Assembly: GCF_022843985.1 (NCBI RefSeq)
Contig: NZ_JALHMP010000014.1
Span: 1 to 64,000, forward strand
Direction: 5' to 3'
From: Phreatobacter sp.
GTDB taxonomy: Bacteria > Pseudomonadota > Alphaproteobacteria > Rhizobiales > Phreatobacteraceae
DNA: 64,000 nucleotides
The translations under genes were made by a program, and so were the position numbers. Below the pieces are notes generated by a model. It was given only the letters and a program-made list of their open reading frames with translations. It did not search any database and was not told where the DNA came from. Of the stretch, positions 1 to 64,000 are shown one piece after another. The number at the start of each line of letters is the position of its first letter. Positions within the stretch are counted from its first letter, which is position 1.

Positions 1-116
1 CCGCGGTCGCCCCGACTGCGCAATCCCGACCAGCTGCGTCGGGGCGTCCGCTGCCGGACTGCAAGGGGGTCAACTTTGGACGCCGAAAAGGGGTCAACTT
101 TGGACGCCGATTGACA
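1..116. mobile_element. Terminal end of an IS21-like insertion sequence (partial)
   Basis: Two direct copies of a 21-bp sequence, GGGGTCAACTTTGGACGCCGA, lie at 66-86 and 90-110, and the second runs into TTGACA at 111-116. Tandem copies of a GTCCAA(A)GTTGACCCC-type repeat ending in TGTCAAT are typical of IS21-family termini; this is family knowledge. The element would extend leftwards out of the window, and no transposase coding is visible in the first 60 bases. The flanking gene fragment starts directly after TTGACA, which supports this as the exact IS boundary. Confidence 0.65.
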
Positions 117-338
117 GAAGTGACCGCAGACCTCTATGCCTTCCTCACGACCGAGCCCAATACCGAGGTCGGAGCGATCCACCCCAAAGCCATGCCGGTG
201 ATCCTCACAACGGCCGAGGAGTGCGAGGTATGGATGAGCGCGCCATGGCCCGAGGCGAGAACTCTGCAGCGTCCACTTGCGAATGGCGCCCTTCATGTTA
301 TTGCGCGCGGAGCACGGCAAGATCCGGTGCAGGAATGA
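117..338 (+). pseudogene. 3' fragment of an SRAP (YedK/HMCES-like) gene cut by the IS end
   Basis: The reading frame gives YAFLTTEPNTEVGAIHPKAMP, then VILTTAEECEVWM, then APWPEARTLQRPL. This matches the C-terminal third of SOS response-associated peptidase (SRAP) proteins, including the conserved histidine of the IHPKAMPVIL segment that contributes to the active site. The catalytic Cys2 and the N-terminal two thirds are absent because the frame begins at the insertion-element end. The full family protein forms a DNA-protein crosslink with abasic sites in single-stranded DNA. The apparent TTG start at 111 lies inside the IS terminus and is probably fortuitous. The fragment is presumed non-functional unless the rest of the gene lies beyond the element. 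Confidence 0.75.
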
Positions 339-429
339 GCGATCACTATCGTCGGTTTTTGGGCCCATAACGGACGTTGACTACGTCCGCTTCCGGTCAT
401 GCCAATCAGTTCCGCCGGTTGCTCTGCGA

Positions 430-588
430 TCAGCGCGCCGCCGTCATCGACGTTGACGCGGGCCCCGCCGGGCCGTTGGCCCGCTCGGCAGATGGACGCA
501 GCGCCACGACGGTGAAGAGGATCAGCCCGAGAGAGGCCGCGACGAGACTGCCGTCGACCAGCCGGATGAGGATTCTGCGAGTTGTCAT
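430..588 (-). CDS. Small single-span membrane protein, hypothetical
   Basis: A 52-aa frame begins at an ATG at 588. Its basic N-terminus (MTTRRILIRL) is followed by one hydrophobic stretch (about residues 12-28, SLVAASLGLILFTVVAL) and a polar Ala/Pro-rich tail. It lies 62 bp downstream of the Bug-family binding protein gene, on the same strand, where a TctB-like small membrane subunit is sometimes found. At 52 aa with one span it is too short to be a complete TctB. No strong Shine-Dalgarno is visible. It may be a remnant or a spurious frame. Confidence 0.35.
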   Translation of the reverse strand: MTTRRILIRLVDGSLVAASLGLILFTVVALRPSAERANGPAGPASTSMTAAR

Positions 589-650
589 GGCGCTGGGTCC
601 GGACTGTGAACGCCCGCCTCGTCCTGTGAAAGAAGGTCTGGTCACCGTCG

Positions 651-1667
651 CTAGCTCCGCACGAGGCCGGCCTGTTGCACGATCTCGGCAAAGGCCCGCA
701 CGTCGCGGCGGATGAGCCCCGCAAAATGGTCGGGGCCTTCCGCCAGGATGTCGAAGCCGAGGGCCTCGAGCGGTGCCGCGACGGAGGGGTCGCGAAGGGC
801 CGAGGCAATGGCCGCGTGGAGGCCCTGTACCAGGGGCTTCGGCGTCCCGGCCGGCACGAGGAAGCCCTGCCAGCTCACGACATCCAGGCCGGGTGCGATC
901 GTCTCGGCCAGCGTCGGCACGTCCGGCAGGGCCTTCGAGCGGCGCGCCGACGACACGGCGAGCCCCTTGAGGCCGCCTTCCCGCACCTGCGACGTCACCG
1001 CCGGCAGCGTGATGTAGAGCGCGTCGAGGTGCCCGCCTAAGAGATCGCGGCTGGCCGGCGCACCGCCGTTGTAGGGAATGTGGTTGACCGAAAGGCCACC
1101 CAGACGGCGATTGACGATCTCGCTCGCCAGATGGCCGATGACGCCGTGACCGGGCAATCCGACCTTGACGGCTCCCGGGCGAGCCCGCGCCGCCGCCACA
1201 TAGTCCTCGACGCGAAGGATGCCTGAACCCGGGTGCGTCAGCAGCAGCTGCGGTGCAGTGATGGCCAGCGTGACGGGCTCGAAGCTGCTCACAGGATCGA
1301 AACCTAGGCGCGGGAACAAGCTCTTGTTGATGGCGAGGCTGTCGCTCGCGACGAGCACGGTCAGGCCGTCGGGTGCCGACCGCGCCACCCGCTCGGAGCC
1401 GAGATTGGTCGAGCCGCCGGCGACGTTTTCGACCACGGTGGTCTGGTTGAGGGAGATGCCAACGGCCTTGGCGACGGCGCGGCCGAGAACGTCGACACTG
1501 CCGCCGGGGGCGAATGGAACGACGAACCGGATCGTGCCCTTCGGCGTGTCGGCGCGGGCGCCGCGGATCAGGGCGGGAGCGGCGACGGCGGCGATTAGCG
1601 CCGCCAGTGCAGCTCTCCGGTCGACGGGAGCGATCTCGGCGGTGACGGGGTCGAAGCGCTCGAGCAT
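651..1667 (-). CDS. Bug-family tripartite tricarboxylate transporter substrate-binding protein
   Basis: This is a 338-aa periplasmic solute-binding protein. The ATG at 1667 is chosen over one nine codons upstream because GAGGAGC sits five bases before it. The N-terminus carries two arginines (VDRRAALAAL) and a hydrophobic Ala-rich stretch ending near residue 40, consistent with a Tat-type signal. The mature protein starts with the Bug signature IRFVVPFAPGGSVDVLGR and has the VENVAGG, NHIPYNGGAP and VSSARRSKALPDVPTLAE blocks of the family. Such proteins bind carboxylates. No TctA or TctB membrane partners are encoded nearby, as is common for Bug proteins. It is the last substantial gene of the leftward operon. 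Confidence 0.9.
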   Translation of the reverse strand: MLERFDPVTAEIAPVDRRAALAALIAAVAAPALIRGARADTPKGTIRFVVPFAPGGSVDVLGRAVAKAVGISLNQTTVVENVAGGSTNLGSERVARSAPDGLTVLVASDSLAINKSLFPRLGFDPVSSFEPVTLAITAPQLLLTHPGSGILRVEDYVAAARARPGAVKVGLPGHGVIGHLASEIVNRRLGGLSVNHIPYNGGAPASRDLLGGHLDALYITLPAVTSQVREGGLKGLAVSSARRSKALPDVPTLAETIAPGLDVVSWQGFLVPAGTPKPLVQGLHAAIASALRDPSVAAPLEALGFDILAEGPDHFAGLIRRDVRAFAEIVQQAGLVRS

Positions 1668-1802
1668 AGGCTGCTCCTCAAAGGTCCGCGGCATGGTGAC
1701 GATTGGTGGTCATTGTCGGCCCGAGGAGCCCTTTAAGACAATGAAATCGCTCGCTGAATTTCGATCCCTGAAGAGTGGCCCGTTCTTCTGCGGGCGCCGC
1801 TT

Positions 1803-2687
1803 TCAGGAGAATTCTCCCAGGGTCGTCGCCAGGACCGTTCGCGCATCCGGTGCCAGCGGCTCCTGCGGGGGAATGGGATCGCCGACATCGTAGCCCCGCA
1901 GCGCCAGCCCGGCCTTGATCACCGCCGCGAGGTTGAAGCGGGCGAAGATCTCGTTCAGGCGCCAGAGCCGCCGCTGGAGGTCCATCGCCTCCGGCCAGCG
2001 GTTCGCCCGGCAGAGATCGTAGAGACGGACGCTGTCGCGCGGCACGAGACAGGCCGGGCCGGCCATCCACCCAACGCCGCCGATGAGCATGACGGCCGCG
2101 GGGATATGGGCTGACGCCGAATGGACGGCGAGCCGGCCCACGCAGCGGTTGAGGATCGAGAGCAGTCGTCCGGTATTGTTTGAAGCGTCCTTGATGCCGA
2201 CGATGCGCGGGTGGTCGGCGAGGCGGTCGATGACGTCGAGCGACAGGTCCGCGCGCTGGAAGTTCGGATTGGTGTAGAGGACCACCGGCAGGTCGACGGA
2301 ATCGGCGATCGCCCGGAAATAGGCCTCCACGGCGCGGTCGCCGAGGGGGAAGTAGGCCTCGCAGATGGCGAGGATTCCCTGGACGCCCATCCGTTCGTAG
2401 GATTTCGCTTGCGCGACGGCGTCGGCAATGGTCGTCGCGGCAACCCCTGGAACGACGGGGACACGGCCCGCGGCCGCGTCCAGCACCGTCCGGACGATGG
2501 TCGCCCGCTGATTGCGATGGAGATAGGCGAACTCTCCCGTCGAGCCGAGCGGCGTCAGGCCATGGACGCCTGCCGCGACCAGATCGTCACAGAGCCGCGC
2601 CAGGGCGTCGACCATCACCACGCCGTCTGCGGAAACCGGCGAGACGAGATAGGGAAAGACGCCCGGGAAGATCGGTGAAGGGGTCAT
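1803..2687 (-). CDS. Dihydrodipicolinate synthase/N-acetylneuraminate lyase family protein
   Basis: A 294-aa class I aldolase-type TIM barrel. The family landmarks are visible: GSTGE at about 48-52, the catalytic tyrosine in VVLYTNPN (Tyr138) and the Schiff-base lysine in IVGIKDASN (Lys166). Family members cleave or form C-C bonds with pyruvate or related 2-oxo acids. The genomic setting, among acyl-CoA ligase, SDR and dehydrogenase genes, argues for a catabolic lyase rather than lysine biosynthesis. The ATG at 2687 is preferred over one 24 codons upstream because GAGACGAG precedes it and alignment to the family starts there ([17 protein letters not shown]). The real substrate is unknown. Confidence 0.9.
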
Positions 2688-2733
2688 CGGCGTCTCGTCT
2701 CGGAAGGGGTCGCAGAACGGGACGGTCGTGCCG

Positions 2734-3495
2734 TCAAAGCCGTTGCCCGCCGCTGGCATCGATCGTCTGGCCGGTGATCCACCCGCCGTCCGGCGAGGCG
2801 ATGGCGGCGACGACGGCCGCGACGTCCTGGGGCTGACCGACCCGCCCGAGGGCGGTGGCGGCGGCGATGGCGCGCGCGGCCACGGGATCGCGCGCGCGAG
2901 GGTTCATGTCCGTCACCGTCGCCCCCGGCGCGACCGCGTTGACGGTGATGGAGCGCCCCCCGACCTCGTTGGCGAGGAGGCGGGTCAACACTTCGAGCCC
3001 GGCCTTCGCGGGAGCATAGGCGGCCATGTGCGGCTGCGGCGCGCGTGTCCCCATGGAGGAGATGTTGATGATGCGGCCGCCGTCGCGCAGATGGGGCAAT
3101 AGGCGCTGGATGAGGAAGAACGGCGCACGGAGATTGACCGTCACCACCCGGTCAAATTCATCGGTCGTCGTCTCGGCGAGGCGGGCGCCCCTGCCGATGC
3201 CGGCATTGTTGACGAGGATGTCGAAATGCGGCCCGGAGAAATCCCGCCGCAAGGCGGCAAGCAACCGGTCGGCCAGCACGTGCGCCCCGTCGGGCGCGGA
3301 GAGATCGCACTGGATCGCGGCGCCCTGCCCTCCCCGGTCCCGGATGGCGCCGAGGGTCGCCTCTGCCTCAGCCTGCCCATGGTTGAAATGGACGAACACG
3401 AAGGCACCGTCAGTGGCCAGTCGCTGCGCGATGGCCTTTCCGATACCGCGGCTCGCTCCGGTCACGAGTGCGATCTTGTCGACGAGAGGACCCAT
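2734..3495 (-). CDS. SDR-family NAD(P)-dependent oxidoreductase
   Basis: A 253-aa classical short-chain dehydrogenase resembling 3-oxoacyl-ACP reductases (FabG-like). The cofactor motif TGASRGIG is at 12-19, NNAG at 96-99, and the catalytic Ser in NISSMG (146-147), Tyr160 and Lys164 of the YxxxK motif are all present. The C-terminus ([16 protein letters not shown]) matches the family end. The ATG at 3495 starts just past the stop codon of the upstream acyl-CoA ligase gene, so the two are probably translationally coupled. It likely oxidises or reduces a hydroxy/keto intermediate of the pathway encoded by this operon. Confidence 0.9.
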
Positions 3496-3497
3496 CG

Positions 3498-5024
3498 TCA
3501 GGCAGCCCAACTGCCGCTCGACTCGAGCTCGCGGGCCCGCTCCAGCAGGGCCCGGCGATCAATCTTGTTCGTGCCGGCCCAGGGCAGTTCCGGCAGAAAG
3601 GCCACGCGGCGCGGGTGCTGATAGGCCGGTCCGTTGGCGATGGCGAAACGCTTGATCTCGTCGACCCCGACTCCCGCCTGTCCGTCGGCCGGTTCCCGCG
3701 CCACAACGAAGGCGACAGGCACCTGGCCGCGCTCCTCGTCGGCGAGCGGCACGACGGCGGCCTGCTGGATCTGAGGATGGCGCTCGAGCAGCTTCTCCAC
3801 CTCGCCGGGATAGATGTTCTCGCCCGAGCACACGAACATGTCGTCGGCCCGTCCGATGAAGAAATAGAAGCCGTCGGCATCGCGGCGGAACACGTCTCCC
3901 GACCGGTACCAGCCATCGTCCAGGACCTCCGCACTCTTGGCGGGAAGGTTGAGATAGCCGGGCGTGACCGCCGGATTCCGCATCAGCAGAACGCCCTCGT
4001 TCTCGTCGGGACCGTCGACCAGCTTCACCTCGCCGCCCGGCAGGGGATAGCCGACCGCCAGGGGCGGCTGAGGTCTGCCGTCGGGATGGGGGCCGAAGAT
4101 GGCCGGTCCAGCTTCGGTGGTTCCGAAGCCATTGGTCACGGGAATGCCGGGGAACACCGCCTTGATGCGGTCGATCAGCCCCTGGGTCAGCGGCGCGGAG
4201 CCCATGCGGATGCGGCGCAGGCGCGAGAAGTCGCGTCCCTCGAGCGCCGCCGTCTCCTTCACTACCCGGGCCAGCATGGTCGGGACGGCCATTACGTTGG
4301 TGACGTGGTGGCGCTCCAGCGCGTCGATGTAGCCGCGGGCCTCGAAGCCCGGCAGGTACACGACGGAATTGTTGGTTGCGAAGACGCTCTTGCTCTGGAA
4401 AAGGCCGTTCATGTGGAACAGGGGCTGGGCAATGATCGATCGCTCCGCTTCAGGCTCGGTGGCGGCGGTGAGGGCCTCCAGCGCCCAGAGCTGGCCTGAA
4501 TGGGTGAGCGGGACGCCCTTCGGCCGGCCGGTGGAGCCCGACGTGTAGAGGATCTGGCCGATCTCGTCGGCGGCGACACGCACGGTCGCGAAGCGCCCCG
4601 GCCGCACCCGCGATGCGAAGCCGCCCGGACCGTCGTCGTCGAAGTCGACGAGTGGGATGGCGGCCGGCACCTGCCCACGCCGAGGCGCATCGGTGAAGGC
4701 GAAGGCGATCCGTGAATCGTCGAAGATGTAGTCGATCGTGTCCTGCGCCAGTTTGGTGTTGACGGGGACCGCGACGAAGCCAGCCCTCATGATGCCGAAA
4801 TAGGTGGCGATGTACTCCGCACGGTTGGTCGAGAGGATCGCGACGGCAGCGCCGCGCGCGAGGCCTGCGTCGGTCAGCAGGCGGGCCACGCCATTCGCGA
4901 TGGCATCCACTTCGGCATGGGCCAGGATCAGCGGCGCCTCCGGCCGTCGCAGATCGATCACGGCCGTGCGGTCGAGGTCGCGGCTGCGGTCGATGAGATC
5001 GCCGAGATTGTTCCAGCGGGACAT
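3498..5024 (-). CDS. AMP-binding acyl-CoA ligase (class I adenylate-forming enzyme)
   Basis: A 508-aa cytoplasmic enzyme that would activate a carboxylic acid to its CoA thioester through an acyl-adenylate. The phosphate-binding A3 motif YTSGSTGRPKG is at 160-170, GFGTTEAGP forms the A5 region, and YRSGDVFRRDADGFYFFIGRADDMF contains the A7/A8 hinge with the invariant Asp and Arg. The C-terminal NKIDRRAL supplies the A10 lysine. It is an entry step for the operon, and the adjacent thioesterase, SDR and DapA-like genes would act after activation. The natural acid is not predictable from sequence. Confidence 0.92.
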   Translation of the reverse strand: MSRWNNLGDLIDRSRDLDRTAVIDLRRPEAPLILAHAEVDAIANGVARLLTDAGLARGAAVAILSTNRAEYIATYFGIMRAGFVAVPVNTKLAQDTIDYIFDDSRIAFAFTDAPRRGQVPAAIPLVDFDDDGPGGFASRVRPGRFATVRVAADEIGQILYTSGSTGRPKGVPLTHSGQLWALEALTAATEPEAERSIIAQPLFHMNGLFQSKSVFATNNSVVYLPGFEARGYIDALERHHVTNVMAVPTMLARVVKETAALEGRDFSRLRRIRMGSAPLTQGLIDRIKAVFPGIPVTNGFGTTEAGPAIFGPHPDGRPQPPLAVGYPLPGGEVKLVDGPDENEGVLLMRNPAVTPGYLNLPAKSAEVLDDGWYRSGDVFRRDADGFYFFIGRADDMFVCSGENIYPGEVEKLLERHPQIQQAAVVPLADEERGQVPVAFVVAREPADGQAGVGVDEIKRFAIANGPAYQHPRRVAFLPELPWAGTNKIDRRALLERARELESSGSWAA

Positions 5025-5042
5025 GGTGGACTCCAGAGATCG

Positions 5043-5876
5043 TCAGGTCTTCAGGCGGGGGTTGAGGGCGTCGTTCAGCCCGTCGCCGACGAGGTTGAGC
5101 GCCAGAACGGTCAGCATGATCGCTACGCCGGGAACGGCGCAGATGTACCAGGAGGTGCGGATCAGGGTCCGGCCGTCCCCGATCAGCCCGCCCCAGCTCG
5201 CGACATTCGGGTCGCCGAGCCCGAGGAAGGACACGGCGGATTCGAACAGGATCGCGCTGGCGACGACCAGCGATGACAGGATCACCACCGGCGGCAGGGC
5301 GTTCGGCAGAATCTCCCGCACGATGATCTTGAGGTCGGTCGTTCCGATCGCCCGGCAGGCCTGAACGAATTCGCGCTCCCGCAGTGACAGGAACTCTGCC
5401 CGTGTCAGCCGGGCGATGGGTGTCCAGGTGACGATACCGACCGCGATGGTGATGTTGAGAATGGTCTGACCGAGGATGGAGACGATGGTCAGAATGAAGA
5501 TGATGTTCGGAATGGTCTGGAACAGCTCCGCGATCCTCATCAGGACCTCGTCCACCCAGCCGCCAACATAGGCCGCCAGCGCTCCGACGGTCACCCCGAT
5601 CAGGGTGGCGGTCAGACTGGCGAGAAGGCCGATCATGAAGGTGGTCCTGGCGCCATGGGCGATGATCGCGGCGATGTCACGCCCCAGAGAGTCGGTGCCC
5701 AGCGGGTGGCGCCAGGTCAGGAACGGCCAGATTTCGGGGCGGCCGACGATGCGGAGGGGATTGCGTGGGAAGAGGAATGGCGCGGCGATGGCCGCCGCGA
5801 TCACGATGAGGATCAGCAGCAGGCCGACGAGGGCCGCACGGTTGCGGGCGAAGCGGCGGAGGAACGAAAAGACCAT
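5043..5876 (-). CDS. Dpp/Opp-type ABC transporter permease (DppC-like)
   Basis: A 277-aa inner-membrane permease with about six hydrophobic segments. The N-terminal FARNRAALVGLLLILIVIAAAIAAPFLFP is typical of DppC-type subunits, and the EAA loop appears as ACRAIGTTDLKIIVREILPNALPPVV. The end, LALNLVGDGLNDALNPRLK, is the family C-terminus. It follows the DppB-like gene by five bases and pairs with it to form the translocation pore. No ATPase subunits are encoded in this window, so it must use ATPases encoded elsewhere or in an incompletely conserved operon. Confidence 0.93.
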   Translation of the reverse strand: MVFSFLRRFARNRAALVGLLLILIVIAAAIAAPFLFPRNPLRIVGRPEIWPFLTWRHPLGTDSLGRDIAAIIAHGARTTFMIGLLASLTATLIGVTVGALAAYVGGWVDEVLMRIAELFQTIPNIIFILTIVSILGQTILNITIAVGIVTWTPIARLTRAEFLSLREREFVQACRAIGTTDLKIIVREILPNALPPVVILSSLVVASAILFESAVSFLGLGDPNVASWGGLIGDGRTLIRTSWYICAVPGVAIMLTVLALNLVGDGLNDALNPRLKT

Positions 5877-5881
5877 GGTGA

Positions 5882-6853
5882 TCAGCGCGCGCGGATGCGC
5901 GGGTCCAGCTTGAAGTAGGCGAGATCGACGGCAACGTTGGAGACGGCGACGACGAGTGAGGAGAGAACCAAGACGCCGAGCACCATCGGGTAGTTGCGGC
6001 TCATGACGCTGTCGAGCATGAGGCTGCCGATGCCGGGCCAGGAGAACACGGCCTCCACCACGACGCTGCCCCCGACCACGGTGCCGAGTTGCAGCCCGAG
6101 CAGGGTAACGACGGGAAGAAGGGCGTTGCGGAGCACGTGACGCACCACGATCGTGCTCCCCGAGAGCCCTTTCGATCGGGCCGTCCGCACGAAGTCGAGG
6201 CTGAACACCTCCAGCATGGAAGCGCGCATGATGCGGGCGTACATGGCGGCGTAAAAAAGCCCGAGCGACAGAGCGGGAAGGACGAGGTGGCGGGCTACGT
6301 CGAGCACGTCGCCGACGAGGCTCGGCTCGGTTCCGACCGTGCGCATGCCGCCCACCGGAAGCCAGCCCAGCTTTACCGAAAAGAGGATGGTCAGCATGAT
6401 GCCGAGCCAGAAGGTTGGCGCGGCAAAGAAGAACACCGCGCCGAGCGAGATCAGGTTGTCCCAGATCGTGTTGACCTTGACGGAGGCGACGACGCCGGCG
6501 GTCACGCCGACGACGAGCGCTACGGAAATGCTCGCCACCATCAAGAGGATGGTGGCCGGCAGGTGCGTCATGATCACGTCGAGGACGGGCGCATTCTGAC
6601 GGTAGGAAAAGCCGAAATCGAGGGTCAGAACCGACCAGATATACTTGCCGAGCTGAACGATCGCCGGCTGGTCCATGCCGTAGAGAACGCGCATCCGCTC
6701 GATGAGAACGGGATCGCTAACCTGCTGGTCCGCCGACATGATGTCGAGCAACGTTCCGGGCGCGAACTGGATCAGCGTGAAGTTGAGCACGATAACGCCG
6801 AGCAGCAGCGGCAGTACCTGGGCCAGGCGGCGAATGACGATCCGTCCCATCAC
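5882..6853 (-). CDS. Dpp/Opp-type ABC transporter permease (DppB-like)
   Basis: A 323-aa inner-membrane protein with six predicted spans. It starts MMGRIVIRRLAQVLPLLLGVIVLNFTLIQFAPG, the standard DppB-type N-terminus. It contains the family segments FGFSYRQNAPVLDVI and the EAA loop RTARSKGLSGSTIVVRHVLRNALLPVV, followed by EAVFSWPGIGSLM. It is separated from the binding-protein gene upstream by eight bases and from dppC-like downstream by five, so the three are one transcription unit. The likely substrates are short peptides or other small organic compounds; specificity comes from the binding protein. Confidence 0.93.
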   Translation of the reverse strand: MMGRIVIRRLAQVLPLLLGVIVLNFTLIQFAPGTLLDIMSADQQVSDPVLIERMRVLYGMDQPAIVQLGKYIWSVLTLDFGFSYRQNAPVLDVIMTHLPATILLMVASISVALVVGVTAGVVASVKVNTIWDNLISLGAVFFFAAPTFWLGIMLTILFSVKLGWLPVGGMRTVGTEPSLVGDVLDVARHLVLPALSLGLFYAAMYARIMRASMLEVFSLDFVRTARSKGLSGSTIVVRHVLRNALLPVVTLLGLQLGTVVGGSVVVEAVFSWPGIGSLMLDSVMSRNYPMVLGVLVLSSLVVAVSNVAVDLAYFKLDPRIRAR

Positions 6854-6861
6854 TGCGGCCT

Positions 6862-8472
6862 TCAGCGATCCAGCCAGACGCCGGCCCAGCTGTCGCCGAG
6901 GAAATCCGCCGTCAGCGAGTGGCCACGAACATCCGCCCGGGCGATCGTCGTGGACTGGATCTCCACGAGGGCGGTCCAGGGCAGCGAGGTGGCGAGGTTA
7001 GCCTGGAACTCCCGGGCCAACGCGACGCGCTTGTCCGGGGAAACCTCGGCGGACAGCCGGGCGACGATATCGTCCAGCTTCGGGTCCGAATGCCCGGTCG
7101 CGTTACGGAAGGCGCCGCCCTTGATGATGTTGTCGGTGGTGACGAAGCGCGTCCATTCCGGGACGAGCTCGACCGTGCCGGAATTGTTCGACAGGGCGAT
7201 GTCGTATTCATAATCCGTGTAGATGCGCTTGAATGAGGTCGCCCGGTCGGGAATGGCGAGGTCCACCTCGATGTCGAGATCTTCCAGTGCCTGGCGCACA
7301 TACTGGCCGAGCTTGACGTTCTCCTCGAACCATCCGGCGGCGACGAGGTTCACCTTGAACCGGCCGCCGCGCTTCTTCGGGAAGCCCGCGGCGTCGAGGA
7401 GTTTTCCCGCCTGCGCCAGATCGAAGGGATAAGGCTTCAGCGCCGGGTCGAAGAACACCCGGTTGGTGCTCGGGATCGGTCCCGCAGCGGGCTTTGCCCG
7501 ACCGAAGAAGATGGTGTCGGCAATGAACTGGCGGTCGATGGCGAGGTTGATCGCCTTGCGCACGTCCGGGCGCTTGACGATGTCACGCCGGCTGTTGAAC
7601 TCGATCGTCGAGACCCAGGACGAATTGTCGTAGCCGAGAGTCGTCGCGGTGAAGCGCCCCGTGTCTGTGAGGCGCTTGATGTCGGGTGCCGGCGTCGGGT
7701 TGAACACGCCGAGGTCGAGCTGGCCCGCCTCGAAGGCTGCCGAGCGAGAGGCCGGGTCGCGCCACCAGCGGATGACCAGGCGGTCGAGATAGGGGCGCGG
7801 CGCGTCCCAGTAGTCCTCGTTCCGCAGCAGTTCCACATGGCTGCCGCGGACCCACTCCTTGAACTTGAAAGGTCCGGTTCCGATGGGGGCGTTGTTCGCC
7901 GGATTGGTGAGGATGTCGCGGCCCTCGTAGACGTGCTTCGGAATGACGAGGCCCGCCTTGCCGGCGAGCACCGATTTCAGGAAGAATTCGGGGAGCGGCG
8001 CATTGAATTTCAGCAGTGCGGTGGTTGCGTCGACCGCCTCCGCCCCGACCAGCGCCTTCAGCGCGATGCCAGCCGAAAGCGGCTTCCAGTACTGCAGGGC
8101 ATTGAACACGATGTCGTCGGCCGTTAGCGGCTTGCCGTCGTGCCATTTGACGTTCGGCCGCAGCTTCACCCGGTAGCTGCGGAAATCCTCGGACGGGGTC
8201 ACCTCGAGCGCCAGGACCGGCACGAAGTTGAGATCGTTGTCGAGGGTCAGGAGGCGCTCGTGGATCTTTGTCGAGGTGAAATAGGGGCTCGAGCCGCCGC
8301 CGGGCGGAACGAAGAGCGCCTGCGGCTCGAAACCGCCCCAGGTGCCCGTCAGCGTGCCGCCACGCTTGGGTTGGGGAGCGGCGCCCTGGCCGAAGGCGGG
8401 CAACCCGACGGCAGCCGCCGTCGCGATTCCGGCGGTGCCGGCGAGAAGTCGTCTGCGGGTGATCGATGACAT
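6862..8472 (-). CDS. Peptide/opine-type ABC transporter substrate-binding protein (SBP family 5)
   Basis: A 536-aa periplasmic binding protein. The N-terminus MSSITRRRLLAGTAGIATAAAVGLPAFGQ has a twin-arginine motif and an AxxA-like cleavage region near residue 30, indicating Tat export. Family 5 landmarks include RSYRVKLRPNVKWHDGKPLTADDIVFN and NNAPIGTGPFKFKEWVRGSHVELLRNEDYW. It heads the transport part of the operon and feeds the two permeases that follow. An AGGGGG stretch precedes the ATG. The ligand is unknown, and the neighbouring CoA-ligase and lyase genes suggest an organic acid-containing compound rather than a nutrient peptide. Confidence 0.93.
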   Translation of the reverse strand: MSSITRRRLLAGTAGIATAAAVGLPAFGQGAAPQPKRGGTLTGTWGGFEPQALFVPPGGGSSPYFTSTKIHERLLTLDNDLNFVPVLALEVTPSEDFRSYRVKLRPNVKWHDGKPLTADDIVFNALQYWKPLSAGIALKALVGAEAVDATTALLKFNAPLPEFFLKSVLAGKAGLVIPKHVYEGRDILTNPANNAPIGTGPFKFKEWVRGSHVELLRNEDYWDAPRPYLDRLVIRWWRDPASRSAAFEAGQLDLGVFNPTPAPDIKRLTDTGRFTATTLGYDNSSWVSTIEFNSRRDIVKRPDVRKAINLAIDRQFIADTIFFGRAKPAAGPIPSTNRVFFDPALKPYPFDLAQAGKLLDAAGFPKKRGGRFKVNLVAAGWFEENVKLGQYVRQALEDLDIEVDLAIPDRATSFKRIYTDYEYDIALSNNSGTVELVPEWTRFVTTDNIIKGGAFRNATGHSDPKLDDIVARLSAEVSPDKRVALAREFQANLATSLPWTALVEIQSTTIARADVRGHSLTADFLGDSWAGVWLDR

Positions 8473-8511
8473 GAGGGCCCCCTAGGGTGAGGCGCCGGCT
8501 GACGGTCCGGC

Positions 8512-8946
8512 TCAGGTTGAGGACAGGGTGGCGTAGGTGGCGCGCCCGATGGCGAGGAGGGTGCCGCGCTCGTCGAACACGTCGATGTCGGTGACGCCGA
8601 CGCTGCGGCCGTTGCGACGGACCTTGGCCTTGACGATCAGCGCCGTGTTCACGGCAGGGCGCAGATAGTCGACGCGGAAGTTGATCGTCGGCAGGCCGCG
8701 CCCGACGAGCTGGACGAGGGCGAAGTCGCCGACCGTGTCGATAACCGATGCGATGGGTCCGCCGTGCCACTGGCCCGTGCCACCGCCCCGTTCGAGTTCT
8801 GCCCGGAACGGGGCCCGGACCGTGATCTCCTCGTTCTTCGCATCCGCCTCCAGCACCTGAAGGCCGAGGAAGGCGATAAAGGGCGAGGCGTCGAACTTGG
8901 CCTGAAGGTCGGCGACCGACAGGGGCAGGTTGGGTGCTCCGCTCAT
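8512..8946 (-). CDS. PaaI-family hotdog-fold thioesterase
   Basis: A 144-aa protein with the hotdog pattern: FIAFLGLQVLEADAKNEEITVRAPFRAE, then GGGTGQWHGGPIASVIDTVGDFAL carrying the conserved HGG of PaaI/YbgC-like thioesterases, then a beta sheet-rich C-terminus. It would hydrolyse an acyl-CoA. The ATG at 8946 overlaps the stop codon of the upstream dehydrogenase gene by an ATGA arrangement. A much longer open frame continues upstream but lies inside the dehydrogenase gene and is not real. Confidence 0.88.
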   Translation of the reverse strand: MSGAPNLPLSVADLQAKFDASPFIAFLGLQVLEADAKNEEITVRAPFRAELERGGGTGQWHGGPIASVIDTVGDFALVQLVGRGLPTINFRVDYLRPAVNTALIVKAKVRRNGRSVGVTDIDVFDERGTLLAIGRATYATLSST

Positions 8947-9956
8947 GGCGTCACCACGACCTTGCCGAAGACCTCGCGGTCCTCGATGACGCGTAGCGCT
9001 TCGCGCGCTTCGGTGAGCGGATAGGTCCGGTCGACGAGAGCCTTGAGCTGACCCGACCCGACGAGATCGAAGAGCGTTCGGATGTCGTCCGGCTCCCAGC
9101 CGTTGGAGCCGAGGATCTGCAGCTCGAAGGTCCAGATAAAGCGGATGTCTTCGGTGGGGGCGTAGCCAGCGGTCGCGCCGCAGGTCAGGAGGCGCCCGCC
9201 GAGGCGCAGGGCGCGGAGCGACTTCACCCAGGTGTCGCCACCCGTGTAGTTGACGACGACGTCGACGCCGCCGGCCGCGCCACCACGCCGCCTGTGCGGC
9301 TTGCCATGGCGCTCCTGGATGACTTTCAGAAAGTCCTCCTGGGTGTAGAGGATGATCTCGTCGGCCCCCAGCTCCTTCAGCCGGCGGCCCTTCTCCTCGC
9401 TTCCCGCGGCTGCGATGACATAGGCCCCGGCAAGCTTGGCAAGCTGGACCGCGCAGACGCCGACGCCGCCGCTCGCGCCGAGGATCAGCACTTTCTCCCC
9501 GGCGCTGACCTTGCCGATGGTGCGGATCATGCGGAGCGCCGTTCCATAGGCGACCGGCAGTGCCGCGGCCTGCTCGAACGAGATCGCGTCGGGAATGCGG
9601 ATCAGCTGGTGGGCCTTGGCCCGGCAGTACTCGGCCAGACCGCCGTTGACGGTCTCGCCCATGAGCCCACCCTCGATCCGGTTGATGGGATCGACGAGGA
9701 CACGGTCGCCCACCGACCACCCGGTGACCTCTTCGCCGATCTCGGCAATCTCGCCCACGACGTCGAGTCCGATGACGACGGGCAGCGGGATCTTGATCCC
9801 CGGCATTCCCCGGCGGGTGAAGACGTCGTGATAGTTCAGCGAACTGGCACGGACCCTGAGCACGACGTCGCCCGGACCGGCCGAGGGCGTCGGAAAATCC
9901 GTTTCGTAGACGAGCTGGTCGAGTCCACCGTGTTCGCGCAGGACGACAGCATGCAT
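8943..9956 (-). CDS. Zinc-type alcohol dehydrogenase/quinone oxidoreductase (MDR family)
   Basis: A 337-aa medium-chain dehydrogenase starting at MHAVVLREHGGLDQLVYE. The GroES-like N-terminal domain contains GMPGIKIPLPVVIGLDVVGEIAEIG, and the Rossmann fold is seen in VLILGASGGVGVCAVQLAKLAGA. The enzyme reduces or oxidises carbonyl, enone or alcohol groups with NAD(P)H. A PHRRRGGAAGG stretch, unusual for the family, follows the Rossmann fold and may be a surface loop. It is the first gene of the leftward operon. An open frame continues 93 codons further upstream but has no family similarity, so 9956 is chosen. Confidence 0.88.
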   Translation of the reverse strand: MHAVVLREHGGLDQLVYETDFPTPSAGPGDVVLRVRASSLNYHDVFTRRGMPGIKIPLPVVIGLDVVGEIAEIGEEVTGWSVGDRVLVDPINRIEGGLMGETVNGGLAEYCRAKAHQLIRIPDAISFEQAAALPVAYGTALRMIRTIGKVSAGEKVLILGASGGVGVCAVQLAKLAGAYVIAAAGSEEKGRRLKELGADEIILYTQEDFLKVIQERHGKPHRRRGGAAGGVDVVVNYTGGDTWVKSLRALRLGGRLLTCGATAGYAPTEDIRFIWTFELQILGSNGWEPDDIRTLFDLVGSGQLKALVDRTYPLTEAREALRVIEDREVFGKVVVTP

Positions 9957-10350
9957 GGGGAAAGAACTCCGTTGGCGCCCCGTTTCCGCGAGGCGCGGCA
10001 CTTGGCATCGATGACGATGGCGCGCCCCGGACTCCGTATGGGCCAAGGCGCGATGACGGGGCCGAGTGTGTGGACGCGCCCCGTCAGGGTCAACCGAATG
10101 TTCGTTTAAAAGAACGATACTCCGGAGACTCACGCTCTCGGATCGGTCGAACATAGAGAAGATTTCGCCATCCGTCCCGCAGATCGGCATGTGGGAGGGT
10201 GCAAGGCCACGACCAGGTGGTGATTGAAACGTCAAACAGGACTTTTAAAAGAACGTTCTTCTGCTGCCGCGAGACGTGCGTCACCGGCCCGTGGCAGCCG
10301 TCGGGGCGCCGACACGGTGCTCAGATCGATGGTGGTGGGACGATGGGTTG
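9957..10350. promoter_or_regulatory. Control region of the leftward catabolic operon, with repeated operator-like sites
   Basis: This 394-bp stretch has no convincing gene. It separates cysG from the dehydrogenase-led operon. The 12-bp sequence TTTAAAAGAACG occurs twice in direct orientation, at 10105-10116 and 10244-10255. Each copy is embedded in a palindrome: GTTCGTTTAAAAGAAC at 10100-10115 (7 of 8 arm bases match), CTTTTAAAAG at 10242-10251 and AAGAACGTTCTT at 10249-10260, the last two perfect. GAACGTTC-like palindromes are common operators for TetR-type repressors, but no regulator gene lies adjacent, so the cognate protein is unknown. Confidence 0.55.
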
Positions 10351-11829
10351 CTAAGCGTCGGCCCGGGTCATCGACGGCGCCGTCGCCGCGGATGCCTCCG
10401 TCGGGGCCGGGCCCCCTGGTCCGGCCGCGGCGCCGATGATCAGGATCACCGGTGCCCCCTCGGGAAGACCGTCCATCAGGCCCGCGATGGTGTCGGCCGT
10501 TCCGGCGACGTGGATTTCGTCGCCGCGCGTCGCGGAGGCCACGGCGACGGCCGGTGTTCTCCCGGAGAGTCCATGGGCCAAGGCCGCATCGGTGAAGTCG
10601 CGCGCCGTGCGGCGCGGCATGTAGACGACGGTCGTCACGGCAGGATCGGCGACCGCGCACCAGCTGATACTGGCCGGCAGCCGCCCGTCACGGCCATGGC
10701 CGGTGATGAACTGGAGCCGCTGGGCATGGGCCCGGTCCGTCAGCGACAGGCCGAGCGAGGCTGCGGCGCCTTGAGCGGACGTGATGCCGGGCACGATGGT
10801 GACGGGGATACCGGCCTCGCGGCAGGCAGCGAGTTCCTCGCCGGCGCGGCCGAATATGCCGGGATCGCCACTCTTCAGGCGCACCACCATCTTGCCCTCG
10901 CGGGCCAGCCCGACGAGCAAGTCGTTGATGTCCTCCTGCAGCACGGACGGCCCATGGCCCACCTTGCCGACGGCGACGCGGCGCGCCTCGCGGCGGGCCA
11001 GTTCGAGAATCTCCGGGGCGACGAGGTTATCGTAGAGGATGACGTCGGCCGATTGCAGCGCCCGCAGCGCCTTGAGCGTCAGGAGTTCGGGATCGCCCGG
11101 CCCGGCGCCGACCAGCAGCACACGACCAGCGGGCGGTGCGGCTTCCAGCCGGTCGAGGCCGCAGAGGAGCGCGTCGCGGTCGGCATCGGTCGGGGCACGG
11201 GCGGGATCGGCCATCGCCCGGTCGGTGAAGAGCTGCCAGAAGGTGCGGCGCACCGCAAAACTCGCCTCGCGGGCCTGGACGGCGGGACGCCAGTCGCGCG
11301 CGGCTGCCGCCCAGGCCTTCAGGCCGCTGGGCAGCAGCGACTCGATGCGGGCGCGGATCTCCTGGCCGAAGACGGGCGCGGCGCCGTCGGTAGAGATCGC
11401 GACGATCAGCGGCGAGCGGTTCACCAGCGCGCCGAACTGGGCATCGCAATAGGCGGGCCGGTCTATGACGTTGACGACGGCGCCCGCGGCACGGCCGGCG
11501 GCGACGAAAGCCTCGGCTTCCTCGTCGCTCTCGGCCTCGGCGACGGCAAGGGCTGCGCCACTGAGGTCACCGAGCGTCCAGGCGCGCTCGTGCAGCGTGA
11601 TCGCAAGGTCGTCGCGCGCCGCAAGGGCCCGGAAACGGCCGGCGGCGTGGGGCGCGTAGACGTGGAGGTCGGCGCCCGTGGAGGCGAGAAGTTCGGCCTT
11701 CCATACGGCTCCCTCGCCGTCGCCCGCGAGCACGACCCGCCGGCCCGCGAGCTTGTGGAAGAGCGGCAGCGTGGCGAGCGCGCCGATGCGCGGCGGTTCG
11801 ACGGGGCGCGGAACAGCGGGTGTGCTCAT
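10351..11829 (-). CDS. cysG: Siroheme synthase CysG
   Basis: A 492-aa multifunctional enzyme making siroheme for the sulfite reductase of the same operon. The N-terminal precorrin-2 dehydrogenase/ferrochelatase domain (about residues 15-215) starts LPLFHKLAGRRVVLAGDGEGA. The C-terminal uroporphyrinogen-III C-methyltransferase domain starts at VLLVGAGPGDPELLTLKALRAL and includes VVRLKSGDPGIFGRAGEE and VPGITSAQGAAASLG. The usual Rossmann GGG is GDGEGAVWK here, a mild deviation. Its ATG overlaps the stop of the upstream 53-aa gene, and it is the last gene of the sulfate-assimilation operon. Confidence 0.95.
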   Translation of the reverse strand: MSTPAVPRPVEPPRIGALATLPLFHKLAGRRVVLAGDGEGAVWKAELLASTGADLHVYAPHAAGRFRALAARDDLAITLHERAWTLGDLSGAALAVAEAESDEEAEAFVAAGRAAGAVVNVIDRPAYCDAQFGALVNRSPLIVAISTDGAAPVFGQEIRARIESLLPSGLKAWAAAARDWRPAVQAREASFAVRRTFWQLFTDRAMADPARAPTDADRDALLCGLDRLEAAPPAGRVLLVGAGPGDPELLTLKALRALQSADVILYDNLVAPEILELARREARRVAVGKVGHGPSVLQEDINDLLVGLAREGKMVVRLKSGDPGIFGRAGEELAACREAGIPVTIVPGITSAQGAAASLGLSLTDRAHAQRLQFITGHGRDGRLPASISWCAVADPAVTTVVYMPRRTARDFTDAALAHGLSGRTPAVAVASATRGDEIHVAGTADTIAGLMDGLPEGAPVILIIGAAAGPGGPAPTEASAATAPSMTRADA

Positions 11830-11987
11830 GACCGCGTCGCGACGTCGACCTGCGCCGCCTCGGCGCGGGGCGGTGCCGGTTCGCGCCGTACGGGGACGAG
11901 GAGCCAGAGCGCAGCGAGTGCCACCAGCAAGACCTTGAAGATCGTGTCGGCGTGGCGCACGGCCCAGGGGCTCCGCTCATCGCTCAT
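11826..11987 (-). CDS. 53-aa single-span membrane protein between cysN and cysG
   Basis: A short frame encodes MSDERSPWAVRHADTIFKVL followed by LVALAALWLLVPVRREPAPP and an acidic/polar tail. It has one hydrophobic segment at about 17-34. Its ATG overlaps the cysN stop (ATGA) and its own stop overlaps the cysG start (ATGA), so it is locked into the translational chain of the operon. This arrangement is the main evidence that it is a real gene. I do not recognise the family. The preceding CysN carries a membrane DUF2061 tail, so a role in the same membrane assembly is possible but unproven. Confidence 0.7.
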   Translation of the reverse strand: MSDERSPWAVRHADTIFKVLLVALAALWLLVPVRREPAPPRAEAAQVDVATRS

Positions 11988-13597
11988 ATGCCGCCTCCGT
12001 TCTCGACCGACGGGTCGCGCCGGCGGCTCCAGCGGCCCCAGAGGCTGCGATGGAGGTGCCGGAGGAGAGGACGGGCCAGAGCATCGGCCGCGGCGGCCGC
12101 CGCGGCATAGCCCGGATGGCCGGTCAGCACGCCGACGACGACGCCGAGCAGAAGGGCGCTGCCGAGCCGCCAGGTGGTGGCCGGAACGAGTGTGCGGCGC
12201 CAGTCGCCGCCATAGGTGCGGACCATCGCCTGTTCCAGGCTGCGGCCGACCACGTGCAGCCGCGGCCGGCTCGAATCCGTCGTCTCGGCAATGACCGTGC
12301 CCATCGCCGCGGTCTCGTGGGTGACCTTGTCGACGAGGATGAAGCCGCCGAGCGCCGGCAGGGTGGCATAAGGGGCCACCGCCAGCGGGCGGTCGAGGCG
12401 CAGTCGGAGCACGGCGAGTTCGTTGGTCGCGACGCTGGCACGGTCGCGCTGCGCATAGGTGGCGATGTCGATGCCGTGGACGACCGTCTCGACGGTCGCG
12501 TTCGCCGAGGCTGTGCCGAGACGCAGGAGATAGGTCGCTCCGGGGACGAGCGCCGCCTGGCCGGTGACGAGCATCTTGGCCTCGATGCTGGTGCGCACGA
12601 GCGGCGAGCCTTCCGCCTTGCCCGGGGCGACGATCACGTCGCCGCGCGACACGTCGATCTCGCGATCGAGCACGAGGCTCACCGCGGTTCCCGCACCGGC
12701 GCGCGGCAGGTCGCCGTCGAAGGTCACGATGCGGGTGACGCGGGCCGACCGGCGCGAGGGGAGGATCTCCACCGCGTCACCGGGCGCGACGGTGCCGGCG
12801 GCGATGGTGCCGGAGAAACCGCGGAAGGTGGCATCGGGCCGGTTTACCCATTGCACGGGCATGACGAGGCCGCGCGTGGGGCTGACCGTGTCCGCTCCGA
12901 CGACCTCCAGCCAGCCGAGAAGCGTCGGCCCGTCGTACCAGGGCGTGCGGGCCGAAAGGCTCGCGACATTGTCGCCGTCGCGGGCGGAGAGCGGGATCAC
13001 CGTGATGCTGTCGAAGGCGAGGCCTGCGATGGCGGTCCGGAATGCGGCCTCGAGAGAGCGGATGCGCAACTCGTCGCAACCGACGAGGTCGATCTTGTTG
13101 ATGGCGACGACGAGATGACGGACGCCGACGAAGGCGGCGATCAGGGCGTGGCGGCGCGTCTGGGGCAGCACGCCCTTGCCGGCATCGATGAGGATGATGG
13201 CGAGGTCGGCCGTCGAGGCACCCGTCGCCATGTTGCGGGTGTACTGCTCGTGGCCGGGCGTGTCCGCGACGATGAAGGCGCGGCGCTGCGTGGCGAAATA
13301 GCGATAGGCGACGTCGATGGTGATGCCCTGCTCGCGCTCGGACTGCAGCCCGTCCAGGAGGAGCGAATAGTCGATGCCGCGGTCGGCGCGGCCGATGCGG
13401 GCGCTGTCGGCTTCCAGGCTCGCAATGACGTCGTCGGGAATGGCGCCGGCCTCATAGAGCAGGCGGCCGAGCAGCGTCGACTTGCCGTCGTCGACCGAGC
13501 CGCAGGTGATGAAGCGCAGCAGCGACCGGCCGGCCAGGGCGGCATCGTTGGCGGCAGCCGGCAGCGGCGCGGCGGTTTCGGCAGCGAGGGCGCCCAT
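11984..13597 (-). CDS. cysN: Sulfate adenylyltransferase large subunit CysN with C-terminal DUF2061 domain
   Basis: A 537-aa GTPase subunit of ATP sulfurylase, which with CysD makes APS from sulfate and ATP. The P-loop GSVDDGKS is at 33-40, and DTPGHEQY and NKIDL are the G3 and G4 motifs, followed by EF-Tu-like barrel domains. In many rhizobia CysN is fused to the APS kinase CysC; here the kinase is absent. The last ~70 residues (from 466, WRRTLVPATTWRLGSALLLG to LRHLHRSLWGRW) instead resemble a DUF2061 domain with two hydrophobic helices. This agrees with the APS-using type of CysH in the operon. The stop overlaps the 53-aa gene. Confidence 0.93.
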   Translation of the reverse strand: MGALAAETAAPLPAAANDAALAGRSLLRFITCGSVDDGKSTLLGRLLYEAGAIPDDVIASLEADSARIGRADRGIDYSLLLDGLQSEREQGITIDVAYRYFATQRRAFIVADTPGHEQYTRNMATGASTADLAIILIDAGKGVLPQTRRHALIAAFVGVRHLVVAINKIDLVGCDELRIRSLEAAFRTAIAGLAFDSITVIPLSARDGDNVASLSARTPWYDGPTLLGWLEVVGADTVSPTRGLVMPVQWVNRPDATFRGFSGTIAAGTVAPGDAVEILPSRRSARVTRIVTFDGDLPRAGAGTAVSLVLDREIDVSRGDVIVAPGKAEGSPLVRTSIEAKMLVTGQAALVPGATYLLRLGTASANATVETVVHGIDIATYAQRDRASVATNELAVLRLRLDRPLAVAPYATLPALGGFILVDKVTHETAAMGTVIAETTDSSRPRLHVVGRSLEQAMVRTYGGDWRRTLVPATTWRLGSALLLGVVVGVLTGHPGYAAAAAAADALARPLLRHLHRSLWGRWSRRRDPSVENGGGI

Positions 13598-14499
13598 CAG
13601 AAGTATCCCTCCTGCTTCTTCAGTTCCATCGAGCCGGCGCTGTCGAAGTCGATCAGGCGGCCTTGGCGCTCGGAGCTGCGCGAGGCCCGCATCTCCGCGA
13701 TGATCTCGGGAACGGTGGTGGCGGTGCTCTCGACGGCGCCGGTTAGCGGGTAGCAGCCGAGGGTGCGGAAGCGCACCATGCGGTGCTGGACGACCTCGCC
13801 GGGGAGCAGCGGCATGCGTTCGTCGTCACGCATGATCCAGGTGCCGTCGCGCCAGAGCACCGGACGCTCGGCGGCGAAATAGAGCGGCACGACGGGGATC
13901 TGCTCGCGCTCGATATAGGCCCAGACGTCGAGCTCGGTCCAGTTGGAGAGCGGAAAGACGCGGAAGCTCTCACCGGGCTTCTTCAGGGTGTTGAAGAGCT
14001 GCCAAGGTTCGGGCCGCTGGCTCTTCGGGTCCCAGCGGTGATCGCGGGTGCGAACGGAGAAGACGCGCTCCTTGGCGCGGCTCTTCTCCTCGTCGCGCCG
14101 TGCGCCGCCGAAGGCCGCGTCGTAGCGGCCGGCGTCCAGCGCCTGCTTCAGCGCCACGGTCTTCATCACGTCGGTGTGGATGCGCGAGCCGGACTCGATG
14201 GGGTTCACGCCGGCGGCGACGCCCTCCCGGTTGACGTGGACGATGAGGTCGAGGCCGAGCTTATGGGAGAGATCGTCCCGGAAGCGCCCCATCTCCTGGA
14301 ACTCCCAGAGCGTGTCGACATGGAGAAGCGGGAACGGCAGCCGGCCCGGATGCACCGCCTTGCGGGCGAGATGCAGGAGAACGGAGGAATCCTTGCCGAT
14401 GGAATAGAGGAGGACCGGACGTTCGCAGGTGGCGAGCGTCTCGCGGATGATGCCGATGGCCTCGGCCTCCAGCCGGTCGAGATGGGAGGGGCTGGTCAT
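13597..14499 (-). CDS. cysD: Sulfate adenylyltransferase small subunit CysD
   Basis: A 300-aa PP-loop ATPase-type subunit that adenylates sulfate. The PP-loop is [19 protein letters not shown], and family blocks include [37 protein letters not shown] and [28 protein letters not shown]. Its length matches the family (about 300 aa), and the end [13 protein letters not shown] is the standard CysD terminus. The ATG at 14499 overlaps the cysH stop in an ATGA arrangement, and its own stop shares a base with the cysN start. Confidence 0.97.
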
Positions 14500-15251
14500 G
14501 CCGGGACCTCCTCGGCCGCCGGCGCCCTGGACCTGACGAGGCGGCCGTCTGGGCCGACGTGCAGCCCGCATTCGCCGCCGGCCTCCGTCTCCCACCACCA
14601 GCGGCCGGCGCGCTCCGGCTCGCCCGGTGCGACGGCGCGGGTGCAGGGCGCGCAGCCGATGGAGAGGAAGCCCTGCGCGTGAAGGGCGTTGCGCGGCACG
14701 TCGTGGCGATCGGCGAAAGCCACCGCTTCGGCGCGGCTCCAGCCGGCGAGCGGGCTGACCTTGAGGATGTTGCGGGCCTCGTCCCTCGACCATGGTGAGA
14801 CGACGGCGCGCGTGCCGGACTGGTCGGCGCGCAGGCCCGTCACCCAGGCGGAGGTCCCTGCGAGCATATGACCGAGGGGTACGACCTTCCGCGTCTCGCA
14901 GCAGGCCTTGCGCGCGGCGACGCTCGCATAGAAGCCGTTCACCCCCTGGGCGTCGAGAAGCGTGGCGAGCCCATCGGCATCGGGATGGACCGAGCGGATG
15001 CGCAGGCCATAGCGCTCCTCGGTGCGCGCCCAGACCTCGTAGGTCTCGGCAAAGAGGCGGCCGGTATCGATCGTGGCGATGTCGATGGCGAAGCCGGCGG
15101 AGGCGATCAGGTGGGTGATCACCTGGTCCTCGAGGCCGAAGCTCGTGGTGAAGACGATGCGGCCGTCGATGGCGACGCGCGCCGCCGCAAGGATGGCAGC
15201 AGGGTCCCGCGGATCGACCTCGGGAAAGCGGTCGAGAAGTGCGGCGCTCAT
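14496..15251 (-). CDS. cysH: Assimilatory APS reductase (CysH, 4Fe-4S type)
   Basis: A 251-aa reductase producing sulfite from APS with thioredoxin. It has the paired cysteines [10 protein letters not shown] (117-118) and CAPC (200-203) that ligate a 4Fe-4S cluster and mark the APS-using rather than PAPS-using subtype. The PP-loop region is [16 protein letters not shown], and [16 protein letters not shown] is conserved. The substrate type is consistent with the absence of an APS kinase domain in the neighbouring CysN. Its ATG overlaps the DUF934 gene stop. Confidence 0.95.
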
Positions 15252-15766
15252 GATGCCGCCCCCTGGCCCGCCCGCAAGGCCCGGCGGCGCTCGAGGATGC
15301 TGGCACCGGCGCCGTAGCCGGTCTGGTAGGTGGCGCCATAGGAGGCGAGCGCGGAGCGCCACTGTGCCTCCGGCTGGCGGGCGGCGATGGCGTCCGGCAC
15401 CTCGACCTCATCGAAACCGCAGGCGACGAGATGGGTGAACTGGTCGGCGATGACCGGCCCGACCGCCCTCACCGCCCCCTTGAAGCCGGCCTCGCGCAGC
15501 TGGCGGGCGAGGCTGAAGGCACGACCGTCCGCGAAGGCGGGGAAGGCGATGGCCACGAGGTCGATCTGGCCGAGGAAGGGGCTGAGCTCGGGTAGGCGCA
15601 CGGTGTTCGCCACCTCGACGCCAACGCGCTGGGCGTTGGAGCGGCCGGCGATCACGGCGGGAAGCTCGGCGAGCCCGACGAGCACCGCCTCGCCCGTCGC
15701 GGGCTCGCCGGCGGCGACGCGGTGCCAAGGGTCGGCGCGGAAGCCGGCGGCGTCAAGCAGCGGCAT
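15248..15766 (-). CDS. DUF934-family protein of the sulfite-reductase operon
   Basis: A 172-aa cytoplasmic protein. The segment [45 protein letters not shown] and the later [22 protein letters not shown] are characteristic of DUF934, a family regularly found between sulfite reductase and cysH in proteobacteria. Its biochemical role is not established; linkage suggests an accessory role in sulfite reduction. It overlaps the sulfite reductase gene by 14 bases upstream and cysH by four downstream, so it is tightly coupled. Confidence 0.9.
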
Positions 15767-17435
15767 TGGCGCTCTCCGCCGGCGTGGCGAGGAAGCCCGC
15801 CTTGAAGGGTTCGATGCCGAGGCGGCGCACCGCCTCTGCGAAGGTCTCGCCTTCCCGGCGGTGAGCGAGATAGACGGCGACGAGCCGCTCGATGGCGTCG
15901 GGCACTTCCGTCGCGGCGATGCCGGGGCCGAGGAGCTGGCCGATGGCGGCGTTCTCGGTGGCGTCGCCGCCGAGCGTCACCTGGTAGCTCTCCTGGCCGG
16001 ACTTCTCGAGGCCGAGTATGCCGATATGGCCGACATGATGATGGCCGCAGGCATTGATGCAGCCGGAGATCTTGATGCCGAGCTCGCCGATCTCGCGCTG
16101 GCGCTCCGCCGAGGCGAAGCGGCGGGAGATGGCCTGGGCGATGGGGATGGAGCGCGCGGTGGCGAGAGCGCAATAGTCGAGGCCCGGGCAGGCGATGATG
16201 TCGGTGATGAGCCCGGCATTGGCCTCGGCGAGGCCTGCGGCGACGAGGCCGGTCCACAGCCCATGGAGCGCATCCTGTCGCACGTGCGGCAGAATGAGGT
16301 TCTGGTGGTGGGAGACGCGGATCTCGCCGAAGGAGTGCGCGTCGGCGAGGTCGGCGACAGCCCGCATCTGGTCGCTCGTGGCATCGCCCGGCACGCCGCC
16401 GACCGGCTTCAGCGACACGGTGACCGCGGCATAGCCGGGCTCGCGGTGGGGGAAGGTGTTGGTCTCCACCCAGCGGTCGAAGGCCGGGTCGCGGGCGCGG
16501 TCCGCGACGAGGCGCTGGCTGGTCTCCGGCAGCGTCACGAAGGCCGGGGGCGCGAAGTAGGCTTCGATCCGCGCGACCTCTTCAGGATCGGCAGCGATGG
16601 CCGCCGGGTCGAGCGCGGCGAACTCCGCCTCGACACGGCCCCGGAACTCCTCGATCCCGATCTCATGGACGAGGATCTTGACCCTCGCCTTGTACTTGTT
16701 GTCGCGCCGCCCCTCGAGATTGTAGACGCGCATCAGCGACTGCAGATAGGCGAGCAGGTGCGCCTTGGGCAGGAAGTCTCGGACGAGCTTGCCGATCATC
16801 GGGGTGCGGCCGAGGCCGCCGCCGACGAAGAGGCGATAGCCAACCTCGCCGCTCACGGGATGGCGGACCACCTGGATGCCGATGTCATGGGCCCGAATGG
16901 CGGCACGGTCACGGGGCGCACCGGTCACGGCGATCTTGAACTTGCGCGGCAGGTAGTCGAACTCGGGGTGCATGGTCGACCACTGCCGAATGAGCTCGGC
17001 GGTGGGACGGGGATCCTCCACCTCGTCCGCCGCGGCGCCGGCGAAATGGTCGGCGGTGGTGTTGCGGATGCAATTGCCGGAGGTCTGGATGCAATGCATC
17101 CCGACATCGGCCAGGAGGTCGAGGATGTCGGGGATGTCGCGCAGCTTCGGCCAGTTGAACTGCAGGTTCTGCCGCGTCGTGAAATGGCCGTAGCCGCGGT
17201 CGTAGCGCTCACCGATCAGGGCGAGCTGGCGCAGCTGGACCGAGGACAGCGTTCCGTAGGGAATGGCGATGCGCAGCATGTAGGCATGGAGCTGCAGGTA
17301 GACGCCGTTCTTCAGACGCAGCGGCTTGAACTCGTCCTCGGTCAGCGAGCCGTCGATGCGGCGGGCCACCTGGCCGCGGAACTGCGCGACGCGCTCGCGG
17401 ACGAAGGCCTCGTCGAACTGATCGTAGCGATACAT
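15753..17435 (-). CDS. cysI: Sulfite reductase hemoprotein (nitrite/sulfite reductase family)
   Basis: A 560-aa siroheme/4Fe-4S enzyme reducing sulfite to sulfide. It has two ferredoxin-like half domains and the cluster-binding cysteines in QTSGNCIRNTTAD, CPGLDYCALATA and ISGCINACGHHHVGHIG, the last with the CxxxC that bridges to siroheme. YLQLHAYMLRIAIPYG and RQNLQFNWPKL are conserved N-terminal segments. With siroheme made by CysG in the same operon and CysH producing sulfite, the assimilatory sulfite role is clear. A dedicated flavoprotein (CysJ) is not encoded here, so ferredoxin is the likely donor. Its start overlaps the DUF2849 gene stop. Confidence 0.93.
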   Translation of the reverse strand: MYRYDQFDEAFVRERVAQFRGQVARRIDGSLTEDEFKPLRLKNGVYLQLHAYMLRIAIPYGTLSSVQLRQLALIGERYDRGYGHFTTRQNLQFNWPKLRDIPDILDLLADVGMHCIQTSGNCIRNTTADHFAGAAADEVEDPRPTAELIRQWSTMHPEFDYLPRKFKIAVTGAPRDRAAIRAHDIGIQVVRHPVSGEVGYRLFVGGGLGRTPMIGKLVRDFLPKAHLLAYLQSLMRVYNLEGRRDNKYKARVKILVHEIGIEEFRGRVEAEFAALDPAAIAADPEEVARIEAYFAPPAFVTLPETSQRLVADRARDPAFDRWVETNTFPHREPGYAAVTVSLKPVGGVPGDATSDQMRAVADLADAHSFGEIRVSHHQNLILPHVRQDALHGLWTGLVAAGLAEANAGLITDIIACPGLDYCALATARSIPIAQAISRRFASAERQREIGELGIKISGCINACGHHHVGHIGILGLEKSGQESYQVTLGGDATENAAIGQLLGPGIAATEVPDAIERLVAVYLAHRREGETFAEAVRRLGIEPFKAGFLATPAESANAAA

Positions 17436-17776
17436 CAGGCCCTCCCGCGCAGATGGGCGAAGGCGGCCTGCTTGCCGAGGTCCTGACGGATGGAGGGACC
17501 TGCGATCTTGAAGCGCTCGCGGAAATGGTTGGGGACCGGGAGGCCGTCCTCGCGTAGCGCCACGTCGACGAGATAGGCGTCGACCACGGCGCCGCGTGCG
17601 AGGGCCGCCGCGGCGACCTCCTGGAGACGCACCGCCGCCGTCTCGTCGCGCGCCACAAGGGCCTCGGCGGGATCGATGGACCAGCCCCGCTCCGTCCAGA
17701 ACACCACGTCGCCGTCGAGCAGATCGTTGGCGAGGAGAATGGCTGGCAGGAGAATTTTTTGCTTCGTGGTGGCCAT
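17435..17776 (-). CDS. DUF2849-family protein heading the sulfate-assimilation operon
   Basis: A 113-aa protein with the DUF2849 pattern: KILLPAILLANDLLDGDVVFWTERGWSIDPAEALVARDE and VDAYLVDVALREDGLPVPNHFRERFKIAGPSIR. The family is found upstream of nitrite/sulfite reductase in alphaproteobacteria; the molecular function is unknown. It is the first gene of the leftward chain ending at cysG, and its stop overlaps the sulfite reductase start (TGATG). Confidence 0.9.
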   Translation of the reverse strand: MATTKQKILLPAILLANDLLDGDVVFWTERGWSIDPAEALVARDETAAVRLQEVAAAALARGAVVDAYLVDVALREDGLPVPNHFRERFKIAGPSIRQDLGKQAAFAHLRGRA

Positions 17777-18236
17777 GGGCGGGTCTGCGACGCGTGAGGG
17801 ACCTCGAACTACGTCAAAATATCGAGGCGAGACAACGGCTTAAAAGACATGCGCGCAAAATAAGAAGGAGCTTCGGCAGAAGGCCTGCCGTGGAGACTCA
17901 TCTTCCCTTTCGGCACCCGTCGGGAGACGGCCTTCCTCCGCCCTTGCCGGCCCCGCTCGCTCAGTTCCCCGACGGACGGGGCCCGAAAGAGAGAAATTCT
18001 CCTCGGTCCGTGGATCGCCGGCCTGGACAGAGGCCGCGCGAGGGGCCCCCCGCACGCCGACGTCGCCATGGGGCGGAGAGGGGTATGCCCCACAACCCTG
18101 CCTGGAAGGAATTTTCCTCCGCTGGCAGGATAAAAGCGGAAATGCGGATCTTTTTTCTCTTTTCCGCCCAGATCCAGGTTGATCATCAGAGCGCTTTGTC
18201 ATGCTCTTGAAGGCAGAAACGTCATTCGGAGGTCCC
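17777..18236. promoter_or_regulatory. Divergent control region between cys operon and sulfate transporter genes
   Basis: This 460-bp intergenic stretch separates the leftward sulfate-assimilation operon from the rightward sulfate transporter operon and must contain both promoters. It holds an 11-bp palindrome GAGAAATTCTC at 17991-18001. It also holds a nested inverted repeat: CCTGCC (18097-18102) and GGCAGG (18124-18129) flank GGAAGGAATTTTCCTCC (18104-18120). AT-rich runs at 18130-18165 lie nearest the binding-protein gene. Longer open frames across it on either strand look like chance. The regulator is unknown; the Lrp-type gene at 22220 is one candidate. Confidence 0.45.
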
Positions 18237-19298
18237 ATGACACGCCACGTCCCCGCCCTTTCGCGACGCTCTCTCCTGGCCTACGGAGCCGGCGCCGCCG
18301 GCACGGCCGCCCTCATCGCCGGAGCCCGCCCGGTCCGGGCGCAGGCGCCCGTCACGCTCGTCAACGTCTCCTATGATCCGACGCGCGAGCTGTACCGCGT
18401 CATCAATGACGCCTTCGCCCGGCACTGGCGGGAAAAGACCGGCCAGCAAGTGACGATCCGCACCTCCCATGGCGGGTCGGGCCGCCAGGCGCGCTCGGTG
18501 ATCGACGGTCTGGACGCCGACGTGGTGACACTCGCCCTCGCCGGGGATATCGACGCCATCTCGCAGCATTCGCGGCGGCTGCCGGCCGACTGGCAGTCGC
18601 GCCTGCCGAACAACTCCTCGCCCTATACATCGACCATCGTCTTCATCGCCCGCAAGGGCAACCCGAAGGGCGTCAAGGACTGGTCGGACCTCGCGAGGCC
18701 GGGCATCGGCGTGGTCACGCCCAACCCGAAGACGTCGGGGGGAGCGCGCTGGAACTACCTCGCGGCCTGGGCCTACGAGCTCGACCGCACCCAGAACAAC
18801 GAGGAGGCAGCCAAGCGCTTCGTCGAGGCCATCTACCGGAACGTCTCGGTGCTCGACACCGGCGCTCGCGGCTCGCTCACCACCTTCGCCCAGCGGAATG
18901 TCGGCGACGTCTTCATCTCCTGGGAGAACGAGGCGCACCTGGCGCTGAAGGAGTTCGGCGAAGACAAGTTCGAGATCGTCTTCCCGTCCCTCTCGATCCT
19001 CGCTGAGCCGCCGGTGGCCATCGTCGACCAGGTGGTCGACAGGCGCGGCACCCGGGCCGTCGCCCAGGCCTATCTCGACTTCCTCTACACGCCTGAAGCG
19101 CAGAAGATCATCGCGCAGAATTTCTACCGCCCGAACCGGCCAGAACATGCGGACAAGGCCGATCTCGCGCGATTCCCGCAGATCCGGCTGGTGACGATCG
19201 ACGGCGTGTTCGGCGGCTGGACCAAAGCCCAGACCGTTCATTTCTCCGACGGCGGCGTGTTCGACCAGATCCATCGTCCGGGCGCGGCCAGCCGATGA
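18237..19298 (+). CDS. Sulfate/thiosulfate ABC transporter substrate-binding protein
   Basis: A 353-aa periplasmic protein binding sulfate or thiosulfate. GGAGG sits four bases before the ATG at 18237, and an in-frame ATG 12 codons upstream has no comparable site. The N-terminus has a twin-arginine-like signal ([29 protein letters not shown]). Mature blocks include [23 protein letters not shown]-like [27 protein letters not shown] and [24 protein letters not shown], all typical of the Sbp/CysP family. The stop overlaps the start of cysT by four bases. Confidence 0.95.
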
Positions 19299-20158
19299 CC
19301 GCACTCGCTCTCCCCACGCGGGAGTGGCTGAGACCGAAGCCGAGCGCCCTGCCCGGTTTCGGCCTGACGCTCGGTTTCGCCCTCTCCTATCTCGCCCTCA
19401 TCGTGCTCATCCCGCTGGCGGTCCTTGTCTGGCGGGCCTCGGGGCTCGGCCTGTCGGGCCTGTGGACCGTGGCGACGACGCCGCGCGTGCGGGCAGCCCT
19501 CGAGACCAGCTTCTACCTGTCCTTCGCCGCGGCGCTGGTGAACGCCTTCTTCGGCCTGGTGATCGCCTGGATCCTCACCCGCTATCGCTTTCCCGGGCGG
19601 ACCGTCCTGGATGCCATGGTGGATCTGCCCTTCGCGCTGCCGACCGCCGTCGCCGGCATCGCGCTGGCGGCGATCTATGCGAGCAACGGCTGGGTGGGCT
19701 CCATCGTCGAGGCCGTCACCGGTCTGAAGATCGCCTTCACCCCGCGCGGCATCTTCGTCGCCCTGGTCTTCATCGGCCTGCCCTTCGTCGTCCGGACGGT
19801 CCAGCCGGTCCTCATGGACCTCGACCGGGAGGTTGAGGAGGCCTCGGCGACCCTCGGCGCCAGCCGGCTGCAGACGGTGCTGCGCGTCATCCTCCCGGCG
19901 CTGGTCCCGGCGGTTCTCACGGGCTTTGCCCTCGCCTTCGCCCGGGCTGTCGGCGAGTACGGGTCCGTCATCTTCATCGCCGGCAACATGCCGTTCATCT
20001 CGGAGATCGCTCCGCTGCTCATCATCGTGCAACTGGAGGAGTTCAACTACACCGGCGCCACCGCCATCGCGACGGTGATGCTGTCGATCTCCTTCCTGTC
20101 CCTGCTCGCCATCAATCTCATCCAGAGCTGGAGCCGGCGGAGGTTCGGGGATGTCTGA
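19295..20158 (+). CDS. cysT: Sulfate ABC transporter permease CysT
   Basis: A 287-aa inner-membrane permease with about six spans. [21 protein letters not shown] at the start, [33 protein letters not shown] in the middle and the EAA-loop sequence [30 protein letters not shown] identify CysT/CysU. It pairs with CysW to form the channel. It starts four bases inside the binding-protein gene and overlaps cysW by eight bases. Confidence 0.95.
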
Positions 20159-21014
20159 AGTCCGCAACCCGACCGCCGCCTCGGCACTTTCAGAGCCCCG
20201 CTGGGTCCGCTTGTCGCTGATCCTGATAGGCCTCGCCTACCTTTCCCTCGTCGTGCTGCTGCCTCTCGCCGCGATCTTCACCGAGGCTCTCCGCAAGGGC
20301 GTCGGCGCGCTCCACGAGGTCTTCGCGGACGAGGCCACCTATTCCGCCATCATGCTGACGCTGACGGTGGCCGCCATCACGGTTCCGCTGAACCTGGTCT
20401 TCGGCGTGGCCGCGGCCTGGGCCATCGCCAAGTTCGAATTCCCCGGCAAGAGCCTGCTGATCACCTTCATCGACCTGCCCTTCTCGGTCTCGCCGGTGGT
20501 CTCCGGGCTGATCTTCGTCCTGCTGTTCGGCGCCCAAGGCCTGTTCGGGCCCTGGCTCGCGGCCAACGACATCAAGATCATCTTCGCTCTGCCGGGGATC
20601 GTGCTGGCGACGACCTTCGTGACGCTGCCCTTCATCGCCCGCGAGCTCATTCCGCTGATGCAGGAACAGGGCACGGCCGAGGAAGAGGCGGCCATGACGC
20701 TCGGCGCCTCCGGCCTCAGGGCCTTTCTGACCGTGACCCTGCCGAACATCCGCTGGGCGCTGCTCTACGGGGTCCTCCTCTGCAACGCTCGCGCCATGGG
20801 CGAATTCGGTGCCGTCGCCGTCGTGTCCGGCCATATCCGTGGTCAGACGAACACCATGCCGCTCCACGTGGAGATCCTCTACAATGAGTACAATTTCGTT
20901 GGCGCCTTCGCGGTTGCCGCCCTCCTCGCCCTCCTCGCCCTGGTCACACTCGGTGCCAAATCCCTCCTCGAATGGCGATACGGCGACGCGCTCGCCGGCA
21001 AGAGCCGACACTGA
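20151..21014 (+). CDS. cysW: Sulfate ABC transporter permease CysW
   Basis: A 287-aa inner-membrane permease. [70 protein letters not shown] (EAA loop) and [36 protein letters not shown] match CysW closely. It follows cysT with an eight-base overlap and precedes cysA by ten bases, so the transporter is a single operon. Confidence 0.95.
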
Positions 21015-21024
21015 GGCCGCCGGG

Positions 21025-22068
21025 GTGACGGGCATCGCCGTCCGCGGCGTCGCCAAGGATTTCGCCGGGACGCGCGCGCTCGACGGCATCGATCTCGACA
21101 TCAGGCCGGGCGAGCTTCTCGCGCTGCTGGGGCCATCGGGCTCCGGCAAGACGACGCTGCTGCGCTCCATCGCCGGCCTCGAACCGCTCACGGCGGGCAC
21201 CATCCATTTCGGCGGCGAGGACGCGACGGGCCTGCGGGTGCAGGATCGCAAGGCCGGCTTCGTCTTCCAGCACTACGCCCTGTTCCGCCACATGACGGTG
21301 GCGGAGAACATCGCCTATGGCCTGACGGTACGGCCGCGCGCCGAGCGCCCGGCGCGGCACGAGATTCTCCGCCGTGTCGAGGACCTGCTCGACCTCGTGC
21401 AGTTGCCGGGAATCGGCAAACGCTTTCCTGGCCAGCTTTCCGGAGGCCAGCGCCAGCGCGTAGCCCTGGCTCGCGCCCTTGCCGTCGAACCGCGCGTGCT
21501 GCTCCTCGACGAGCCGTTCGGCGCGCTCGACGCACAGGTCCGTAAGGATCTCCGGCGCTGGCTGCGCGACATTCACCAGCGCACCGGCCATACGACGGTC
21601 TTCGTCACCCACGACCAGGAAGAGGCGGTGGAACTCGCTGATCGCGTCGCCATCCTCAACCGCGGGCGAGTGGAGCAGGTCGGCTCGCCGGACGAGGTCC
21701 TCGACCATCCGGCCAATGCCTTCGTCGCCGGCTTCGTCGGCCAGGCCGTGCGGCTCGACGTGACGGTTGCCGAAGGCCGGGTCCGGGCCGACGCGATCGA
21801 GCTCGGTGCAGCGCCCGCCGGCATTCCCGACGGCGCGGCATCGCTGTTTCTCCGGACGGGCGATATCGCGGTGGTGCGCAGCGGGGGGACGACCTCCGGA
21901 GTGGTGACGGCGATCACCCGCTCGGCGGCGAGCCGCCGGCTGGAGATCCGGCTGTCGGACGATCTGCCCGCCGTGGAGGCGGAGGTCAGCCTCGACCAAC
22001 AGGTGGCGCGCGGCGAGCGGGTGGCGCTGACGATCCGCGCCGACAGGCTGTTCCCGGCGACGCGCTGA
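21025..22068 (+). CDS. cysA: Sulfate ABC transporter ATP-binding protein CysA
   Basis: A 347-aa ATPase powering sulfate import. Walker [11 protein letters not shown]-loop [22 protein letters not shown], signature [16 protein letters not shown], Walker [13 protein letters not shown] and H-loop FVTHDQEEA are all present, followed by a C-terminal regulatory TOBE-type domain. A GTG at 21025 ([13 protein letters not shown]) is chosen as start because the family similarity begins there and no in-frame ATG exists between the cysW coding part and it. The longer open frame upstream lies in cysW and is not real. Confidence 0.92.
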
Positions 22069-22219
22069 GGCGCAGGGAACGCCCTCCCATACGGGCCATG
22101 CGACAGAGACGAACGTCACTCTCGCGGCCTATTTTTTGTTGTTTCATTCCATTTACGTAGATCGTCGCCCGGTGGAAGATAAAAATATTCTCCTCACGAT
22201 CGCCGGGCCTTTTCACCTC

Positions 22220-22708
22220 ATGGACGCCATCGACCGCAAGATCCTGACCATCCTTCAGGAGGACGTCAGCATCTCCATCGCCGAACTTGCCTCGCGGGTG
22301 CACCTGTCGCAGACGCCCTGCTGGAAGCGCATCCAGAAGCTTGAGACCAGCGGCGTCATCCAGAAGCGGGTTGCCCTCGTCGCGCCGGAGAAGATCGGCC
22401 TCGGCCTCACCGTCTTCGTTTCGATCGAGACCGCCGACCATTCCCGCGACTGGCTCGCGCAGTTCGCCGATACCGTGTCGGCGATGCCGGAGGTCATGGA
22501 ATTCTACCGGATGGCCGGCGACGTCGACTACATGCTGCGCGTCGTCGTCGCCGACATGGCCGCCTACGACACCTTCTACAAGCGACTGATCGACAAAGTG
22601 CCGCTGAAGAACGTGACCTCTCGCTTCGCCATGGAACGCATCAAAGCGACGACGGCCTATGCCGTGCCCCCCGCGCCGCGACGGGACGGGTTGGCAGCCG
22701 GGGCCTGA
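22220..22708 (+). CDS. Lrp/AsnC-family transcriptional regulator
   Basis: A 162-aa regulator with an N-terminal winged helix-turn-helix (MDAIDRKILTILQEDVSISIAELASRVHLSQTPCWKRIQKLE) and a C-terminal RAM/AsnC domain (VFVSIETADHSRDWLAQFADTVSAMPEVMEFYRMAGDVDYMLRVVV). Such proteins form oligomers and respond to amino acids. It follows cysA by 151 bp, and the SLVAPEKIGLG-type linker is normal. An in-frame ATG 28 codons upstream is less likely, since the family starts at MDAIDRKIL. Its position suggests control of the surrounding sulfur genes, which is inference. The short Gly/Ala tail is unremarkable. Confidence 0.93.
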   Translation: MDAIDRKILTILQEDVSISIAELASRVHLSQTPCWKRIQKLETSGVIQKRVALVAPEKIGLGLTVFVSIETADHSRDWLAQFADTVSAMPEVMEFYRMAGDVDYMLRVVVADMAAYDTFYKRLIDKVPLKNVTSRFAMERIKATTAYAVPPAPRRDGLAAGA

Positions 22709-23012
22709 CACGTCCTGAAGGGCCAATCACCCGTGAAGAGCGGCCCGCAAACCCTCGAACGAGACTTCTCCGAGGCGAAGCCACAAGGAGTGGATCCTTC
22801 TCCACAGCGGATCGCCGACAGGGTCGATTTTTCTTTCTTTTCCAGCCTCTTGCCAATGTACGCCACCGCCTTTCCTAAGGGAGCGCCATGTGGCGGTTCT
22901 CGCCCCATCGCATCCCTCTACCGGCGTGCATGCCGCTCGCTCGCCGCGCTGCCTGACCACTGTCCCTGCGGTGGCCACCACCTCTGTTCGGCCCTGATGG
23001 AGTCCCGTCCCC
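22709..23012. other. Intergenic stretch between the Lrp gene and the sulfur-oxidation genes
   Basis: These 304 bases hold no supported gene. A weak hairpin (GTGGA at 22788-22792 and TCCAC at 22799-22803) is followed by a T-rich run at 22826-22840, which could act as a terminator for the Lrp gene. A 22-codon frame starting at 22888 has an AAGGGAG site but no recognisable product. The promoter of the cytochrome gene must lie here; no clear -35/-10 pair was picked out. Confidence 0.35.
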
Positions 23013-23324
23013 ATGACCGTCCCCGTCCCCTTCCTGCTCGGCGCCGCCGCCCTGACGCTCTCGACGGCAATGCAATCTCCGGCCCGCGCGCAATCGGCTC
23101 CCGCACCGCAGATCGCCCTGTCCTGCGCCGGTTGCCACGGGGTGGGCGGTGCCGGTGAGGGATCCGTGCCGCGGATCGCCGGCTATGACCGTCAGGCCTT
23201 CGTCGACAACTGGTCCGCCTTCCGCGCGAATGCGCGACCAGCGACGATCATGAACCGCATTGCGCGGGGCTACACGGACGCCGAGGTGGCACAGCTCGCC
23301 ACCTATTTCGCATCCCTGCGCTGA
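23013..23324 (+). CDS. Small c-type cytochrome, FccA-like subunit of flavocytochrome c sulfide dehydrogenase
   Basis: A 103-aa exported cytochrome with a signal peptide (MTVPVPFLLGAAALTLSTAM to PARAQS) and one heme motif, CAGCH, followed by GVGGAGEGSVPRIAGYD. The distal ligand is probably the methionine of ATIMNRIARGYTDAEV. It is followed 12 bp later by the FAD subunit, the standard fccAB pairing in which electrons from sulfide oxidation pass from the flavin to this heme. Single-heme subunits are shorter than the diheme FccA of some phototrophs. Confidence 0.85.
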   Translation: MTVPVPFLLGAAALTLSTAMQSPARAQSAPAPQIALSCAGCHGVGGAGEGSVPRIAGYDRQAFVDNWSAFRANARPATIMNRIARGYTDAEVAQLATYFASLR

Positions 23325-23336
23325 GGAGAACGCGTG

Positions 23337-24629
23337 ATGACCCGACTAACTCGCCGCGCCTTCGGCCTCTCGGCCGCCTCCGCCGGCCTCGCCTTTGCCG
23401 CACCCGCAACACTCTCGGCGCAGACGCAAGCGCGGCTGGTGATCATCGGCGGCGGTTTCGGTGGCGCATCGGCCGCACGCTACGCCCGCATCGCATTTCC
23501 GAACGTCGCGGTGACGCTCATCGAACCCAAGACCAGCTTCGTTACCTGCCCCTATGGCAACCTGCTGCTGGCCGGCGAGCGCACGCTGCCGCAGATCACG
23601 CATTCCTATGACGGTCTGAAGGCGCGCGGCGTCAACGTGGTCCACGACTGGGCGGATGGCATCGACGCGACCGCCAAGACGGTCCGGCTGCGCGGCCGGG
23701 CGACGGTCGCCTACGACAAGCTCATCCTGTCGCCGGGCATCGCCATCCGCTGGAACGCGATCGAAGGTTATACCGAGGCCGCCGCCGAGGCTCTCCCCCA
23801 TGCTTGGATTCCCGGCGCTGGCGAGCAAACGACCCTGCTGCGCCGTCAGCTCGAGGCCCTGCCCGACGGCGGCGTCGTGGGCTTCGCCATTCCGCCGAAC
23901 CCGTTCCGTTGCCCGCCCGGGCCCTATGAGCGGATCAGCCTGGTGGCGAGCTATCTCAAGCGGCATAAACCGCGCGCGAAGATCCTGGCGCTCGACGCCA
24001 AGGACGCCTTCTCCAAACAGGGCCTCTTCCAGGACGCCTGGAACGAGCTCTATCCCGGCCTGATCGAATGGGTACCGCTCAACAAGGACGGCAAGGTCAC
24101 CCGGGTAGACGCCCAGGCGAAGATTTTCGAGACCGAACTCGGCACGCGCCACCGCGTCGATGTCGGCAACGTCATCCCGCCGCAGTCGGCGGCGAAGATC
24201 GCCATCGACGCGGGACTGACGAACGAGACCGGCTGGGTGCCGGTCAACCCGCGGACCTTCGAGGCGACCCGGGCCCGCGACATCCACGTCATCGGCGACG
24301 CCAATGTCGGCCAGGTCATGCCCAAGTCGGGCTATATCGCCAATTCGACGTCCAAGGTGGCGGTGGCGGCGGCCGTCGCGGCTCTGGAAGGACGGCCCGC
24401 GCCAGAGCCGACCGTCTATTTCAACACCTGCTACAGCCACGTCGGACCGGAATACGGCATCTCTGTCGTTGGTGTGTTCCGCCCGAGCGAGAACGGCTTC
24501 GTCGAGACGCCGAACTCGGGAGGCGTCTCGCCGCGTGGTCCTCTCGCCGAGCAGCGCGAGCAGCGCCGGCTCGAGGCGCTCCATGCCGACGCCTGGTACG
24601 GCGCCATCACCCGGGACGCCTTCTCGTGA
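23337..24629 (+). CDS. fccB: Flavocytochrome c sulfide dehydrogenase flavoprotein subunit (FccB/SoxF-like)
   Basis: A 430-aa FAD enzyme oxidising sulfide in the periplasm. It begins with a Tat-like signal (MTRLTRRAFGLSAASAGLAFAAPATLSAQ) and the dinucleotide motif VIIGGGFGGASAARYAR. The redox cysteines are probably in SFVTCPYGNLLLAG and FRCPPGPYER. The C-terminal FCSD-type domain (YFNTCYSHVGPEYGISVVGVF) is characteristic. GTG ATG at 23334-23339 gives two possible starts after a GAGGAGAA site. Its stop overlaps the GTG start of soxY. Confidence 0.92.
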   Translation: MTRLTRRAFGLSAASAGLAFAAPATLSAQTQARLVIIGGGFGGASAARYARIAFPNVAVTLIEPKTSFVTCPYGNLLLAGERTLPQITHSYDGLKARGVNVVHDWADGIDATAKTVRLRGRATVAYDKLILSPGIAIRWNAIEGYTEAAAEALPHAWIPGAGEQTTLLRRQLEALPDGGVVGFAIPPNPFRCPPGPYERISLVASYLKRHKPRAKILALDAKDAFSKQGLFQDAWNELYPGLIEWVPLNKDGKVTRVDAQAKIFETELGTRHRVDVGNVIPPQSAAKIAIDAGLTNETGWVPVNPRTFEATRARDIHVIGDANVGQVMPKSGYIANSTSKVAVAAAVAALEGRPAPEPTVYFNTCYSHVGPEYGISVVGVFRPSENGFVETPNSGGVSPRGPLAEQREQRRLEALHADAWYGAITRDAFS

Positions 24630-25075
24630 CACCGGCGCTCCTCGACCGGCGGAGCCTCTTCGGCGCCGCATTGACGCTGGTCACACTTCCGGCAGGGGCG
24701 GCCGAGAGCCTGAAGCCCGAGGTGGACGCCGCCATCCGCGAGCAGATCGGCGGCGTTGCCGCGACGGAGGGCGGCATCGCCCTGCGTGCGCCCGAGACGG
24801 CCGAGAACGGCGCCTTCGTACCGGTCACGGTCTCGGTCCATACCGCCATGACCGGCGGCGACCGGTGCCGGGCGATCCACCTCTTCGCGACGAACAATCC
24901 GACGCCGGGCATCGCCAGCTACAGCTTCGGTGCTGGCATCGCGCGCGCCGAGGTGAGCGCCCGGGTGAGGCTCGCCGAGGGCCAGACGCTCCTCGCCTAT
25001 GCAGTGATGGCGGACGGCTCGGTCCGCCGCGCCGCCGCGCGCATCGCCGTCACCACCGGCGGATGCCTGACGTGA
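24626..25075 (+). CDS. soxY: Sulfur-carrier protein SoxY, with variant C-terminus
   Basis: A 149-aa exported protein with a GTG start at 24626 overlapping the fccB stop. The N-terminal LLDRRSLFGAALTLVTLPAG is an atypical but Tat-like signal. The core (AENGAFVPVTVSVHTAMTGGDRCRAIHLFATNNPTPGIASYSFG) is typical of SoxY. Classical SoxY ends in GGCGG with the cysteine carrying the sulfur substrate; here the end is TTGGCLT, so the cysteine is kept but the swinging arm terminus differs. It pairs with SoxZ encoded ten bases downstream. Confidence 0.9.
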   Translation: MTPALLDRRSLFGAALTLVTLPAGAAESLKPEVDAAIREQIGGVAATEGGIALRAPETAENGAFVPVTVSVHTAMTGGDRCRAIHLFATNNPTPGIASYSFGAGIARAEVSARVRLAEGQTLLAYAVMADGSVRRAAARIAVTTGGCLT

Positions 25076-25085
25076 GAGATTTGCC

Positions 25086-25403
25086 ATGACCACCCCGCGC
25101 ATCCGCGTGCCGTCCAGCGTCAAGGCCGGCGAGGCTTTCGAGGTCCGCACCCTCATCGACCACCCGATGGAGACGGGCCTTCGCCAGCAGACCGGGCAGA
25201 CGGGGCCGCGCCGCATGATCACGCGCTTCGAGGCCCATGCGGACGGCGAGCCCCTCTTCGCGGCCGACTTCCGCAACGGGACCTCGGCAAATCCCTACGT
25301 CGCGTTCATCGCCCGCTTCACGAAGACCACGACCGTCACCTTCTTGTGGCAGGAGGAGGACGGCCGCGAGCACCGGGCGAGCCAGAGCATCACTGTCGCC
25401 TGA
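25086..25403 (+). CDS. soxZ: Sulfur-oxidation protein SoxZ
   Basis: A 105-aa protein with the SoxZ immunoglobulin-like pattern: RIRVPSSVKAGEAFEVRTLIDHPMETGLRQ, a segment RRMITRFEAHADGEPLFAADFRNGTSANPYVAFIARF and ending in HRASQSITVA. Its length matches the family. SoxZ binds SoxY to form the carrier on which thiosulfate-derived sulfur is oxidised. An AGAGATTTGCC stretch precedes the ATG. SoxX, SoxA and SoxB are not encoded in this window. Confidence 0.95.
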   Translation: MTTPRIRVPSSVKAGEAFEVRTLIDHPMETGLRQQTGQTGPRRMITRFEAHADGEPLFAADFRNGTSANPYVAFIARFTKTTTVTFLWQEEDGREHRASQSITVA

Positions 25404-25419
25404 GCCGGAGCCGCGGCGC

Positions 25420-26520
25420 TCACATCACCCGCCCCGCGACGCGGTGCACAGCGTTGTTGCAATAGCCCCGCGGATTCCAGGGAGCGTGGTCGATGGGCTG
25501 GGCGTTGCCCGCCACATCCCGCGCCTGTGCCATCAGCGCCACCGGGCCGGGTGGCAGGCGGAGTGTCGCGGAGAACCGGCGCCAGGCGAAGGCCTCCCCG
25601 GCTTCGGCGACCCGGGCCGGCGCCCAGGTGGCGCCGCCGTCGGCTGAGACCCGTACATCAGAGACCGGCGTCGCGCCGCTCCAGGCCCAGCCCTCGACTG
25701 TCAGCGCCTCATCCGGTGACGCGCGGAACCCCGAGGCGGGACGGGTAATCACCGATTTCACCGGCATGTCGGTGATCACCGCGAAGGACGCAAGGTCGAA
25801 CGGTTCCCCCGGGCTCGCCGGCACCACCGGCAGCCTATAGTCGGTGCCGGTCATCTTCTCGCCGTCGTGCTCCCGGTCGCGGATGTCGAGGCGGTCGAGC
25901 CATTTCTGCCAGGCCGATCCCGGATAGCCCGGGACGACGACCCTGAGCGGTCCGCCGTGCAGCCGCGGGAGCGGCGCATCGTTCATCTTGAAGGCAACCA
26001 GCGTCTCGGGGGCTAACGCCTTGGCGATGGGGATGCCGCGCGACAGCGCCGGACGGTCCGGGATCGTGAGGCTGCGGTCGGGGCTGTGATGACCCGTGTA
26101 GACGGCGGAGGGCTTCACGCCGGCGCGCTCCAGCAGGTCCCGCATCCTGACGCCGGTCCAGCGGGCGCATCCCACCGCCCCGTCGCGCCATTGCGCGCCC
26201 GAGACGGGCGGCTCGAGAAAGGCGCGGCCGTTGCCGGCGCATTCCAGCACGGCGGTGATCGTCACGACGGGGAAGGACTGCATGAGTTCCGCCACGCTGA
26301 GCGACAGCGGCCGCTCGACTTCCCCCGTGACGTCGAGGCGCCACCCCTTGGGGTCGGCTGCGGCAGGCATGTCGCCGTTGTTGCGGACGAAGAAGGCCTC
26401 GGCCGGGGTCAGCATCGGATCGAGCGCGTCGGCCGGGGGCTCGCCGTTGACCGCGTCGTCGTCGAGCCAGCGAAGGCGCGTCTTGGCGGCCAGGGCGGTG
26501 TCGGTCGACGAATGCGGCAT
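25420..26520 (-). CDS. Sulfite oxidase-family molybdoenzyme (SoxC/SUOX-like)
   Basis: A 366-aa enzyme of the eukaryotic-type sulfite oxidase fold. The Mo-ligating cysteine is in TAVLECAGNGRAF, with GAVGCARWTGVRMRDLL and RLHGGPLRVVVPGYPGSAWQKWLDRLDI as Mo-pterin domain landmarks. The C-terminal dimerisation domain (VRVSADGGATWAPA, AQARDVAGNAQP) is complete. Unlike SoxC it has no obvious Tat signal at its N-terminus (MPHSSTDTALAAKTRLRWLDDDAVN), so it may be cytoplasmic. It is convergent with soxZ, 16 bp apart, and probably oxidises sulfite to sulfate. A heme domain is absent. Confidence 0.88.
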   Translation of the reverse strand: MPHSSTDTALAAKTRLRWLDDDAVNGEPPADALDPMLTPAEAFFVRNNGDMPAAADPKGWRLDVTGEVERPLSLSVAELMQSFPVVTITAVLECAGNGRAFLEPPVSGAQWRDGAVGCARWTGVRMRDLLERAGVKPSAVYTGHHSPDRSLTIPDRPALSRGIPIAKALAPETLVAFKMNDAPLPRLHGGPLRVVVPGYPGSAWQKWLDRLDIRDREHDGEKMTGTDYRLPVVPASPGEPFDLASFAVITDMPVKSVITRPASGFRASPDEALTVEGWAWSGATPVSDVRVSADGGATWAPARVAEAGEAFAWRRFSATLRLPPGPVALMAQARDVAGNAQPIDHAPWNPRGYCNNAVHRVAGRVM

Positions 26521-26694
26521 GCAGGAGGGGCCTCGGTCGCGGGATTCGGACCGACCCTAGCGGGCGAGGCGCGGCGCGACCAGCGCGGCGGGGCGACCGG
26601 AGGAGTGTCTTTTGTCGCAACCGCCTCTCCGGAGAGGAAGTTTCTCCGTTCCGGCCCTCTCCAGGAACGCCACGACCACGGAGGTACGTTCGCT
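26521..26694. promoter_or_regulatory. Upstream region of the sulfite oxidase gene with palindrome
   Basis: The region between the leftward sulfite oxidase gene and the small ORF at 26695. It contains a perfect 14-bp palindrome CCTCTCCGGAGAGG at 26624-26637, overlapped by GGAGAGGAAGTTTCTCC at 26631-26647. The second sequence resembles those at 18104-18120 in the sulfate region. It is a plausible operator for sulfur genes, but no binding protein is known. Confidence 0.4.
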
Positions 26695-26805
26695 ATGACG
26701 AACGAAAGTCGATGGAAGGCCCAAGGAGTTTGTTGCCAAAAGGCTCATATTCTTCATACCGACCAAGCAGACGATCTCATCGCCTCCACCGACCGTTCTT
26801 TTTAG
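26695..26805 (+). CDS. Short ORF with Cys-Cys pair, possible leader peptide
   Basis: A 36-codon frame, MTNESRWKAQGVCCQKAHIL and then a polar tail ending STDRSF. A GGAGG site lies ten bases before the ATG. The adjacent cysteine codons (TGT TGC) upstream of sulfur-related genes suggest a possible cysteine-sensing leader, but the frame ends before the probable promoter of the met operon at 26818, so it would need its own transcript. No family is recognised, and it may be chance. Confidence 0.25.
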   Translation: MTNESRWKAQGVCCQKAHILHTDQADDLIASTDRSF

Positions 26806-26817
26806 AGGATGCTTTCA

Positions 26818-26847
26818 TTGACGCCCGACGCCTGGCAGGGGCATAGT
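26818..26847 (+). promoter_or_regulatory. Candidate sigma70 promoter of the met operon
   Basis: TTGACG at 26818-26823 and CATAGT at 26842-26847 are separated by 18 bp, a good match to the -35 box and a weaker match to the -10 box. Transcription would begin near 26854, directly ahead of the riboswitch aptamer at 26881. Confidence 0.5.
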
Positions 26848-26880
26848 GAGGACATGGTTGGTCGATCCCTCGACCCGTCA

Positions 26881-26930
26881 TCGCGGCATTTGATGGAGCA
26901 GCTTGCACCGCGTCACCAAGGGCTAAAGCG
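26881..26930 (+). ncRNA. SAM-II (SAM_alpha) riboswitch aptamer
   Basis: A P1 stem forms from CGCGG (26882-26886) and CCGCG (26908-26912). The loop carries CATTTGATGG followed by GCTTGCA, and the 3' part ends GGGCTAAAGCG. The ordered motifs ATTTGA, CTTGCA and GCTAAAG with a five-base P1 are the recalled hallmarks of the SAM-II pseudoknot class found upstream of methionine genes in alphaproteobacteria. Downstream lie a CCACGAA/TTCGTGG hairpin (26931-26949), a leader ORF with AAGGAG and then metNIQ. SAM binding would be expected to lower expression of methionine uptake. Confidence 0.85.
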
Positions 26931-26949
26931 CCACGAAGGACATTCGTGG
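26931..26949 (+). promoter_or_regulatory. Hairpin between riboswitch and leader ORF
   Basis: CCACGAA at 26931-26937 pairs perfectly with TTCGTGG at 26943-26949 across a five-base loop. It starts one base after the GCTAAAGCG of the SAM-II aptamer and precedes the AAGGAG site at 26960. It has no T-run, so it is more likely part of the expression platform or a structural spacer than a terminator. Confidence 0.55.
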
Positions 26950-26973
26950 GCTCCCTCTCAAGGAGTTGGTCCG

Positions 26974-27075
26974 ATGAATTCCATCGCTGCTGGAGCCTCC
27001 CCTCCGGTGTTTTCCTCCCAAACTGGACACTGCCGCCGGGTGGATGAGCGGGAGAGCTGTTGTCGTCGGTTCTGA
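26974..27075 (+). CDS. Cys-containing leader ORF downstream of the SAM-II riboswitch
   Basis: A 33-aa frame starting MNSIAAGASPPVFSSQTGH and ending CRRVDERESCCRRF. AAGGAG at 26960-26965 is eight bases from the ATG, an excellent site. The C-terminal third carries three cysteines, including adjacent TGT TGT codons three codons before the stop, next to arginines. Short peptides with clustered Cys codons and CRRVD/CxR-type ends have been reported as cysteine-responsive attenuators before sulfur genes in other bacteria; the resemblance here is my inference. It lies between the aptamer and the met genes, so it could add a second, cysteine-based input. Confidence 0.5.
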   Translation: MNSIAAGASPPVFSSQTGHCRRVDERESCCRRF

Positions 27076-27143
27076 CGCGACCGCCTCTCGCCCTCGCCAT
27101 CCCCTCCCAAGGAGACGCTGGCCCGTCCGGCGGCAGATTTTCC

Positions 27144-27395
27144 ATGTCCAGATCATCCTCCTATCCCCCTCTCCGCTCCGACGTCACGCTGATCGAACTC
27201 GGAGACGATGCCGTCGGGCTCGCCGTCCGTGAGCGCTCGGGATACCGCTTCTTCGCCGCTGTCCAGACACTCTCCGCCATCGACAGCCGGCTCTTTGCCT
27301 CGTTGAAGGCGCTGCGCCAGGCGGCGGCCGAGCGGCACGACGCCAGTCGGCGCGGCCGTCCCGGCGCCCCCCGAAGCCGCGCTCTCGCCGCCTGA
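27144..27395 (+). CDS. Small hypothetical protein upstream of metN
   Basis: An 83-aa frame with a recognisable protein-like core (SDVTLIELGDDAVGLAVRERSGYRFFAAVQTLSAIDSRLFASLKALRQAA) and an Arg/Ala-rich tail. An open frame extends 28 codons upstream, but the ATG at 27144 is favoured by the composition change. No named family is recognised. It lies in the met transcript between the riboswitch and metN, so it probably belongs to the same SAM-controlled unit. Confidence 0.55.
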   Translation: MSRSSSYPPLRSDVTLIELGDDAVGLAVRERSGYRFFAAVQTLSAIDSRLFASLKALRQAAAERHDASRRGRPGAPRSRALAA

Positions 27396-27448
27396 GGCCC
27401 TTCCCACGACAGATGCGGCCCGCGCCGCTCCAACCTCCAGGATTCTCC

Positions 27449-27514
27449 ATGTCCACCGCATTCCAGTCGACGGCGGTCGCCACCGCCGCAGCGCCGGCGA
27501 GGCCGTCGCCATGA
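27449..27514 (+). CDS. 21-aa mini-ORF overlapping the metN start
   Basis: ATG at 27449 opens MSTAFQSTAVATAAAPARPS and one more proline, with the stop TGA overlapping the metN ATG (ATGA). The exact overlap, with a CTCCAGG stretch a few bases upstream of the mini-ORF, suggests translational coupling to metN. The peptide itself is low complexity and carries no Met or Cys run, so it is more likely a coupling ORF than a sensor. It may also be chance. Confidence 0.3.
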   Translation: MSTAFQSTAVATAAAPARPSP

Positions 27515-28629
27515 ACGCCGTCACCCCCTTCGCCGACGCCCTCCCCCTCGCGGGGAATGCGCCGCCTCCGCCGCCGCGTTCAGGCGCCGCGATCCGCTTC
27601 GAGGCTCTCTCCAAGCGCTTTGCCGCCAAGGCGGGTGCAGCCGAGGTCACGGCCCTCGATGCGGTGACGCTCGACGTCGCACCCGGCTCCATCACCGGGA
27701 TCATCGGCCGCTCGGGTGCCGGCAAGTCGACGCTGCTGCGCACGATCAACGGTCTCGACCGGCCGACCGACGGCCGGGTCCTCGTCGACGGCATCGACGT
27801 CGGCCTGCTCGATCCGGCGGGCCTTCGAGCTCTCCGGCGGGAGATCGGCATGATCTTCCAGCATTTCGCGCTGCTGTCGTCGCGCACGGTCTTCGGCAAC
27901 ATCGCGCTGCCGCTGGAGCTCGCAGGCACGCCGCGGGCGGAGATCGCCCGCCGGGTTGACGAACTCATCGACCTGGTCGGGCTCGCCGACAAGCGCGGCC
28001 GCTATCCCGCAGAACTGTCGGGCGGGCAGAAGCAGCGCGTCGGCATCGCCCGGGCGCTGGCGACGCGGCCCCGCGTGCTGCTCTCCGACGAGGCGACCTC
28101 GGCGCTCGATCCGGAGACGACGCAGTCCATTCTCGCGCTGCTCAAGCACATCAACGCGCTCACCGGCGTCACCGTCGTGCTGATCACCCACGAGATGTAC
28201 GTCATCAAGGAGATCTGCGACAGCGTCGCGGTCATCGAGGCCGGTCGCATCATCGAGACGGGCGATGTTTACGATGTCTTCGCCCGGCCGCGCTCCGAGA
28301 CGACCCGCAGCTTCGTCGCATCCGTGACCGGCGCAGCCCTTCCCGAAGCCTTCGCCGCGCGGCTGACGCCCCAGCCGAAGGGGGCGCTGCAGACAGTGCT
28401 GCGCATCGTCTTCACCGGCGACAACGCGACGGCACCCGTCATCTCGCGGCTGTCCCGCTCCCTCGACGTCGACATCACCGTCATCGCCGGCCAGGTCGAC
28501 GCCATCGGCGGCCGCCCCTTCGGCAATCTCACCGTGGCCGTGCCGGCTCGCCAGGACGTGGTCCAGGCCGTCGTCGCGCTGGTGAACAGCTACGGCCTTC
28601 AAGCGGAGGTCCTCGGCCATGTCGCCTGA
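27511..28629 (+). CDS. metN: Methionine ABC transporter ATP-binding protein MetN
   Basis: A 372-aa ATPase. After a 28-residue Ala/Pro-rich extension the ABC domain starts at IRFEALSKRF. Walker A GRSGAGKSTLLRTINGLDRPTDG, signature LSGGQKQRVGIARALA, Walker B VLLSDEATSALDPETT and H-loop ITHEMYVIKEICD are typical MetN sequences. The C-terminal NIL/ACT-like domain (LQTVLRIVFTGDNATAPVISRLSRSLDVDITVIAGQVDAIGG) senses methionine for transinhibition. It overlaps metI by 11 bases. Confidence 0.96.
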   Translation: MNAVTPFADALPLAGNAPPPPPRSGAAIRFEALSKRFAAKAGAAEVTALDAVTLDVAPGSITGIIGRSGAGKSTLLRTINGLDRPTDGRVLVDGIDVGLLDPAGLRALRREIGMIFQHFALLSSRTVFGNIALPLELAGTPRAEIARRVDELIDLVGLADKRGRYPAELSGGQKQRVGIARALATRPRVLLSDEATSALDPETTQSILALLKHINALTGVTVVLITHEMYVIKEICDSVAVIEAGRIIETGDVYDVFARPRSETTRSFVASVTGAALPEAFAARLTPQPKGALQTVLRIVFTGDNATAPVISRLSRSLDVDITVIAGQVDAIGGRPFGNLTVAVPARQDVVQAVVALVNSYGLQAEVLGHVA

Positions 28630-29284
28630 GATCATCAGACTGCTCATCGAGGCCCTCGGCCAGACCCTCTACATGGTGGCCGCGGCGGGTCTCATCGGCA
28701 CGGCGCTGGGCTTGCCCCTCGGCGTGTTCCTCGCGACCTCCGGGCGCGGCGAACTGTTCCAGGCCGTGACGCTCAACCGCGCGCTGGGCCTCGTCGTCAA
28801 CGCCACACGCTCGACGCCCTTCATCATACTGGTGGTGGCGATCATCCCCTTCACGCGGCTCGTCGCCGGAACCTCCATCGGCACGACGGCGGCCATCGTG
28901 CCGCTGACGGTGGCGGCGACGCCCTTCATCGCCCGCATCATCGAGGCGGCGATCCGCGAGGTGGATCCGGGCCTCATCGAAGCTTCGCGGGCGATGGGCG
29001 CGACGCCGCTGCAGATCGTCCGCAAGGTGCTACTGCCGGAGACGCTGCCGGCCATCGTCCTCGGCCTGACGCTCACCGCCGTCAGTCTCATCGGCTACTC
29101 CGCCATGGTCGGCGCGGTCGGCGGCGGCGGGCTCGGCGACCTCGGCATCCGCTTCGGCTACCAGCGCTTCATGCCCGAGGTCATGGCGGCCGTCGTTATC
29201 GTCCTCATCGCCCTCGTCCAGGCCGTGCAGAGCCTCGGCGACCGGATCGCGCGGCGCGTCAACAAGCGCCTGCGCTCAGCCTGA
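28619..29284 (+). CDS. metI: Methionine ABC transporter permease MetI
   Basis: A 221-aa membrane protein with five hydrophobic segments. LYMVAAAGLIGTALGLPLGVFL, NATRSTPFIILVVAIIPFTRLVAGTSIGTTAAIVPLT and EASRAMGATPLQIVRKVLLPETLPAIVLGLTLTAVSLIGYSAMVGAVGGGGLGDLGIRFGYQRF are all diagnostic of MetI. Its start overlaps metN. It forms the D/L-methionine channel. Confidence 0.96.
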   Translation: MSPEIIRLLIEALGQTLYMVAAAGLIGTALGLPLGVFLATSGRGELFQAVTLNRALGLVVNATRSTPFIILVVAIIPFTRLVAGTSIGTTAAIVPLTVAATPFIARIIEAAIREVDPGLIEASRAMGATPLQIVRKVLLPETLPAIVLGLTLTAVSLIGYSAMVGAVGGGGLGDLGIRFGYQRFMPEVMAAVVIVLIALVQAVQSLGDRIARRVNKRLRSA

Positions 29285-29319
29285 CCTCCCTCCTCCCAAC
29301 CTCCCTGAAAGGACTTGCC

Positions 29320-30126
29320 ATGACCACGTTCATCGACCGCCGCGCGCTCCTCGCCGGAACGGCCGCCGGCCTCATCGCGGCCCCTGCCCTCGTCCGGGCC
29401 CAGGCCCGCACGCCGCTGCGCGTCGGCGTCACCGCCGGCCCGCACGCCCAGATCCTCGAGGCGGTGAGGCCGGTTGCGGCCGGCCGCGGCCTCGACCTCC
29501 GGATCGTCGAGTTCTCCGACTACATCCTGCCGAACGCGGCGCTGGCCGGCGGCGACCTCGATGTCAACTCCTACCAGCACAAGCCCTTCCTCGATCAGCA
29601 GAATGCCGACCGGAAATACGGCCTGGTCGGCGTCGGCTTCACCGTCAACTTCCCGATCGGCGTCTATTCCAAGAAGCACAAGGCCTTCGCCGAGGTGCCG
29701 GCCGGCGCGCAGGTGTCGATCCCCAACGATCCGACCAACGGCGCCCGGGCGCTGCTGCTCTTCCAGGACAAGGGCATCATCAGGCTGAAGGACGGCGTCG
29801 GCCTCAAGCCCACCGTCGCCGACATCACCCAGAACGAGAAGCGCCTGCGCTTCATCGAGCTGGAGGCGGCGCAGACCGCCCGCTCTCTCGACGATGTCGC
29901 TGCCGCCGTCATCAACACCAACTACGCGCTCTCGGTCGGCCTTAATCCGGGCCGCGACGCCATCCTGCGCGAGGATCCGAAGGGCCCCTACGTCAACCTC
30001 ATCGCGGTGCGCGAGGCGGACAAGGACAAGCCCTGGGTGAAGCCCTTCGTCGAGAGCTACCAGTCGGCGGAAGTGAAGGCCTTCATCGACCGGACCTTCC
30101 AGGGTTCGGTCCTGCCGTCCTGGTGA
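29320..30126 (+). CDS. metQ: Methionine ABC transporter substrate-binding protein MetQ
   Basis: A 268-aa periplasmic binding protein of the NlpA/MetQ family. A Tat-like signal (IDRRALLAGTAAGLIAAPALVRAQA) replaces the lipobox of enteric MetQ. LRVGVTAGPHAQILEAVRPVA, DYILPNAALAGGDLDVNSYQHKPFLD, SIPNDPTNGARALLLFQDKGIIRLKDG and the end VKAFIDRTFQGSVLPSW are family blocks. An AAAGGACTTGCC stretch precedes the ATG. It is followed by a strong hairpin. Confidence 0.96.
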   Translation: MTTFIDRRALLAGTAAGLIAAPALVRAQARTPLRVGVTAGPHAQILEAVRPVAAGRGLDLRIVEFSDYILPNAALAGGDLDVNSYQHKPFLDQQNADRKYGLVGVGFTVNFPIGVYSKKHKAFAEVPAGAQVSIPNDPTNGARALLLFQDKGIIRLKDGVGLKPTVADITQNEKRLRFIELEAAQTARSLDDVAAAVINTNYALSVGLNPGRDAILREDPKGPYVNLIAVREADKDKPWVKPFVESYQSAEVKAFIDRTFQGSVLPSW

Positions 30127-30132
30127 TGAAAC

Positions 30133-30162
30133 GGCCTCCGCGACCGACCGGTCGCGGAGGCC
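30133..30162 (+). terminator. Terminator-like hairpin after metQ
   Basis: GGCCTCCGCGACCG (30133-30146) pairs perfectly with CGGTCGCGGAGGCC (30149-30162), a 14-bp GC-rich stem starting seven bases after the metQ stop. There is no T-run, as is common in GC-rich genomes. It closes the met operon and is the last chromosomal feature before the mobile island. Confidence 0.75.
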
Positions 30163-30559
30163 GACCACATTGCGAACCGAAGCGGGAAAGGGCTGGTTCG
30201 CGGAAGGCGCATCCTCGCATGACAGCTTCCTCGGCAAGCGAGCACACTCGAGCGTCTGCTCTCGGATAGGCTTCGAATGTCCGCAATAGAGGCGCGAAGC
30301 TGACACTGCTTCACATTCGCTTTTGGGGCCAAAGCGGCCGTAAGCCATTTTCAGATTTTCAGCGCTAAGCGCATGAAGGTGGCTGCCCCACGTAACATTA
30401 TGTCCGCTCAGGACACGCCCACGGCAGCCCACACAATGTAATTTATTACATAAGACATGGTCACTCAAATATTTCAATGCCATTTATGTAATATCTTACA
30501 AATTGATATCTTTGCGGCAATATGATTATTGGCATGACGCAATAATCGGAAAATTTATC
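30163..30559. promoter_or_regulatory. Left-end control region of the mobile element
   Basis: About 400 bp without a gene. A 7-bp inverted repeat GCGAACC/GGTTCGC lies at 30172-30201. From 30430 the DNA is strongly AT-rich and contains two 14-bp operator-like palindromes of the form TGTAA-N4-TTACA, at 30437-30450 and 30487-30500, exactly 50 bp apart. They lie ahead of mobC and probably flank or cover its promoter. An oriT would be expected in this area but could not be identified by eye. Confidence 0.55.
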
Positions 30560-30904
30560 ATGCACCGTCGAACCCTCACCAAGCAGATCATGGTTCGTTT
30601 GTCGGAAGCCGACTATGCGGCGGTCGTACGACACGCTGAGGAAGGCGGCACGCAACCTGCTGTGCTGGGACGAGACCTCATGATCGCTACGGTGCGCGGC
30701 GGAGAGCGCAGCGTTATCAATCAAGCCGACCTGCGGGACTTGCTGGCCGAACTCGGGCGCCAGGGCAACAACATCAATCAGATCGCCCGCCGCGTGAATT
30801 CTGGCGAGGCGGTCGGCCTCTCAGCCGAAAAAGTCGAGGCACTCGTGGAAACTCATCGGGAGTTGCTCACCACAGCGTTATCGCTGGCACGGAAATCCAG
30901 ATGA
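30560..30904 (+). CDS. mobC: MobC-like plasmid mobilisation relaxosome protein
   Basis: A 114-aa DNA-binding protein. After a basic start (MHRRTLTKQIMVRLSEADYAAVVRHAEEGG) it carries LRDLLAELGRQGNNINQIARRVNSGEAV, the conserved MobC segment with the GNNINQIA signature. MobC helps the relaxase open oriT. The ATG at 30560 is chosen, but an in-frame ATG at 30503 is also possible. The gene overlaps the relaxase start by four bases (ATGA). Confidence 0.9.
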   Translation: MHRRTLTKQIMVRLSEADYAAVVRHAEEGGTQPAVLGRDLMIATVRGGERSVINQADLRDLLAELGRQGNNINQIARRVNSGEAVGLSAEKVEALVETHRELLTTALSLARKSR

Positions 30905-32676
30905 TTAATCGGTCGTCATGGATCCAGCTAGGCGCCATGCCTCAGCATCTCGCGCGTACGGACACGAACAAACGCGTTGAGGTCGTGGCCGCTGCTGGGC
31001 GGGCCAGCCTCAATGACATAGACCTCGACCTCCAGATGTTCGACGCAATTTCTCACACCAACCGCCGCGTCAAACGCACATTGATCCACGTCCGCATCGC
31101 GCCCGAGAAATCTGTCTCAGAGGCCGACTTGTTGCAGTTGATCAAACTAAACGAACTGATCCACGGCATTCCATCTGATCGGCCGAGGATCGTGGTCAGG
31201 CATTCGAAGGGTGAGCGGGCTGACCATTTCCACGTCCTTTGGCCGTCGGTTTGCGCCGATGGAAAATGCGTCAGAAGCCACGACAACTACCTGCGCGATG
31301 AGATCATCTCCCGCGAGGCTGAGCTTTCACTCGGTGAGCGCATCATCCCCGGCCCGCGCATGCCGATGGTGATCGCGCACTTCGAGCAGTCAGGCCGCGA
31401 TCAGCAGGCTGACGCACTCAAGCGTGCTCCCCGACGGGACCGTCGGTCGCGGATGGGTGATAAAGCGTTCAACATGGCTGCGAAAAGCGACGCAGACATC
31501 GCCTCCTTCCAGACACGCGTTTTGGATGCATGGCTGGAGCACGGGGCCGCTGGAGACTTCGTACAGGCCCTGCGCCACCAAGGAATGGGACTGGCGCTCG
31601 GCGACAAACCAACCTCGCGCGGACCCACAATTCTCGTCGTTGAAGACGCGACAGGCTTCCATGCATCGCTCCGTCGAACAATCAATGCGGCCGCAAAAGC
31701 CCGCGGCCTCTCGATTAATCTGACAGCTGACCAGCTTCCCGACTTCATCAATCTCCAGCCGCTCGCGGAGGCGCGGGAGAATGGCTTTCGGGAGGCACTT
31801 GAGCGGGCGTTGGAAGCCGGCCGGAGCGAAGCCAAGCTCCTCGCGGCAGAGATAGAAGAGGATGGTGACAGTGCAATGGCCAAGCCGGCCGAGATTTCGC
31901 TGCCGCCTAAGCCACCGCTTACGTTCAGGCAGACGCTAAAGGCTCGCCGCGATGAGATCAAAAAGCACTATGAGATCCGTGATGATGTGCGCCGTGCGCG
32001 GGTGGATCGCGCTTTCGCGGCGGCTGGAGTTTGCGCCGACAAGAGGACGCGCAGGATTGTCTTCGCAGCAGCAGCAGCCGGTGTGCTCCTGAGCGGCGGA
32101 GGGCTCGGTCTCGCTCTGATTGCTGGCGGTGTTGCTCGGGTCCTGCTGCCTACGCGTGAACTCGCCCGAGCCCGCGCAAAGGCTGCAAGCATCGAACGCA
32201 GGCGGGATCGGGACGCCCGGTCGGAAGAACTCCATCAGGCCTACGCCCTCGTCCGCGAGCAATTCCGCGGGCAGAAGCGACGGACGGCATCCATTCGGGT
32301 ATTCTCACCCGCAGACATCGACGATCCGTCTGCTACCGGTCGCGCGCCGAACCTGCGGACGCCGCTAACGAACAACCGGTACAGAGTGCACCCACTTGGG
32401 GTCCCGCCTGCGGGCCCACCCGAAGTCGCTGCCCAAACCAAGGCTTCGCCTGCCTTGTCCAAGGCCTCGTCTGTGTCGCCCGATAACGGGCGTCCACAGG
32501 GGCCTGGCAAGCCAACTGGGTCGGTGCAGCGTTCCGCCTCGTTACGGCAGTTTCAGGCACCCGCGGTGCCTCCGAGCGGGAAATGGGAAAACCCAAGATC
32601 GCGCGACCGCCCCAGAGGCGCTGCCATCGTCAAGACCTCCCCTGGGAAATCGCGAAACGAAGGAATTGATCGATGA
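30901..32676 (+). CDS. Relaxase/mobilization nuclease
   Basis: A 591-aa relaxase candidate. The N-terminal part has a metal-binding histidine triad in VVRHSKGERADHFHVLWP (His101, His109, His111), the usual third relaxase motif. A helical middle region and the pair AAAAAGVLLSGGGLGLALIAGGVARVLLP near residue 390-415 give one hydrophobic stretch. The C-terminal 130 residues are Pro/Ser/Arg-rich and probably disordered. It follows mobC with an ATGA overlap and overlaps the next gene by four bases. The catalytic tyrosine was not located by eye. Confidence 0.8.
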   Translation: MINRSSWIQLGAMPQHLARTDTNKRVEVVAAAGRASLNDIDLDLQMFDAISHTNRRVKRTLIHVRIAPEKSVSEADLLQLIKLNELIHGIPSDRPRIVVRHSKGERADHFHVLWPSVCADGKCVRSHDNYLRDEIISREAELSLGERIIPGPRMPMVIAHFEQSGRDQQADALKRAPRRDRRSRMGDKAFNMAAKSDADIASFQTRVLDAWLEHGAAGDFVQALRHQGMGLALGDKPTSRGPTILVVEDATGFHASLRRTINAAAKARGLSINLTADQLPDFINLQPLAEARENGFREALERALEAGRSEAKLLAAEIEEDGDSAMAKPAEISLPPKPPLTFRQTLKARRDEIKKHYEIRDDVRRARVDRAFAAAGVCADKRTRRIVFAAAAAGVLLSGGGLGLALIAGGVARVLLPTRELARARAKAASIERRRDRDARSEELHQAYALVREQFRGQKRRTASIRVFSPADIDDPSATGRAPNLRTPLTNNRYRVHPLGVPPAGPPEVAAQTKASPALSKASSVSPDNGRPQGPGKPTGSVQRSASLRQFQAPAVPPSGKWENPRSRDRPRGAAIVKTSPGKSRNEGIDR

Positions 32677-33200
32677 TCAAGTTCGTATGCACGGCAAGCG
32701 TCTATGACGCGCTTAACGGCCAGGTCACACTCCTGCCGGGGATTTCAAGCTTCAGCTACCACCCGTTTGCTGCTCCCATCCATTACCATCGGGTAGAGGC
32801 CGATACAGACGCCCCGAACATTCTGGACGTCATTCAGCAGGTCCCGGCGCCCGAAACGAAGGTGCTTTTTCTGGATGCGGGCGGCCGGGACGATGTCCAC
32901 CTGGTGTCGGGGAAGCATCTGCGACTAGCTAAAGCCCGCAAACTGGCGGGGATCGCCGTGAACGGGATGGTCCGCGGCGATACCCATGAAGGCTTGACAG
33001 GCGTGATGGCGCTCTTCGCGATCGGGAGGTTTGTGGTCCCTTGGGAGCCGGCTGATGAGCAGCTCACTTTGACCTTTTTCGATGAGGCCGCTGCACACGG
33101 CGCATGGCTCGTCGGGGACGCTGATGCGGTCATGGTCGTTGAGGCCACGCAGGCGAAGTCGATTGACCTGAGGCAGGTGCGGCATCCACGCAGCGGGTGA
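32673..33200 (+). CDS. RraA-like protein in the mobilisation operon
   Basis: A 175-aa protein whose C-terminal half reads KARKLAGIAVNGMVRGDTHEG (about 87-107) and AAHGAWLVGDADAVMVVEA (about 140-158). These correspond in order to the GVVVDGAVRD and GDwvvGDaDGvvvvP segments of the RraA/HMG-aldolase-like fold. RraA in enterobacteria inhibits RNase E, and relatives are class II aldolases. The N-terminal half is not recognisable. Overlap with the relaxase stop places it in the mob operon; a role in DNA transfer is not known for this fold. The assignment rests on motif reading only. Confidence 0.5.
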   Translation: MIKFVCTASVYDALNGQVTLLPGISSFSYHPFAAPIHYHRVEADTDAPNILDVIQQVPAPETKVLFLDAGGRDDVHLVSGKHLRLAKARKLAGIAVNGMVRGDTHEGLTGVMALFAIGRFVVPWEPADEQLTLTFFDEAAAHGAWLVGDADAVMVVEATQAKSIDLRQVRHPRSG

Positions 33201-33843
33201 GTTGATCGAGAAGCGGCCGGCAGGTGCGGCGTTGCGCCATGCGACGCTGCACGAAGTCGAGCTCCCGGCCAAGAAAAACCTCTTCCTGTAGGAGCGTTTG
33301 GCGCGCGTATGTCAGCCCAGGCCCGTTGGCTTGGATACCGGCAAAACGTCTGGAAAGTTCGATCCAATGGGGAGAGGGCCGAGCAATCAACCACTGTCGA
33401 GCGTCAGGCGGCAAGGTCGCAACGTATCGAACTGTGGCCGCATACCCCGCGACGTCATTTCGAAACAACTCCGCTGCGAGGGAAAGCTGCGCCAGCCGTT
33501 CGCGAGGATTGTCAGCGCCTCTGGTCACAGCAACCACGTTGAGCACGCCTTGCAAATCACGCTCGGTCGAAAGCCCGTTGGCATTCACGAGGTCAACTAC
33601 GACCGCAATTTCGCGACCAAAACCGCCGCCCCGCGCAACGGCATCAATGATTGCCTTTTGCTCCAGCGAGACGAAACTTAAGCCCGCACCCGCCATGACG
33701 ATCAGCAGCAGCGCAAGCGCCACACCGGCACCGGCGAGGTATCGAGCAGAATAGACCGCAATCCTCCCGAGCTGCCCCATCGCGTGGGTACGCGCAGAAA
33801 GATTCCGGTTCCACGGTGGAATGAAGCCTCTTTCACGGACCAT
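33130..33843 (-). CDS. Single-span membrane protein, last gene of the ParA-like operon
   Basis: A 237-aa protein. The ATG at 33843 overlaps the end of the ParA-like gene, and an N-terminal basic segment (NRNLSARTHAMGQLGRIAVYSARYLAG) leads to one hydrophobic helix (GVALALLLIVMAGAGLSFVSL, about residues 40-60). The rest is probably periplasmic with mixed helices. It overlaps the 3' end of the convergent RraA-like gene by 71 bp. No family is recognised. Its place after a TraL-like ATPase recalls TraM of the IncP TraK-TraL-TraM set, but that is inference. Confidence 0.65.
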   Translation of the reverse strand: MVRERGFIPPWNRNLSARTHAMGQLGRIAVYSARYLAGAGVALALLLIVMAGAGLSFVSLEQKAIIDAVARGGGFGREIAVVVDLVNANGLSTERDLQGVLNVVAVTRGADNPRERLAQLSLAAELFRNDVAGYAATVRYVATLPPDARQWLIARPSPHWIELSRRFAGIQANGPGLTYARQTLLQEEVFLGRELDFVQRRMAQRRTCRPLLDQLTRCVDAAPASGQSTSPAWPQRP

Positions 33844-34639
33844 CGACGGCCTCATCGATGTAGCCTTCGAGCTTTCTGCGAACCTGCTGCACAGCTTCCT
33901 GAAGGGTGGCGAAATGGTTATCCAGCCGCTCCTCGACGAACAGGCTTGTCGCGTCATCGAACACAGCCTTGGCCCGCTCGAGCTCCTCGGGCTTTAAATG
34001 CTTAAAGTTACCGTTAGCAACATCGAGCATCGACAAGCCGAATGCCGCCGAGTTGGCAGCCACGCGCGCCGAAAAGTCCTCCAGGACGGCTTCGACGGTG
34101 AGCCCCTCCAGCGCCTTTTTCCGTCCATTCGTACCCGTCCACCCTATGCACTCCTTAGGCGAGCGAACGCGCCCCAGATTGATCCATACAATCTGCGGAA
34201 TATGCTCGAACTCCTTGGCAAATTTCACCGCTTCAGAGGCGCCATGGACGCTGGCGTCGAGAGGGCGGAGGACAATGAGCTGAGCGCTGGCTCGCTTCAG
34301 ACGGCGATCGAACTCGTCGATGATTTCATGGAAAATTGGTCCGTGCTGGGCGGCCAGATCAATGAACACGCAGCCCGTGGCGCCCTTTTCGAACTGCTTT
34401 GCGATCGCAAAGAATTTTCCACGCGTCAGCGGATCCAGAAGATCCCATGGATCCTCCTCGGCAAGCCCAATCTGGGCGAGAGAGGAGTTCACCAGGTCCG
34501 TCTCATAGCCGACGCACGGGATACCCTTCATCCTCAGGCTCGACATGCACGCATCGACGGTCTTTGACTTCCCGTCGCCGCCCTTCCAGCCGTGCGTCAC
34601 AAAAACCGTGCGCAGAAAGAAGTCCTTCAAGTTCTTCAT
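33833..34639 (-). CDS. ParA/TraL-like P-loop ATPase
   Basis: A 268-aa ATPase with a deviant Walker A (HGWKGGDGKSKTVDA, residues 16-30) and the Walker B-like VFIDLAAQHGP. The usual KGGxGKST has lysine in place of the second-last threonine. The region LIVLRPLDASVHGASEAVKF and VWINLGR resemble the nucleotide-binding proteins TraL/MobD of mobilizable plasmids. GAGGAC lies four bases ahead of the chosen ATG at 34639; a TTG start four codons earlier is also open. Overlapping genes on both sides indicate an operon. Its likely task is to assist transfer or partition of the element. Confidence 0.8.
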   Translation of the reverse strand: MKNLKDFFLRTVFVTHGWKGGDGKSKTVDACMSSLRMKGIPCVGYETDLVNSSLAQIGLAEEDPWDLLDPLTRGKFFAIAKQFEKGATGCVFIDLAAQHGPIFHEIIDEFDRRLKRASAQLIVLRPLDASVHGASEAVKFAKEFEHIPQIVWINLGRVRSPKECIGWTGTNGRKKALEGLTVEAVLEDFSARVAANSAAFGLSMLDVANGNFKHLKPEELERAKAVFDDATSLFVEERLDNHFATLQEAVQQVRRKLEGYIDEAVDGP

Positions 34640-34647
34640 GGTTGTCC

Positions 34648-35187
34648 TCAAATGTCCAATTCGGCCTTTGTGGGGCCCTCCTGGCGGAAAGTGCTTCGAG
34701 ACCGGCCCCTCGCACCGATCGGCAAATCGTCGGCGGTAGGATCACTTTTCTCCATCCGCTTGCGCGAATTGATGGGCGCTACCAGCACATCGGAAGGCGG
34801 CAGCTCGCGGAGCGGTTGCGCGCCGTCATCCCGGGCTACGGCTGACTGGAGCGCTGAGGCCTGCGATGACGCTGAACAAGGATCGACACGATCAACGGGA
34901 ACCGGGTTTTGTGTCTTTGCGTCAGAGCGCCCGTCCGCGCTGATCTGCACGAGATCCCCTCGCGCCACTTGCGCCCGAACCGACTTGGCCCCCCATCGCC
35001 GTTTTTTGAGCCAACGATGGAAGGCCACGGCCATGGATTTTTCTGACAAGTCAGGGGCGTCGGGCCGCTTGAGAAGATCACGCACTATGGCAATGTCCTT
35101 GCGGTCGAGATTGGCATTGATCCAATCGAGCTGGGAATCAAAGAAGGCGGACACTTCGCCCCTGGCTGTTCGAGACAACGCCATCAC
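34648..35187 (-). CDS. Hypothetical protein of the mobile-element operon
   Basis: A 179-aa protein. Residues 1-70 look folded and helical (GEVSAFFDSQLDWINANLDRKDIAIVRDLLKRPDAPDLSEKSMAVAFHRWLKKRRW) and basic near the end, compatible with DNA binding. The remainder is polar and Pro/Ser-rich, probably disordered. It overlaps the genes on both sides by a few bases. It sits where TraK-like oriT-binding proteins are found in IncP-type operons; no sequence similarity is claimed. Confidence 0.65.
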   Translation of the reverse strand: MMALSRTARGEVSAFFDSQLDWINANLDRKDIAIVRDLLKRPDAPDLSEKSMAVAFHRWLKKRRWGAKSVRAQVARGDLVQISADGRSDAKTQNPVPVDRVDPCSASSQASALQSAVARDDGAQPLRELPPSDVLVAPINSRKRMEKSDPTADDLPIGARGRSRSTFRQEGPTKAELDI

Positions 35188-35411
35188 CGCCTCCGACCTT
35201 CGGACAGCATGCTGCTGCGGCGGCGGGCTTCCAGAAGCGCATCAATGTCGATCGGCAGCTTCAGTTTCTCGATGGCCCGCGTCAGCTGGGCCAGGGTCAG
35301 CCCACGGAAGTAGGCGTCACGCACCCAGAGACGACCGTTGTCCTTGGGGCAAAATATGGCGTTGACGAAATGCGCGGGCACACCTGCGCGCATAGCTCTT
35401 GGCTTCGACAT
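35184..35411 (-). CDS. Small hypothetical protein of the mobile-element operon
   Basis: A 75-aa frame with a plausible helical core (HFVNAIFCPKDNGRLWVRDAYFRGLTLAQLTRAIEKLKLPIDIDALLEARRR). Its ATG overlaps the stop of the 51-aa gene (TGATG) and its stop overlaps the 179-aa gene start (ATGA). The translational chain is the main reason to call it. The family is not recognised. Confidence 0.65.
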   Translation of the reverse strand: MSKPRAMRAGVPAHFVNAIFCPKDNGRLWVRDAYFRGLTLAQLTRAIEKLKLPIDIDALLEARRRSSMLSEGRRR

Positions 35412-35566
35412 CAACGCACGCCTTTGCTCGAGAAGGCATTGTTTCGAACACCAGCAGCCAGCCCGGGGCTCGGATCGATGGCGCGAAGCAGCCTCTCAAT
35501 GGCGCACTTCTCAAAGACCAAATCGGGCAATAGACGGGAAAGCATACTTGTTGCGCCTACCACCAT
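35411..35566 (-). CDS. 51-aa protein heading the mobile-element operon
   Basis: A short frame, MVVGATSMLSRLLPDLVFEK, then CAIERLLRAIDPSPGLAAGV and an 11-residue tail. AGGAGGTG is positioned four bases before the ATG, the best ribosome-binding site of the island, and the site is inside a hairpin (35567-35594). The stop overlaps the next gene start. Small size and overlap suggest it is translated first and couples the rest of the operon. The function is unknown. Confidence 0.65.
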   Translation of the reverse strand: MVVGATSMLSRLLPDLVFEKCAIERLLRAIDPSPGLAAGVRNNAFSSKGVR

Positions 35567-35594
35567 GGTTCACCTCCTGCGGGAGGTGTGAACC
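35567..35594 (-). promoter_or_regulatory. Hairpin enclosing the Shine-Dalgarno of the mobile-element operon
   Basis: On the minus strand GGTTCACACCTCC pairs with GGAGGTGAACC across a CGCA loop, with a two-base bulge. The second arm is the ribosome-binding site, and the ATG of the 51-aa gene follows at once. In the folded form the site would be hidden. This could serve RNA-based or protein-dependent control, or it could be the operator of an autoregulator. Confidence 0.6.
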
Positions 35595-35718
35595 GCCAAC
35601 TTATCCGGGTCGGCTCTCTCCTCTGCAGGCGGACTTTGGCGAATAGCCCGAGGAAAAATCTCGGATTGTTTTCTGCACTGGGTGGTTATCGAACATCGTT
35701 AGCCGCCCACTCTTGCAA
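35567..35718. other. Short intergenic region between the operon head and the 575-aa gene
   Basis: Apart from the hairpin at its left edge, these 150 bases hold the promoter of the leftward five-gene operon. An AT-rich run (AATCTCGGATTGTTTTCTGC, about 35657-35676) is the most promoter-like part. No gene is seen. Confidence 0.35.
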
Positions 35719-37446
35719 CTAGCCCCCAGGGCGTGGAAATCGTGGAGCACCCCGGCTTCCTTTTCGCTGGCGAGAGGCAGCCCACGGATCAAACTTGACC
35801 TTGAAAGATGCGGGCAATGACTTCATGAGGGTCTCAGCAGCCTCTCGCGAACCCGAAGGCACCGATATGTTGACGCCCTCCGCGCAAATCCGCGCGATCG
35901 AAGCCGTTACGTCCGTTCCGAACCATTCTCCGGAAAACCCTTTGAAGATCTCATCCCAGAGCTCCGAGCCATCGTAAACCGCACCTTCGGTGCGCAACCG
36001 CATATGATGAACAAATTCCTCAACCATATGCTCGGTTATTGAAAAATCTGCGAGAAACACACCATAACGAAACTGGAACCAAGAAATCGCTCCGGAGTGA
36101 ACAATTATTTGTCTTTGCGAATACGAAACATCAATTCCATACAAAAGCGCAATTAGAGTTACTTGCTTTATACTCAGCACACATCGACCACTATTCCACG
36201 CCTTCTCCAATGTCTCAGCCGCTTGAGTTAAAAGATGATACTTTCCGTTCGCCGATTCCGCAACCTGATTATCGATATATTCAATAAGATCTGATGCATA
36301 ACAGGCCCGCGAAAGGATAATATGAAGATCACGACGAAACAATAAACCGCGTATGTTCTCTTCAAATAGATCCTCTGAACGCAAATCATCCGTCATAAGG
36401 CCGAATTTCGAAATGAATTCCCTGTACCCATCGCTGATACTGAGACCCTGAAGGTCGTTTTGCACAACCGATGAAAAAACGGGAGTATCCTTCAAAGATT
36501 CGTCGGCGGCAGCATACTCCTTCGCTATACGCCTCCGATAAGTGTCAATGGTTGTCGAGCTTTTACCCCGGAAATCTTGAACCGCCTCTCCAGCGGAAAC
36601 GAGGCCAGTTGGCGAGTCAGTAGAGCAAGAGACACCACTGATGTCGATCTCGGATTCCGCCCCTGGTAATTTTAATAGATCATTGATTTCGTTAGCTACA
36701 GCACCAAGGTCAACATCCACCTTGGCAAACCCGCGGCTTTTGGACTTGAGTGCCTCCAAGATAGAAGCGTTGTCGGACGGTCTAAGGCGAGAAATCATGC
36801 GCTTCATGATTGCGGCATTCAGAACGTACGCATCGTGCAAGCGTGGGTCCAATTGCGGTCGGAGCGCTAGGTACTCAAAGAAAATTCCAGGCGCAGGGCT
36901 ACCGATCCCACCTAGTCGCGGCAGAGCGATGACGCGCTTTCGGACGTCCCTGTAGCGCCCGATTGGCACGATGAAATCTTGGCCTCGCCCGTCGTTTACC
37001 TTTTCAACCAGAGCGCGCTCCGTGATAACAGCCGTTCTGACCATAGCGTTTTGATCAGATCGAGCCACAAGACGTTTTACCCCGTCCAGTAATATAATGG
37101 CGCCGGTGTCAAGCCTTAAAGCTAAGGGTGGCCGCTTAAGCGTCGCCTCCGCAAGTTTTACAGTCGGGAAGGATCGGTTTTTGCATGTCTCAGGCGGGAG
37201 AGACCCAAGCAAGTCGCGAACCATGTGATCTTCAAAAACGACCGGAATCCGCTTGTTGTTTATAGAAGCGGCAACAACCCCCACATTGACAGCCCGATCC
37301 GTGTCAATCTGCCGAATGACAAATGGGTCGCAAACGAACCTTGGTTCCGTACGATCAATTTTTAATAGCTTTCGTACAGTCCCCGCGAAAGCTGCATTTC
37401 GGGCTTTCCAAACCCGAATGGTCTTCTCCGATCTTTTTTTGTCCAT
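35719..37446 (-). CDS. Unrecognised 575-aa protein, AT-rich cargo of the mobile element
   Basis: A long frame with clearly lower GC and different codon use than the flanking genes. It starts MDKKRSEKTIRVWKARNAAF, has no signal or membrane segment and appears mixed alpha/beta. A segment LDTGAIILLDGVKRLVARSD (about 110-130) recalls the DGhhRl motif of ParB/sulfiredoxin-like domains, but this is weak. The C-terminal half is largely helical. TATAAT lies five bases ahead of the ATG on its own strand, so its mRNA may be nearly leaderless. Cargo such as defence or regulatory genes is common at this position beside an integrase; the function is unknown. Confidence 0.7.
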   Translation of the reverse strand: MDKKRSEKTIRVWKARNAAFAGTVRKLLKIDRTEPRFVCDPFVIRQIDTDRAVNVGVVAASINNKRIPVVFEDHMVRDLLGSLPPETCKNRSFPTVKLAEATLKRPPLALRLDTGAIILLDGVKRLVARSDQNAMVRTAVITERALVEKVNDGRGQDFIVPIGRYRDVRKRVIALPRLGGIGSPAPGIFFEYLALRPQLDPRLHDAYVLNAAIMKRMISRLRPSDNASILEALKSKSRGFAKVDVDLGAVANEINDLLKLPGAESEIDISGVSCSTDSPTGLVSAGEAVQDFRGKSSTTIDTYRRRIAKEYAAADESLKDTPVFSSVVQNDLQGLSISDGYREFISKFGLMTDDLRSEDLFEENIRGLLFRRDLHIILSRACYASDLIEYIDNQVAESANGKYHLLTQAAETLEKAWNSGRCVLSIKQVTLIALLYGIDVSYSQRQIIVHSGAISWFQFRYGVFLADFSITEHMVEEFVHHMRLRTEGAVYDGSELWDEIFKGFSGEWFGTDVTASIARICAEGVNISVPSGSREAAETLMKSLPASFKVKFDPWAASRQRKGSRGAPRFPRPGG

Positions 37447-37544
37447 TCTCAATTATACCGCATTTTTCGAACTGCTTGGCTAGGTAAACGCGTTTGAACT
37501 GAGGATAAGGTGTTCGAAGATCAAGTTCGGAAATCGGACGCGCT

Positions 37545-40403
37545 CTATCGCATCTTATGGCGGCTCCAGCTTGAAGCCTGCGCCTTATCGGCGGCGGGCT
37601 TTACGCATCGGGACACGCCCCCGTTGTTGGCCTGCGGACGCTTTAGCCCGTTGCGTTTTGCCACCGGCGGTGAGCGCACCGAGATGCGCTTTGCAGCACC
37701 ATTCCACGCGGTATTCAACTGGCCGATGTCGATGGGCAGTTGGAGAAGTTCGATGACATCGCTGCGGATCTGGAGCGGCATGTCCTCCAAATAGTGCTTC
37801 TCCTGCATCGTTTCCCGCTGGCCCTCGGTTGTATGTTGACCAAGAAGCTGATTGAGCACCTCGTGGCGGATTTCGCCGCGACCCTCGTTAGCCGCCCCTT
37901 GCACCGAAGATCCATCGGTCGCGAAAGCAGCAGCGAGCTGTTCAATGAGCTGCTTAATGAGGGTTGAATCGCCGGTGCTGCGGGATGAACCGCCGCTGGA
38001 ATGACCGAGCAGTTGAGCGCGCACCATTGGGGAGGCGAGTTGGTTGAACAGTGCCGAGTTGGCGGTCCGGCGCAGCGAATGGGTGTCCATGAGCTTCTCG
38101 AACACCTCAAGCTGCTTGGCATACTCCCGAAGCCGGTTGCCAACGTAATGCCCGTAGTCGTCGCCCTTCATCGGCTTCAGCTCGGGAAAAAGGCGCTCCT
38201 CTGGAGCCCGGCCTTCGACATGGTCGCGGATAAAGCCCAATTCGATGATGGAGGAGTGGATTGGAACCTGCCGGTAGCTGGCCGAGGGTCGCAAGCTGGC
38301 CGCCTTCCCCTTGAGCTTCAGCGAGAGATCGGTGAGATCGAAGTACCAACGCCGCGAGCCATCGGTGGCGGTCCACTGCCGAACATGTTTCACTTGGAGC
38401 TGGAACAGCTCGCCTCTCCGCATCATGCAGAGGTAGAGGATCGGAATGGCCCAGTAGAGGGCGTCTCTGACGACAAGCTTGCCGGGCTTGAAACGGCTGC
38501 GGGTTCCTGCGCAGCCAAGGTGCACTGGCCCGGTCAGATACTTGGACAAAGCTTCGGAATCCCAAGCCTTCCGGGCTTGGCTTTGCTTCGCACTCGTACC
38601 GGCAAACGCCTTGATGTCCGCCTTCCCCAGCGCGAACGGGTTCGCGAGATTCTCGGCGGTTAGCCCGTTACGAGCCCCCCATTTCCAAAGGCCGCGCAGA
38701 TTGCTGCAATGCTTCTCGATGGTTCTCAGCGCAAGCTTAGGCAAATTACCCGAGATGCCGATTTGAATGATGTCCGGAAGACCACGCGGCTTCCCTTTAG
38801 CATCTAGAGCCAAGGTATCATCCGCATATCGGGCGGGGACCAGGCCGGCTATGGCGCAGAACTTTTCGCCATCATCCCGCTGAATGTCGGCCAACGAGAC
38901 ATTTCCAAAGACCAAATGGAGGAATCGCACCGCGCCCGTGATGCTGTCCCTGCCGCCTTGCTTAAGCGTCTCGCCGCGATGCGCGAAATAGAAGGGCAAG
39001 ACCTCGGCAACCGTGGCGCTTGGTGGCGGCAACGGCTTGAACAGGATAGCCTTATTCGGGTCTGAACCGAGAACGGCGCTGAAATCAGGAGCCTGAACGG
39101 GCCGCGTTCGAGACGGGGGAATGACCGGCTCCAGTGCAGCCGCAGCAGGCTCTGCCTTGTCGGCCCTGATGGCGTCGGCAACCCCCACCAGAGCGCCCGG
39201 AGAGCGAAGCTGTGGAGGGGCTGACACCTCTTGTGGATTGGCAGCCTCAGACACAATCAGGGGACTGGAGCCCGACGAGGCGGCGGCATTGGCCGTTAAG
39301 GGCGTCGACGGCTCATTCGATGAAGCATCTTCGGCGAAAGTGCCTGTTTTCGCCAACGCGACAAAGGCCTGCTGTGGAGCAGGCGCCGGTGCGACAACAG
39401 CCGGCTGCGGGGCAGTTGCCGGTGCGATAACGGCTGGCTGCGGGGCGGGCGCCGTTGCGACAACGGGCGGCTGCGGGGAAGGCGCCGGCGCAGCAGACAG
39501 AGTTGAAGCAAGAGAAGACGTGGTGTCGCCCGTGACGGGGGCTGCGGGCACTACTGGAGGTTCGGGCGACGGCGGCGTCGCCTCCTGGCGCTGCGGGATC
39601 GTGTAGGGCCGGTAGCCGCCATCGATCAGGGCGCGGTTAATCGCGCGGTCGTCCGCGTCGTCGAGACGTGAGGGATCGGCCTTCGCCGCGATTTCCAAAG
39701 TGTCCTTGAGGCTCTCGGGCACCATGCCGGCACGCTTGAAGGCCAGTGCGGCATTGGCCTTCACCATGATCCTGTCTAGATGCTTGAACACACTGGGAGT
39801 CATGGTGATGCCCGCCATGACACCGACCTCGGCGACGTCCCCCGCCCGGTTGAACAGGATGCCCTCGTCCAGCACCGGCTGCTGAACGGCACCTGGCTTC
39901 TGGCCCGTGGCGGCATTCGGCTTGGGCTGTCGACACGTCATCCGGATCATGCGCTCGACCTGCTCGATATCGGCCAGACGGAGACCCGAGGTCAGCATAT
40001 GGATCTTGTCTTCCGGGGAGACCGAGGCGGTACGACCGCGCTCGCTGATGAGCCGCCAGGCCCAGCCTGCAGCCAATTCGTCTCGCCGCTCCCTGTCGGG
40101 GTCGAAGTTTGCCAGCCCCTGGCCACTGGCCATGAACTTATCATACTGGTTTTCGGCGAACAGACAGGCCGCCTCGACGGCAACCCGAGCCTCTTTCAGC
40201 GTAAGCATCGACCCAAACCTACCTGCGAACACGTCCTCCGCTGCCGAAGCAACCGCCACTGCTCTGCGCCGAGCGATCGCAGCGTCGCTCGTGCGTAAGC
40301 TAATCGTTAATACATCTTGTCCTTCCAGCGAACAACCTTTGGGCACCCGCCTGCGCCAGAAGTACGCACCACCGCGACGGCAGACATGAGGGATCGAGGG
40401 CAC
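37545..40403 (-). CDS. Tyrosine recombinase (integrase) of the mobile element, extended form
   Basis: A 952-aa integrase. A GTG at 40403 is chosen because AAGGAG lies seven bases before it and VPSIPHVCRRGGAYFWRRRVP is the usual DUF6538-type start. The C-terminal catalytic part has CMMRRGELFQLQ (Arg), DTHSLRRTANS (HxxR), LLGHSSGGSS (second His) and a candidate tyrosine in KHYLED. Between about 250 and 420 lies an Ala/Pro-rich linker with 33-bp tandem repeats. Most integrases are 350-450 aa, so this one is about twice as long. Its start faces tRNA-Tyr, the likely target site. Confidence 0.88.
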   Translation of the reverse strand: MPSIPHVCRRGGAYFWRRRVPKGCSLEGQDVLTISLRTSDAAIARRRAVAVASAAEDVFAGRFGSMLTLKEARVAVEAACLFAENQYDKFMASGQGLANFDPDRERRDELAAGWAWRLISERGRTASVSPEDKIHMLTSGLRLADIEQVERMIRMTCRQPKPNAATGQKPGAVQQPVLDEGILFNRAGDVAEVGVMAGITMTPSVFKHLDRIMVKANAALAFKRAGMVPESLKDTLEIAAKADPSRLDDADDRAINRALIDGGYRPYTIPQRQEATPPSPEPPVVPAAPVTGDTTSSLASTLSAAPAPSPQPPVVATAPAPQPAVIAPATAPQPAVVAPAPAPQQAFVALAKTGTFAEDASSNEPSTPLTANAAASSGSSPLIVSEAANPQEVSAPPQLRSPGALVGVADAIRADKAEPAAAALEPVIPPSRTRPVQAPDFSAVLGSDPNKAILFKPLPPPSATVAEVLPFYFAHRGETLKQGGRDSITGAVRFLHLVFGNVSLADIQRDDGEKFCAIAGLVPARYADDTLALDAKGKPRGLPDIIQIGISGNLPKLALRTIEKHCSNLRGLWKWGARNGLTAENLANPFALGKADIKAFAGTSAKQSQARKAWDSEALSKYLTGPVHLGCAGTRSRFKPGKLVVRDALYWAIPILYLCMMRRGELFQLQVKHVRQWTATDGSRRWYFDLTDLSLKLKGKAASLRPSASYRQVPIHSSIIELGFIRDHVEGRAPEERLFPELKPMKGDDYGHYVGNRLREYAKQLEVFEKLMDTHSLRRTANSALFNQLASPMVRAQLLGHSSGGSSRSTGDSTLIKQLIEQLAAAFATDGSSVQGAANEGRGEIRHEVLNQLLGQHTTEGQRETMQEKHYLEDMPLQIRSDVIELLQLPIDIGQLNTAWNGAAKRISVRSPPVAKRNGLKRPQANNGGVSRCVKPAADKAQASSWSRHKMR
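39388..39486 (-). repeat. Three 33-bp tandem repeats inside the integrase gene
   Basis: Units at 39388-39420, 39421-39453 and 39454-39486 share most bases and each encodes an 11-residue Pro/Ala-rich unit of the type PAPQPAVVAPA. A partial copy precedes them at about 39367. They form a flexible linker between the N- and C-terminal halves of the integrase and may vary in copy number between strains. Confidence 0.85.
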
Positions 40404-40441
40404 GCGTGCTCTCCTTATGTGAGAACGCATGTGCGTAGCCA

Positions 40442-40465
40442 TGTGCACCCCGGAGGGGGTGCACA
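40442..40465. promoter_or_regulatory. Hairpin between integrase and tRNA-Tyr
   Basis: TGTGCACCCC (40442-40451) and GGGGTGCACA (40456-40465) form a perfect 10-bp stem with a GGAG loop. It lies 39 bp upstream of the integrase GTG start and 36 bp past the 3' end of tRNA-Tyr. It may terminate tRNA transcription, regulate integrase or be part of the attachment region. Confidence 0.6.
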
Positions 40466-40501
40466 CTCAAGTCTCTGCCATCAAAGGGAAATCAGGTGGG
40501 A

Positions 40502-40586
40502 TGGTGGGGGAAGCAGGACTCGAACCTGCGAAGGCGTAGCCAGCGGATTTACAGTCCGCCCCCTTTGCCGCTCGGGACATTCCCCC
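40502..40586 (-). tRNA. tRNA-Tyr (anticodon GTA)
   Basis: The acceptor stem GGGGGAA pairs with TTCCCCC, the CCA end is encoded at 40502-40504, and the anticodon loop reads CTGTAAA with GTA. The T arm is GCAGGTTCGAGTCCTGC. A long variable arm and total length of 85 nt fit the class II tRNA-Tyr structure. Its 3' end faces the mobile element, as expected for an integration site. Confidence 0.93.
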
Positions 40587-40720
40587 GTCCCAGTCCCGTG
40601 CAGCCGTGGCCGCAGGGCGTCGCGCGCTTGATAGGGATGCCCCCCTTCCCTGTCAACCGGCAAAGCTTCGTCGCGGCGCGAAGCCATTGCGAAGGACCGC
40701 GCCGCATGGGATGACGGCGC

Positions 40721-41554
40721 ATGACGACATCGCCTCCCAGGGGCCCGAAGAAGCCCTTCCGCCCCTTCTCCAAGCCCGGCAAGCCGTTCAAGGGCCGCGG
40801 CGGCCGCGTGCTGCGCGAGCCCGCTCCGGAATTCGCCACGGGCACCGTCCTGCTCTACGGCTGGCACACCGTGTCGGAGGCGCTGCGTAACAAGGACCGC
40901 CGGATCAGGCTGCTGCTCGCCACCGAGAACGGCGCCAAGCGGCTCGACGAGGAGGGCATCGTCCACGAGGCGACCATCGTCCCTGTGCGCGACATCGACA
41001 GGCGCCTCGCCGCCACGCCGGACGCGGTGCACCAGGGCCTGTTCGCCGAGGCCGATGCGCTCGATCCGCCCCATCTCGAGACGATGCCGGCGGAGGGTGT
41101 GCTCCTGCTCCTTGACCAGATCACTGACCCGCACAATGTCGGCGCCATCGTCCGCTCGGCTGCCGCCTTCGGGGTCAAGGCCATCGTCACCACCAACCGC
41201 CACTCACCGGAGGCCACCGGTGTGCTCGCCAAGAGCGCCTCGGGTGGGCTCGAACATGTGCCCTTCGTGACGGTGCAGAACCTCTCCCGCGCCATGACCG
41301 ATCTCCGGAAGCGCGGCTTCCAGGTGATCGGCCTCGACAGCGAGGGCGAGGCGGATCTCGACGCGGTCACGCTGCGCGAGCCCGTGGCCCTGGTGCTCGG
41401 CGCCGAGGGCAAGGGCCTCAGGCAGCTGACGCGCGAGACCTGCGACACGCTCGCCCGCATCGACATGCCGGGCGCGATCAAGAGCCTCAACGTCTCGAAT
41501 GCGGCGGCGCTGGCGCTCTTTGCGGTGACGACGCGCCTCGGCCTCAGGCGCTGA
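40721..41554 (+). CDS. rlmB: 23S rRNA (guanosine-2'-O-)-methyltransferase RlmB (TrmH family)
   Basis: A 277-aa SPOUT-class methyltransferase modifying Gm2251 of 23S rRNA. After a basic 40-residue extension, VLLYGWHTVSEALRNKDRRIRLLLATENG is the substrate-binding domain. LLLLDQITDPHNVGAIVRSAAAFG, VALVLGAEGKGLRQLTRETCD and IDMPGAIKSLNVSNAAALALF are the three TrmH motifs. Its start lies 134 bp from tRNA-Tyr on the opposite strand. It ends against a convergent gene with no gap. Confidence 0.95.
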   Translation: MTTSPPRGPKKPFRPFSKPGKPFKGRGGRVLREPAPEFATGTVLLYGWHTVSEALRNKDRRIRLLLATENGAKRLDEEGIVHEATIVPVRDIDRRLAATPDAVHQGLFAEADALDPPHLETMPAEGVLLLLDQITDPHNVGAIVRSAAAFGVKAIVTTNRHSPEATGVLAKSASGGLEHVPFVTVQNLSRAMTDLRKRGFQVIGLDSEGEADLDAVTLREPVALVLGAEGKGLRQLTRETCDTLARIDMPGAIKSLNVSNAAALALFAVTTRLGLRR

Positions 41555-42031
41555 TCAGGGGCGCGGCTGGCGCCGGCGCGGCTGCTGCAGCGCCGGACCG
41601 TCGAGCGTGATCACCCGGGCCTCGGAGCCGCTGGGATAATAGGGCCGCCGCCGTTCCATGGCAGGGCGCACGGGGGCGCCGGTCACCGCATAGGCCCCCG
41701 ACCTCTGCCAGCCGGGGCGGACCGGCTGCACGTGCGGCGGATGGGTGTAGATCGGTGGCTGATAGATCGGCAGGTATTGCCGGTAGTCGACAACGGGGGG
41801 GCGCTCCCGCCAGACGCCGGCGCGGACCCGGCGCACCGGGCAGCCGGCGCAGTCGTAGAGATGGCGGGTGACGATGTCGCCGCCCCGGCCCCTTTCATCG
41901 GTGATGATGATGGTCCGTGTCTGGCCGTGGGCCTGTCCCGGAGCCAAGGCAAGGACCAGCGGCGCGGCAACCAGCGGCAGCACCAGCGCAACACACCGCC
42001 AAAGGGATGATCGGAACGACCCAAGCGTCAT
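41555..42031 (-). CDS. Hypothetical exported protein, Pro/Tyr/Arg-rich
   Basis: A 158-aa protein with a clear signal peptide (FRSSLWRCVALVLPLVAAPLVLALAPGQAHGQ). The mature part has the cysteine pair CAGCPVRRVR and a Pro-Tyr rich section (YRQYLPIYQPPIYTHPPHVQP), suggesting an extended periplasmic or surface protein. The ATG at 42031 is chosen because the signal starts there. No family is recognised. It is convergent with rlmB. Confidence 0.65.
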   Translation of the reverse strand: MTLGSFRSSLWRCVALVLPLVAAPLVLALAPGQAHGQTRTIIITDERGRGGDIVTRHLYDCAGCPVRRVRAGVWRERPPVVDYRQYLPIYQPPIYTHPPHVQPVRPGWQRSGAYAVTGAPVRPAMERRRPYYPSGSEARVITLDGPALQQPRRRQPRP

Positions 42032-42159
42032 CGTCGCACACTCCGCCACAAACCTGCCTGTCCACGATAGACGGGGCGGGCGCCGAAGGGAACGGCGGGG
42101 CCGATCTCCGCCGCCTCCCGTTGCGCACATGATGAATCGGGCCGGCAGAGCCGGCCAGA

Positions 42160-42531
42160 TCAGTGGCCAAACAGGCCCATGACCACCGCCCCGCCGAGCA
42201 GGACGACGGCCAGCAAGGCGGCCACATGGGCGAAGTGATAGAAGGCTTCGGCCCGTGCATGGGCGATGGCGGTCTGGGCGAAGGCGCGATTGGGGCGATG
42301 CTGCTCATCGAGAAGCAGCCAGACCTCGGTATCGCGAAACGGTCGCCGGGGCGCGCGCCGCGCCTTGAGTACGAGGATCAGGGCCGCGATGAGAAAGCAG
42401 GTCCCGCCCATCCGGAGCGACAAGGAGGGTTGGTACACGAAGCCGATCATCAGCGTGACGATGCCGAGGGCGACAAAGCCGCACCCGCGGGCGGTCGAGA
42501 TATGGGCGGCCTGACGGACTTCCGGCGACAT
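42160..42531 (-). CDS. Hypothetical membrane protein, three spans
   Basis: A 123-aa protein with hydrophobic segments near residues 15-35 (CGFVALGIVTLMIGFVY), 42-57 (GGTCFLIAALILVLKA) and 103-120 (AALLAVVLLGGAVVMGLFG), separated by a charged cytoplasmic loop (ARRAPRRPFRDTEVWLLLDEQHRP). A GTG three codons upstream is an alternative start. The family is not recognised. Confidence 0.65.
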   Translation of the reverse strand: MSPEVRQAAHISTARGCGFVALGIVTLMIGFVYQPSLSLRMGGTCFLIAALILVLKARRAPRRPFRDTEVWLLLDEQHRPNRAFAQTAIAHARAEAFYHFAHVAALLAVVLLGGAVVMGLFGH

Positions 42532-42682
42532 GGGCGGCACCCTGGCGGCGTGGCGACATGCCGCAGGACGTTAACAGATGCCGCGGCGGACTGGAGTCCG
42601 TCCCGGCCGCCTTCACGCGCTGTTGAACGCTTCGCCGCTGGCGGTGGTGGCGCCGACCGTCAGCCTGCCGCGGAGTGATCCA

Positions 42683-43054
42683 TCACAGCGCGTTAAGGGC
42701 ACGCAACACGGCCGGCACGGAAATGACCGAAAGGACGGAGACCCAGATCCACAGCGACATCGTGTTGGTGGGCCCGCGGTGGATGAAGCGCTCGTAGAGC
42801 GCAGCCGGCACACCGGCGATCATGATCGCCATGGTGGAGGTGATCAGGCTGGCGAACAGCATGATGAAGGGGGCCGAGACCGGCAGGAATGTCGACGGGT
42901 ACCAGAACTGGTGCACCAGGAAGACGAAACCGGTGACGGGCGAGAAGATGCCGTTGAGCATCCCCAGCCCGAGGATACCGAACAGGTAGGGTTCTGCGAG
43001 GACCACGTCGGGCTTCGAGTCCCCAGGCGGCGGATTGTTTGTCTGTCGGCTCAT
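42683..43054 (-). CDS. Small membrane protein, four spans, hypothetical
   Basis: A 123-aa protein with about four hydrophobic segments: YLFGILGLGMLNGIFSPVTGFVFLV, FLPVSAPFIMLFASLITSTMAIMIAG and WIWVSVLSVISVPAVL. A short polar N-terminus (MSRQTNNPPPGDSKPDV) precedes them. It follows the YggT-like gene by five bases and is likely co-transcribed. The family is not firmly recognised. Confidence 0.65.
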   Translation of the reverse strand: MSRQTNNPPPGDSKPDVVLAEPYLFGILGLGMLNGIFSPVTGFVFLVHQFWYPSTFLPVSAPFIMLFASLITSTMAIMIAGVPAALYERFIHRGPTNTMSLWIWVSVLSVISVPAVLRALNAL

Positions 43055-43059
43055 CGCGC

Positions 43060-43371
43060 TCACCCGCCCAACCGCGGGGCAAGGCCCCATCGCGCCATCT
43101 CGAAGAACAACAGAACACGAATCGCGAGCAACCAGAGGACCGTGAAGAGAATGACCAGCGGCGCCGGAACCGCCGACGGCGTGATGGCCCTGACGGGCCG
43201 TACAGCGAGGTCCGAGGTCCAGACGAAGCCGCGCCAGATGTAATTGTCCCAGGTCGCCGGCACGAACAGTCCGAGCAGGAAACGCCCGAGGCAGGCATAC
43301 ATGATCACGGCCAGCACGTAATTCGGAACGTGATAGTACCAATGCTGAAAGAACGAGGCGGCAGCGTCCAA
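43060..43371 (-). CDS. YggT-like membrane protein
   Basis: A 103-aa protein whose layout, a hydrophobic segment, W-x-RxFVWTSDLAVRPVRAITPSAVP and a second hydrophobic helix (LVILFTVLWLLAIRVLLFF), recalls half of a YggT protein with its TDPxLRPIRxxIP motif. TTG at 43371 is chosen because GGAG lies eight bases before it and no ATG is available without cutting the first helix. It probably forms a two-gene unit with the downstream membrane protein. Its function is unknown. Confidence 0.6.
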   Translation of the reverse strand: MDAAASFFQHWYYHVPNYVLAVIMYACLGRFLLGLFVPATWDNYIWRGFVWTSDLAVRPVRAITPSAVPAPLVILFTVLWLLAIRVLLFFEMARWGLAPRLGG

Positions 43372-43462
43372 GCGGAATCTCCGGGGTTTCGACCGAGGGC
43401 GCGAGCGCCTCTCAACCAGAATGCCGTGCAGAGGGCAAGGTTTACCACACCGCGAATGGAAA

Positions 43463-43482
43463 CGGGGGCCCGCGGGCCCCCG
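43463..43482. terminator. Terminator-like perfect palindrome
   Basis: CGGGGGCCCG followed directly by CGGGCCCCCG is a 20-bp perfect palindrome, 24 bp after the sodium/solute symporter gene. It can terminate the DUF4212-symporter operon and separates it from the YggT-like gene. Confidence 0.7.
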
Positions 43483-43505
43483 TCCCTCTTGTCCAGGCGT
43501 GCCGA

Positions 43506-45560
43506 TCAGTGGCTGATCGCGCCGGAGCCCTTCTCCTGCATGACCACAGCACCCCGCGGACGACGGATCTCGTCGATGAAGTTCTGCATTTCCTGCGAGG
43601 GCTCCTTGGTGAATTTGGACACCACGATGATCACCAGGAAGCCGAGCGGCATTCCGAAGAGACCCGACGAGATGCCGCGAACGCCCCACCAGTTGGCGAC
43701 AACCTGCGCCGTCCGGTCGAGAACAGCCCAGTTGGCCGGCGTCGCCGCCGCCGCATAGGCCGCCTTGGCCGCCTCATAGGCCTGCAGCTGCGCGGTGGTC
43801 GCAATCGAGAGACCCTTCCAGGTCTCATAGAAGGCGGGCGCGAAGTAGCGGGTCGCGACGAGGTAGTAGAGGGTGATGCCGAAGCCGGCGATGAGGCCCC
43901 AGATCGCGCCCTGCGTCGTCGCCTTCTTCCACCAGACACCGAGGATCAGTGCGGGGAAGAAGCCTGCGGCCGCCAGCGAGAAGGCCCAGGCGACCATCGC
44001 GACGATGTCGGCTGGTCGGAACGAGGCGACATAGGCTGCCGCGATCGCCACCACGATGAGCAGGATGCGGGCGACCACCAGGCGCTTCTCGGTCGAGGCG
44101 TTCTGGTCGATCATCTTGTAGTAGACGTCGTGCGACAGGGCGTTCGCCATGGCGAGCAGCAGACCGTCGGCGGTCGAGAGCGCCGCCGCGAGGCCACCGG
44201 CCGCCACCAGGCCGGCGATGACATAGGGCAGACCCGCAATCTCGGGCGTCGAGATCACGATGGCGTCCGCCTGGATGCCGAAGTGCCGGAGCTGGATCAC
44301 CGGGTTGAACGAGGCGACGTCGCCGGTGTGCTGCATCACGCGGGCGCAGGCCGTGCGGACCGCCTCCAGCGTGGTGGCATCGACACCGCAGATCTGGATG
44401 AGGCCCACGCGACCGTAGGAACGGATCCAGCTGAGGTTGTCGGCTGTGAACAGCGCCGTCAGGTTCTGGCCGACAACGTTGTTGTACACCTCCATCTTGG
44501 CGAAGGCGGCATAGGCCGGCGCCGTGAAATACAGGATGGAGATGAAGAACAGCGACCAGCCGACCGACTTGCGCGCCTCACGCACCGAGGGGGTGGTGAA
44601 GAAGCGCATGAGGACGTGCGGCAGGGAGGCCGTGCCCACCATCAGGCAGAGGATCAGACCGAAATAGTTGACATATTCGACCCAGAGCGCAGTCGCCGAA
44701 AGCGCCGGATTGCCGAAGCTCGGGTTGATATAGCCCACCGCCGGAACGATCACGTCCCCGGCAGCCCGGAGCTGCGCTTCCTTGGCGGCGATCTGCGAGA
44801 GCACGTCACCATAGGTCAGCTGCGGGATCGGGATGCCGTATTTCTGGGCCGACAGCACGACCACCGGCAGCAGATAGGCGATGATCAGCACGATGTACTG
44901 GGCGACCTGGGTCCAGGTCACCGCGCGCATGCCGCCGAGCATCGAGCAGACAAGAATCCCGACGAGGCCGACATAGACGGCGACGACGTAATCCATGTTG
45001 AGGAGTCGGGCGCCGATCAGGCCGGTGCCGACGATCTGCGCCACCACATAGGTAAAGGAGCAGCTCATCAGCACCATGATGGCGAGGCCGCGCGCGACCT
45101 TGCCGCCATAGCGGAACGAGAAGAAGTCCGGGATGGTGTAGGCGCCGAATTTGCGCAGGAACGGCGCGATGAGCGTCGCCACCAGCACGAAACCGCCGGT
45201 CCACCCGAGGATGAAGGCGAGGCCGTTATAGCCGAGCAGGTAGAGCGAGCCCGCCATGCCGATGAACGAGGCAGCCGACATCCAGTCGGCGGCCGTGGCC
45301 ATGCCGTTATACAGGGCCGGGACCTTGCGGCCGGCGACATAATATTCGGACACTTCCGCCGTGCGCGAAATGATGCCGATCGCCGCATAGACGCCGATCG
45401 TGATCGCCACGAAGGAATAGCCAATCCATGCCGGTGGCATGCCGAGCTGCTCGAGCAGAGCGAGCACGATCACCGCGCCGAGGAATGACAGCGTGTAGAG
45501 CTTGTAGATCTTGCCGAGATTCGAAATGAAATCCCGGCCACCAGTGGCTTCAGTCGTCAT
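43506..45560 (-). CDS. Sodium:solute symporter family permease (acetate/organic acid type)
   Basis: A 684-aa membrane protein of the SSS family with about 13-14 spans. YYVAGRKVPALYNGMATAADWMSAASFIGMAGSLYLLGYNGLAF is the characteristic N-terminal block, and TVPDFF-like YTIPDFFSFRYGGKVARGLAIMVLM and AALSTADGLLLAMANALSHDVYYK are conserved. The DUF4212 partner encoded 16 bp upstream is found with the VC_2705-type subfamily rather than ActP/YjcH. Candidate substrates are short-chain carboxylates, taken up with Na+. A cluster of TTGCAA-type sites lies before the operon. Confidence 0.93.
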   Translation of the reverse strand: MTTEATGGRDFISNLGKIYKLYTLSFLGAVIVLALLEQLGMPPAWIGYSFVAITIGVYAAIGIISRTAEVSEYYVAGRKVPALYNGMATAADWMSAASFIGMAGSLYLLGYNGLAFILGWTGGFVLVATLIAPFLRKFGAYTIPDFFSFRYGGKVARGLAIMVLMSCSFTYVVAQIVGTGLIGARLLNMDYVVAVYVGLVGILVCSMLGGMRAVTWTQVAQYIVLIIAYLLPVVVLSAQKYGIPIPQLTYGDVLSQIAAKEAQLRAAGDVIVPAVGYINPSFGNPALSATALWVEYVNYFGLILCLMVGTASLPHVLMRFFTTPSVREARKSVGWSLFFISILYFTAPAYAAFAKMEVYNNVVGQNLTALFTADNLSWIRSYGRVGLIQICGVDATTLEAVRTACARVMQHTGDVASFNPVIQLRHFGIQADAIVISTPEIAGLPYVIAGLVAAGGLAAALSTADGLLLAMANALSHDVYYKMIDQNASTEKRLVVARILLIVVAIAAAYVASFRPADIVAMVAWAFSLAAAGFFPALILGVWWKKATTQGAIWGLIAGFGITLYYLVATRYFAPAFYETWKGLSIATTAQLQAYEAAKAAYAAAATPANWAVLDRTAQVVANWWGVRGISSGLFGMPLGFLVIIVVSKFTKEPSQEMQNFIDEIRRPRGAVVMQEKGSGAISH

Positions 45561-45576
45561 CTGTGATCCCCCCGGT

Positions 45577-45864
45577 TCAGTCTTCGTCGACGCCGAAATC
45601 GCGATCGATCTGTTCCTGCTTGTTGCAGAACCAGAAGATCAGGATCAGAAAGGCGATCAGCGAGCCCTGCGCAGCCATGTAATAGCCGAGCGGGAACTTG
45701 AGGATCGGGATCGCAATATTGTTCAAGGACGGCGCGAAGAAATGGACGAAGAACGAAAAGAATGCCCAGATGCCGACGGCCGTGAACGTCAAATTGCGTG
45801 TTGCATTCCAGTAACCCACATCATCCGGCTTTTGCGCCCTGTCTTCCGGTTTGCTTTGAGACAT
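45577..45864 (-). CDS. DUF4212 small subunit of the sodium/solute symporter
   Basis: A 95-aa protein with two hydrophobic segments (LTFTAVGIWAFFSFFVHFFA and YMAAQGSLIAFLILIFWFC) and the family sequence YWNATRNL, ILKFPLGYYMAAQGS and a charged end. DUF4212 proteins are encoded directly before SSS-family symporters and are thought to be accessory subunits. GGGAGG lies seven bases before the ATG. Confidence 0.93.
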   Translation of the reverse strand: MSQSKPEDRAQKPDDVGYWNATRNLTFTAVGIWAFFSFFVHFFAPSLNNIAIPILKFPLGYYMAAQGSLIAFLILIFWFCNKQEQIDRDFGVDED

Positions 45865-46357
45865 TGCGTAACCTCCCTTTGCCCCGTGGCGACCTCTTCA
45901 GGCTGTTGACGCCCAAATTCCCGCCGACCCGTGATTGAGCGTTGCGCTTCGTTGCTGAGCACCACGCATTTTGATGCCAATTCTCTGGTTGGCCGGCTCG
46001 TCCGCATCACCACCCAGCGACGGCAGGGCAACCCGACAAACCAGAATTTTATGCTGCAATGCAATTGCTGCGTTGCAACACAATACTTGGCTTTTACACT
46101 TGCAACGCTAAAGAGACACCGCAAGGCTACAATTGTACCATAGTCTAATGGACCTGCGACCAATCGCTGCAATCCCATCATTCCGCTTGAAATAGGCTTG
46201 AGAGGGTCGCCCTGCGGCAGCGTGGCTGTCCAAAGCGCCTCGCCACGACCGATTGAGGCCGCAACAGAGCGACCGTCGCCGGCGAAACGAGCACCGTCTC
46301 CGATTTGCCGGACAGTCCTTGCCGGTGTTATGTCCACCGACGATGCTGGAGCGACGC
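45865..46357. promoter_or_regulatory. Divergent control region with TTGCAA-type palindromes
   Basis: This 490-bp region between the DUF4212 operon and the hypothetical gene at 46358 holds no supported gene. Two perfect 8-bp palindromes, GCAATTGC (46061-46068) and GTTGCAAC (46072-46079), are centred 11 bp apart, and TTGCAACG recurs at 46100-46107. The surrounding 46040-46150 is AT-rich. TTTGCAAA-like boxes are known sites of short-chain fatty acyl-CoA regulators (ScfR/RamB/PccR) in alphaproteobacteria; the match here is partial. Confidence 0.45.
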
Positions 46358-46975
46358 ATGGGCCTGTTCGACGCCATTCTGGGCCGCAAGAAGGTCATCG
46401 CCACCTGGAATCAGGTCGACGACTTCGTGGCCGACCACGCCGCCTTTGTCGTGAACCGGTCGATGTACGAATATAGTCGGGCGCGTTCGGGCGTCCTCGC
46501 CGAAAAGCTGTTCCGCGAAAAGTCGTTCCGGGAGGCCATGGACCACGGCCGCTGGAAGGCCTTTCCCCTCGGCGTCGCGAACATCGTCGAACTGGTCGAT
46601 GGGCGTCTGCGCTCCGCCGCCCAGGGGCGCGAGCCGGTGCTGCTCGAGGCGCTCGTCGCCAGCGGGCAGCGCGTGCTGCGGCGGCATCCCAGTCCCCCGG
46701 GGGTCTCAGCGGAGTGGTGGGCAAACGCGGCTCAGGACATGGAGAAGCGCGTCAGGCTGGCGGCGATGGCTGCACCCAAGGCAGCCCAGGACATTCCGAA
46801 ATCGACCTTCGACGAAATGTTCGCGCTCGTTCCGATCCATCCCGACCTGATGAAGCTCGACCACGAAGTGGTGCTCAACCATGTGCGGGGCATGATGGTC
46901 AACATCGCCTCGACACTGGCCGAAGCCATCGATCCGCGGGCGCTCGTCGAGGCCCTGCCGCCGTCGCAAGCCTGA
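46358..46975 (+). CDS. Hypothetical cytoplasmic protein
   Basis: A 205-aa protein starting MGLFDAILGRKKVIATWNQV, with GGAG six bases ahead of the ATG. It is mostly helical, has no signal or membrane segment and ends in a helical bundle-like region (VPIHPDLMKLDHEVVLNHVRGMMVNIASTLAEAI). No family is recognised. A bidirectional terminator hairpin follows at 47119-47144. Confidence 0.75.
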   Translation: MGLFDAILGRKKVIATWNQVDDFVADHAAFVVNRSMYEYSRARSGVLAEKLFREKSFREAMDHGRWKAFPLGVANIVELVDGRLRSAAQGREPVLLEALVASGQRVLRRHPSPPGVSAEWWANAAQDMEKRVRLAAMAAPKAAQDIPKSTFDEMFALVPIHPDLMKLDHEVVLNHVRGMMVNIASTLAEAIDPRALVEALPPSQA

Positions 46976-47118
46976 CGTCGGACGGCGCCCCGCCCCACCC
47001 TCTACTGCCGCTTTCCCGTGCCGTCGTCGGTGGCGGGTCTTCCGGCCACGACCGGAGGGAAGGGCCGCGTCCCCGTCACCCGGCCGGATAGGGCCTTCGG
47101 TTGTCGGACAAAAGACGA

Positions 47119-47144
47119 CGGCGCCAGAGTGACCTCTGGCGCCG
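47119..47144. terminator. Bidirectional terminator hairpin
   Basis: CGGCGCCAGAG and CTCTGGCGCCG form an 11-bp stem with a TGAC loop, between the convergent gene ends at 46975 and 47172. It probably terminates both transcripts. Confidence 0.8.
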
Positions 47145-47171
47145 CCGGATGTCGTCAGGACCCTGCGATTC

Positions 47172-48848
47172 CTATTTGTTGTCGTAGGTGAAGATGTCGC
47201 GATCCTTGGTTTCCGGCAGGAACAGCAGTCCGATGACGAAGGTCATCAGCGCGATCACGATCGGGTACCAGAGGCCGTAATAGATGTCGCCGGTGGCGGC
47301 CACCATGGCGAAGGAGGTGGCCGGCAACAGGCCACCGAACCAGCCGTTGCCGATATGGTAGGGCAGCGACATGGCGGTGTAGCGGATGCGTGTCGGGAAG
47401 AGCTCGACCAGCGCGGCGGCGATCGGGCCGTAGACCATGGTCACGTAGATGACCAGGATCGTCAGGATGCCGATGATCCACAGGGCAGTGCCATTGAAGA
47501 GCGCGGAGAAGAAACCGCCGACCTTGATGATCTCGGCATTGCCGGCGGCCGGATAGCCCGCCGCCTGGGTGGCGGTCGCGAGGTTGCGGGCGAAGGCCGC
47601 ATCGATCGGGATCGCCGTGCCATTGACCGTCAGCGTCGCCCCCTCGCCAGCCGCGCCGCTCACCGTGTCATATTTGATCGCCTGGTTGGCGAGGGCGACA
47701 CGGGAGACGTCACAGGGTGCCGTGAAGACTCGCGTTCCCACCGGGTTGAACACATTGCCACAGCCCGCCGGATCCGCGGTCAGCACCACCTTCACCTGTT
47801 CGTGGGCGCGGTGAAGGGCCGGGTTGGCGGCCTTCGTCAAGGCCCCGAACAGCGGGAAGAAGGTCGCCGCCGCGATGAGGCAGCCGGCCAGAATGATCGG
47901 CTTGCGGCCGATCCGGTCCGACAGGGCGCCGAAGACGATGAAGAAGCCGGTGCCGAGGACGAGCGACCAGGCGATCAGCACGTTGGCGGTGAAGAGGTCG
48001 ACCTTGAGGATATTCTGCAGGAAGAACAGGGCGTAGAACTGCCCGGTGTACCAGACCACGGCCTGGCCGGCGGTGAGGCCGAACAGGGCGAGCAGACCGA
48101 TCTTGGCGTTCTTCCACTGGCCGAAGGCCTCGGAGAGCGGCGCCTTCGAGCCGGTGCCCTCTTCCTTCATCTTCTGGAAGGCCGGACTCTCGTTCATCTG
48201 CAGGCGGATCCAGACGGAGATGCCGAGCAGGAAGACCGAGAGCAGGAACGGGATACGCCAGCCCCAGGCCGCAAAAGCCGCCTCGCCGAGATACATGCGG
48301 ATGGTCAGGATGACCACCAGGGAGAGGAGCAGGCCGACGGTCGCCGTCGTCTGGATCCAGGACGTGTAGAAGCCACGCCGGCCGACCGGCGCATGTTCGG
48401 CGACATAGACGGCGGCGCCACCATACTCGCCGCCGAGGGCGAGGCCCTGGAGCATGCGCAGCATGATCAGAATCACCGGCGCGGCCCAGCCGATCGTCTC
48501 GTAGGAGGGCAGCAGGCCGACCAGGAAGGTCGAGACGCCCATGATCACAATCGTGACCAGAAATGTGTATTTGCGCCCGACTATGTCACCAAGGCGGCCG
48601 AACACCAGAGCACCGAAGGGACGAACCAGAAAGCCCGCGGCGAAGGCCAGAAGCGCAAAAATGGCGCGGGTATTGGCGTCGAATGGCGCGAAGAATTGCG
48701 CGCCGATCATCACGGCCAGAGAGCCGTAGAGATAGAAATCGTACCACTCGAAAATGGTTCCGAGCGATGAGGCCAGGATGACCTTGCGCTCTTCCTTCGT
48801 CATGGGGCGCGGCGTAACAGGCGGCGCGACGGCGGTGGCCATCGTCAT
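47172..48848 (-). CDS. MFS transporter, metabolite:H+ symporter (MHS) family
   Basis: A 558-aa transporter with 12 spans. KVILASSLGTIFEWYDFYLYGSLAVMI, FGRLGDIVGRKYTFLVTIVIMG and LALGGEYGGAAVYVAEHAPVGRRGFYTSWIQ are MHS signatures, and WKNAKIGLLALFGLTAG follows the central loop. A ~100-residue loop between spans 8 and 9 (about 370-470), with two cysteines and Gly/Ala/Asn-rich sequence, is an insertion relative to short family members. The ATG at 48848 is chosen from family alignment; the open frame continues 68 codons upstream. Confidence 0.93.
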   Translation of the reverse strand: MTMATAVAPPVTPRPMTKEERKVILASSLGTIFEWYDFYLYGSLAVMIGAQFFAPFDANTRAIFALLAFAAGFLVRPFGALVFGRLGDIVGRKYTFLVTIVIMGVSTFLVGLLPSYETIGWAAPVILIMLRMLQGLALGGEYGGAAVYVAEHAPVGRRGFYTSWIQTTATVGLLLSLVVILTIRMYLGEAAFAAWGWRIPFLLSVFLLGISVWIRLQMNESPAFQKMKEEGTGSKAPLSEAFGQWKNAKIGLLALFGLTAGQAVVWYTGQFYALFFLQNILKVDLFTANVLIAWSLVLGTGFFIVFGALSDRIGRKPIILAGCLIAAATFFPLFGALTKAANPALHRAHEQVKVVLTADPAGCGNVFNPVGTRVFTAPCDVSRVALANQAIKYDTVSGAAGEGATLTVNGTAIPIDAAFARNLATATQAAGYPAAGNAEIIKVGGFFSALFNGTALWIIGILTILVIYVTMVYGPIAAALVELFPTRIRYTAMSLPYHIGNGWFGGLLPATSFAMVAATGDIYYGLWYPIVIALMTFVIGLLFLPETKDRDIFTYDNK

Positions 48849-49257
48849 GGGCTTTTCCTTCCTGATGGGGCGGGCATTGTTGCGGCGAAACCGCGCCGAT
48901 GACTTTTTTGATTTGTCGGGTGCGGCAACTCGCCACGGCCACAGGGCTAGATCTGCCTCCCTTGATTGTCGCTTGGACATTGGTCGATGCGACCTTGGTC
49001 GATAAGCAATTGAGCCTATGCGACCTGACCATTGCAGGGAGCGGACAGGCAAAATGTGGGATTCTGTGGCCTGTTCGGGGCGCTTTCCGAGCGGCCGGAA
49101 GACCGATCGCCCAACGGCTTACAGATTACTACGTAGGCACGGGCAGACCGTCAGGCCGTCCGGAACCACCCGAGCGATCAGGTTGTCACCATGCGGCCGG
49201 TGAGCCGATACTGCGTTCGGGAGCCGCCCCCGGGGCGGTTCGGGGGAGGACGCCGCG
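48849..49257. promoter_or_regulatory. Divergent region between the MHS transporter and CoA-transferase genes
   Basis: A 409-bp gap with the promoters of two divergent units. Nothing clear by way of operators or RNA was picked out; a T-rich run lies near 48904-48915, and GGGGAGGACG precedes the CoA-transferase ATG. No gene is supported. Confidence 0.35.
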
Positions 49258-50076
49258 ATGCAGACCCACAGGCTGGAGGACCTCGCCCGGATGGTGCCGG
49301 ACGGCGCCAGGCTCGCCCTGCCGGTCGATTATGCCGGCGTCGCCATGGCGATGACCCGCCCGCTGATCGCCCGCGGCCTGCGTGACCTCCATGTGGTCTG
49401 CCTGCCGACGGGGGGCATGCAGCCGGACATGCTGATCGGCGCGGGCTGCGTCGCCACCATCGAGACCAGCGCCATGACGCTCGGCGAGGCAGGCGGCGCC
49501 CCCTGTTTCTCCCGCGCCGTGCGCGAGGGGTCGATCAGGGTCATGGATGCCACCTGCCCAGCGGTTCACGCGGGCTTCCTCGCGGCCCAGAAGGGCGTGC
49601 CCTTCGCCACCCTTCGCGGCATGATCGGCACCGATGTCCTCGCCAACCGGCCGGACTGGAAGGTGATCCAGAACCCCTTTTCCGACGATCCCGACCCGAT
49701 CGTCGCCATTCCGGCGATTCGCCCGGACGTGACGATCTTCCACTGCCCGATGGCCGACCGCGACGGCAATGTCTGGATCGGCCGCCGACGGGAACTGGCC
49801 AGCCTCGCCTATGCCTCCGCGTGCACGCTGGTGACCGTCGAGCGCATCGTCGAGACGAGCCTGCTGGCCGACGAGGTCATGGCCGCCGGCGTGTTGCCGG
49901 CGCTCTATGTCGAGGCTGTGGCGGTGGCGCCCCGAGGTGCGGCGCCGATCGGCCTGTGGGGCGAATATCCCGCCGACATGGCCGAGATCGGCCGCTATGC
50001 CCGGGAGGCGCGCACGCCGGAGGGTTTCCGCGCCTGGCTCGACGGCGCCGACCGGGCGCTGGAGGCCGTGTCGTGA
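49258..50076 (+). CDS. CoA-transferase subunit A (glutaconate CoA-transferase-like)
   Basis: A 272-aa protein of CoA-transferase family I, alpha type. GARLALPVDYAGVAMAMTRPLIARGLRDLHVVCLPTGGMQPDMLIGAG, a loop with RAVREGSIRVMDATCPAVHAGFLAAQKGVPFATLRGMIGTDVL and the later IRPDVTIFHCPMADRDGNVWIGRRRELASLAYA follow the family. It forms a heterodimer with the product of the next gene, whose GTG start overlaps its stop. A GGAGG site is eight bases before the ATG. The acid that accepts CoA is not predictable. Confidence 0.9.
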   Translation: MQTHRLEDLARMVPDGARLALPVDYAGVAMAMTRPLIARGLRDLHVVCLPTGGMQPDMLIGAGCVATIETSAMTLGEAGGAPCFSRAVREGSIRVMDATCPAVHAGFLAAQKGVPFATLRGMIGTDVLANRPDWKVIQNPFSDDPDPIVAIPAIRPDVTIFHCPMADRDGNVWIGRRRELASLAYASACTLVTVERIVETSLLADEVMAAGVLPALYVEAVAVAPRGAAPIGLWGEYPADMAEIGRYAREARTPEGFRAWLDGADRALEAVS

Positions 50077-50849
50077 GCGCCCTCCTGCCGCGCGAGCGGC
50101 TGATCGTCAGCATCGCGCGGCTTCTGGAGGGTGTGCGCCACGTCGCTGTCGGCGCCTCCTCGCCGATTCCGGCGGCAGGCGCGATGCTGCTCCGGGCGCT
50201 GGCCGAGCGTGACGGCAAGCCCCGGGTGCGGATCTCCATCCTCGGGTCGCGCGAGCACAACTTCTTCACCAACGGCTCGGCGGAACTCTTCGACTGTGCC
50301 GGCCAGGGCCGGATCGACGCCTTCTTCCTCGGTGGTGGCCAGATCGACGGCGAGGCCAACATCAACCTCGTCGGCACGGGCGACTATCCACAGACGCCGG
50401 TGCGCTGGCCGGGGTCCTTCGGGTCGAGCTATCTCTATTTCGTCGTGCCGCGGGTCATCCTCTTTCGCGAGGAGCACACGCCGCGCGTCTTTGTCGAGAA
50501 GGTCGATTTCGTCTCGGCGCCCGGGACCAGCCCCGAGGAGGTGTACCGGCCCGGCGGCCCCCATGCCCTGCTGACGAGCCTCGGGGTCTTCTCCTTCGAC
50601 CGGGCGGCCAGGCGCTTCCGGCTGGAGAGCGTCCATCCCGGCCATACGCTGCCCGAGATCAAGGCGGCCACGGGCTTTGCCTTCGACCACGCGCCGGACG
50701 TGCCGGAAACCGCCGATCCCGATGCGGCGACGCTCGCCCTGCTGCGCGGCCGGGTGCTGACCGAGCTCGGCGAGACCTATCCGGAATTCGCCCGGCAGAT
50801 CGGCGCCGACATCACCGCGGCGGACCTTGCGGCCTGCCAGCCGGCCTGA
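50073..50849 (+). CDS. CoA-transferase subunit B (glutaconate CoA-transferase-like)
   Basis: A 258-aa beta-type subunit with a GTG start at 50073 overlapping subunit A. The conserved EHxxFFTNGSAELFDCAGQGRIDAFFLGGGQIDGEANINLVGTG resembles the GctB/3-oxoacid CoA-transferase B core. In many family members a glutamate near the start of the beta subunit carries the CoA; here the equivalent is not certain by eye. The pair probably exchanges CoA between two acids in the nearby catabolic cluster. It ends convergent with the TRAP permease gene. Confidence 0.88.
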   Translation: MSALLPRERLIVSIARLLEGVRHVAVGASSPIPAAGAMLLRALAERDGKPRVRISILGSREHNFFTNGSAELFDCAGQGRIDAFFLGGGQIDGEANINLVGTGDYPQTPVRWPGSFGSSYLYFVVPRVILFREEHTPRVFVEKVDFVSAPGTSPEEVYRPGGPHALLTSLGVFSFDRAARRFRLESVHPGHTLPEIKAATGFAFDHAPDVPETADPDAATLALLRGRVLTELGETYPEFARQIGADITAADLAACQPA

Positions 50850-50852
50850 TCC

Positions 50853-52982
50853 TCAAGCTGGTGCGGCGGCCGCTGCTTCGCTGCGGGCAATCTGACGCGA
50901 GCGCCGCAGGTTGATCGTCATGAGGGCAATGAACACGCTGATCGCCACCCAGTTCGCCACCTCGCCGAAGGGCACGATCAGCACGAAGCCGGCGACGCCC
51001 ATCACCACCCGCTCGACGATCTTCAGCGGCGCCTCTGCAAAGCCCTCGATCGCCGCCGACATGGCATAGATGCCCGGCAGGGCGAAGGCGGCGATATAGA
51101 GCTGGACGAAGACGTTGCTCGACAGGAAGGGCTGGTAGGCCATCATCAGCGGCACGAAATAGAGGGCCTTAGACAGCCGCCAGGCCACCATCGCGGTGGG
51201 CAAGGGCTTGGCCCCGGCGATGGAGGCGGCCGCATAGGCCGGGATACAGACCGGGGGCGTCACATTGCTGTCCTGGCTGAGCCAGAAGATGATCATGTGC
51301 GCCGACAAGAGCGCCAAAGTCGCCGCGCCGGGCGTCAGGAGCGAGTCGAAGATCTGGCTGCGCATCTCGATCGGGATGGCGGCGAGCAGACGCACCGCGT
51401 CGGCTTGGGCCATGGCCGTTCCCGCGGGCGGGATGACCAGATCGGGCACCGCCAGCTGGCCGATCATCCGGACCATGTCGGGAATGTTGCCGGCGACCAG
51501 CGAGGCGGTCGCCGTCTGGCTCAGGATCATGTCGGTCAGAGCGGGGGCCGAGAGCGTCGCCAGCACGACATAGGAAGCGGTGACCGGCAGGGCCGCGCCC
51601 AGGACGAGGGAGGCCAGGGCGATCAGCACCAGGGCGATGGCGAGGTTTCCGGCCGCCCAGCGATCGATCATGATGGAGAAGGTGCTGCCGATCCCGGTGG
51701 TGGCCACTGCCGAGATCATGATGCCGATACCGACGAGCAGGACGGCCGTGGGCGCCATGCTCTTGGCACCCAGCGCCAGCGCCTCGATGATGCGACGCGG
51801 GCCCATGGGCGTGTCAGAGATCCAGGAAACCACGACGACGGCAACGATGGCAGCACCGGCCGCATAGGCCGGGCCGATGCCGGTGAACAGCAGATAGAGG
51901 AGCAGCGTGAAGGGCACGAGAAAGGGCAGGCCGCGGCGGCGGACCGTCTCCCACATCGGAGGGGCTTCCTCGTCGACGAAGCGCAGGTCATGGCGCTTGG
52001 CATGGATGCGCACGCCCATGGCGACGCCGAAGAAATAGACGATGGCCGGAATCGCCGACACGGCCGCAATGGTCAGATAGGGGACGGAGGTCATCGAAGC
52101 CATGATGAAGGCCCCGGCCCCCATGATCGGCGGCAGGATACCGCCGCCGGTGGAGGCGGCGGTCTCGACGCCGGCGGCGAAATGCGGCTTGAAGCCGGCC
52201 TTCTTCATCAGCGGGATGGTGACGACGCCGGTGGAGGTGACATTGGCCACTGCCGAGCCCGAGATCGTGCCGGACAGGGCCGAGGCGATGACGGCGACGA
52301 ACCCGGGGCCGCCGAGCATGCGGCGGGCGAGCGCCCGGCCGATGTCGAGGACGAAGCGGTCGGCGCCCGATACCTGGAGAAAGGCGCCGAAAATGATGAA
52401 CATGGCCACCAGATTCCAGGAAATCTGCGCGATGTTCCCGAACATACCGTCGTCAGAATAGAAAACGCGGAACAGCGCGATCTCAAGGCTCAGGCCGGCG
52501 AAACGGAAAGCGCCGGGAACCCAGGGCCCCAGGAGGGTCATGTAGAGAAAGGCGATGACGCAGAGAATCGGAACGACCCAGCCGGTGGTGCGGCGGATCA
52601 GTTCCAGCGCGATGAGCGGCGCGGCAATGGTGAAGACCCAGTCATACCAGCGGAAGGTGCTGGACCGCGCGTAAAAGCTCTCCTCACCGAGGAACAGGTA
52701 GAAGACGCAACCGACGGCCAGAAGGCCGATCATTCCGTCGAGGAGGAGGGCCAGCGCGCCGCGCCTCCCCCCCCCGGCCAGGAGAGGCCAGGCCAAGGCC
52801 CCGATCACCGCGAAACCGGCGAAATGGATGGTGCTGGCGCGCAATTCGCTCAGCACACCGAAAGTGTTGAGCCAGATGTGCCAGGCCGCCAGCAGCGCCC
52901 CGCCCCAGTAGATGAAATGCGCGACGAGGCTTCCCTCGCCGCGCAGATCGCGGTCGTGCCGCAGATCAGCCTTGTCGCTCAC
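50853..52982 (-). CDS. TRAP transporter fused permease (small and large subunits)
   Basis: A 709-aa membrane protein combining the 4-span DctQ part with the 12-span DctM part, typical of TAXI-TRAP systems. The DctM part contains VGPFRFAGLSLEIALFRVF, VTSTGVVTIPLMKKAGFKPHFAAGVETAASTGGGILPPIMGAGAFIMA and VLLVGIGIMISAVATTGIGSTFSIMI. It moves organic acids with an ion gradient, using the binding protein encoded three bases upstream. Confidence 0.95.
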   Translation of the reverse strand: MSDKADLRHDRDLRGEGSLVAHFIYWGGALLAAWHIWLNTFGVLSELRASTIHFAGFAVIGALAWPLLAGGGRRGALALLLDGMIGLLAVGCVFYLFLGEESFYARSSTFRWYDWVFTIAAPLIALELIRRTTGWVVPILCVIAFLYMTLLGPWVPGAFRFAGLSLEIALFRVFYSDDGMFGNIAQISWNLVAMFIIFGAFLQVSGADRFVLDIGRALARRMLGGPGFVAVIASALSGTISGSAVANVTSTGVVTIPLMKKAGFKPHFAAGVETAASTGGGILPPIMGAGAFIMASMTSVPYLTIAAVSAIPAIVYFFGVAMGVRIHAKRHDLRFVDEEAPPMWETVRRRGLPFLVPFTLLLYLLFTGIGPAYAAGAAIVAVVVVSWISDTPMGPRRIIEALALGAKSMAPTAVLLVGIGIMISAVATTGIGSTFSIMIDRWAAGNLAIALVLIALASLVLGAALPVTASYVVLATLSAPALTDMILSQTATASLVAGNIPDMVRMIGQLAVPDLVIPPAGTAMAQADAVRLLAAIPIEMRSQIFDSLLTPGAATLALLSAHMIIFWLSQDSNVTPPVCIPAYAAASIAGAKPLPTAMVAWRLSKALYFVPLMMAYQPFLSSNVFVQLYIAAFALPGIYAMSAAIEGFAEAPLKIVERVVMGVAGFVLIVPFGEVANWVAISVFIALMTINLRRSRQIARSEAAAAAPA

Positions 52983-52985
52983 GGA

Positions 52986-53990
52986 TCAGGCCGGACGGAT
53001 GCGCTCGGGGATCGTGACCCCCTTCTCGCGATAGTAGCGCGCAGCGCCCGGATGGACCGGATTGACGATGCCGGCGAGGGCCGTCTGGATGTTGATCTCC
53101 TTGGTCGCCGCGTGAATCCCGTTGAGGAACGGCAGGTTCTCGAAGATCGCCTTGGTGACCTCGTAGACGTCAGCCTCCGGCACCGAATCGTTCACGGCGA
53201 GGAAGTTCGGTTGCACGATGGTCTGCAGCGGCTGCGGTTGGTTCGGATAGGAATTGGCCGGAATGGTGAAAGGCACGAAGAGGCCGTTGCCGCCATCAGC
53301 CTTCTTGGCCTGTTCGGCATTGAACTGCAGCAGCTTGAAGTCGGTCGCGTTGCGGGCGAAGAGCTGGGTGATCGCTGCCACCGGCACGCCGCCGCCCGGG
53401 TTTGAGCCATCGACTTGGCCGTTGAGCATGGCCTCGGTGGAGGGGCCGAAGCCGAGGAACACCAGATCGAAGATGTTGGGATCGATGCCCAAATTGGCGA
53501 AGATGAACCGGTTGGAGAACTCCGTTCCCGAATTGCGTGCCGACATGGAGAAGCGCTTGCCGCGCAGGTTGAGGATGTCGTCGATCGTGCCGGTCGGGGC
53601 GAGGCTGGCCCGCACGACGAAGTGCTCGACATTGCCCCACAGGGCGCAGATTGACCGCACGTTGGACTGCTTGCCGGCCTGCTGAATCGGCCCCGATCCG
53701 TCGCGGGCATAGACGCCGAACAGCCCCTGGAGAATGGCGAACTGGGCCTGATTCTCGCGCATAAGGCGGATGTTCTCGCCCGAGCCGGCGGAGGAAATCG
53801 CCGACATGTCAATCTGCTTCGCGTTCTGCAGGCGCAGCTTGGCCAGCGTGGCCAGAGCAACGCCAACGGGATAGTAGGTCCCGCCCAACGTGGCTGTGGC
53901 GAGGATGTAGTTGCGCGCCTGGGCGCGGGCGATGGACGGTGCTGCGATCAGCCCCGCGCTACCGATAATGAATTGACGACGATCAGGCAT
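52986..53990 (-). CDS. TAXI-family TRAP transporter solute-binding protein
   Basis: A 334-aa periplasmic protein. MPDRRQFIIGSAGLIAAPSIARAQA is a Tat-like signal, followed by ILATATLGGTYYPVGVALATL and the TAXI-type GSGENIRLMRENQAQFAILQG. The C-terminal part (VNPVHPGAARYYREKGVTIPERIRPA) matches the family end. The ATG at 53990 is chosen from the signal peptide. Paired with the fused permease, it delivers a carboxylate to it. Confidence 0.93.
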   Translation of the reverse strand: MPDRRQFIIGSAGLIAAPSIARAQARNYILATATLGGTYYPVGVALATLAKLRLQNAKQIDMSAISSAGSGENIRLMRENQAQFAILQGLFGVYARDGSGPIQQAGKQSNVRSICALWGNVEHFVVRASLAPTGTIDDILNLRGKRFSMSARNSGTEFSNRFIFANLGIDPNIFDLVFLGFGPSTEAMLNGQVDGSNPGGGVPVAAITQLFARNATDFKLLQFNAEQAKKADGGNGLFVPFTIPANSYPNQPQPLQTIVQPNFLAVNDSVPEADVYEVTKAIFENLPFLNGIHAATKEINIQTALAGIVNPVHPGAARYYREKGVTIPERIRPA

Positions 53991-54091
53991 CGAACTCCCC
54001 GGGTTTGTGTTTATTGACAGACAAGGTAGGGCGAACTGCACGGAAGGCCAATGCCAAATTTTACGCACCGTTTGGCGTCCGGACAACCGCG

Positions 54092-55318
54092 CTAGCCGGG
54101 GGTGGCTTCGGCCTGCACGTCGCCAGCGGCGATCAGGGCGTCGATCTCGGCCGCCGCCAGACCCGCTTCGCCGAGCAGGTCACGGGTATGCTGGCCGAGC
54201 CGCGGCGCCGGGCGATGGGGCACCGGCTGGGTCGCCGACCAGGTGCTCGCCGGCTGGATCTTGCGGATCGCGCCCTCGCTCGGATGGTCGACCACCGGCA
54301 TGAAGCCGACCGCCTGCAGATGCGGGTCCTGCATGATCGATTCGAAGTCGTGCAGCGGCACGAAAGGAATGTCGGCCTTCTCGAGGAGCGCCATCCACTC
54401 GGCGGTGGTGCGCCCGGCAAAGGCGGCGGCGACTTCGGCATAGAGCGCATCGATATGGTCGGTGCGCGTCTTGATGGAGGCCAGGCGCGGGTCGGCATCG
54501 TAAGCCGCGGCCCGGCCCGTCGCCGTGTAGAAGCTCTTCCACTGCTTGTCGTTGTAGACCAGGGCGCAAATGTAGCCGTCCCTGGTCCGGTAGGGGCGGC
54601 GCTCGGGCGACAGCAGGCGCTGGTAACCGCCCTCCCCCAGCGGCGGCTCGAAGGTGAGGCCGCCGAGATGGTCGGCGAGCGTCAGGCCCACCATGGTCTC
54701 GAACATGGGCACGTCGACCCGCTGGCCCTCGCCGGTCTTCTGCCGGTGGTAGAGGGCGGCATTGACGGCACCGACCGCAGCGAGGCCGACGATGCGGTCG
54801 GCAATGGCTGAGGGCACGTAGCGGGGCGTGCCGTCGCCGGCGCGGGCGATGAGATAGGGCAGCAGCGCCGCCCCCTGGATCAGGTCGTCATAGGCCGGGC
54901 GGGCGGCATAGGGGCCGTCCTGGCCATAGCCGAACATGCCGGCATAGATGATGTCGGGCCTGACGCTGCGGACATCGTCATAGCCGAGCCCGAGGCGGGC
55001 CATGGCCTGAGGGCGGATGTTGTAGGCGAGGACGTCGGCGCCCTCACAGAGCTTCAGCAGGGCCTGCCGGCCGCCGGCGGTCTTCAGGTCGATGACGATG
55101 GACCGCTTGGAGCCGTTGGCGTTGAGGAAGAGCGCGCCCATGCCGTGATGGCGGGCCGGGCCGATATAGCGGACCGGATCGCCGCCGGGCGCCTCGACCT
55201 TGATGACGTCGGCGCCCATCTCGGCGAGGACCTGCGTCGCCGACGGGCCCATCATGACGGTCGTCAGGTCGAGGATGCGGATGCCCGCCAGCGGTCCCAC
55301 GGCGCGGTCCCCGCTCAT
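54092..55318 (-). CDS. CaiB/BaiF family CoA-transferase
   Basis: A 408-aa family III CoA-transferase. GIRILDLTTVMMGPSATQVLAEMGADVIKVEAPGGDPVRYI is the N-terminal block, SIVIDLKTAGGRQALLKLCEGADVLAYNIRPQAMARLGLGYDDVRSVRPDIIYAGMFGYGQDGPYAARPAYDD the next, with the catalytic Asp expected in AYDDLIQ. It transfers CoA between acids or acyl-CoAs. The start overlaps the MaoC gene stop (ATGA). Confidence 0.93.
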   Translation of the reverse strand: MSGDRAVGPLAGIRILDLTTVMMGPSATQVLAEMGADVIKVEAPGGDPVRYIGPARHHGMGALFLNANGSKRSIVIDLKTAGGRQALLKLCEGADVLAYNIRPQAMARLGLGYDDVRSVRPDIIYAGMFGYGQDGPYAARPAYDDLIQGAALLPYLIARAGDGTPRYVPSAIADRIVGLAAVGAVNAALYHRQKTGEGQRVDVPMFETMVGLTLADHLGGLTFEPPLGEGGYQRLLSPERRPYRTRDGYICALVYNDKQWKSFYTATGRAAAYDADPRLASIKTRTDHIDALYAEVAAAFAGRTTAEWMALLEKADIPFVPLHDFESIMQDPHLQAVGFMPVVDHPSEGAIRKIQPASTWSATQPVPHRPAPRLGQHTRDLLGEAGLAAAEIDALIAAGDVQAEATPG

Positions 55319-55800
55319 GTCTTCGGCGAGTAGTCGCGACCCTTGACCAGGCGCGTCGGGCTGTAGGTCATCACCGTCTCGCCGCGCTGGTTGACCACAC
55401 GGTTGACCGTCTTGACGATGCCGCGACCCGGCTTGCGGGTGGCGCGGGACTCGACCACCTCGCATTCGACATGGATCGTGTCGCCGGCGAAGGTCGGAGC
55501 CTCGACATTGAGTTCCATGCCAAGGAAGGAGAGGCCGACGCCCTGGACCACGGTCTGCATCAGCAGGCCCTCGGCGAAGGAATAGACCAGCGCGCCGGGG
55601 CACAGGCGCTTGCCGGCGAAGAGCGATTCCTCCTCCAGATATTCGAGGTTGGTGAAGAGCACCTCGACCATGCCGGTGACGCCGACGAAGAGCGTGATGT
55701 CGGCTTCGGTGACCGTCCGCCCGATGGTGCGGAACTTCAAGCCGACCGGCGTGTCTTCCCAGCGCAGGCCCAGGCCCACCGTCTTCATCTCGTCCGCCAT
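55315..55800 (-). CDS. MaoC-family hotdog dehydratase
   Basis: A 161-aa protein with a hotdog fold resembling MaoC (R)-hydratases or mesaconyl-CoA hydratase-like proteins: LKFRTIGRTVTEADITLFVGVTGM, ELYEE-like LEYLEEESLFAGKRLCPGALVYSFAEGLLMQ, and DTIHVECEVVESRATRKPGRGIVKTVNRVVNQRGETVMTYSPTRLV. It would hydrate an enoyl-CoA. It is the first gene of a leftward pair with the CaiB/BaiF transferase and is preceded by the shared palindromic element at 55856-55890. Confidence 0.88.
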   Translation of the reverse strand: MADEMKTVGLGLRWEDTPVGLKFRTIGRTVTEADITLFVGVTGMVEVLFTNLEYLEEESLFAGKRLCPGALVYSFAEGLLMQTVVQGVGLSFLGMELNVEAPTFAGDTIHVECEVVESRATRKPGRGIVKTVNRVVNQRGETVMTYSPTRLVKGRDYSPKT

Positions 55801-55855
55801 GGTCTTCTCCCGATCTTTCCCGGCTGTTGCCGAGGTGCTAGTTCACAGTCCAAAT

Positions 55856-55890
55856 TTCGTCAATACGATTAACTTCATCGTATTTGTGAT
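55856..55890. promoter_or_regulatory. Probable IclR operator, copy 1
   Basis: In the 104-bp gap between the MaoC gene and the enoyl-CoA hydratase gene, which run in opposite directions. The element contains an 8-7-8 inverted repeat, AATACGAT (55862-55869) and ATCGTATT (55877-55884). 26 of 35 bases are identical to the element at 60408-60442 beside the iclR-type gene, in the same order (TTCGTCAAT, GATT, TTCATC, then GAT at the end). Confidence 0.7.
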
Positions 55891-55904
55891 AATAAAGGTC
55901 CGCC

Positions 55905-56621
55905 ATGCCCGCCTTCATCACCATCACCCGCGAAGGGCCGACGGCGATCCTCACGTTTGACCGGCCGGGCGCCCTCAATGCCTGGCATGCCCCGATGCGG
56001 GCGGAGATCGTGGACGGGCTCGCCGCTCTCGACGCCGATCCGGATGTCAGGGTGGTCATCGTCACGGGTGCGGGCCCCCGCGCCTTCGGTGCCGGCCAGG
56101 ATCGCGACGAGCCCACCCCCGCCGATGCGGAGATCGAGGCCTGGGTCGCCGGCTGGGGCAGGTTTTTCGTGACCTTCCGGGCCCTGTCCAAGCCGACAAT
56201 CGCGGCGCTGAACGGCGTCGCCGCGGGCTCCGCCTTCCAGGTGGCGCTGCTCTGCGACTTCCGCGTCGGCCATGATGGCGTTCGCATGGGACAACCCGAG
56301 ATCCGCGCGGGGATCGCGTCGAGTTCGGGCCCCTGGATCATCGGCTCCGCCCTCGGTCTGGCCGTTGCGACCGACCTCTGCCTTACCGGCCGCATGATGG
56401 CGGCGGCGGAATGCCGGCGCCTCGGCCTGTTCAACCGCGAGGCCGAACCCGGCCTGGTGGTGGCAGAGGCGCTGCGCCTCGCCGAAGACCTCGCCGGGCT
56501 GTCGCCGCTGGCGCTGGCACTGACGCGCCAGCGGCTGAAGCGCTTCGACGAAGCGGCCTTCGTCGAGACGCTCGCGCTGTGGCCGGCCATGCTTCGCCGC
56601 ATACGGCAGGCGGGCGGCTGA
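55905..56621 (+). CDS. Enoyl-CoA hydratase/isomerase family protein
   Basis: A 238-aa crotonase-fold protein. FDRPGALNAWHAPMRAEIVDGLAALDADPDVRVVIVTGAGPRAFGAGQD is the N-terminal block, and KPTIAALNGVAAGSAFQVALLCDFRVG includes the oxyanion-hole glycines. The catalytic glutamates of true hydratases fall at QPEIRAGIASSSGPW, where one Glu is kept. Substrate and exact reaction are unknown. It is divergent from the MaoC/CaiB pair and shares its control element. Confidence 0.9.
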   Translation: MPAFITITREGPTAILTFDRPGALNAWHAPMRAEIVDGLAALDADPDVRVVIVTGAGPRAFGAGQDRDEPTPADAEIEAWVAGWGRFFVTFRALSKPTIAALNGVAAGSAFQVALLCDFRVGHDGVRMGQPEIRAGIASSSGPWIIGSALGLAVATDLCLTGRMMAAAECRRLGLFNREAEPGLVVAEALRLAEDLAGLSPLALALTRQRLKRFDEAAFVETLALWPAMLRRIRQAGG

Positions 56622-56679
56622 GCCCGTCTCGGGAGTGCCCCGGCCGTGCCGCGCCATTTCCGACAGTCTCGCGGGACCA

Positions 56680-57651
56680 TCAGCCCATGGTGATGCCGTT
56701 GTCCTTCACCACCTTGTCCCAGCGGGCGAGCTCGGCGAGGATATACTGGCCGTAGGCCTCGGGTGTGCTGCCGAGCGGTGTCGTCTGCTGGTCGGCGAGG
56801 CGCGACAGGAATTCCGGGTTCTGCAACGCCTTCATCATGGCGCCATTGACCTTCTGCACCACGTCGCGCGGCGTGCCGGCCGGACCGACGATTCCCTGCC
56901 AGGCGCCGATCTCGAGATCCTGCAGGCCGAGTTCGGTGAGGGTCGGGATGTTAGGCAGCGCATCCAGACGCTTGGCGCTGGTGACGGCGAGCGGCTTGAG
57001 GCGTCCGTCCCTGATGAAGGGCAGCGAGGAATTGATCGTGTCGGTCATGAAGTGGACGCGGCCGCCGGCGAGGTCGACGAGAGCCGGGGCACTGCCGCGA
57101 TAGGGCACATGGGTGACCTTGGCGCCGATACGGCCGAGGAGGAGCGCCGATCCGAGATGGGTGATCGAGCCATTGCCGGTCGAGGCATAGGACAGTTTGT
57201 CGGCGTTGGCCTTCACATAGTCCATGAACTCCTTGACGTTGTTCACCGGCATCTGCGGATGAACCTCGAGGACCATCGGCACCGTGGCGGTCAGTCCGAT
57301 CGGTACGAAAGACTTCACATCGTAGTTGAGGCGCGGATAGAGGGCCGGGCTGATGGCGATCGCCGAGGTGTTGTAGAAGAGATTGTAGCCGTCCGGCGCC
57401 GAGGTGGCGATTTCCTGCGCCGCGATGTTGCTGTTGGCGCCGCCGCGGTTCTCGATGACGATGGACTGGCCGAGATGCTCGGCCATGTACTGGGCGAGCT
57501 GGCGCGCCACGATGTCGGTCGGGCCGCCGGCGGCGAAGCCGACCACCATGCGCACCGGCCGGGTCGGATAGGCGCCCTGGGCGACGGCGGGTGCGGCGAG
57601 CGACAGGCCGAGGCCGGCCGTTCCGAAGGCGAATGTGCGGCGATCAATCAT
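56680..57651 (-). CDS. Bug-family tripartite tricarboxylate transporter substrate-binding protein
   Basis: A 323-aa periplasmic binding protein: signal MIDRRTFAFGTAGLGLSLAAPAVAQGA, then YPTRPVRMVVGFAAGGPTDIVARQLAQYM. Family blocks IENRGGANSNIAAQEIATSAPDGYNLF, THVPYRGSAPALVDLAGGRVHFM and LAVTSAKRLDALPNIPTLTELG are all present. It lies immediately downstream of the acyl-CoA ligase gene on the same strand. Membrane partners (TctAB) are not encoded here. Confidence 0.93.
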   Translation of the reverse strand: MIDRRTFAFGTAGLGLSLAAPAVAQGAYPTRPVRMVVGFAAGGPTDIVARQLAQYMAEHLGQSIVIENRGGANSNIAAQEIATSAPDGYNLFYNTSAIAISPALYPRLNYDVKSFVPIGLTATVPMVLEVHPQMPVNNVKEFMDYVKANADKLSYASTGNGSITHLGSALLLGRIGAKVTHVPYRGSAPALVDLAGGRVHFMTDTINSSLPFIRDGRLKPLAVTSAKRLDALPNIPTLTELGLQDLEIGAWQGIVGPAGTPRDVVQKVNGAMMKALQNPEFLSRLADQQTTPLGSTPEAYGQYILAELARWDKVVKDNGITMG

Positions 57652-57697
57652 GGGGTTCCTCCCGTTGGATTGGTGACTGGGATGCCGTTGGCGCTGG

Positions 57698-59215
57698 TCA
57701 TCCGGTGGCTTTGGGGGTGGAGGCCATGTCGTGCACGCGGGCATCGACATAGGCGATCTTGTGGCGCTGGACCTTCTCGGTCTCGGTCTTGGGGATAGTC
57801 GCGGCGAATTCGACAAAGCGCGGGATCATGAAGGCCGGCAGGCGGCCGTCGAGAAAGGCGAGGATATCGGCCGGCGCGGGCGGCGCGGCCTCGGGGACGA
57901 CGAGGATCTTGATCTCCTGGCCGAGGACCGCATCCTCGATGCCGACGACGGCGCAGTCGGCGACGCCCGGCATCTTGCGCAGCACCGTCTCGATCTCGAC
58001 GGGCGACACCATCTCCCCGCCGCGGCGGATCAGTTCCTTGATGCGGCCATGAAAGTGCAGATAGCCGTCGGCGTCGATATGGCCGCGGTCGCCGGTATGG
58101 AACCACAGGTTGCGGCAGGCCTCTGCCATCTTGTCCGGCTGGCGCCAGTAGCCACTCAGGATGATTCCGGGCGCCCGCGGGCGCACCACGATCTCACCCT
58201 GGGCGCCGGCCGGCACTTCCTGGTCCTCGGCGTCGACGATGCGCACGTCCATGTCCGGGCGCAGACGGCCGCAGGATCCGATGCGGGTCGCGCCTTCCGT
58301 GTTGATCGAGACGAAGCCGCCGATCTCGGTCATGCCGTAGAGCTCGCGCACCGCAAAACCGAAGCGCTGCTCGACCTCGCGCCAGACTTTTTCCGGGGCG
58401 CCGCCACCGGTGCAGAAGCGCAGGCCATGGTCGCGGTCCTCGCCATGGCGCGATGCCAGGATCGACAGGATCGTGCCGACATAGGTGAAGCAGGTGGCGC
58501 GGAAGCGCCGGGCGTCGGCGAAGAAGGACGAAGCGGAGAATTTCTCGCGCAGGATCAGGGCATAGCCGACCTCGAGCGCCGACATCACCGCATACATCTG
58601 CGGGTTGGCGTGGAACAGCGGCAGGACCACCATGCAGCGGTCCCCGGGGCGAAAGCCGAGGGCCGACACGATCTCGGCACCGGCGGCCAGATAGGCGGCA
58701 TGGCTGTTGACGACGCCCTTGGGCAGGCCCGTGGTCCCCGACGTGTACATCATCGTCGCGGGCGCCAGCGGCGGCAGGCTGACCGCGACCAGTGCGGATC
58801 CCGGCCTGTTCGCCATAAGCGCGGCATCGTCGGCGAGTTCCAGCAGCGGGATGCCGAGAAAGGCGCCCTGCCCCGCCGCCCCCCTGGCGGCGAGAAAGGC
58901 GCGGTCGGCGACGACGAGCTTCGCCTCCGATTGCGCGACGACATAGGCGAGGCCGTCGCCGACCAACTGGATGTTGATCGTCACCGCCACCGCCCCGGCG
59001 AGGTTGATGCCGAACCAGGCGACCAGGAAGCCGGCGCTGTTGCCGGCGATCAGCGCCACATGGTCGCCGGGCGCGATGCCACGGGCCTGCAGCGCCGCGC
59101 CGAAATGGCGGGCCGCGGCATGCACGTCGCCGAAGGACCAGTCGCCCGCATCCGTGACCACGAAGACGCGGTCGGGATGGGCTGCGGCGTTGCGGGCAAG
59201 GAGGTCGGTGATCAT
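57698..59215 (-). CDS. AMP-binding acyl-CoA ligase
   Basis: A 505-aa class I adenylate-forming enzyme. A3 motif MMYTSGTTGLPKGVVNSH, A5 region LYGMTEIGGFVS, A7/A8 WFHTGDRGHIDADGYLHFHGRIKELIRRGGEMVSPVEIE and C-terminal PKTETEKVQRHKI. It activates a carboxylic acid that then enters the acyl-CoA dehydrogenase and hydratase steps. Its start overlaps the acyl-CoA dehydrogenase gene by four bases (ATGA). Confidence 0.93.
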   Translation of the reverse strand: MITDLLARNAAAHPDRVFVVTDAGDWSFGDVHAAARHFGAALQARGIAPGDHVALIAGNSAGFLVAWFGINLAGAVAVTINIQLVGDGLAYVVAQSEAKLVVADRAFLAARGAAGQGAFLGIPLLELADDAALMANRPGSALVAVSLPPLAPATMMYTSGTTGLPKGVVNSHAAYLAAGAEIVSALGFRPGDRCMVVLPLFHANPQMYAVMSALEVGYALILREKFSASSFFADARRFRATCFTYVGTILSILASRHGEDRDHGLRFCTGGGAPEKVWREVEQRFGFAVRELYGMTEIGGFVSINTEGATRIGSCGRLRPDMDVRIVDAEDQEVPAGAQGEIVVRPRAPGIILSGYWRQPDKMAEACRNLWFHTGDRGHIDADGYLHFHGRIKELIRRGGEMVSPVEIETVLRKMPGVADCAVVGIEDAVLGQEIKILVVPEAAPPAPADILAFLDGRLPAFMIPRFVEFAATIPKTETEKVQRHKIAYVDARVHDMASTPKATG

Positions 59216-60351
59216 GGGGCGGCGAGGAAACGGGTCAGGTATTTGCCGATGGTGTTCTTGAGGATTTCCGCCGAGCCGCCGGCGATCTCATAGGCCTTGG
59301 CATCGCGCAGGAAGCGGCCGAAGGGGGCGTTCTCCATGACCCCATAGGCGCCGCAGACCTGCACGGCGAGGGAGGCGACGTCGGTGGCGACCTTGGCCGC
59401 CTTGAGCTTGGCGGCGCTGGCATAGCGGTCCTGGTCGATCCCGGCATCGAGCGCCTCGGCGGCACGGTAGACGAGAAGGCGTGCCGCCTCGATCTCGGCC
59501 AGCATGTCGGCGAAATACCACTGGATCCCCTGGAACTCGATGACGCGCTGGTCGAAGGCCTTGCGCTTGCCAACGAAGGCGAGCGCCGCGTCGAAGGCGG
59601 CCCGCGCGATGCCGATGCTGATGGCGCCGGCCAGGGTGCGCGAATAGTTGAGCGTGCCGACGGCCTGGCGGACGCCCTTGCCCTCGACGCCGATCAGCGC
59701 GTGATCGGGCAGCCGCACCCGGTCGAGCACCAGGTTGACATGCGGGCCGTTGCGCAGGCCGAAGGTCGCCGAATTGGTGCCGATATAGGACGACAGGCCA
59801 TCGAGCCCCGCCGGCACGGCGAAGGTCGACACCCCGACCGGCGTCTCGGCGAGGATGATGAAGAATTCGGCGGCCGAGCCCGAAGTGATGAAGGACTTCT
59901 CGCCGGTCAGCAGCCAGCCCTCGCCGTCGCGCACCGCCTTGGTGTCGAGGCTGCGGATGTCGCTGCCGTGGTTGGCCTCGGTCAGCGCATAGGAGGACAG
60001 GAGCCCCCGGCCGAACTGCGGCAACCACTCCTCCTTCAGCGTCTCGTTGCCGAAGGTGCGGATGATGGTCTGGGCCTGGAAGATGGTGATCAGCGAGATG
60101 CCGACGGCGGCGCTGGCATAGGACACCTCCTCGAAGACCGCGGCCGCATGGCCATAGGTGAGGCCGGCGCCGCCACGCTCGACCGGCAGGGCGACGGCAT
60201 TGTAGCCGGCCTTCGCCATGGCCTTCAGGATATCGCGCGGATAGACGTCGCGGCGGTCGATGTCATCGGCCTGGGGGACGATCTCCCGGCGCGCGAAATC
60301 GCGGATTCCCGCCACGTAATCCGCATCGATAGTGGCCGGCCAGAGGTCCAT
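59212..60351 (-). CDS. Acyl-CoA dehydrogenase
   Basis: A 379-aa flavoenzyme. YALTEANHGSDIRSLDTKAVRDGEGWLLTGEKSFITSGSAAEFFII holds the FAD/substrate-binding central beta domain. RQAVGTLNYSRTLAGAISIGIARAAFDAAL and QVCGAYGVMENAPFGRFLRDAKAYEIAGGSAEILKNTIGKYL are the C-terminal helical block, and the catalytic base position falls in YEIAGGSAEI. Electrons pass to ETF. It is the first gene of the leftward trio with the ligase and Bug protein and is divergent from the IclR regulator. Confidence 0.93.
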   Translation of the reverse strand: MDLWPATIDADYVAGIRDFARREIVPQADDIDRRDVYPRDILKAMAKAGYNAVALPVERGGAGLTYGHAAAVFEEVSYASAAVGISLITIFQAQTIIRTFGNETLKEEWLPQFGRGLLSSYALTEANHGSDIRSLDTKAVRDGEGWLLTGEKSFITSGSAAEFFIILAETPVGVSTFAVPAGLDGLSSYIGTNSATFGLRNGPHVNLVLDRVRLPDHALIGVEGKGVRQAVGTLNYSRTLAGAISIGIARAAFDAALAFVGKRKAFDQRVIEFQGIQWYFADMLAEIEAARLLVYRAAEALDAGIDQDRYASAAKLKAAKVATDVASLAVQVCGAYGVMENAPFGRFLRDAKAYEIAGGSAEILKNTIGKYLTRFLAAP

Positions 60352-60407
60352 CCGCTCCCGTTTCCCCGATTTTTCTTGTTGCGGGCAAACTGGCAGGCCG
60401 GGAAATA

Positions 60408-60442
60408 TTCGTCAATTTGATTTTGTTCATCACATATGCGAT
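60408..60442. promoter_or_regulatory. Probable IclR operator, copy 2
   Basis: In the 112-bp gap between acyl-CoA dehydrogenase and the IclR gene, ending 21 bases before the IclR start. TTCGTCAAT, GATT, TTCATC, AT, TG and a terminal GAT occur in the same spacing as at 55856-55890. The inverted-repeat arms here (AATTTGAT and ATCACATA) match 6 of 8 bases. Confidence 0.7.
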
Positions 60443-60463
60443 TTACTGCGGCGAGAGGTGCCC

Positions 60464-61237
60464 ATGCCGAGGCCGCGCAGAGCATTCGACACCGGAGGCG
60501 TGAAATCCGCGACGCGGGTGCTGGCGCTGTTCGAACTCTTCGACCGGCTGGAACGGCCGGCCAGCGTCACCGAGATCGCCCGTGCGCTCGCCATTCCGCA
60601 GTCGAGCACCTCGATGCTGGTCAACAGCCTCATCGACCTCGGCTATCTCACCGCCCTGCCCGACCGGCGCGTGCAGCCGACACCGCGGGTCTCGATGCTC
60701 GGCCGCTGGGTCGACGGGCGCATCACCGACGGCCGCGTGACGCGGCTGATGCGGGAACTGGGCGAGGAAACCGGCGAGACCATCCTGCTTGGCATCGCCA
60801 GCGACATCCATGTCGTCTACATCGCCGTCATCCCGGCGACGCGGGCCATGCGCCTGCACATTCCCGCCGGCACGCGCCGCCCGATCGCCGCGTCCGGCAT
60901 GGGCCTGATGCTGCTCTCGGCCATGGACGAGGACGAGATCGCCCGCCGGATCGCCCGGGTGAACCGCGTCGCGGAGCCGGAAGCGCCGCAAGTCGACATG
61001 GCGGCGGCCCTGGCCGAGATCGGCGCCATCCGGACGAAGGGCCATGCCCTGTCGGCGAGCCGCATCGTGCCCGGCGCCGGCATCGTCTGCATGCTGCTGC
61101 CGACGGCCGACCGGTCGCAGCCCATGGCCATCGGCATTGGCGGCCAGGCCTTCGAGGTGGTGGAGAAGGAAGCGGCCTTCGCGGCGCTGCTGCGGGGCAA
61201 GATCGCCCGCCATTTCGGCGCGACGGAAAGCGCGTGA
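60464..61237 (+). CDS. IclR-family transcriptional regulator
   Basis: A 257-aa regulator. The N-terminal winged helix (ATRVLALFELFDRLERPASVTEIARALAIPQSSTSMLVNSLIDLGYL) and C-terminal ligand-binding IclR domain (LGEETGETILLGIASDIHVVYIAVIPATRAMRLHIPAGTRRPIAASGMGLMLLS) are complete. GAGAGGT lies four bases before the ATG at 60464; an open frame runs upstream but has no family similarity. It is divergent from the acyl-CoA dehydrogenase gene and likely controls the 53-60 kb catabolic genes. Confidence 0.94.
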   Translation: MPRPRRAFDTGGVKSATRVLALFELFDRLERPASVTEIARALAIPQSSTSMLVNSLIDLGYLTALPDRRVQPTPRVSMLGRWVDGRITDGRVTRLMRELGEETGETILLGIASDIHVVYIAVIPATRAMRLHIPAGTRRPIAASGMGLMLLSAMDEDEIARRIARVNRVAEPEAPQVDMAAALAEIGAIRTKGHALSASRIVPGAGIVCMLLPTADRSQPMAIGIGGQAFEVVEKEAAFAALLRGKIARHFGATESA

Positions 61238-61257
61238 GTCCCTGGTCGACGGGGAAC

Positions 61258-61332
61258 TGGTGCCGGCGGAGAGGATCGAACTCCCGACCTTCGGTTTACA
61301 AAACCGCTGCACTACCGCTGTGCTACGCCGGC
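61258..61332 (-). tRNA. tRNA-Thr (anticodon TGT)
   Basis: Acceptor stem GCCGGCG with CGCCGGC, encoded CCA at 61258-61260, D arm GCACAGCGGTAGTGC, anticodon loop TTTGTAA with TGT and T arm in GGGAGTTCGATCCTC. The length (75 nt) is normal. Confidence 0.93.
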
Positions 61333-61591
61333 ATGGAAGGCGTCGGCGAGACGCGTCCCTGAAGCCCGCCTTCTAGCGCCAAGGCGCGGCGATTTCAAAT
61401 CGTCCCTCGGGGTTTTGTGGACGGTGGGACCGACACCCGGAACCGGCGCCTTCACGCGCAATTAACCAATCCCGCGCCTTATGGTCGCCCAAGTTCTTTG
61501 GCTTAAGCTTCCCGATCATTCGGTCGGTTCGCCTGCGCCGCGCCCCCGGGGGTTGCGCGAGACAGGCCTGCCGGCGCATTTTCGGGGGACC

Positions 61592-62848
61592 ATGTGCCCA
61601 GGCATTTCGAGGCCCCTGCGTATGCGTAACCCGACCCGCGACCCATCCGGCCCGCCAGCCGACCGCGTCAAGCCGGGCGGGCCGCGTTTCCCGTGGCTGA
61701 CAGTGCTCGCCCTGTCCGCCGGCGTCGCAGGCCTGGCCACCCTCTCGCTGCGCGGCGACAAGGGCGATGTCGCCAAGGCGGCGATCGCAACGATCGAAAC
61801 CGCCGGCCTCGCCGATCCCCGCCCGGCCTTCGCCGCCCTCGGCGCCTTCGCGCCGCTCCTCGACCCGTCGCTGTCGCTCGGCGGCAAGCCGGCGACCCTT
61901 GGGCAGAACCAGCCCCTCCCCGGCCATTGGCAGCCCGCCGCTCCCGCCGTCGTGGCGCGGGCCGGTTCGGCCGAGGCGGCGCAGCCGAATGTCCTCGCCC
62001 TCGCCAGCCTGCCGGGCCGCGATGCCGGTCTTCCCACGGTCAGCAGCCTCATCCAGCCGGCACCGCTGCCGCCGGCCCGGCCGGACCCGCAGGCCGCCAT
62101 CGGCCTCGACGGTCCGGACACGACCATGGTCGCGCCGCTGCCGCTACGCCGCCCCACCCAGGCGCCCGCCGCCGGCACGCCGGAGACACCGCGCACCGCC
62201 GCCCGGCGCGGCGAGCGCGAAACGGCCGCCGCCCCGGCCGCGCAGCCGGACGGACGGAACTTCTTCGAGCGCATCTTCGGCGCCCGCCGCGAGGCCGATG
62301 GCCCGCAGCTCGCCTATGCCCCGTCCAGCGGCGGCGCCGTGGACAGCGGCACCGGCCATGGATCTTTCGGTGGTAATCTCGGCCTGAGCTTCCCTGGCCT
62401 GTCGGCCCCGAAGCCGCCGATGGGCGTCGCGATCTATGATATCGGCTCGCGCATGGTCTACCTGCCCAATGGCGAGCGGCTGGAGGCGCAGTCCGGCCTC
62501 GGCGAGATGCGCAACGACGTGCGCTTCGCCCATGTGCGAATGCGCGGCCCCACCCCGCCTCATACCTATGACCTTGTCGAGCGCGAGGCGCTTTTCCACG
62601 GCGTGCGCGCCATCCGCCTCCACCCGGTCGGCGGCAGCCAGGCGATCCACGGCCGTGCCGGTCTCCTCGCCCACAATTACCTGCTCGGACCCAGCGGCGA
62701 TTCCAACGGCTGCGTCTCGATCAAGGACTATGACCGCTTCCTGCAGGCCTATCTGCGCGGCGAGATCCGCCGGCTGGTGGTGGTTCGCAACCGTTCCGAG
62801 GCGGTGCAGGCGGTGGCGCGGGCCAACCTCCAGGTCTCCCAGCGCTGA
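61592..62848 (+). CDS. DUF2778/L,D-transpeptidase-like envelope protein
   Basis: A 418-aa protein with one N-terminal membrane anchor ([20 protein letters not shown]), a long Ala/Pro-rich middle and a C-terminal catalytic-type domain: MGVAIYDIGSRMVYLPNGERLEAQSG, IRLHPVGGSQAIHGRAGLLAHNYLLGPSGDSNGCVSIKDYDRFLQAYLRG. The His and SNGCVS motif resemble the HxxxxxxSxGC active site of DUF2778 (tlde1) and L,D-transpeptidases acting on peptidoglycan. The ATG at 61592 follows CGGGGGACC; a second ATG at 61622 is possible. Confidence 0.82.
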   Translation: MCPGISRPLRMRNPTRDPSGPPADRVKPGGPRFPWLTVLALSAGVAGLATLSLRGDKGDVAKAAIATIETAGLADPRPAFAALGAFAPLLDPSLSLGGKPATLGQNQPLPGHWQPAAPAVVARAGSAEAAQPNVLALASLPGRDAGLPTVSSLIQPAPLPPARPDPQAAIGLDGPDTTMVAPLPLRRPTQAPAAGTPETPRTAARRGERETAAAPAAQPDGRNFFERIFGARREADGPQLAYAPSSGGAVDSGTGHGSFGGNLGLSFPGLSAPKPPMGVAIYDIGSRMVYLPNGERLEAQSGLGEMRNDVRFAHVRMRGPTPPHTYDLVEREALFHGVRAIRLHPVGGSQAIHGRAGLLAHNYLLGPSGDSNGCVSIKDYDRFLQAYLRGEIRRLVVVRNRSEAVQAVARANLQVSQR

Positions 62849-62971
62849 GCGAAAGGCCAGCGGTCACATTGATGTGACAAGGGCTGGACGCCTGCGACAT
62901 TCTGGCAATGTAATCGCGGGCGCATGATGGCTGCCGTGGCTGTCGTTCGACCTGCTGCCGGAGGAAAACCC

Positions 62972-63952
62972 ATGACCAGAATCAACCGCCGCACCGCCCT
63001 CGCCGCGGGTGCCGCGACGCTCGCCGCCCCCGCCTTCCTGAGCGCGTCGACCGTGCCGCTCTTCGCCCAGGCCGCCGCTGCCGCGGCCCAGGCGCCCGGG
63101 TTCTACAAGTACAAGGTCGGCGACATCACTGTCACCGCCATCAATGACGGCTTCTTCGCCCGCCCGGTCGAGGGCTTCGTCCGCAATGCCGAACTGCCCG
63201 CCGTCCAGGAGGCCCTGGGCGCCGCCTTCCTGCCGACCAATGCCGTGCCGATCCCCTTCAATACCCTGGTGGTTGAGACCGGCGGACGACTGGTCCTGCT
63301 CGACACCGGCAACGGCAATGTCGGCGCCCCGACCTCCGGCACCTGGATGGCGAATTTCCGCGCCGCGGGCTTTGATCCCGCCAATGTCAATGCGGTGGTC
63401 ATCAGCCATTTCCACGGCGACCACATCAACGGCCTCCGCCTGCGGGACGGCACCGCCGTGTTCCCCAATGCCGAGATCTCGGTCCCGGCCCCGGAATGGG
63501 CCTTCTGGATGTCGGACGAGCGCATGAATGCCGCGCCCGAGGCCATGCGCGGCGGCTTCCAGAACGCCCGCCGCGTCTTCGCGCCGATCGCCGCCAATGT
63601 GAAGCGCTTCGAGCCGGGCGCGGAAGTCGCCCCGGGCATCACCTCGGTGGCGGCCTTCGGCCATTCCCCGGGCCATACGGTCTTCGTGGTCGCGTCGGGC
63701 ACGGCCAAGCTGACCTATATGGCGGATACCAGCAACCACCCCGCCCTCTTCGTGCGCAATCCCGACTGGTCGGCGGTCTTCGACATGGACGCCGATGCGG
63801 CGCGGGCCACCCGTCGGCGCCTGCTCGATATGGCGGCGAGCGAGAAGAGCCGCGTGCATTTCTATCACGCGCCCTTCCCCTCCAACGGCTTCATCGCCAA
63901 GGACGGCAACGGCTTCCAGCTCGTCCCGGCGCAGTGGACGCCGTCGATCTGA
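62972..63952 (+). CDS. Exported metallo-beta-lactamase fold hydrolase
   Basis: A 326-aa protein with a Tat-like signal (RINRRTALAAGAATLAAPAFLSASTVPLFAQ) and the metal-binding HFHGDHING motif, plus ITSVAAFGHSPGHTVFVV and YMADTSNHPALF carrying later ligands. GGAGGAAAA lies four bases before the ATG. Such proteins include lactonases and other hydrolases; substrate unknown. The gene is complete and ends 48 bases before the window end. Confidence 0.92.
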   Translation: MTRINRRTALAAGAATLAAPAFLSASTVPLFAQAAAAAAQAPGFYKYKVGDITVTAINDGFFARPVEGFVRNAELPAVQEALGAAFLPTNAVPIPFNTLVVETGGRLVLLDTGNGNVGAPTSGTWMANFRAAGFDPANVNAVVISHFHGDHINGLRLRDGTAVFPNAEISVPAPEWAFWMSDERMNAAPEAMRGGFQNARRVFAPIAANVKRFEPGAEVAPGITSVAAFGHSPGHTVFVVASGTAKLTYMADTSNHPALFVRNPDWSAVFDMDADAARATRRRLLDMAASEKSRVHFYHAPFPSNGFIAKDGNGFQLVPAQWTPSI

Positions 63953-63981
63953 CAGCGGCTCGGCTTATCAGACCTGGAGAG

Positions 63982-64000
63982 GCCCGCCCGACCGGCGGGC
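63982..64000 (+). terminator. Terminator-like hairpin at the window end
   Basis: GCCCGCC (63982-63988) and GGCGGGC (63994-64000) form a 7-bp stem with a five-base loop, 30 bp after the hydrolase stop. The window ends at the hairpin, so a following T-run cannot be checked. Confidence 0.6.

Follow-up and report, generated by a model that had tools for sequence, protein, structure and literature searches.

In the window analysed here (the whole stretch of 64,000 nucleotides of Phreatobacter sp. contig NZ_JALHMP010000014.1, positions 1 to 64,000), genes resembling metNIQ are preceded by an RNA that resembles a SAM-II riboswitch and by a 33-codon ORF with cysteine codons near its stop (Table 1). 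The locus raises two questions: whether the RNA is a SAM-II riboswitch, and what role, if any, the short ORF plays between the RNA and the transport genes.

Table 1. Features of the leader region and operon (window coordinates)
Feature	Position	Strand	Basis
Promoter-like site, TTGACG - 18 - CATAGT	26818-26847	+	Scan, 9/12 matches; shuffle mean 0.0
SAM-II-like RNA, whole element	26882-26954	+	Pocket letters and P1 retained
P1 stem, CGCGG (26882-26886) / CCGCG (26908-26912), closing loop L1	26882-26912	+	Sequence, covariation
L1 contents: UUU; GGAGC; GCUUGC	26889-26891; 26895-26899; 26901-26906	+	Sequence
P2b pseudoknot helix, 3' strand, GCUAAAGC	26922-26929	+	Conserved GCUAA
P3 inserted hairpin, CCACGAA-GGACA-TTCGTGG	26931-26949	+	Covariation; not in Rfam SAM_alpha model
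P2a 3' strand, GCUCC (partner GGAGC 26895-26899)	26950-26954	+	Sequence
Shine-Dalgarno AAGGAG of leader ORF	26960-26965	+	Sequence
Leader ORF, 33 aa, MNSIAAGASPPVFSSQTGHCRRVDERESCCRRF	26974-27075	+	Cys codons 27031-27033, 27058-27060, 27061-27063
Strand A, UGCCGCCGG, over first Cys-Arg-Arg codons	27031-27039	+	Complementary to strand B
Candidate hairpin GCUGG-CCCGU-CCGGC, then GGCAGAUUUU	27117-27141	+	Sequence
Strand B, CCGGCGGCAG	27127-27136	+	Includes 3' arm of candidate hairpin 27117-27141
Small protein, 83 aa, undescribed family	27144-27395	+	ORF; family member often 3' of element
metN-like ABC ATPase with NIL domain	27511-28629	+	Pfam ABC_tran and NIL; TIGR02314 396.9 bits, cut-off 499.7
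metI permease	28619-29284	+	NF008049 239.4 bits, cut-off 212
metQ/NlpA-type binding protein	29320-30126	+	PF03180 4.7e-88; TIGR00363 264.9 bits, cut-off 228.85

Structure and affiliation of the RNA element

All of the letters on which a sequence-only reading of this DNA had based its "good SAM-II aptamer" are in place: the CGCGG/CCGCG stem, ATTTGA (26888-26893), CTTGCA (26902-26907) and GCTAAAG (26922-26928). As in SAM-II, P1 closes the L1 loop (99.6% of cells paired) and UUU, UUGC and GCUAA(A), the letters of the SAM pocket, are all present; GCUUGC (26901-26906) is a possible partner for GCUAAAGC, with the U and one A staying unpaired as they do in SAM-II. A further SAM-II trait, the uninterrupted continuation of P2b by P2a, is absent, the covarying hairpin P3 being inserted there. 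The Rfam model SAM_alpha (RF00521), a sub-threshold result from which had been named in advance as evidence against the aptamer, gives the window RNA 18.8 bits against a gathering cut-off of 36, because the P3 hairpin sits between two parts of the pseudoknot strand. Score and architecture together rule out plain SAM-II, the core nonetheless being present, and the RNA is better described as a SAM-II-related variant with an inserted hairpin, a putative pseudoknot aptamer whose ligand we infer to be SAM. Other sub-gathering Rfam matches in the region (BLV_package 22.9, SAM-Chlorobi 19.7 and others) were dismissed as chance. The host genome also carries a separate, canonical SAM-II (65.9 bits) directly 5' of an O-succinylhomoserine sulfhydrylase gene (NF005696, 688.4 bits, cut-off 675).

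Covariation supports P3 and one pair of P1. Across 91 distinct rows, P1 and P3 together are 98.2% paired, in an alignment that was built using P3 and hence leans towards the structure; slid controls are only 25.8-52.4% paired. Seven of the 11 pairs change on both sides, six in P3 and one in P1 (55 cells), and none of 500 shuffles attains any of five covariation measures. Within P3, all six modelled pairs change on both sides and 97.1% of cells are paired; within P1, one of five pairs does so (CG to GC, in 8/91 distinct rows) and three never vary. UUU and UUGC occur in all 92 rows of alignment A3; UUU, UUGC and GCUAA are retained together in 92/92 rows of A3 and 97/99 of A4, and GCUAAA, with its third A, in 78/92 and 97/99, all of these being counts of letters for which the search models themselves select. 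Some of the roles that we assign to the pocket positions UUU, UUGC and GCUAA(A) are presumed.

The evidence for P2a is of another order. By row (n = 138), its strands combine as GAGC/GCTC in 23 cases and GGGC/GCCC in 28, with the crossed combinations GGGC/GCTC and GAGC/GCCC found once and never, respectively. When 66 distinct contexts are counted once each in a fixed register, there is no excess over shuffles (789/5000 reach the observed value), and P2a as a general helix was therefore dropped; in a free register, 14/2000 shuffles reach the observed value (58 representatives of 82 rows, with ten rows lacking a regular P3 left out).

To the extent of the accessible text on SAM-II (RF00521, SAM_alpha; PMC1273637), the likeness comprises P1, the P2b pseudoknot, UUU/CUUGC/GCUAA(A), occurrence in alphaproteobacteria and association with methionine-related genes, whereas the window RNA has P3 between P2b and P2a, scores below gathering and, as proposed below, would gate a leader ORF instead of a metabolic gene. 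The accessible part of PMC6061858, which is the source of other pocket roles, presents SAM-V as sharing the SAM-binding core with SAM-II and names a P3 in it; the likeness of the window RNA to SAM-V lies in that core and in a P3 by name only, the positions of P3 not having been compared, and Rfam returns no SAM-V match at gathering in the window.

The element RNA is almost identical in eight same-genus loci (L003-L010), and TTGAC of the promoter-like site shows no variation across nine. Directly 5' of the -35 box, within 26760-26830, a conserved TTCTTTTTAGAGGA (alignment A6, L002-L010) becomes the full palindrome TTCTTTTAAAAGAA in L009 and L010; this stretch looks like a candidate transcription factor operator.

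Distribution and leaderless members

Searches with two models of the element, R1 (built from nine loci) and R2 (built from 92 rows), show that it recurs across the host class. R1 matches 86 of 397 genomes of the host order, in 27 of 141 genera. R2 matches 85 of 385 genomes of the host class at E <= 1e-3; among 14 weak places inspected (L348-L361), 13 reach the SAM_alpha cut-off and so count as canonical SAM-II, two of them in genomes with an additional strong match and 11 in weak-only genomes, and since 11 of the 13 weak-only genomes thus hold canonical SAM-II, the class count is taken as 72/385 (E <= 1e-5), not 85. Among 398 sampled genomes of the phylum, R2 matches 16 at E <= 1e-5, every one in the host class. 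The exact core pattern occurs, among the matches listed, in Bosea, Microvirga, Methylopila, Rhodoplanes, Labrys, Nitrospirillum, Reyranella and Tistrella.

A scan of 80 other loci with Rfam at gathering finds SAM_alpha in 14, with no P3-type copy passing: these are the 13 weak R2 matches (30-37 bits) counted as canonical SAM-II and the first copy of a tandem pair, L313:94-170 (38.6 bits), whose second copy, L313:235-311, is P3-type and has no SAM_alpha match. Tandem copies, spanning 94-311 in L313, are also seen in G733:C16, G771:C1 and L294.

Leaders were counted in three sets, whose loci are akin to one another, so that the counts are non-independent: an order set, in which 99 places were found and 89 (nine same-genus and 80 retrieved) are counted, ten places of 28 to 38 bits standing outside and four of those ten never having been retrieved; a named set of 117 elements, from organisms partly overlapping the order set; and a class set of 69 loci, seven of them with no regular-expression match, giving 62 elements. 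Two of the weakest R1 matches in the order (L365, L367) have no GCTAA and look false; among four other order places inspected, L362-L364 are P3-type and L366 has no clear P3. Minimal members (L131, L136, L139, L138, L141) lack P3, carry a Shine-Dalgarno sequence near or inside the GCTAAG strand and have leaders as short as MTPRLC.

Leaderless elements of the class set stand directly 5' of genes for O-succinylhomoserine sulfhydrylase (L299, L327), O-acetylhomoserine sulfhydrylase (L322, L323, L336, L339), MetE (L343), CysG (L295) and a sulfate-binding protein (L297), all scoring above curated cut-offs; for the leaderless L332 the gene encodes a methylenetetrahydrofolate reductase slightly below its cut-off (276.2 against 293.7). 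P3 is not distinct in L336 and L343. That leaderless members precede metZ/metY-type genes fits SAM as the ligand. The position of related elements before methionine genes, together with retention of the SAM-II pocket letters, also argues against an alternative that we consider unlikely, in which the leader is a Cys-run attenuator as in mycobacteria and the RNA before it senses a signal other than SAM or merely sets the fold; that alternative draws on the insertion of P3, on the third A of GCUAAA, which is missing in 14/92 rows of A3, and on SAM binding being a deduction for this RNA.

The leader ORF and its cysteine codons

The 33-residue ORF, with its AAGGAG site and Cys cluster, is found where the sequence-only reading had placed it, and its frame and Cys codons, the conservation of which had been left as the deciding question, are conserved in relatives. 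Leader starts were picked solely by start codon and Shine-Dalgarno sequence. Of the 89 elements of the order set, six have no start, two open an ORF over 70 aa and two an ORF under four codons; among the 78 distinct short leaders, 70 have Cys within the last 12 residues, and Cys codons number 154/870 in frame, whereas the other two frames have 29 and 6. The named set (seven elements with no start, six with long ORFs, one under four codons) yields Cys in 84 of 96 distinct leaders, with 182/1086 Cys codons in frame against 52 and 10, and the class set (five with no start, 20 running into long ORFs) yields Cys in 23 of 32, with 55/372 in frame against 17 and 7. As a control, 20 canonical SAM-II loci were treated likewise: 11 lead into an ORF longer than 70 aa, two have no start and one falls under four codons; Cys occurs in two of the six short ORFs, and the three frames hold 2, 6 and 0 Cys codons of 64.

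All sets combined, Cys is present in 170 of 189 distinct leaders and Cys-Cys in 73. Cysteine makes up 9.1% of leader residues versus 0.49% in the downstream genes of the order set, and TGT accounts for 272/409 of the leader Cys codons versus 53/397 in downstream genes, where it is rare. The use of both Cys codons, the dominance of one frame and the preference for a rare codon point to decoding as the selected function of a leader that is coding. A short translated-looking ORF with in-frame conserved Cys codons near its stop, as in an attenuator, is therefore present.

Leader lengths run from 5 to over 40 residues, very short examples being MTPRLC and MTQAC, and the only widely common feature is a terminal Cys/Arg cluster. 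A role in trans for this small peptide, such as binding metal or thiols, in place of one in stalling is very improbable: clusters such as CCMCC and CCGCCCC, found in some leaders, would suit such a role, but so wide a range of lengths, down to MTPRLC and MTQAC, with only the terminal cluster in common, does not, and the TGT bias points to decoding. Least probable is control of the operon by the SAM-II-like riboswitch alone, with the ORF as a by-product of no regulatory role, for which one may cite the short ORFs that GC-rich leaders commonly hold and the 20/62 class elements that lead straight into a long ORF (some of these being methionine genes), but which is at odds with an 18-fold enrichment of Cys that is concentrated in one reading frame and draws on both codons with a preference for TGT, in peptides otherwise unlike in sequence and length.

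Some Bosea-type leaders have no terminal Cys. A leader subtype, LRLSAFL or LRRLSAFL, with few or no terminal Cys residues was observed in Bosea and relatives (L143, L154 and L156 among them); in this subtype the Cys sensor has possibly changed or been lost.

Mycobacterial polycysteine leader ORFs are reportedly the subject of work by Canestrari from 2020, which we know through a citing paper. Within the accessible portions of PMC1262725 and PMC9094748, polycysteine leader ORFs precede mycobacterial cys operons and resemble the present leaders in their runs of Cys codons near the stop, in being short ORFs before sulfur genes and in having no conserved terminators, but differ in that those portions describe no aptamer before the ORF and in belonging to another phylum. 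Likewise, uORFC-8-2 before cysS in Rhodobacterales is an alphaproteobacterial uORF with tandem Cys codons, but, as far as the available text of PMC8632094 goes, it forms two stems plus a terminator, lacks a SAM-II-like domain and belongs to cysS. In the metA leader of Sinorhizobium meliloti, too, a SAM-II comes first, and an upstream start codon and a terminator lie between it and the start that is used, but there AUG1 shares the reading frame of metA and the main text of PMC9373788, in its accessible part, leaves cysteine unmentioned. A literature search covering few subscription papers, and others in part, found neither this RNA nor the pairing of an aptamer with a Cys leader described; given that coverage, the novelty of the P3-type RNA and of its pairing with a Cys leader is provisional, SAM-II and SAM-V, mycobacterial Cys-run leaders and a Cys uORF before cysS being known already.

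Downstream genes, folding and proposed mechanism

The leader does not lie directly before metNIQ; metNIQ is downstream, with the 83-aa ORF between the leader and metN. The MetI and MetQ/NlpA models pass their curated cut-offs, and the MetN score stays below its own. A member of the small-protein family starts within 500 nt in 72/89 (order), 75/117 (named) and 18/62 (class) elements. No Pfam model matches any of five members of the family (consensus AYVIEVGDEAAGLVVREGRGFRFFAASPAFRALDGQRFASPEAAERAARRLAR), and no NCBIfam model matches the one in the window, whose confidently predicted fold (three strands, helix, strand, helix; mean pLDDT 86.1) resembles no PDB entry at E <= 0.001.

Sulfur genes follow the element in many loci. 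A co-directional ABC importer or SsuD-type gene is found in 34/89 order loci; in the other 55 no such gene lies in the same run, and many of these have the small protein only, or genes such as those for GGDEF-EAL proteins. Representatives above curated cut-offs include a taurine binding protein (L113), SsuA and an alkanesulfonate monooxygenase (both L081), a sulfate binding protein (L086), SfnB (L072) and an O-acetylhomoserine sulfhydrylase (L064). The binding protein of L129, considered as a sulfur candidate, is the molybdate protein ModA behind an opposite-strand gene and was rejected.

The flanks of the operon have features of their own. Upstream, a region resembling sulfur oxidation includes a flavoprotein-like ORF (23334-24629, +), known from the ORF list, and a sulfite-dehydrogenase-type protein (25420-26520, -) whose scores with the SorA, SorT and SoxC models fall short of their curated cut-offs. 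3' of metQ, a 591-aa ORF (30901-32676) has, in the ORF list, the look of a relaxase or mobilisation protein.

Between the leader and the small ORF, folding with no ribosome modelled gives a best A:B pair probability of 1.0 in all nine genus loci, and L009 and L010 carry a compensated A:B change (CTGCCACCGG with CCGGTGGCAG). The L009 counterpart of the candidate hairpin is CACCGG-CGACGC-CCGGTG, followed by six T. A modelled ribosome footprint on strand A abolishes A:B, and one placed over the last two Cys codons or the stop codon leaves it intact; since the first Cys codon lies inside strand A in the window genus, stalling there and stalling at the terminal pair would act oppositely. When strand A is blocked, pairing of the hairpin region reaches 0.91-0.92 in L005 and L006, 0.42 in L007 and at most 0.16 in the other six loci, including the window.

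Terminator-like hairpins after the leader occur in 19/78 cases in the order set versus 13 in one shuffle round, in 24/96 versus 6 in the named set and in 8/32 versus 2 in the class set; a general intrinsic terminator was dropped, the order set being scarcely above its shuffles. Ribosome-blocked folding of ten loci with their terminator yielded no clean attenuator, and no single attenuator logic emerged overall. Terminators being clear in some clades only, Rho-dependent or translational versions are likely elsewhere. Masking of the Shine-Dalgarno sequence by the stretch after P3 is 0.63 versus 0.50 in shuffles (74 related loci; Wilcoxon p about 1e-6), and CUCC of GCUCC (26950-26954) has the leader Shine-Dalgarno sequence as an alternative partner.

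The best explanation of the locus, and one that we regard as probable, is a two-input switch for the small-protein-metNIQ operon: a SAM-gated attenuator that senses Cys-tRNA. The first input would be the SAM-II-related aptamer with P3. The pocket and the methionine genes found beside such elements make SAM its most likely ligand, and its nearness suggests that it may alter access to the ribosome-binding site of the 33-codon leader ORF. In the window clade, one and the same CUCC serves P2a and the Shine-Dalgarno mask, so that ligand binding would free the leader; L138 and L141 have their Shine-Dalgarno AAGGAG within the pseudoknot strand GCTAAGGAG, where binding would hide it. As these geometries oppose each other, the aptamer could either free or hide the leader site. 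The second input would be the clustered Cys codons near the leader stop, mostly TGT family-wide, at which scarce cysteinyl-tRNA would cause the ribosome to pause; which downstream structure forms, A paired with B or the hairpin just 5' of the small ORF, would then depend on the paused ribosome, and expression of the uptake operon is predicted to peak under a shortage of sulfur amino acids. The two stacked sensors on one transcript that the sequence-only reading had envisaged thus survive as the best reading, comparison across genomes backing the Cys leader strongly; the RNA is not the good SAM-II then supposed, and related RNA elsewhere directly precedes methionine genes with no leader.

For the family as a whole, we give even chances to the broader proposal that this is an undescribed class of RNA, widespread in alphaproteobacteria, whose SAM-II-derived aptamer controls translation of a Cys-sensing leader peptide, not of a metabolic gene, and which acts as a two-input gate (SAM and cysteinyl-tRNA) over operons for acquiring sulfur whose first gene encodes a member of a new small-protein family. 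If this is true, about one-fifth of the sampled alphaproteobacterial genomes would bear a regulatory RNA that is missed by the Rfam model, and in many of the carriers a metabolite aptamer would be linked to a sensor that is itself translated. The RNA would then be a natural example of a riboswitch with a leader peptide as its output, and would mark a set of sulfur uptake operons together with an unstudied small protein.
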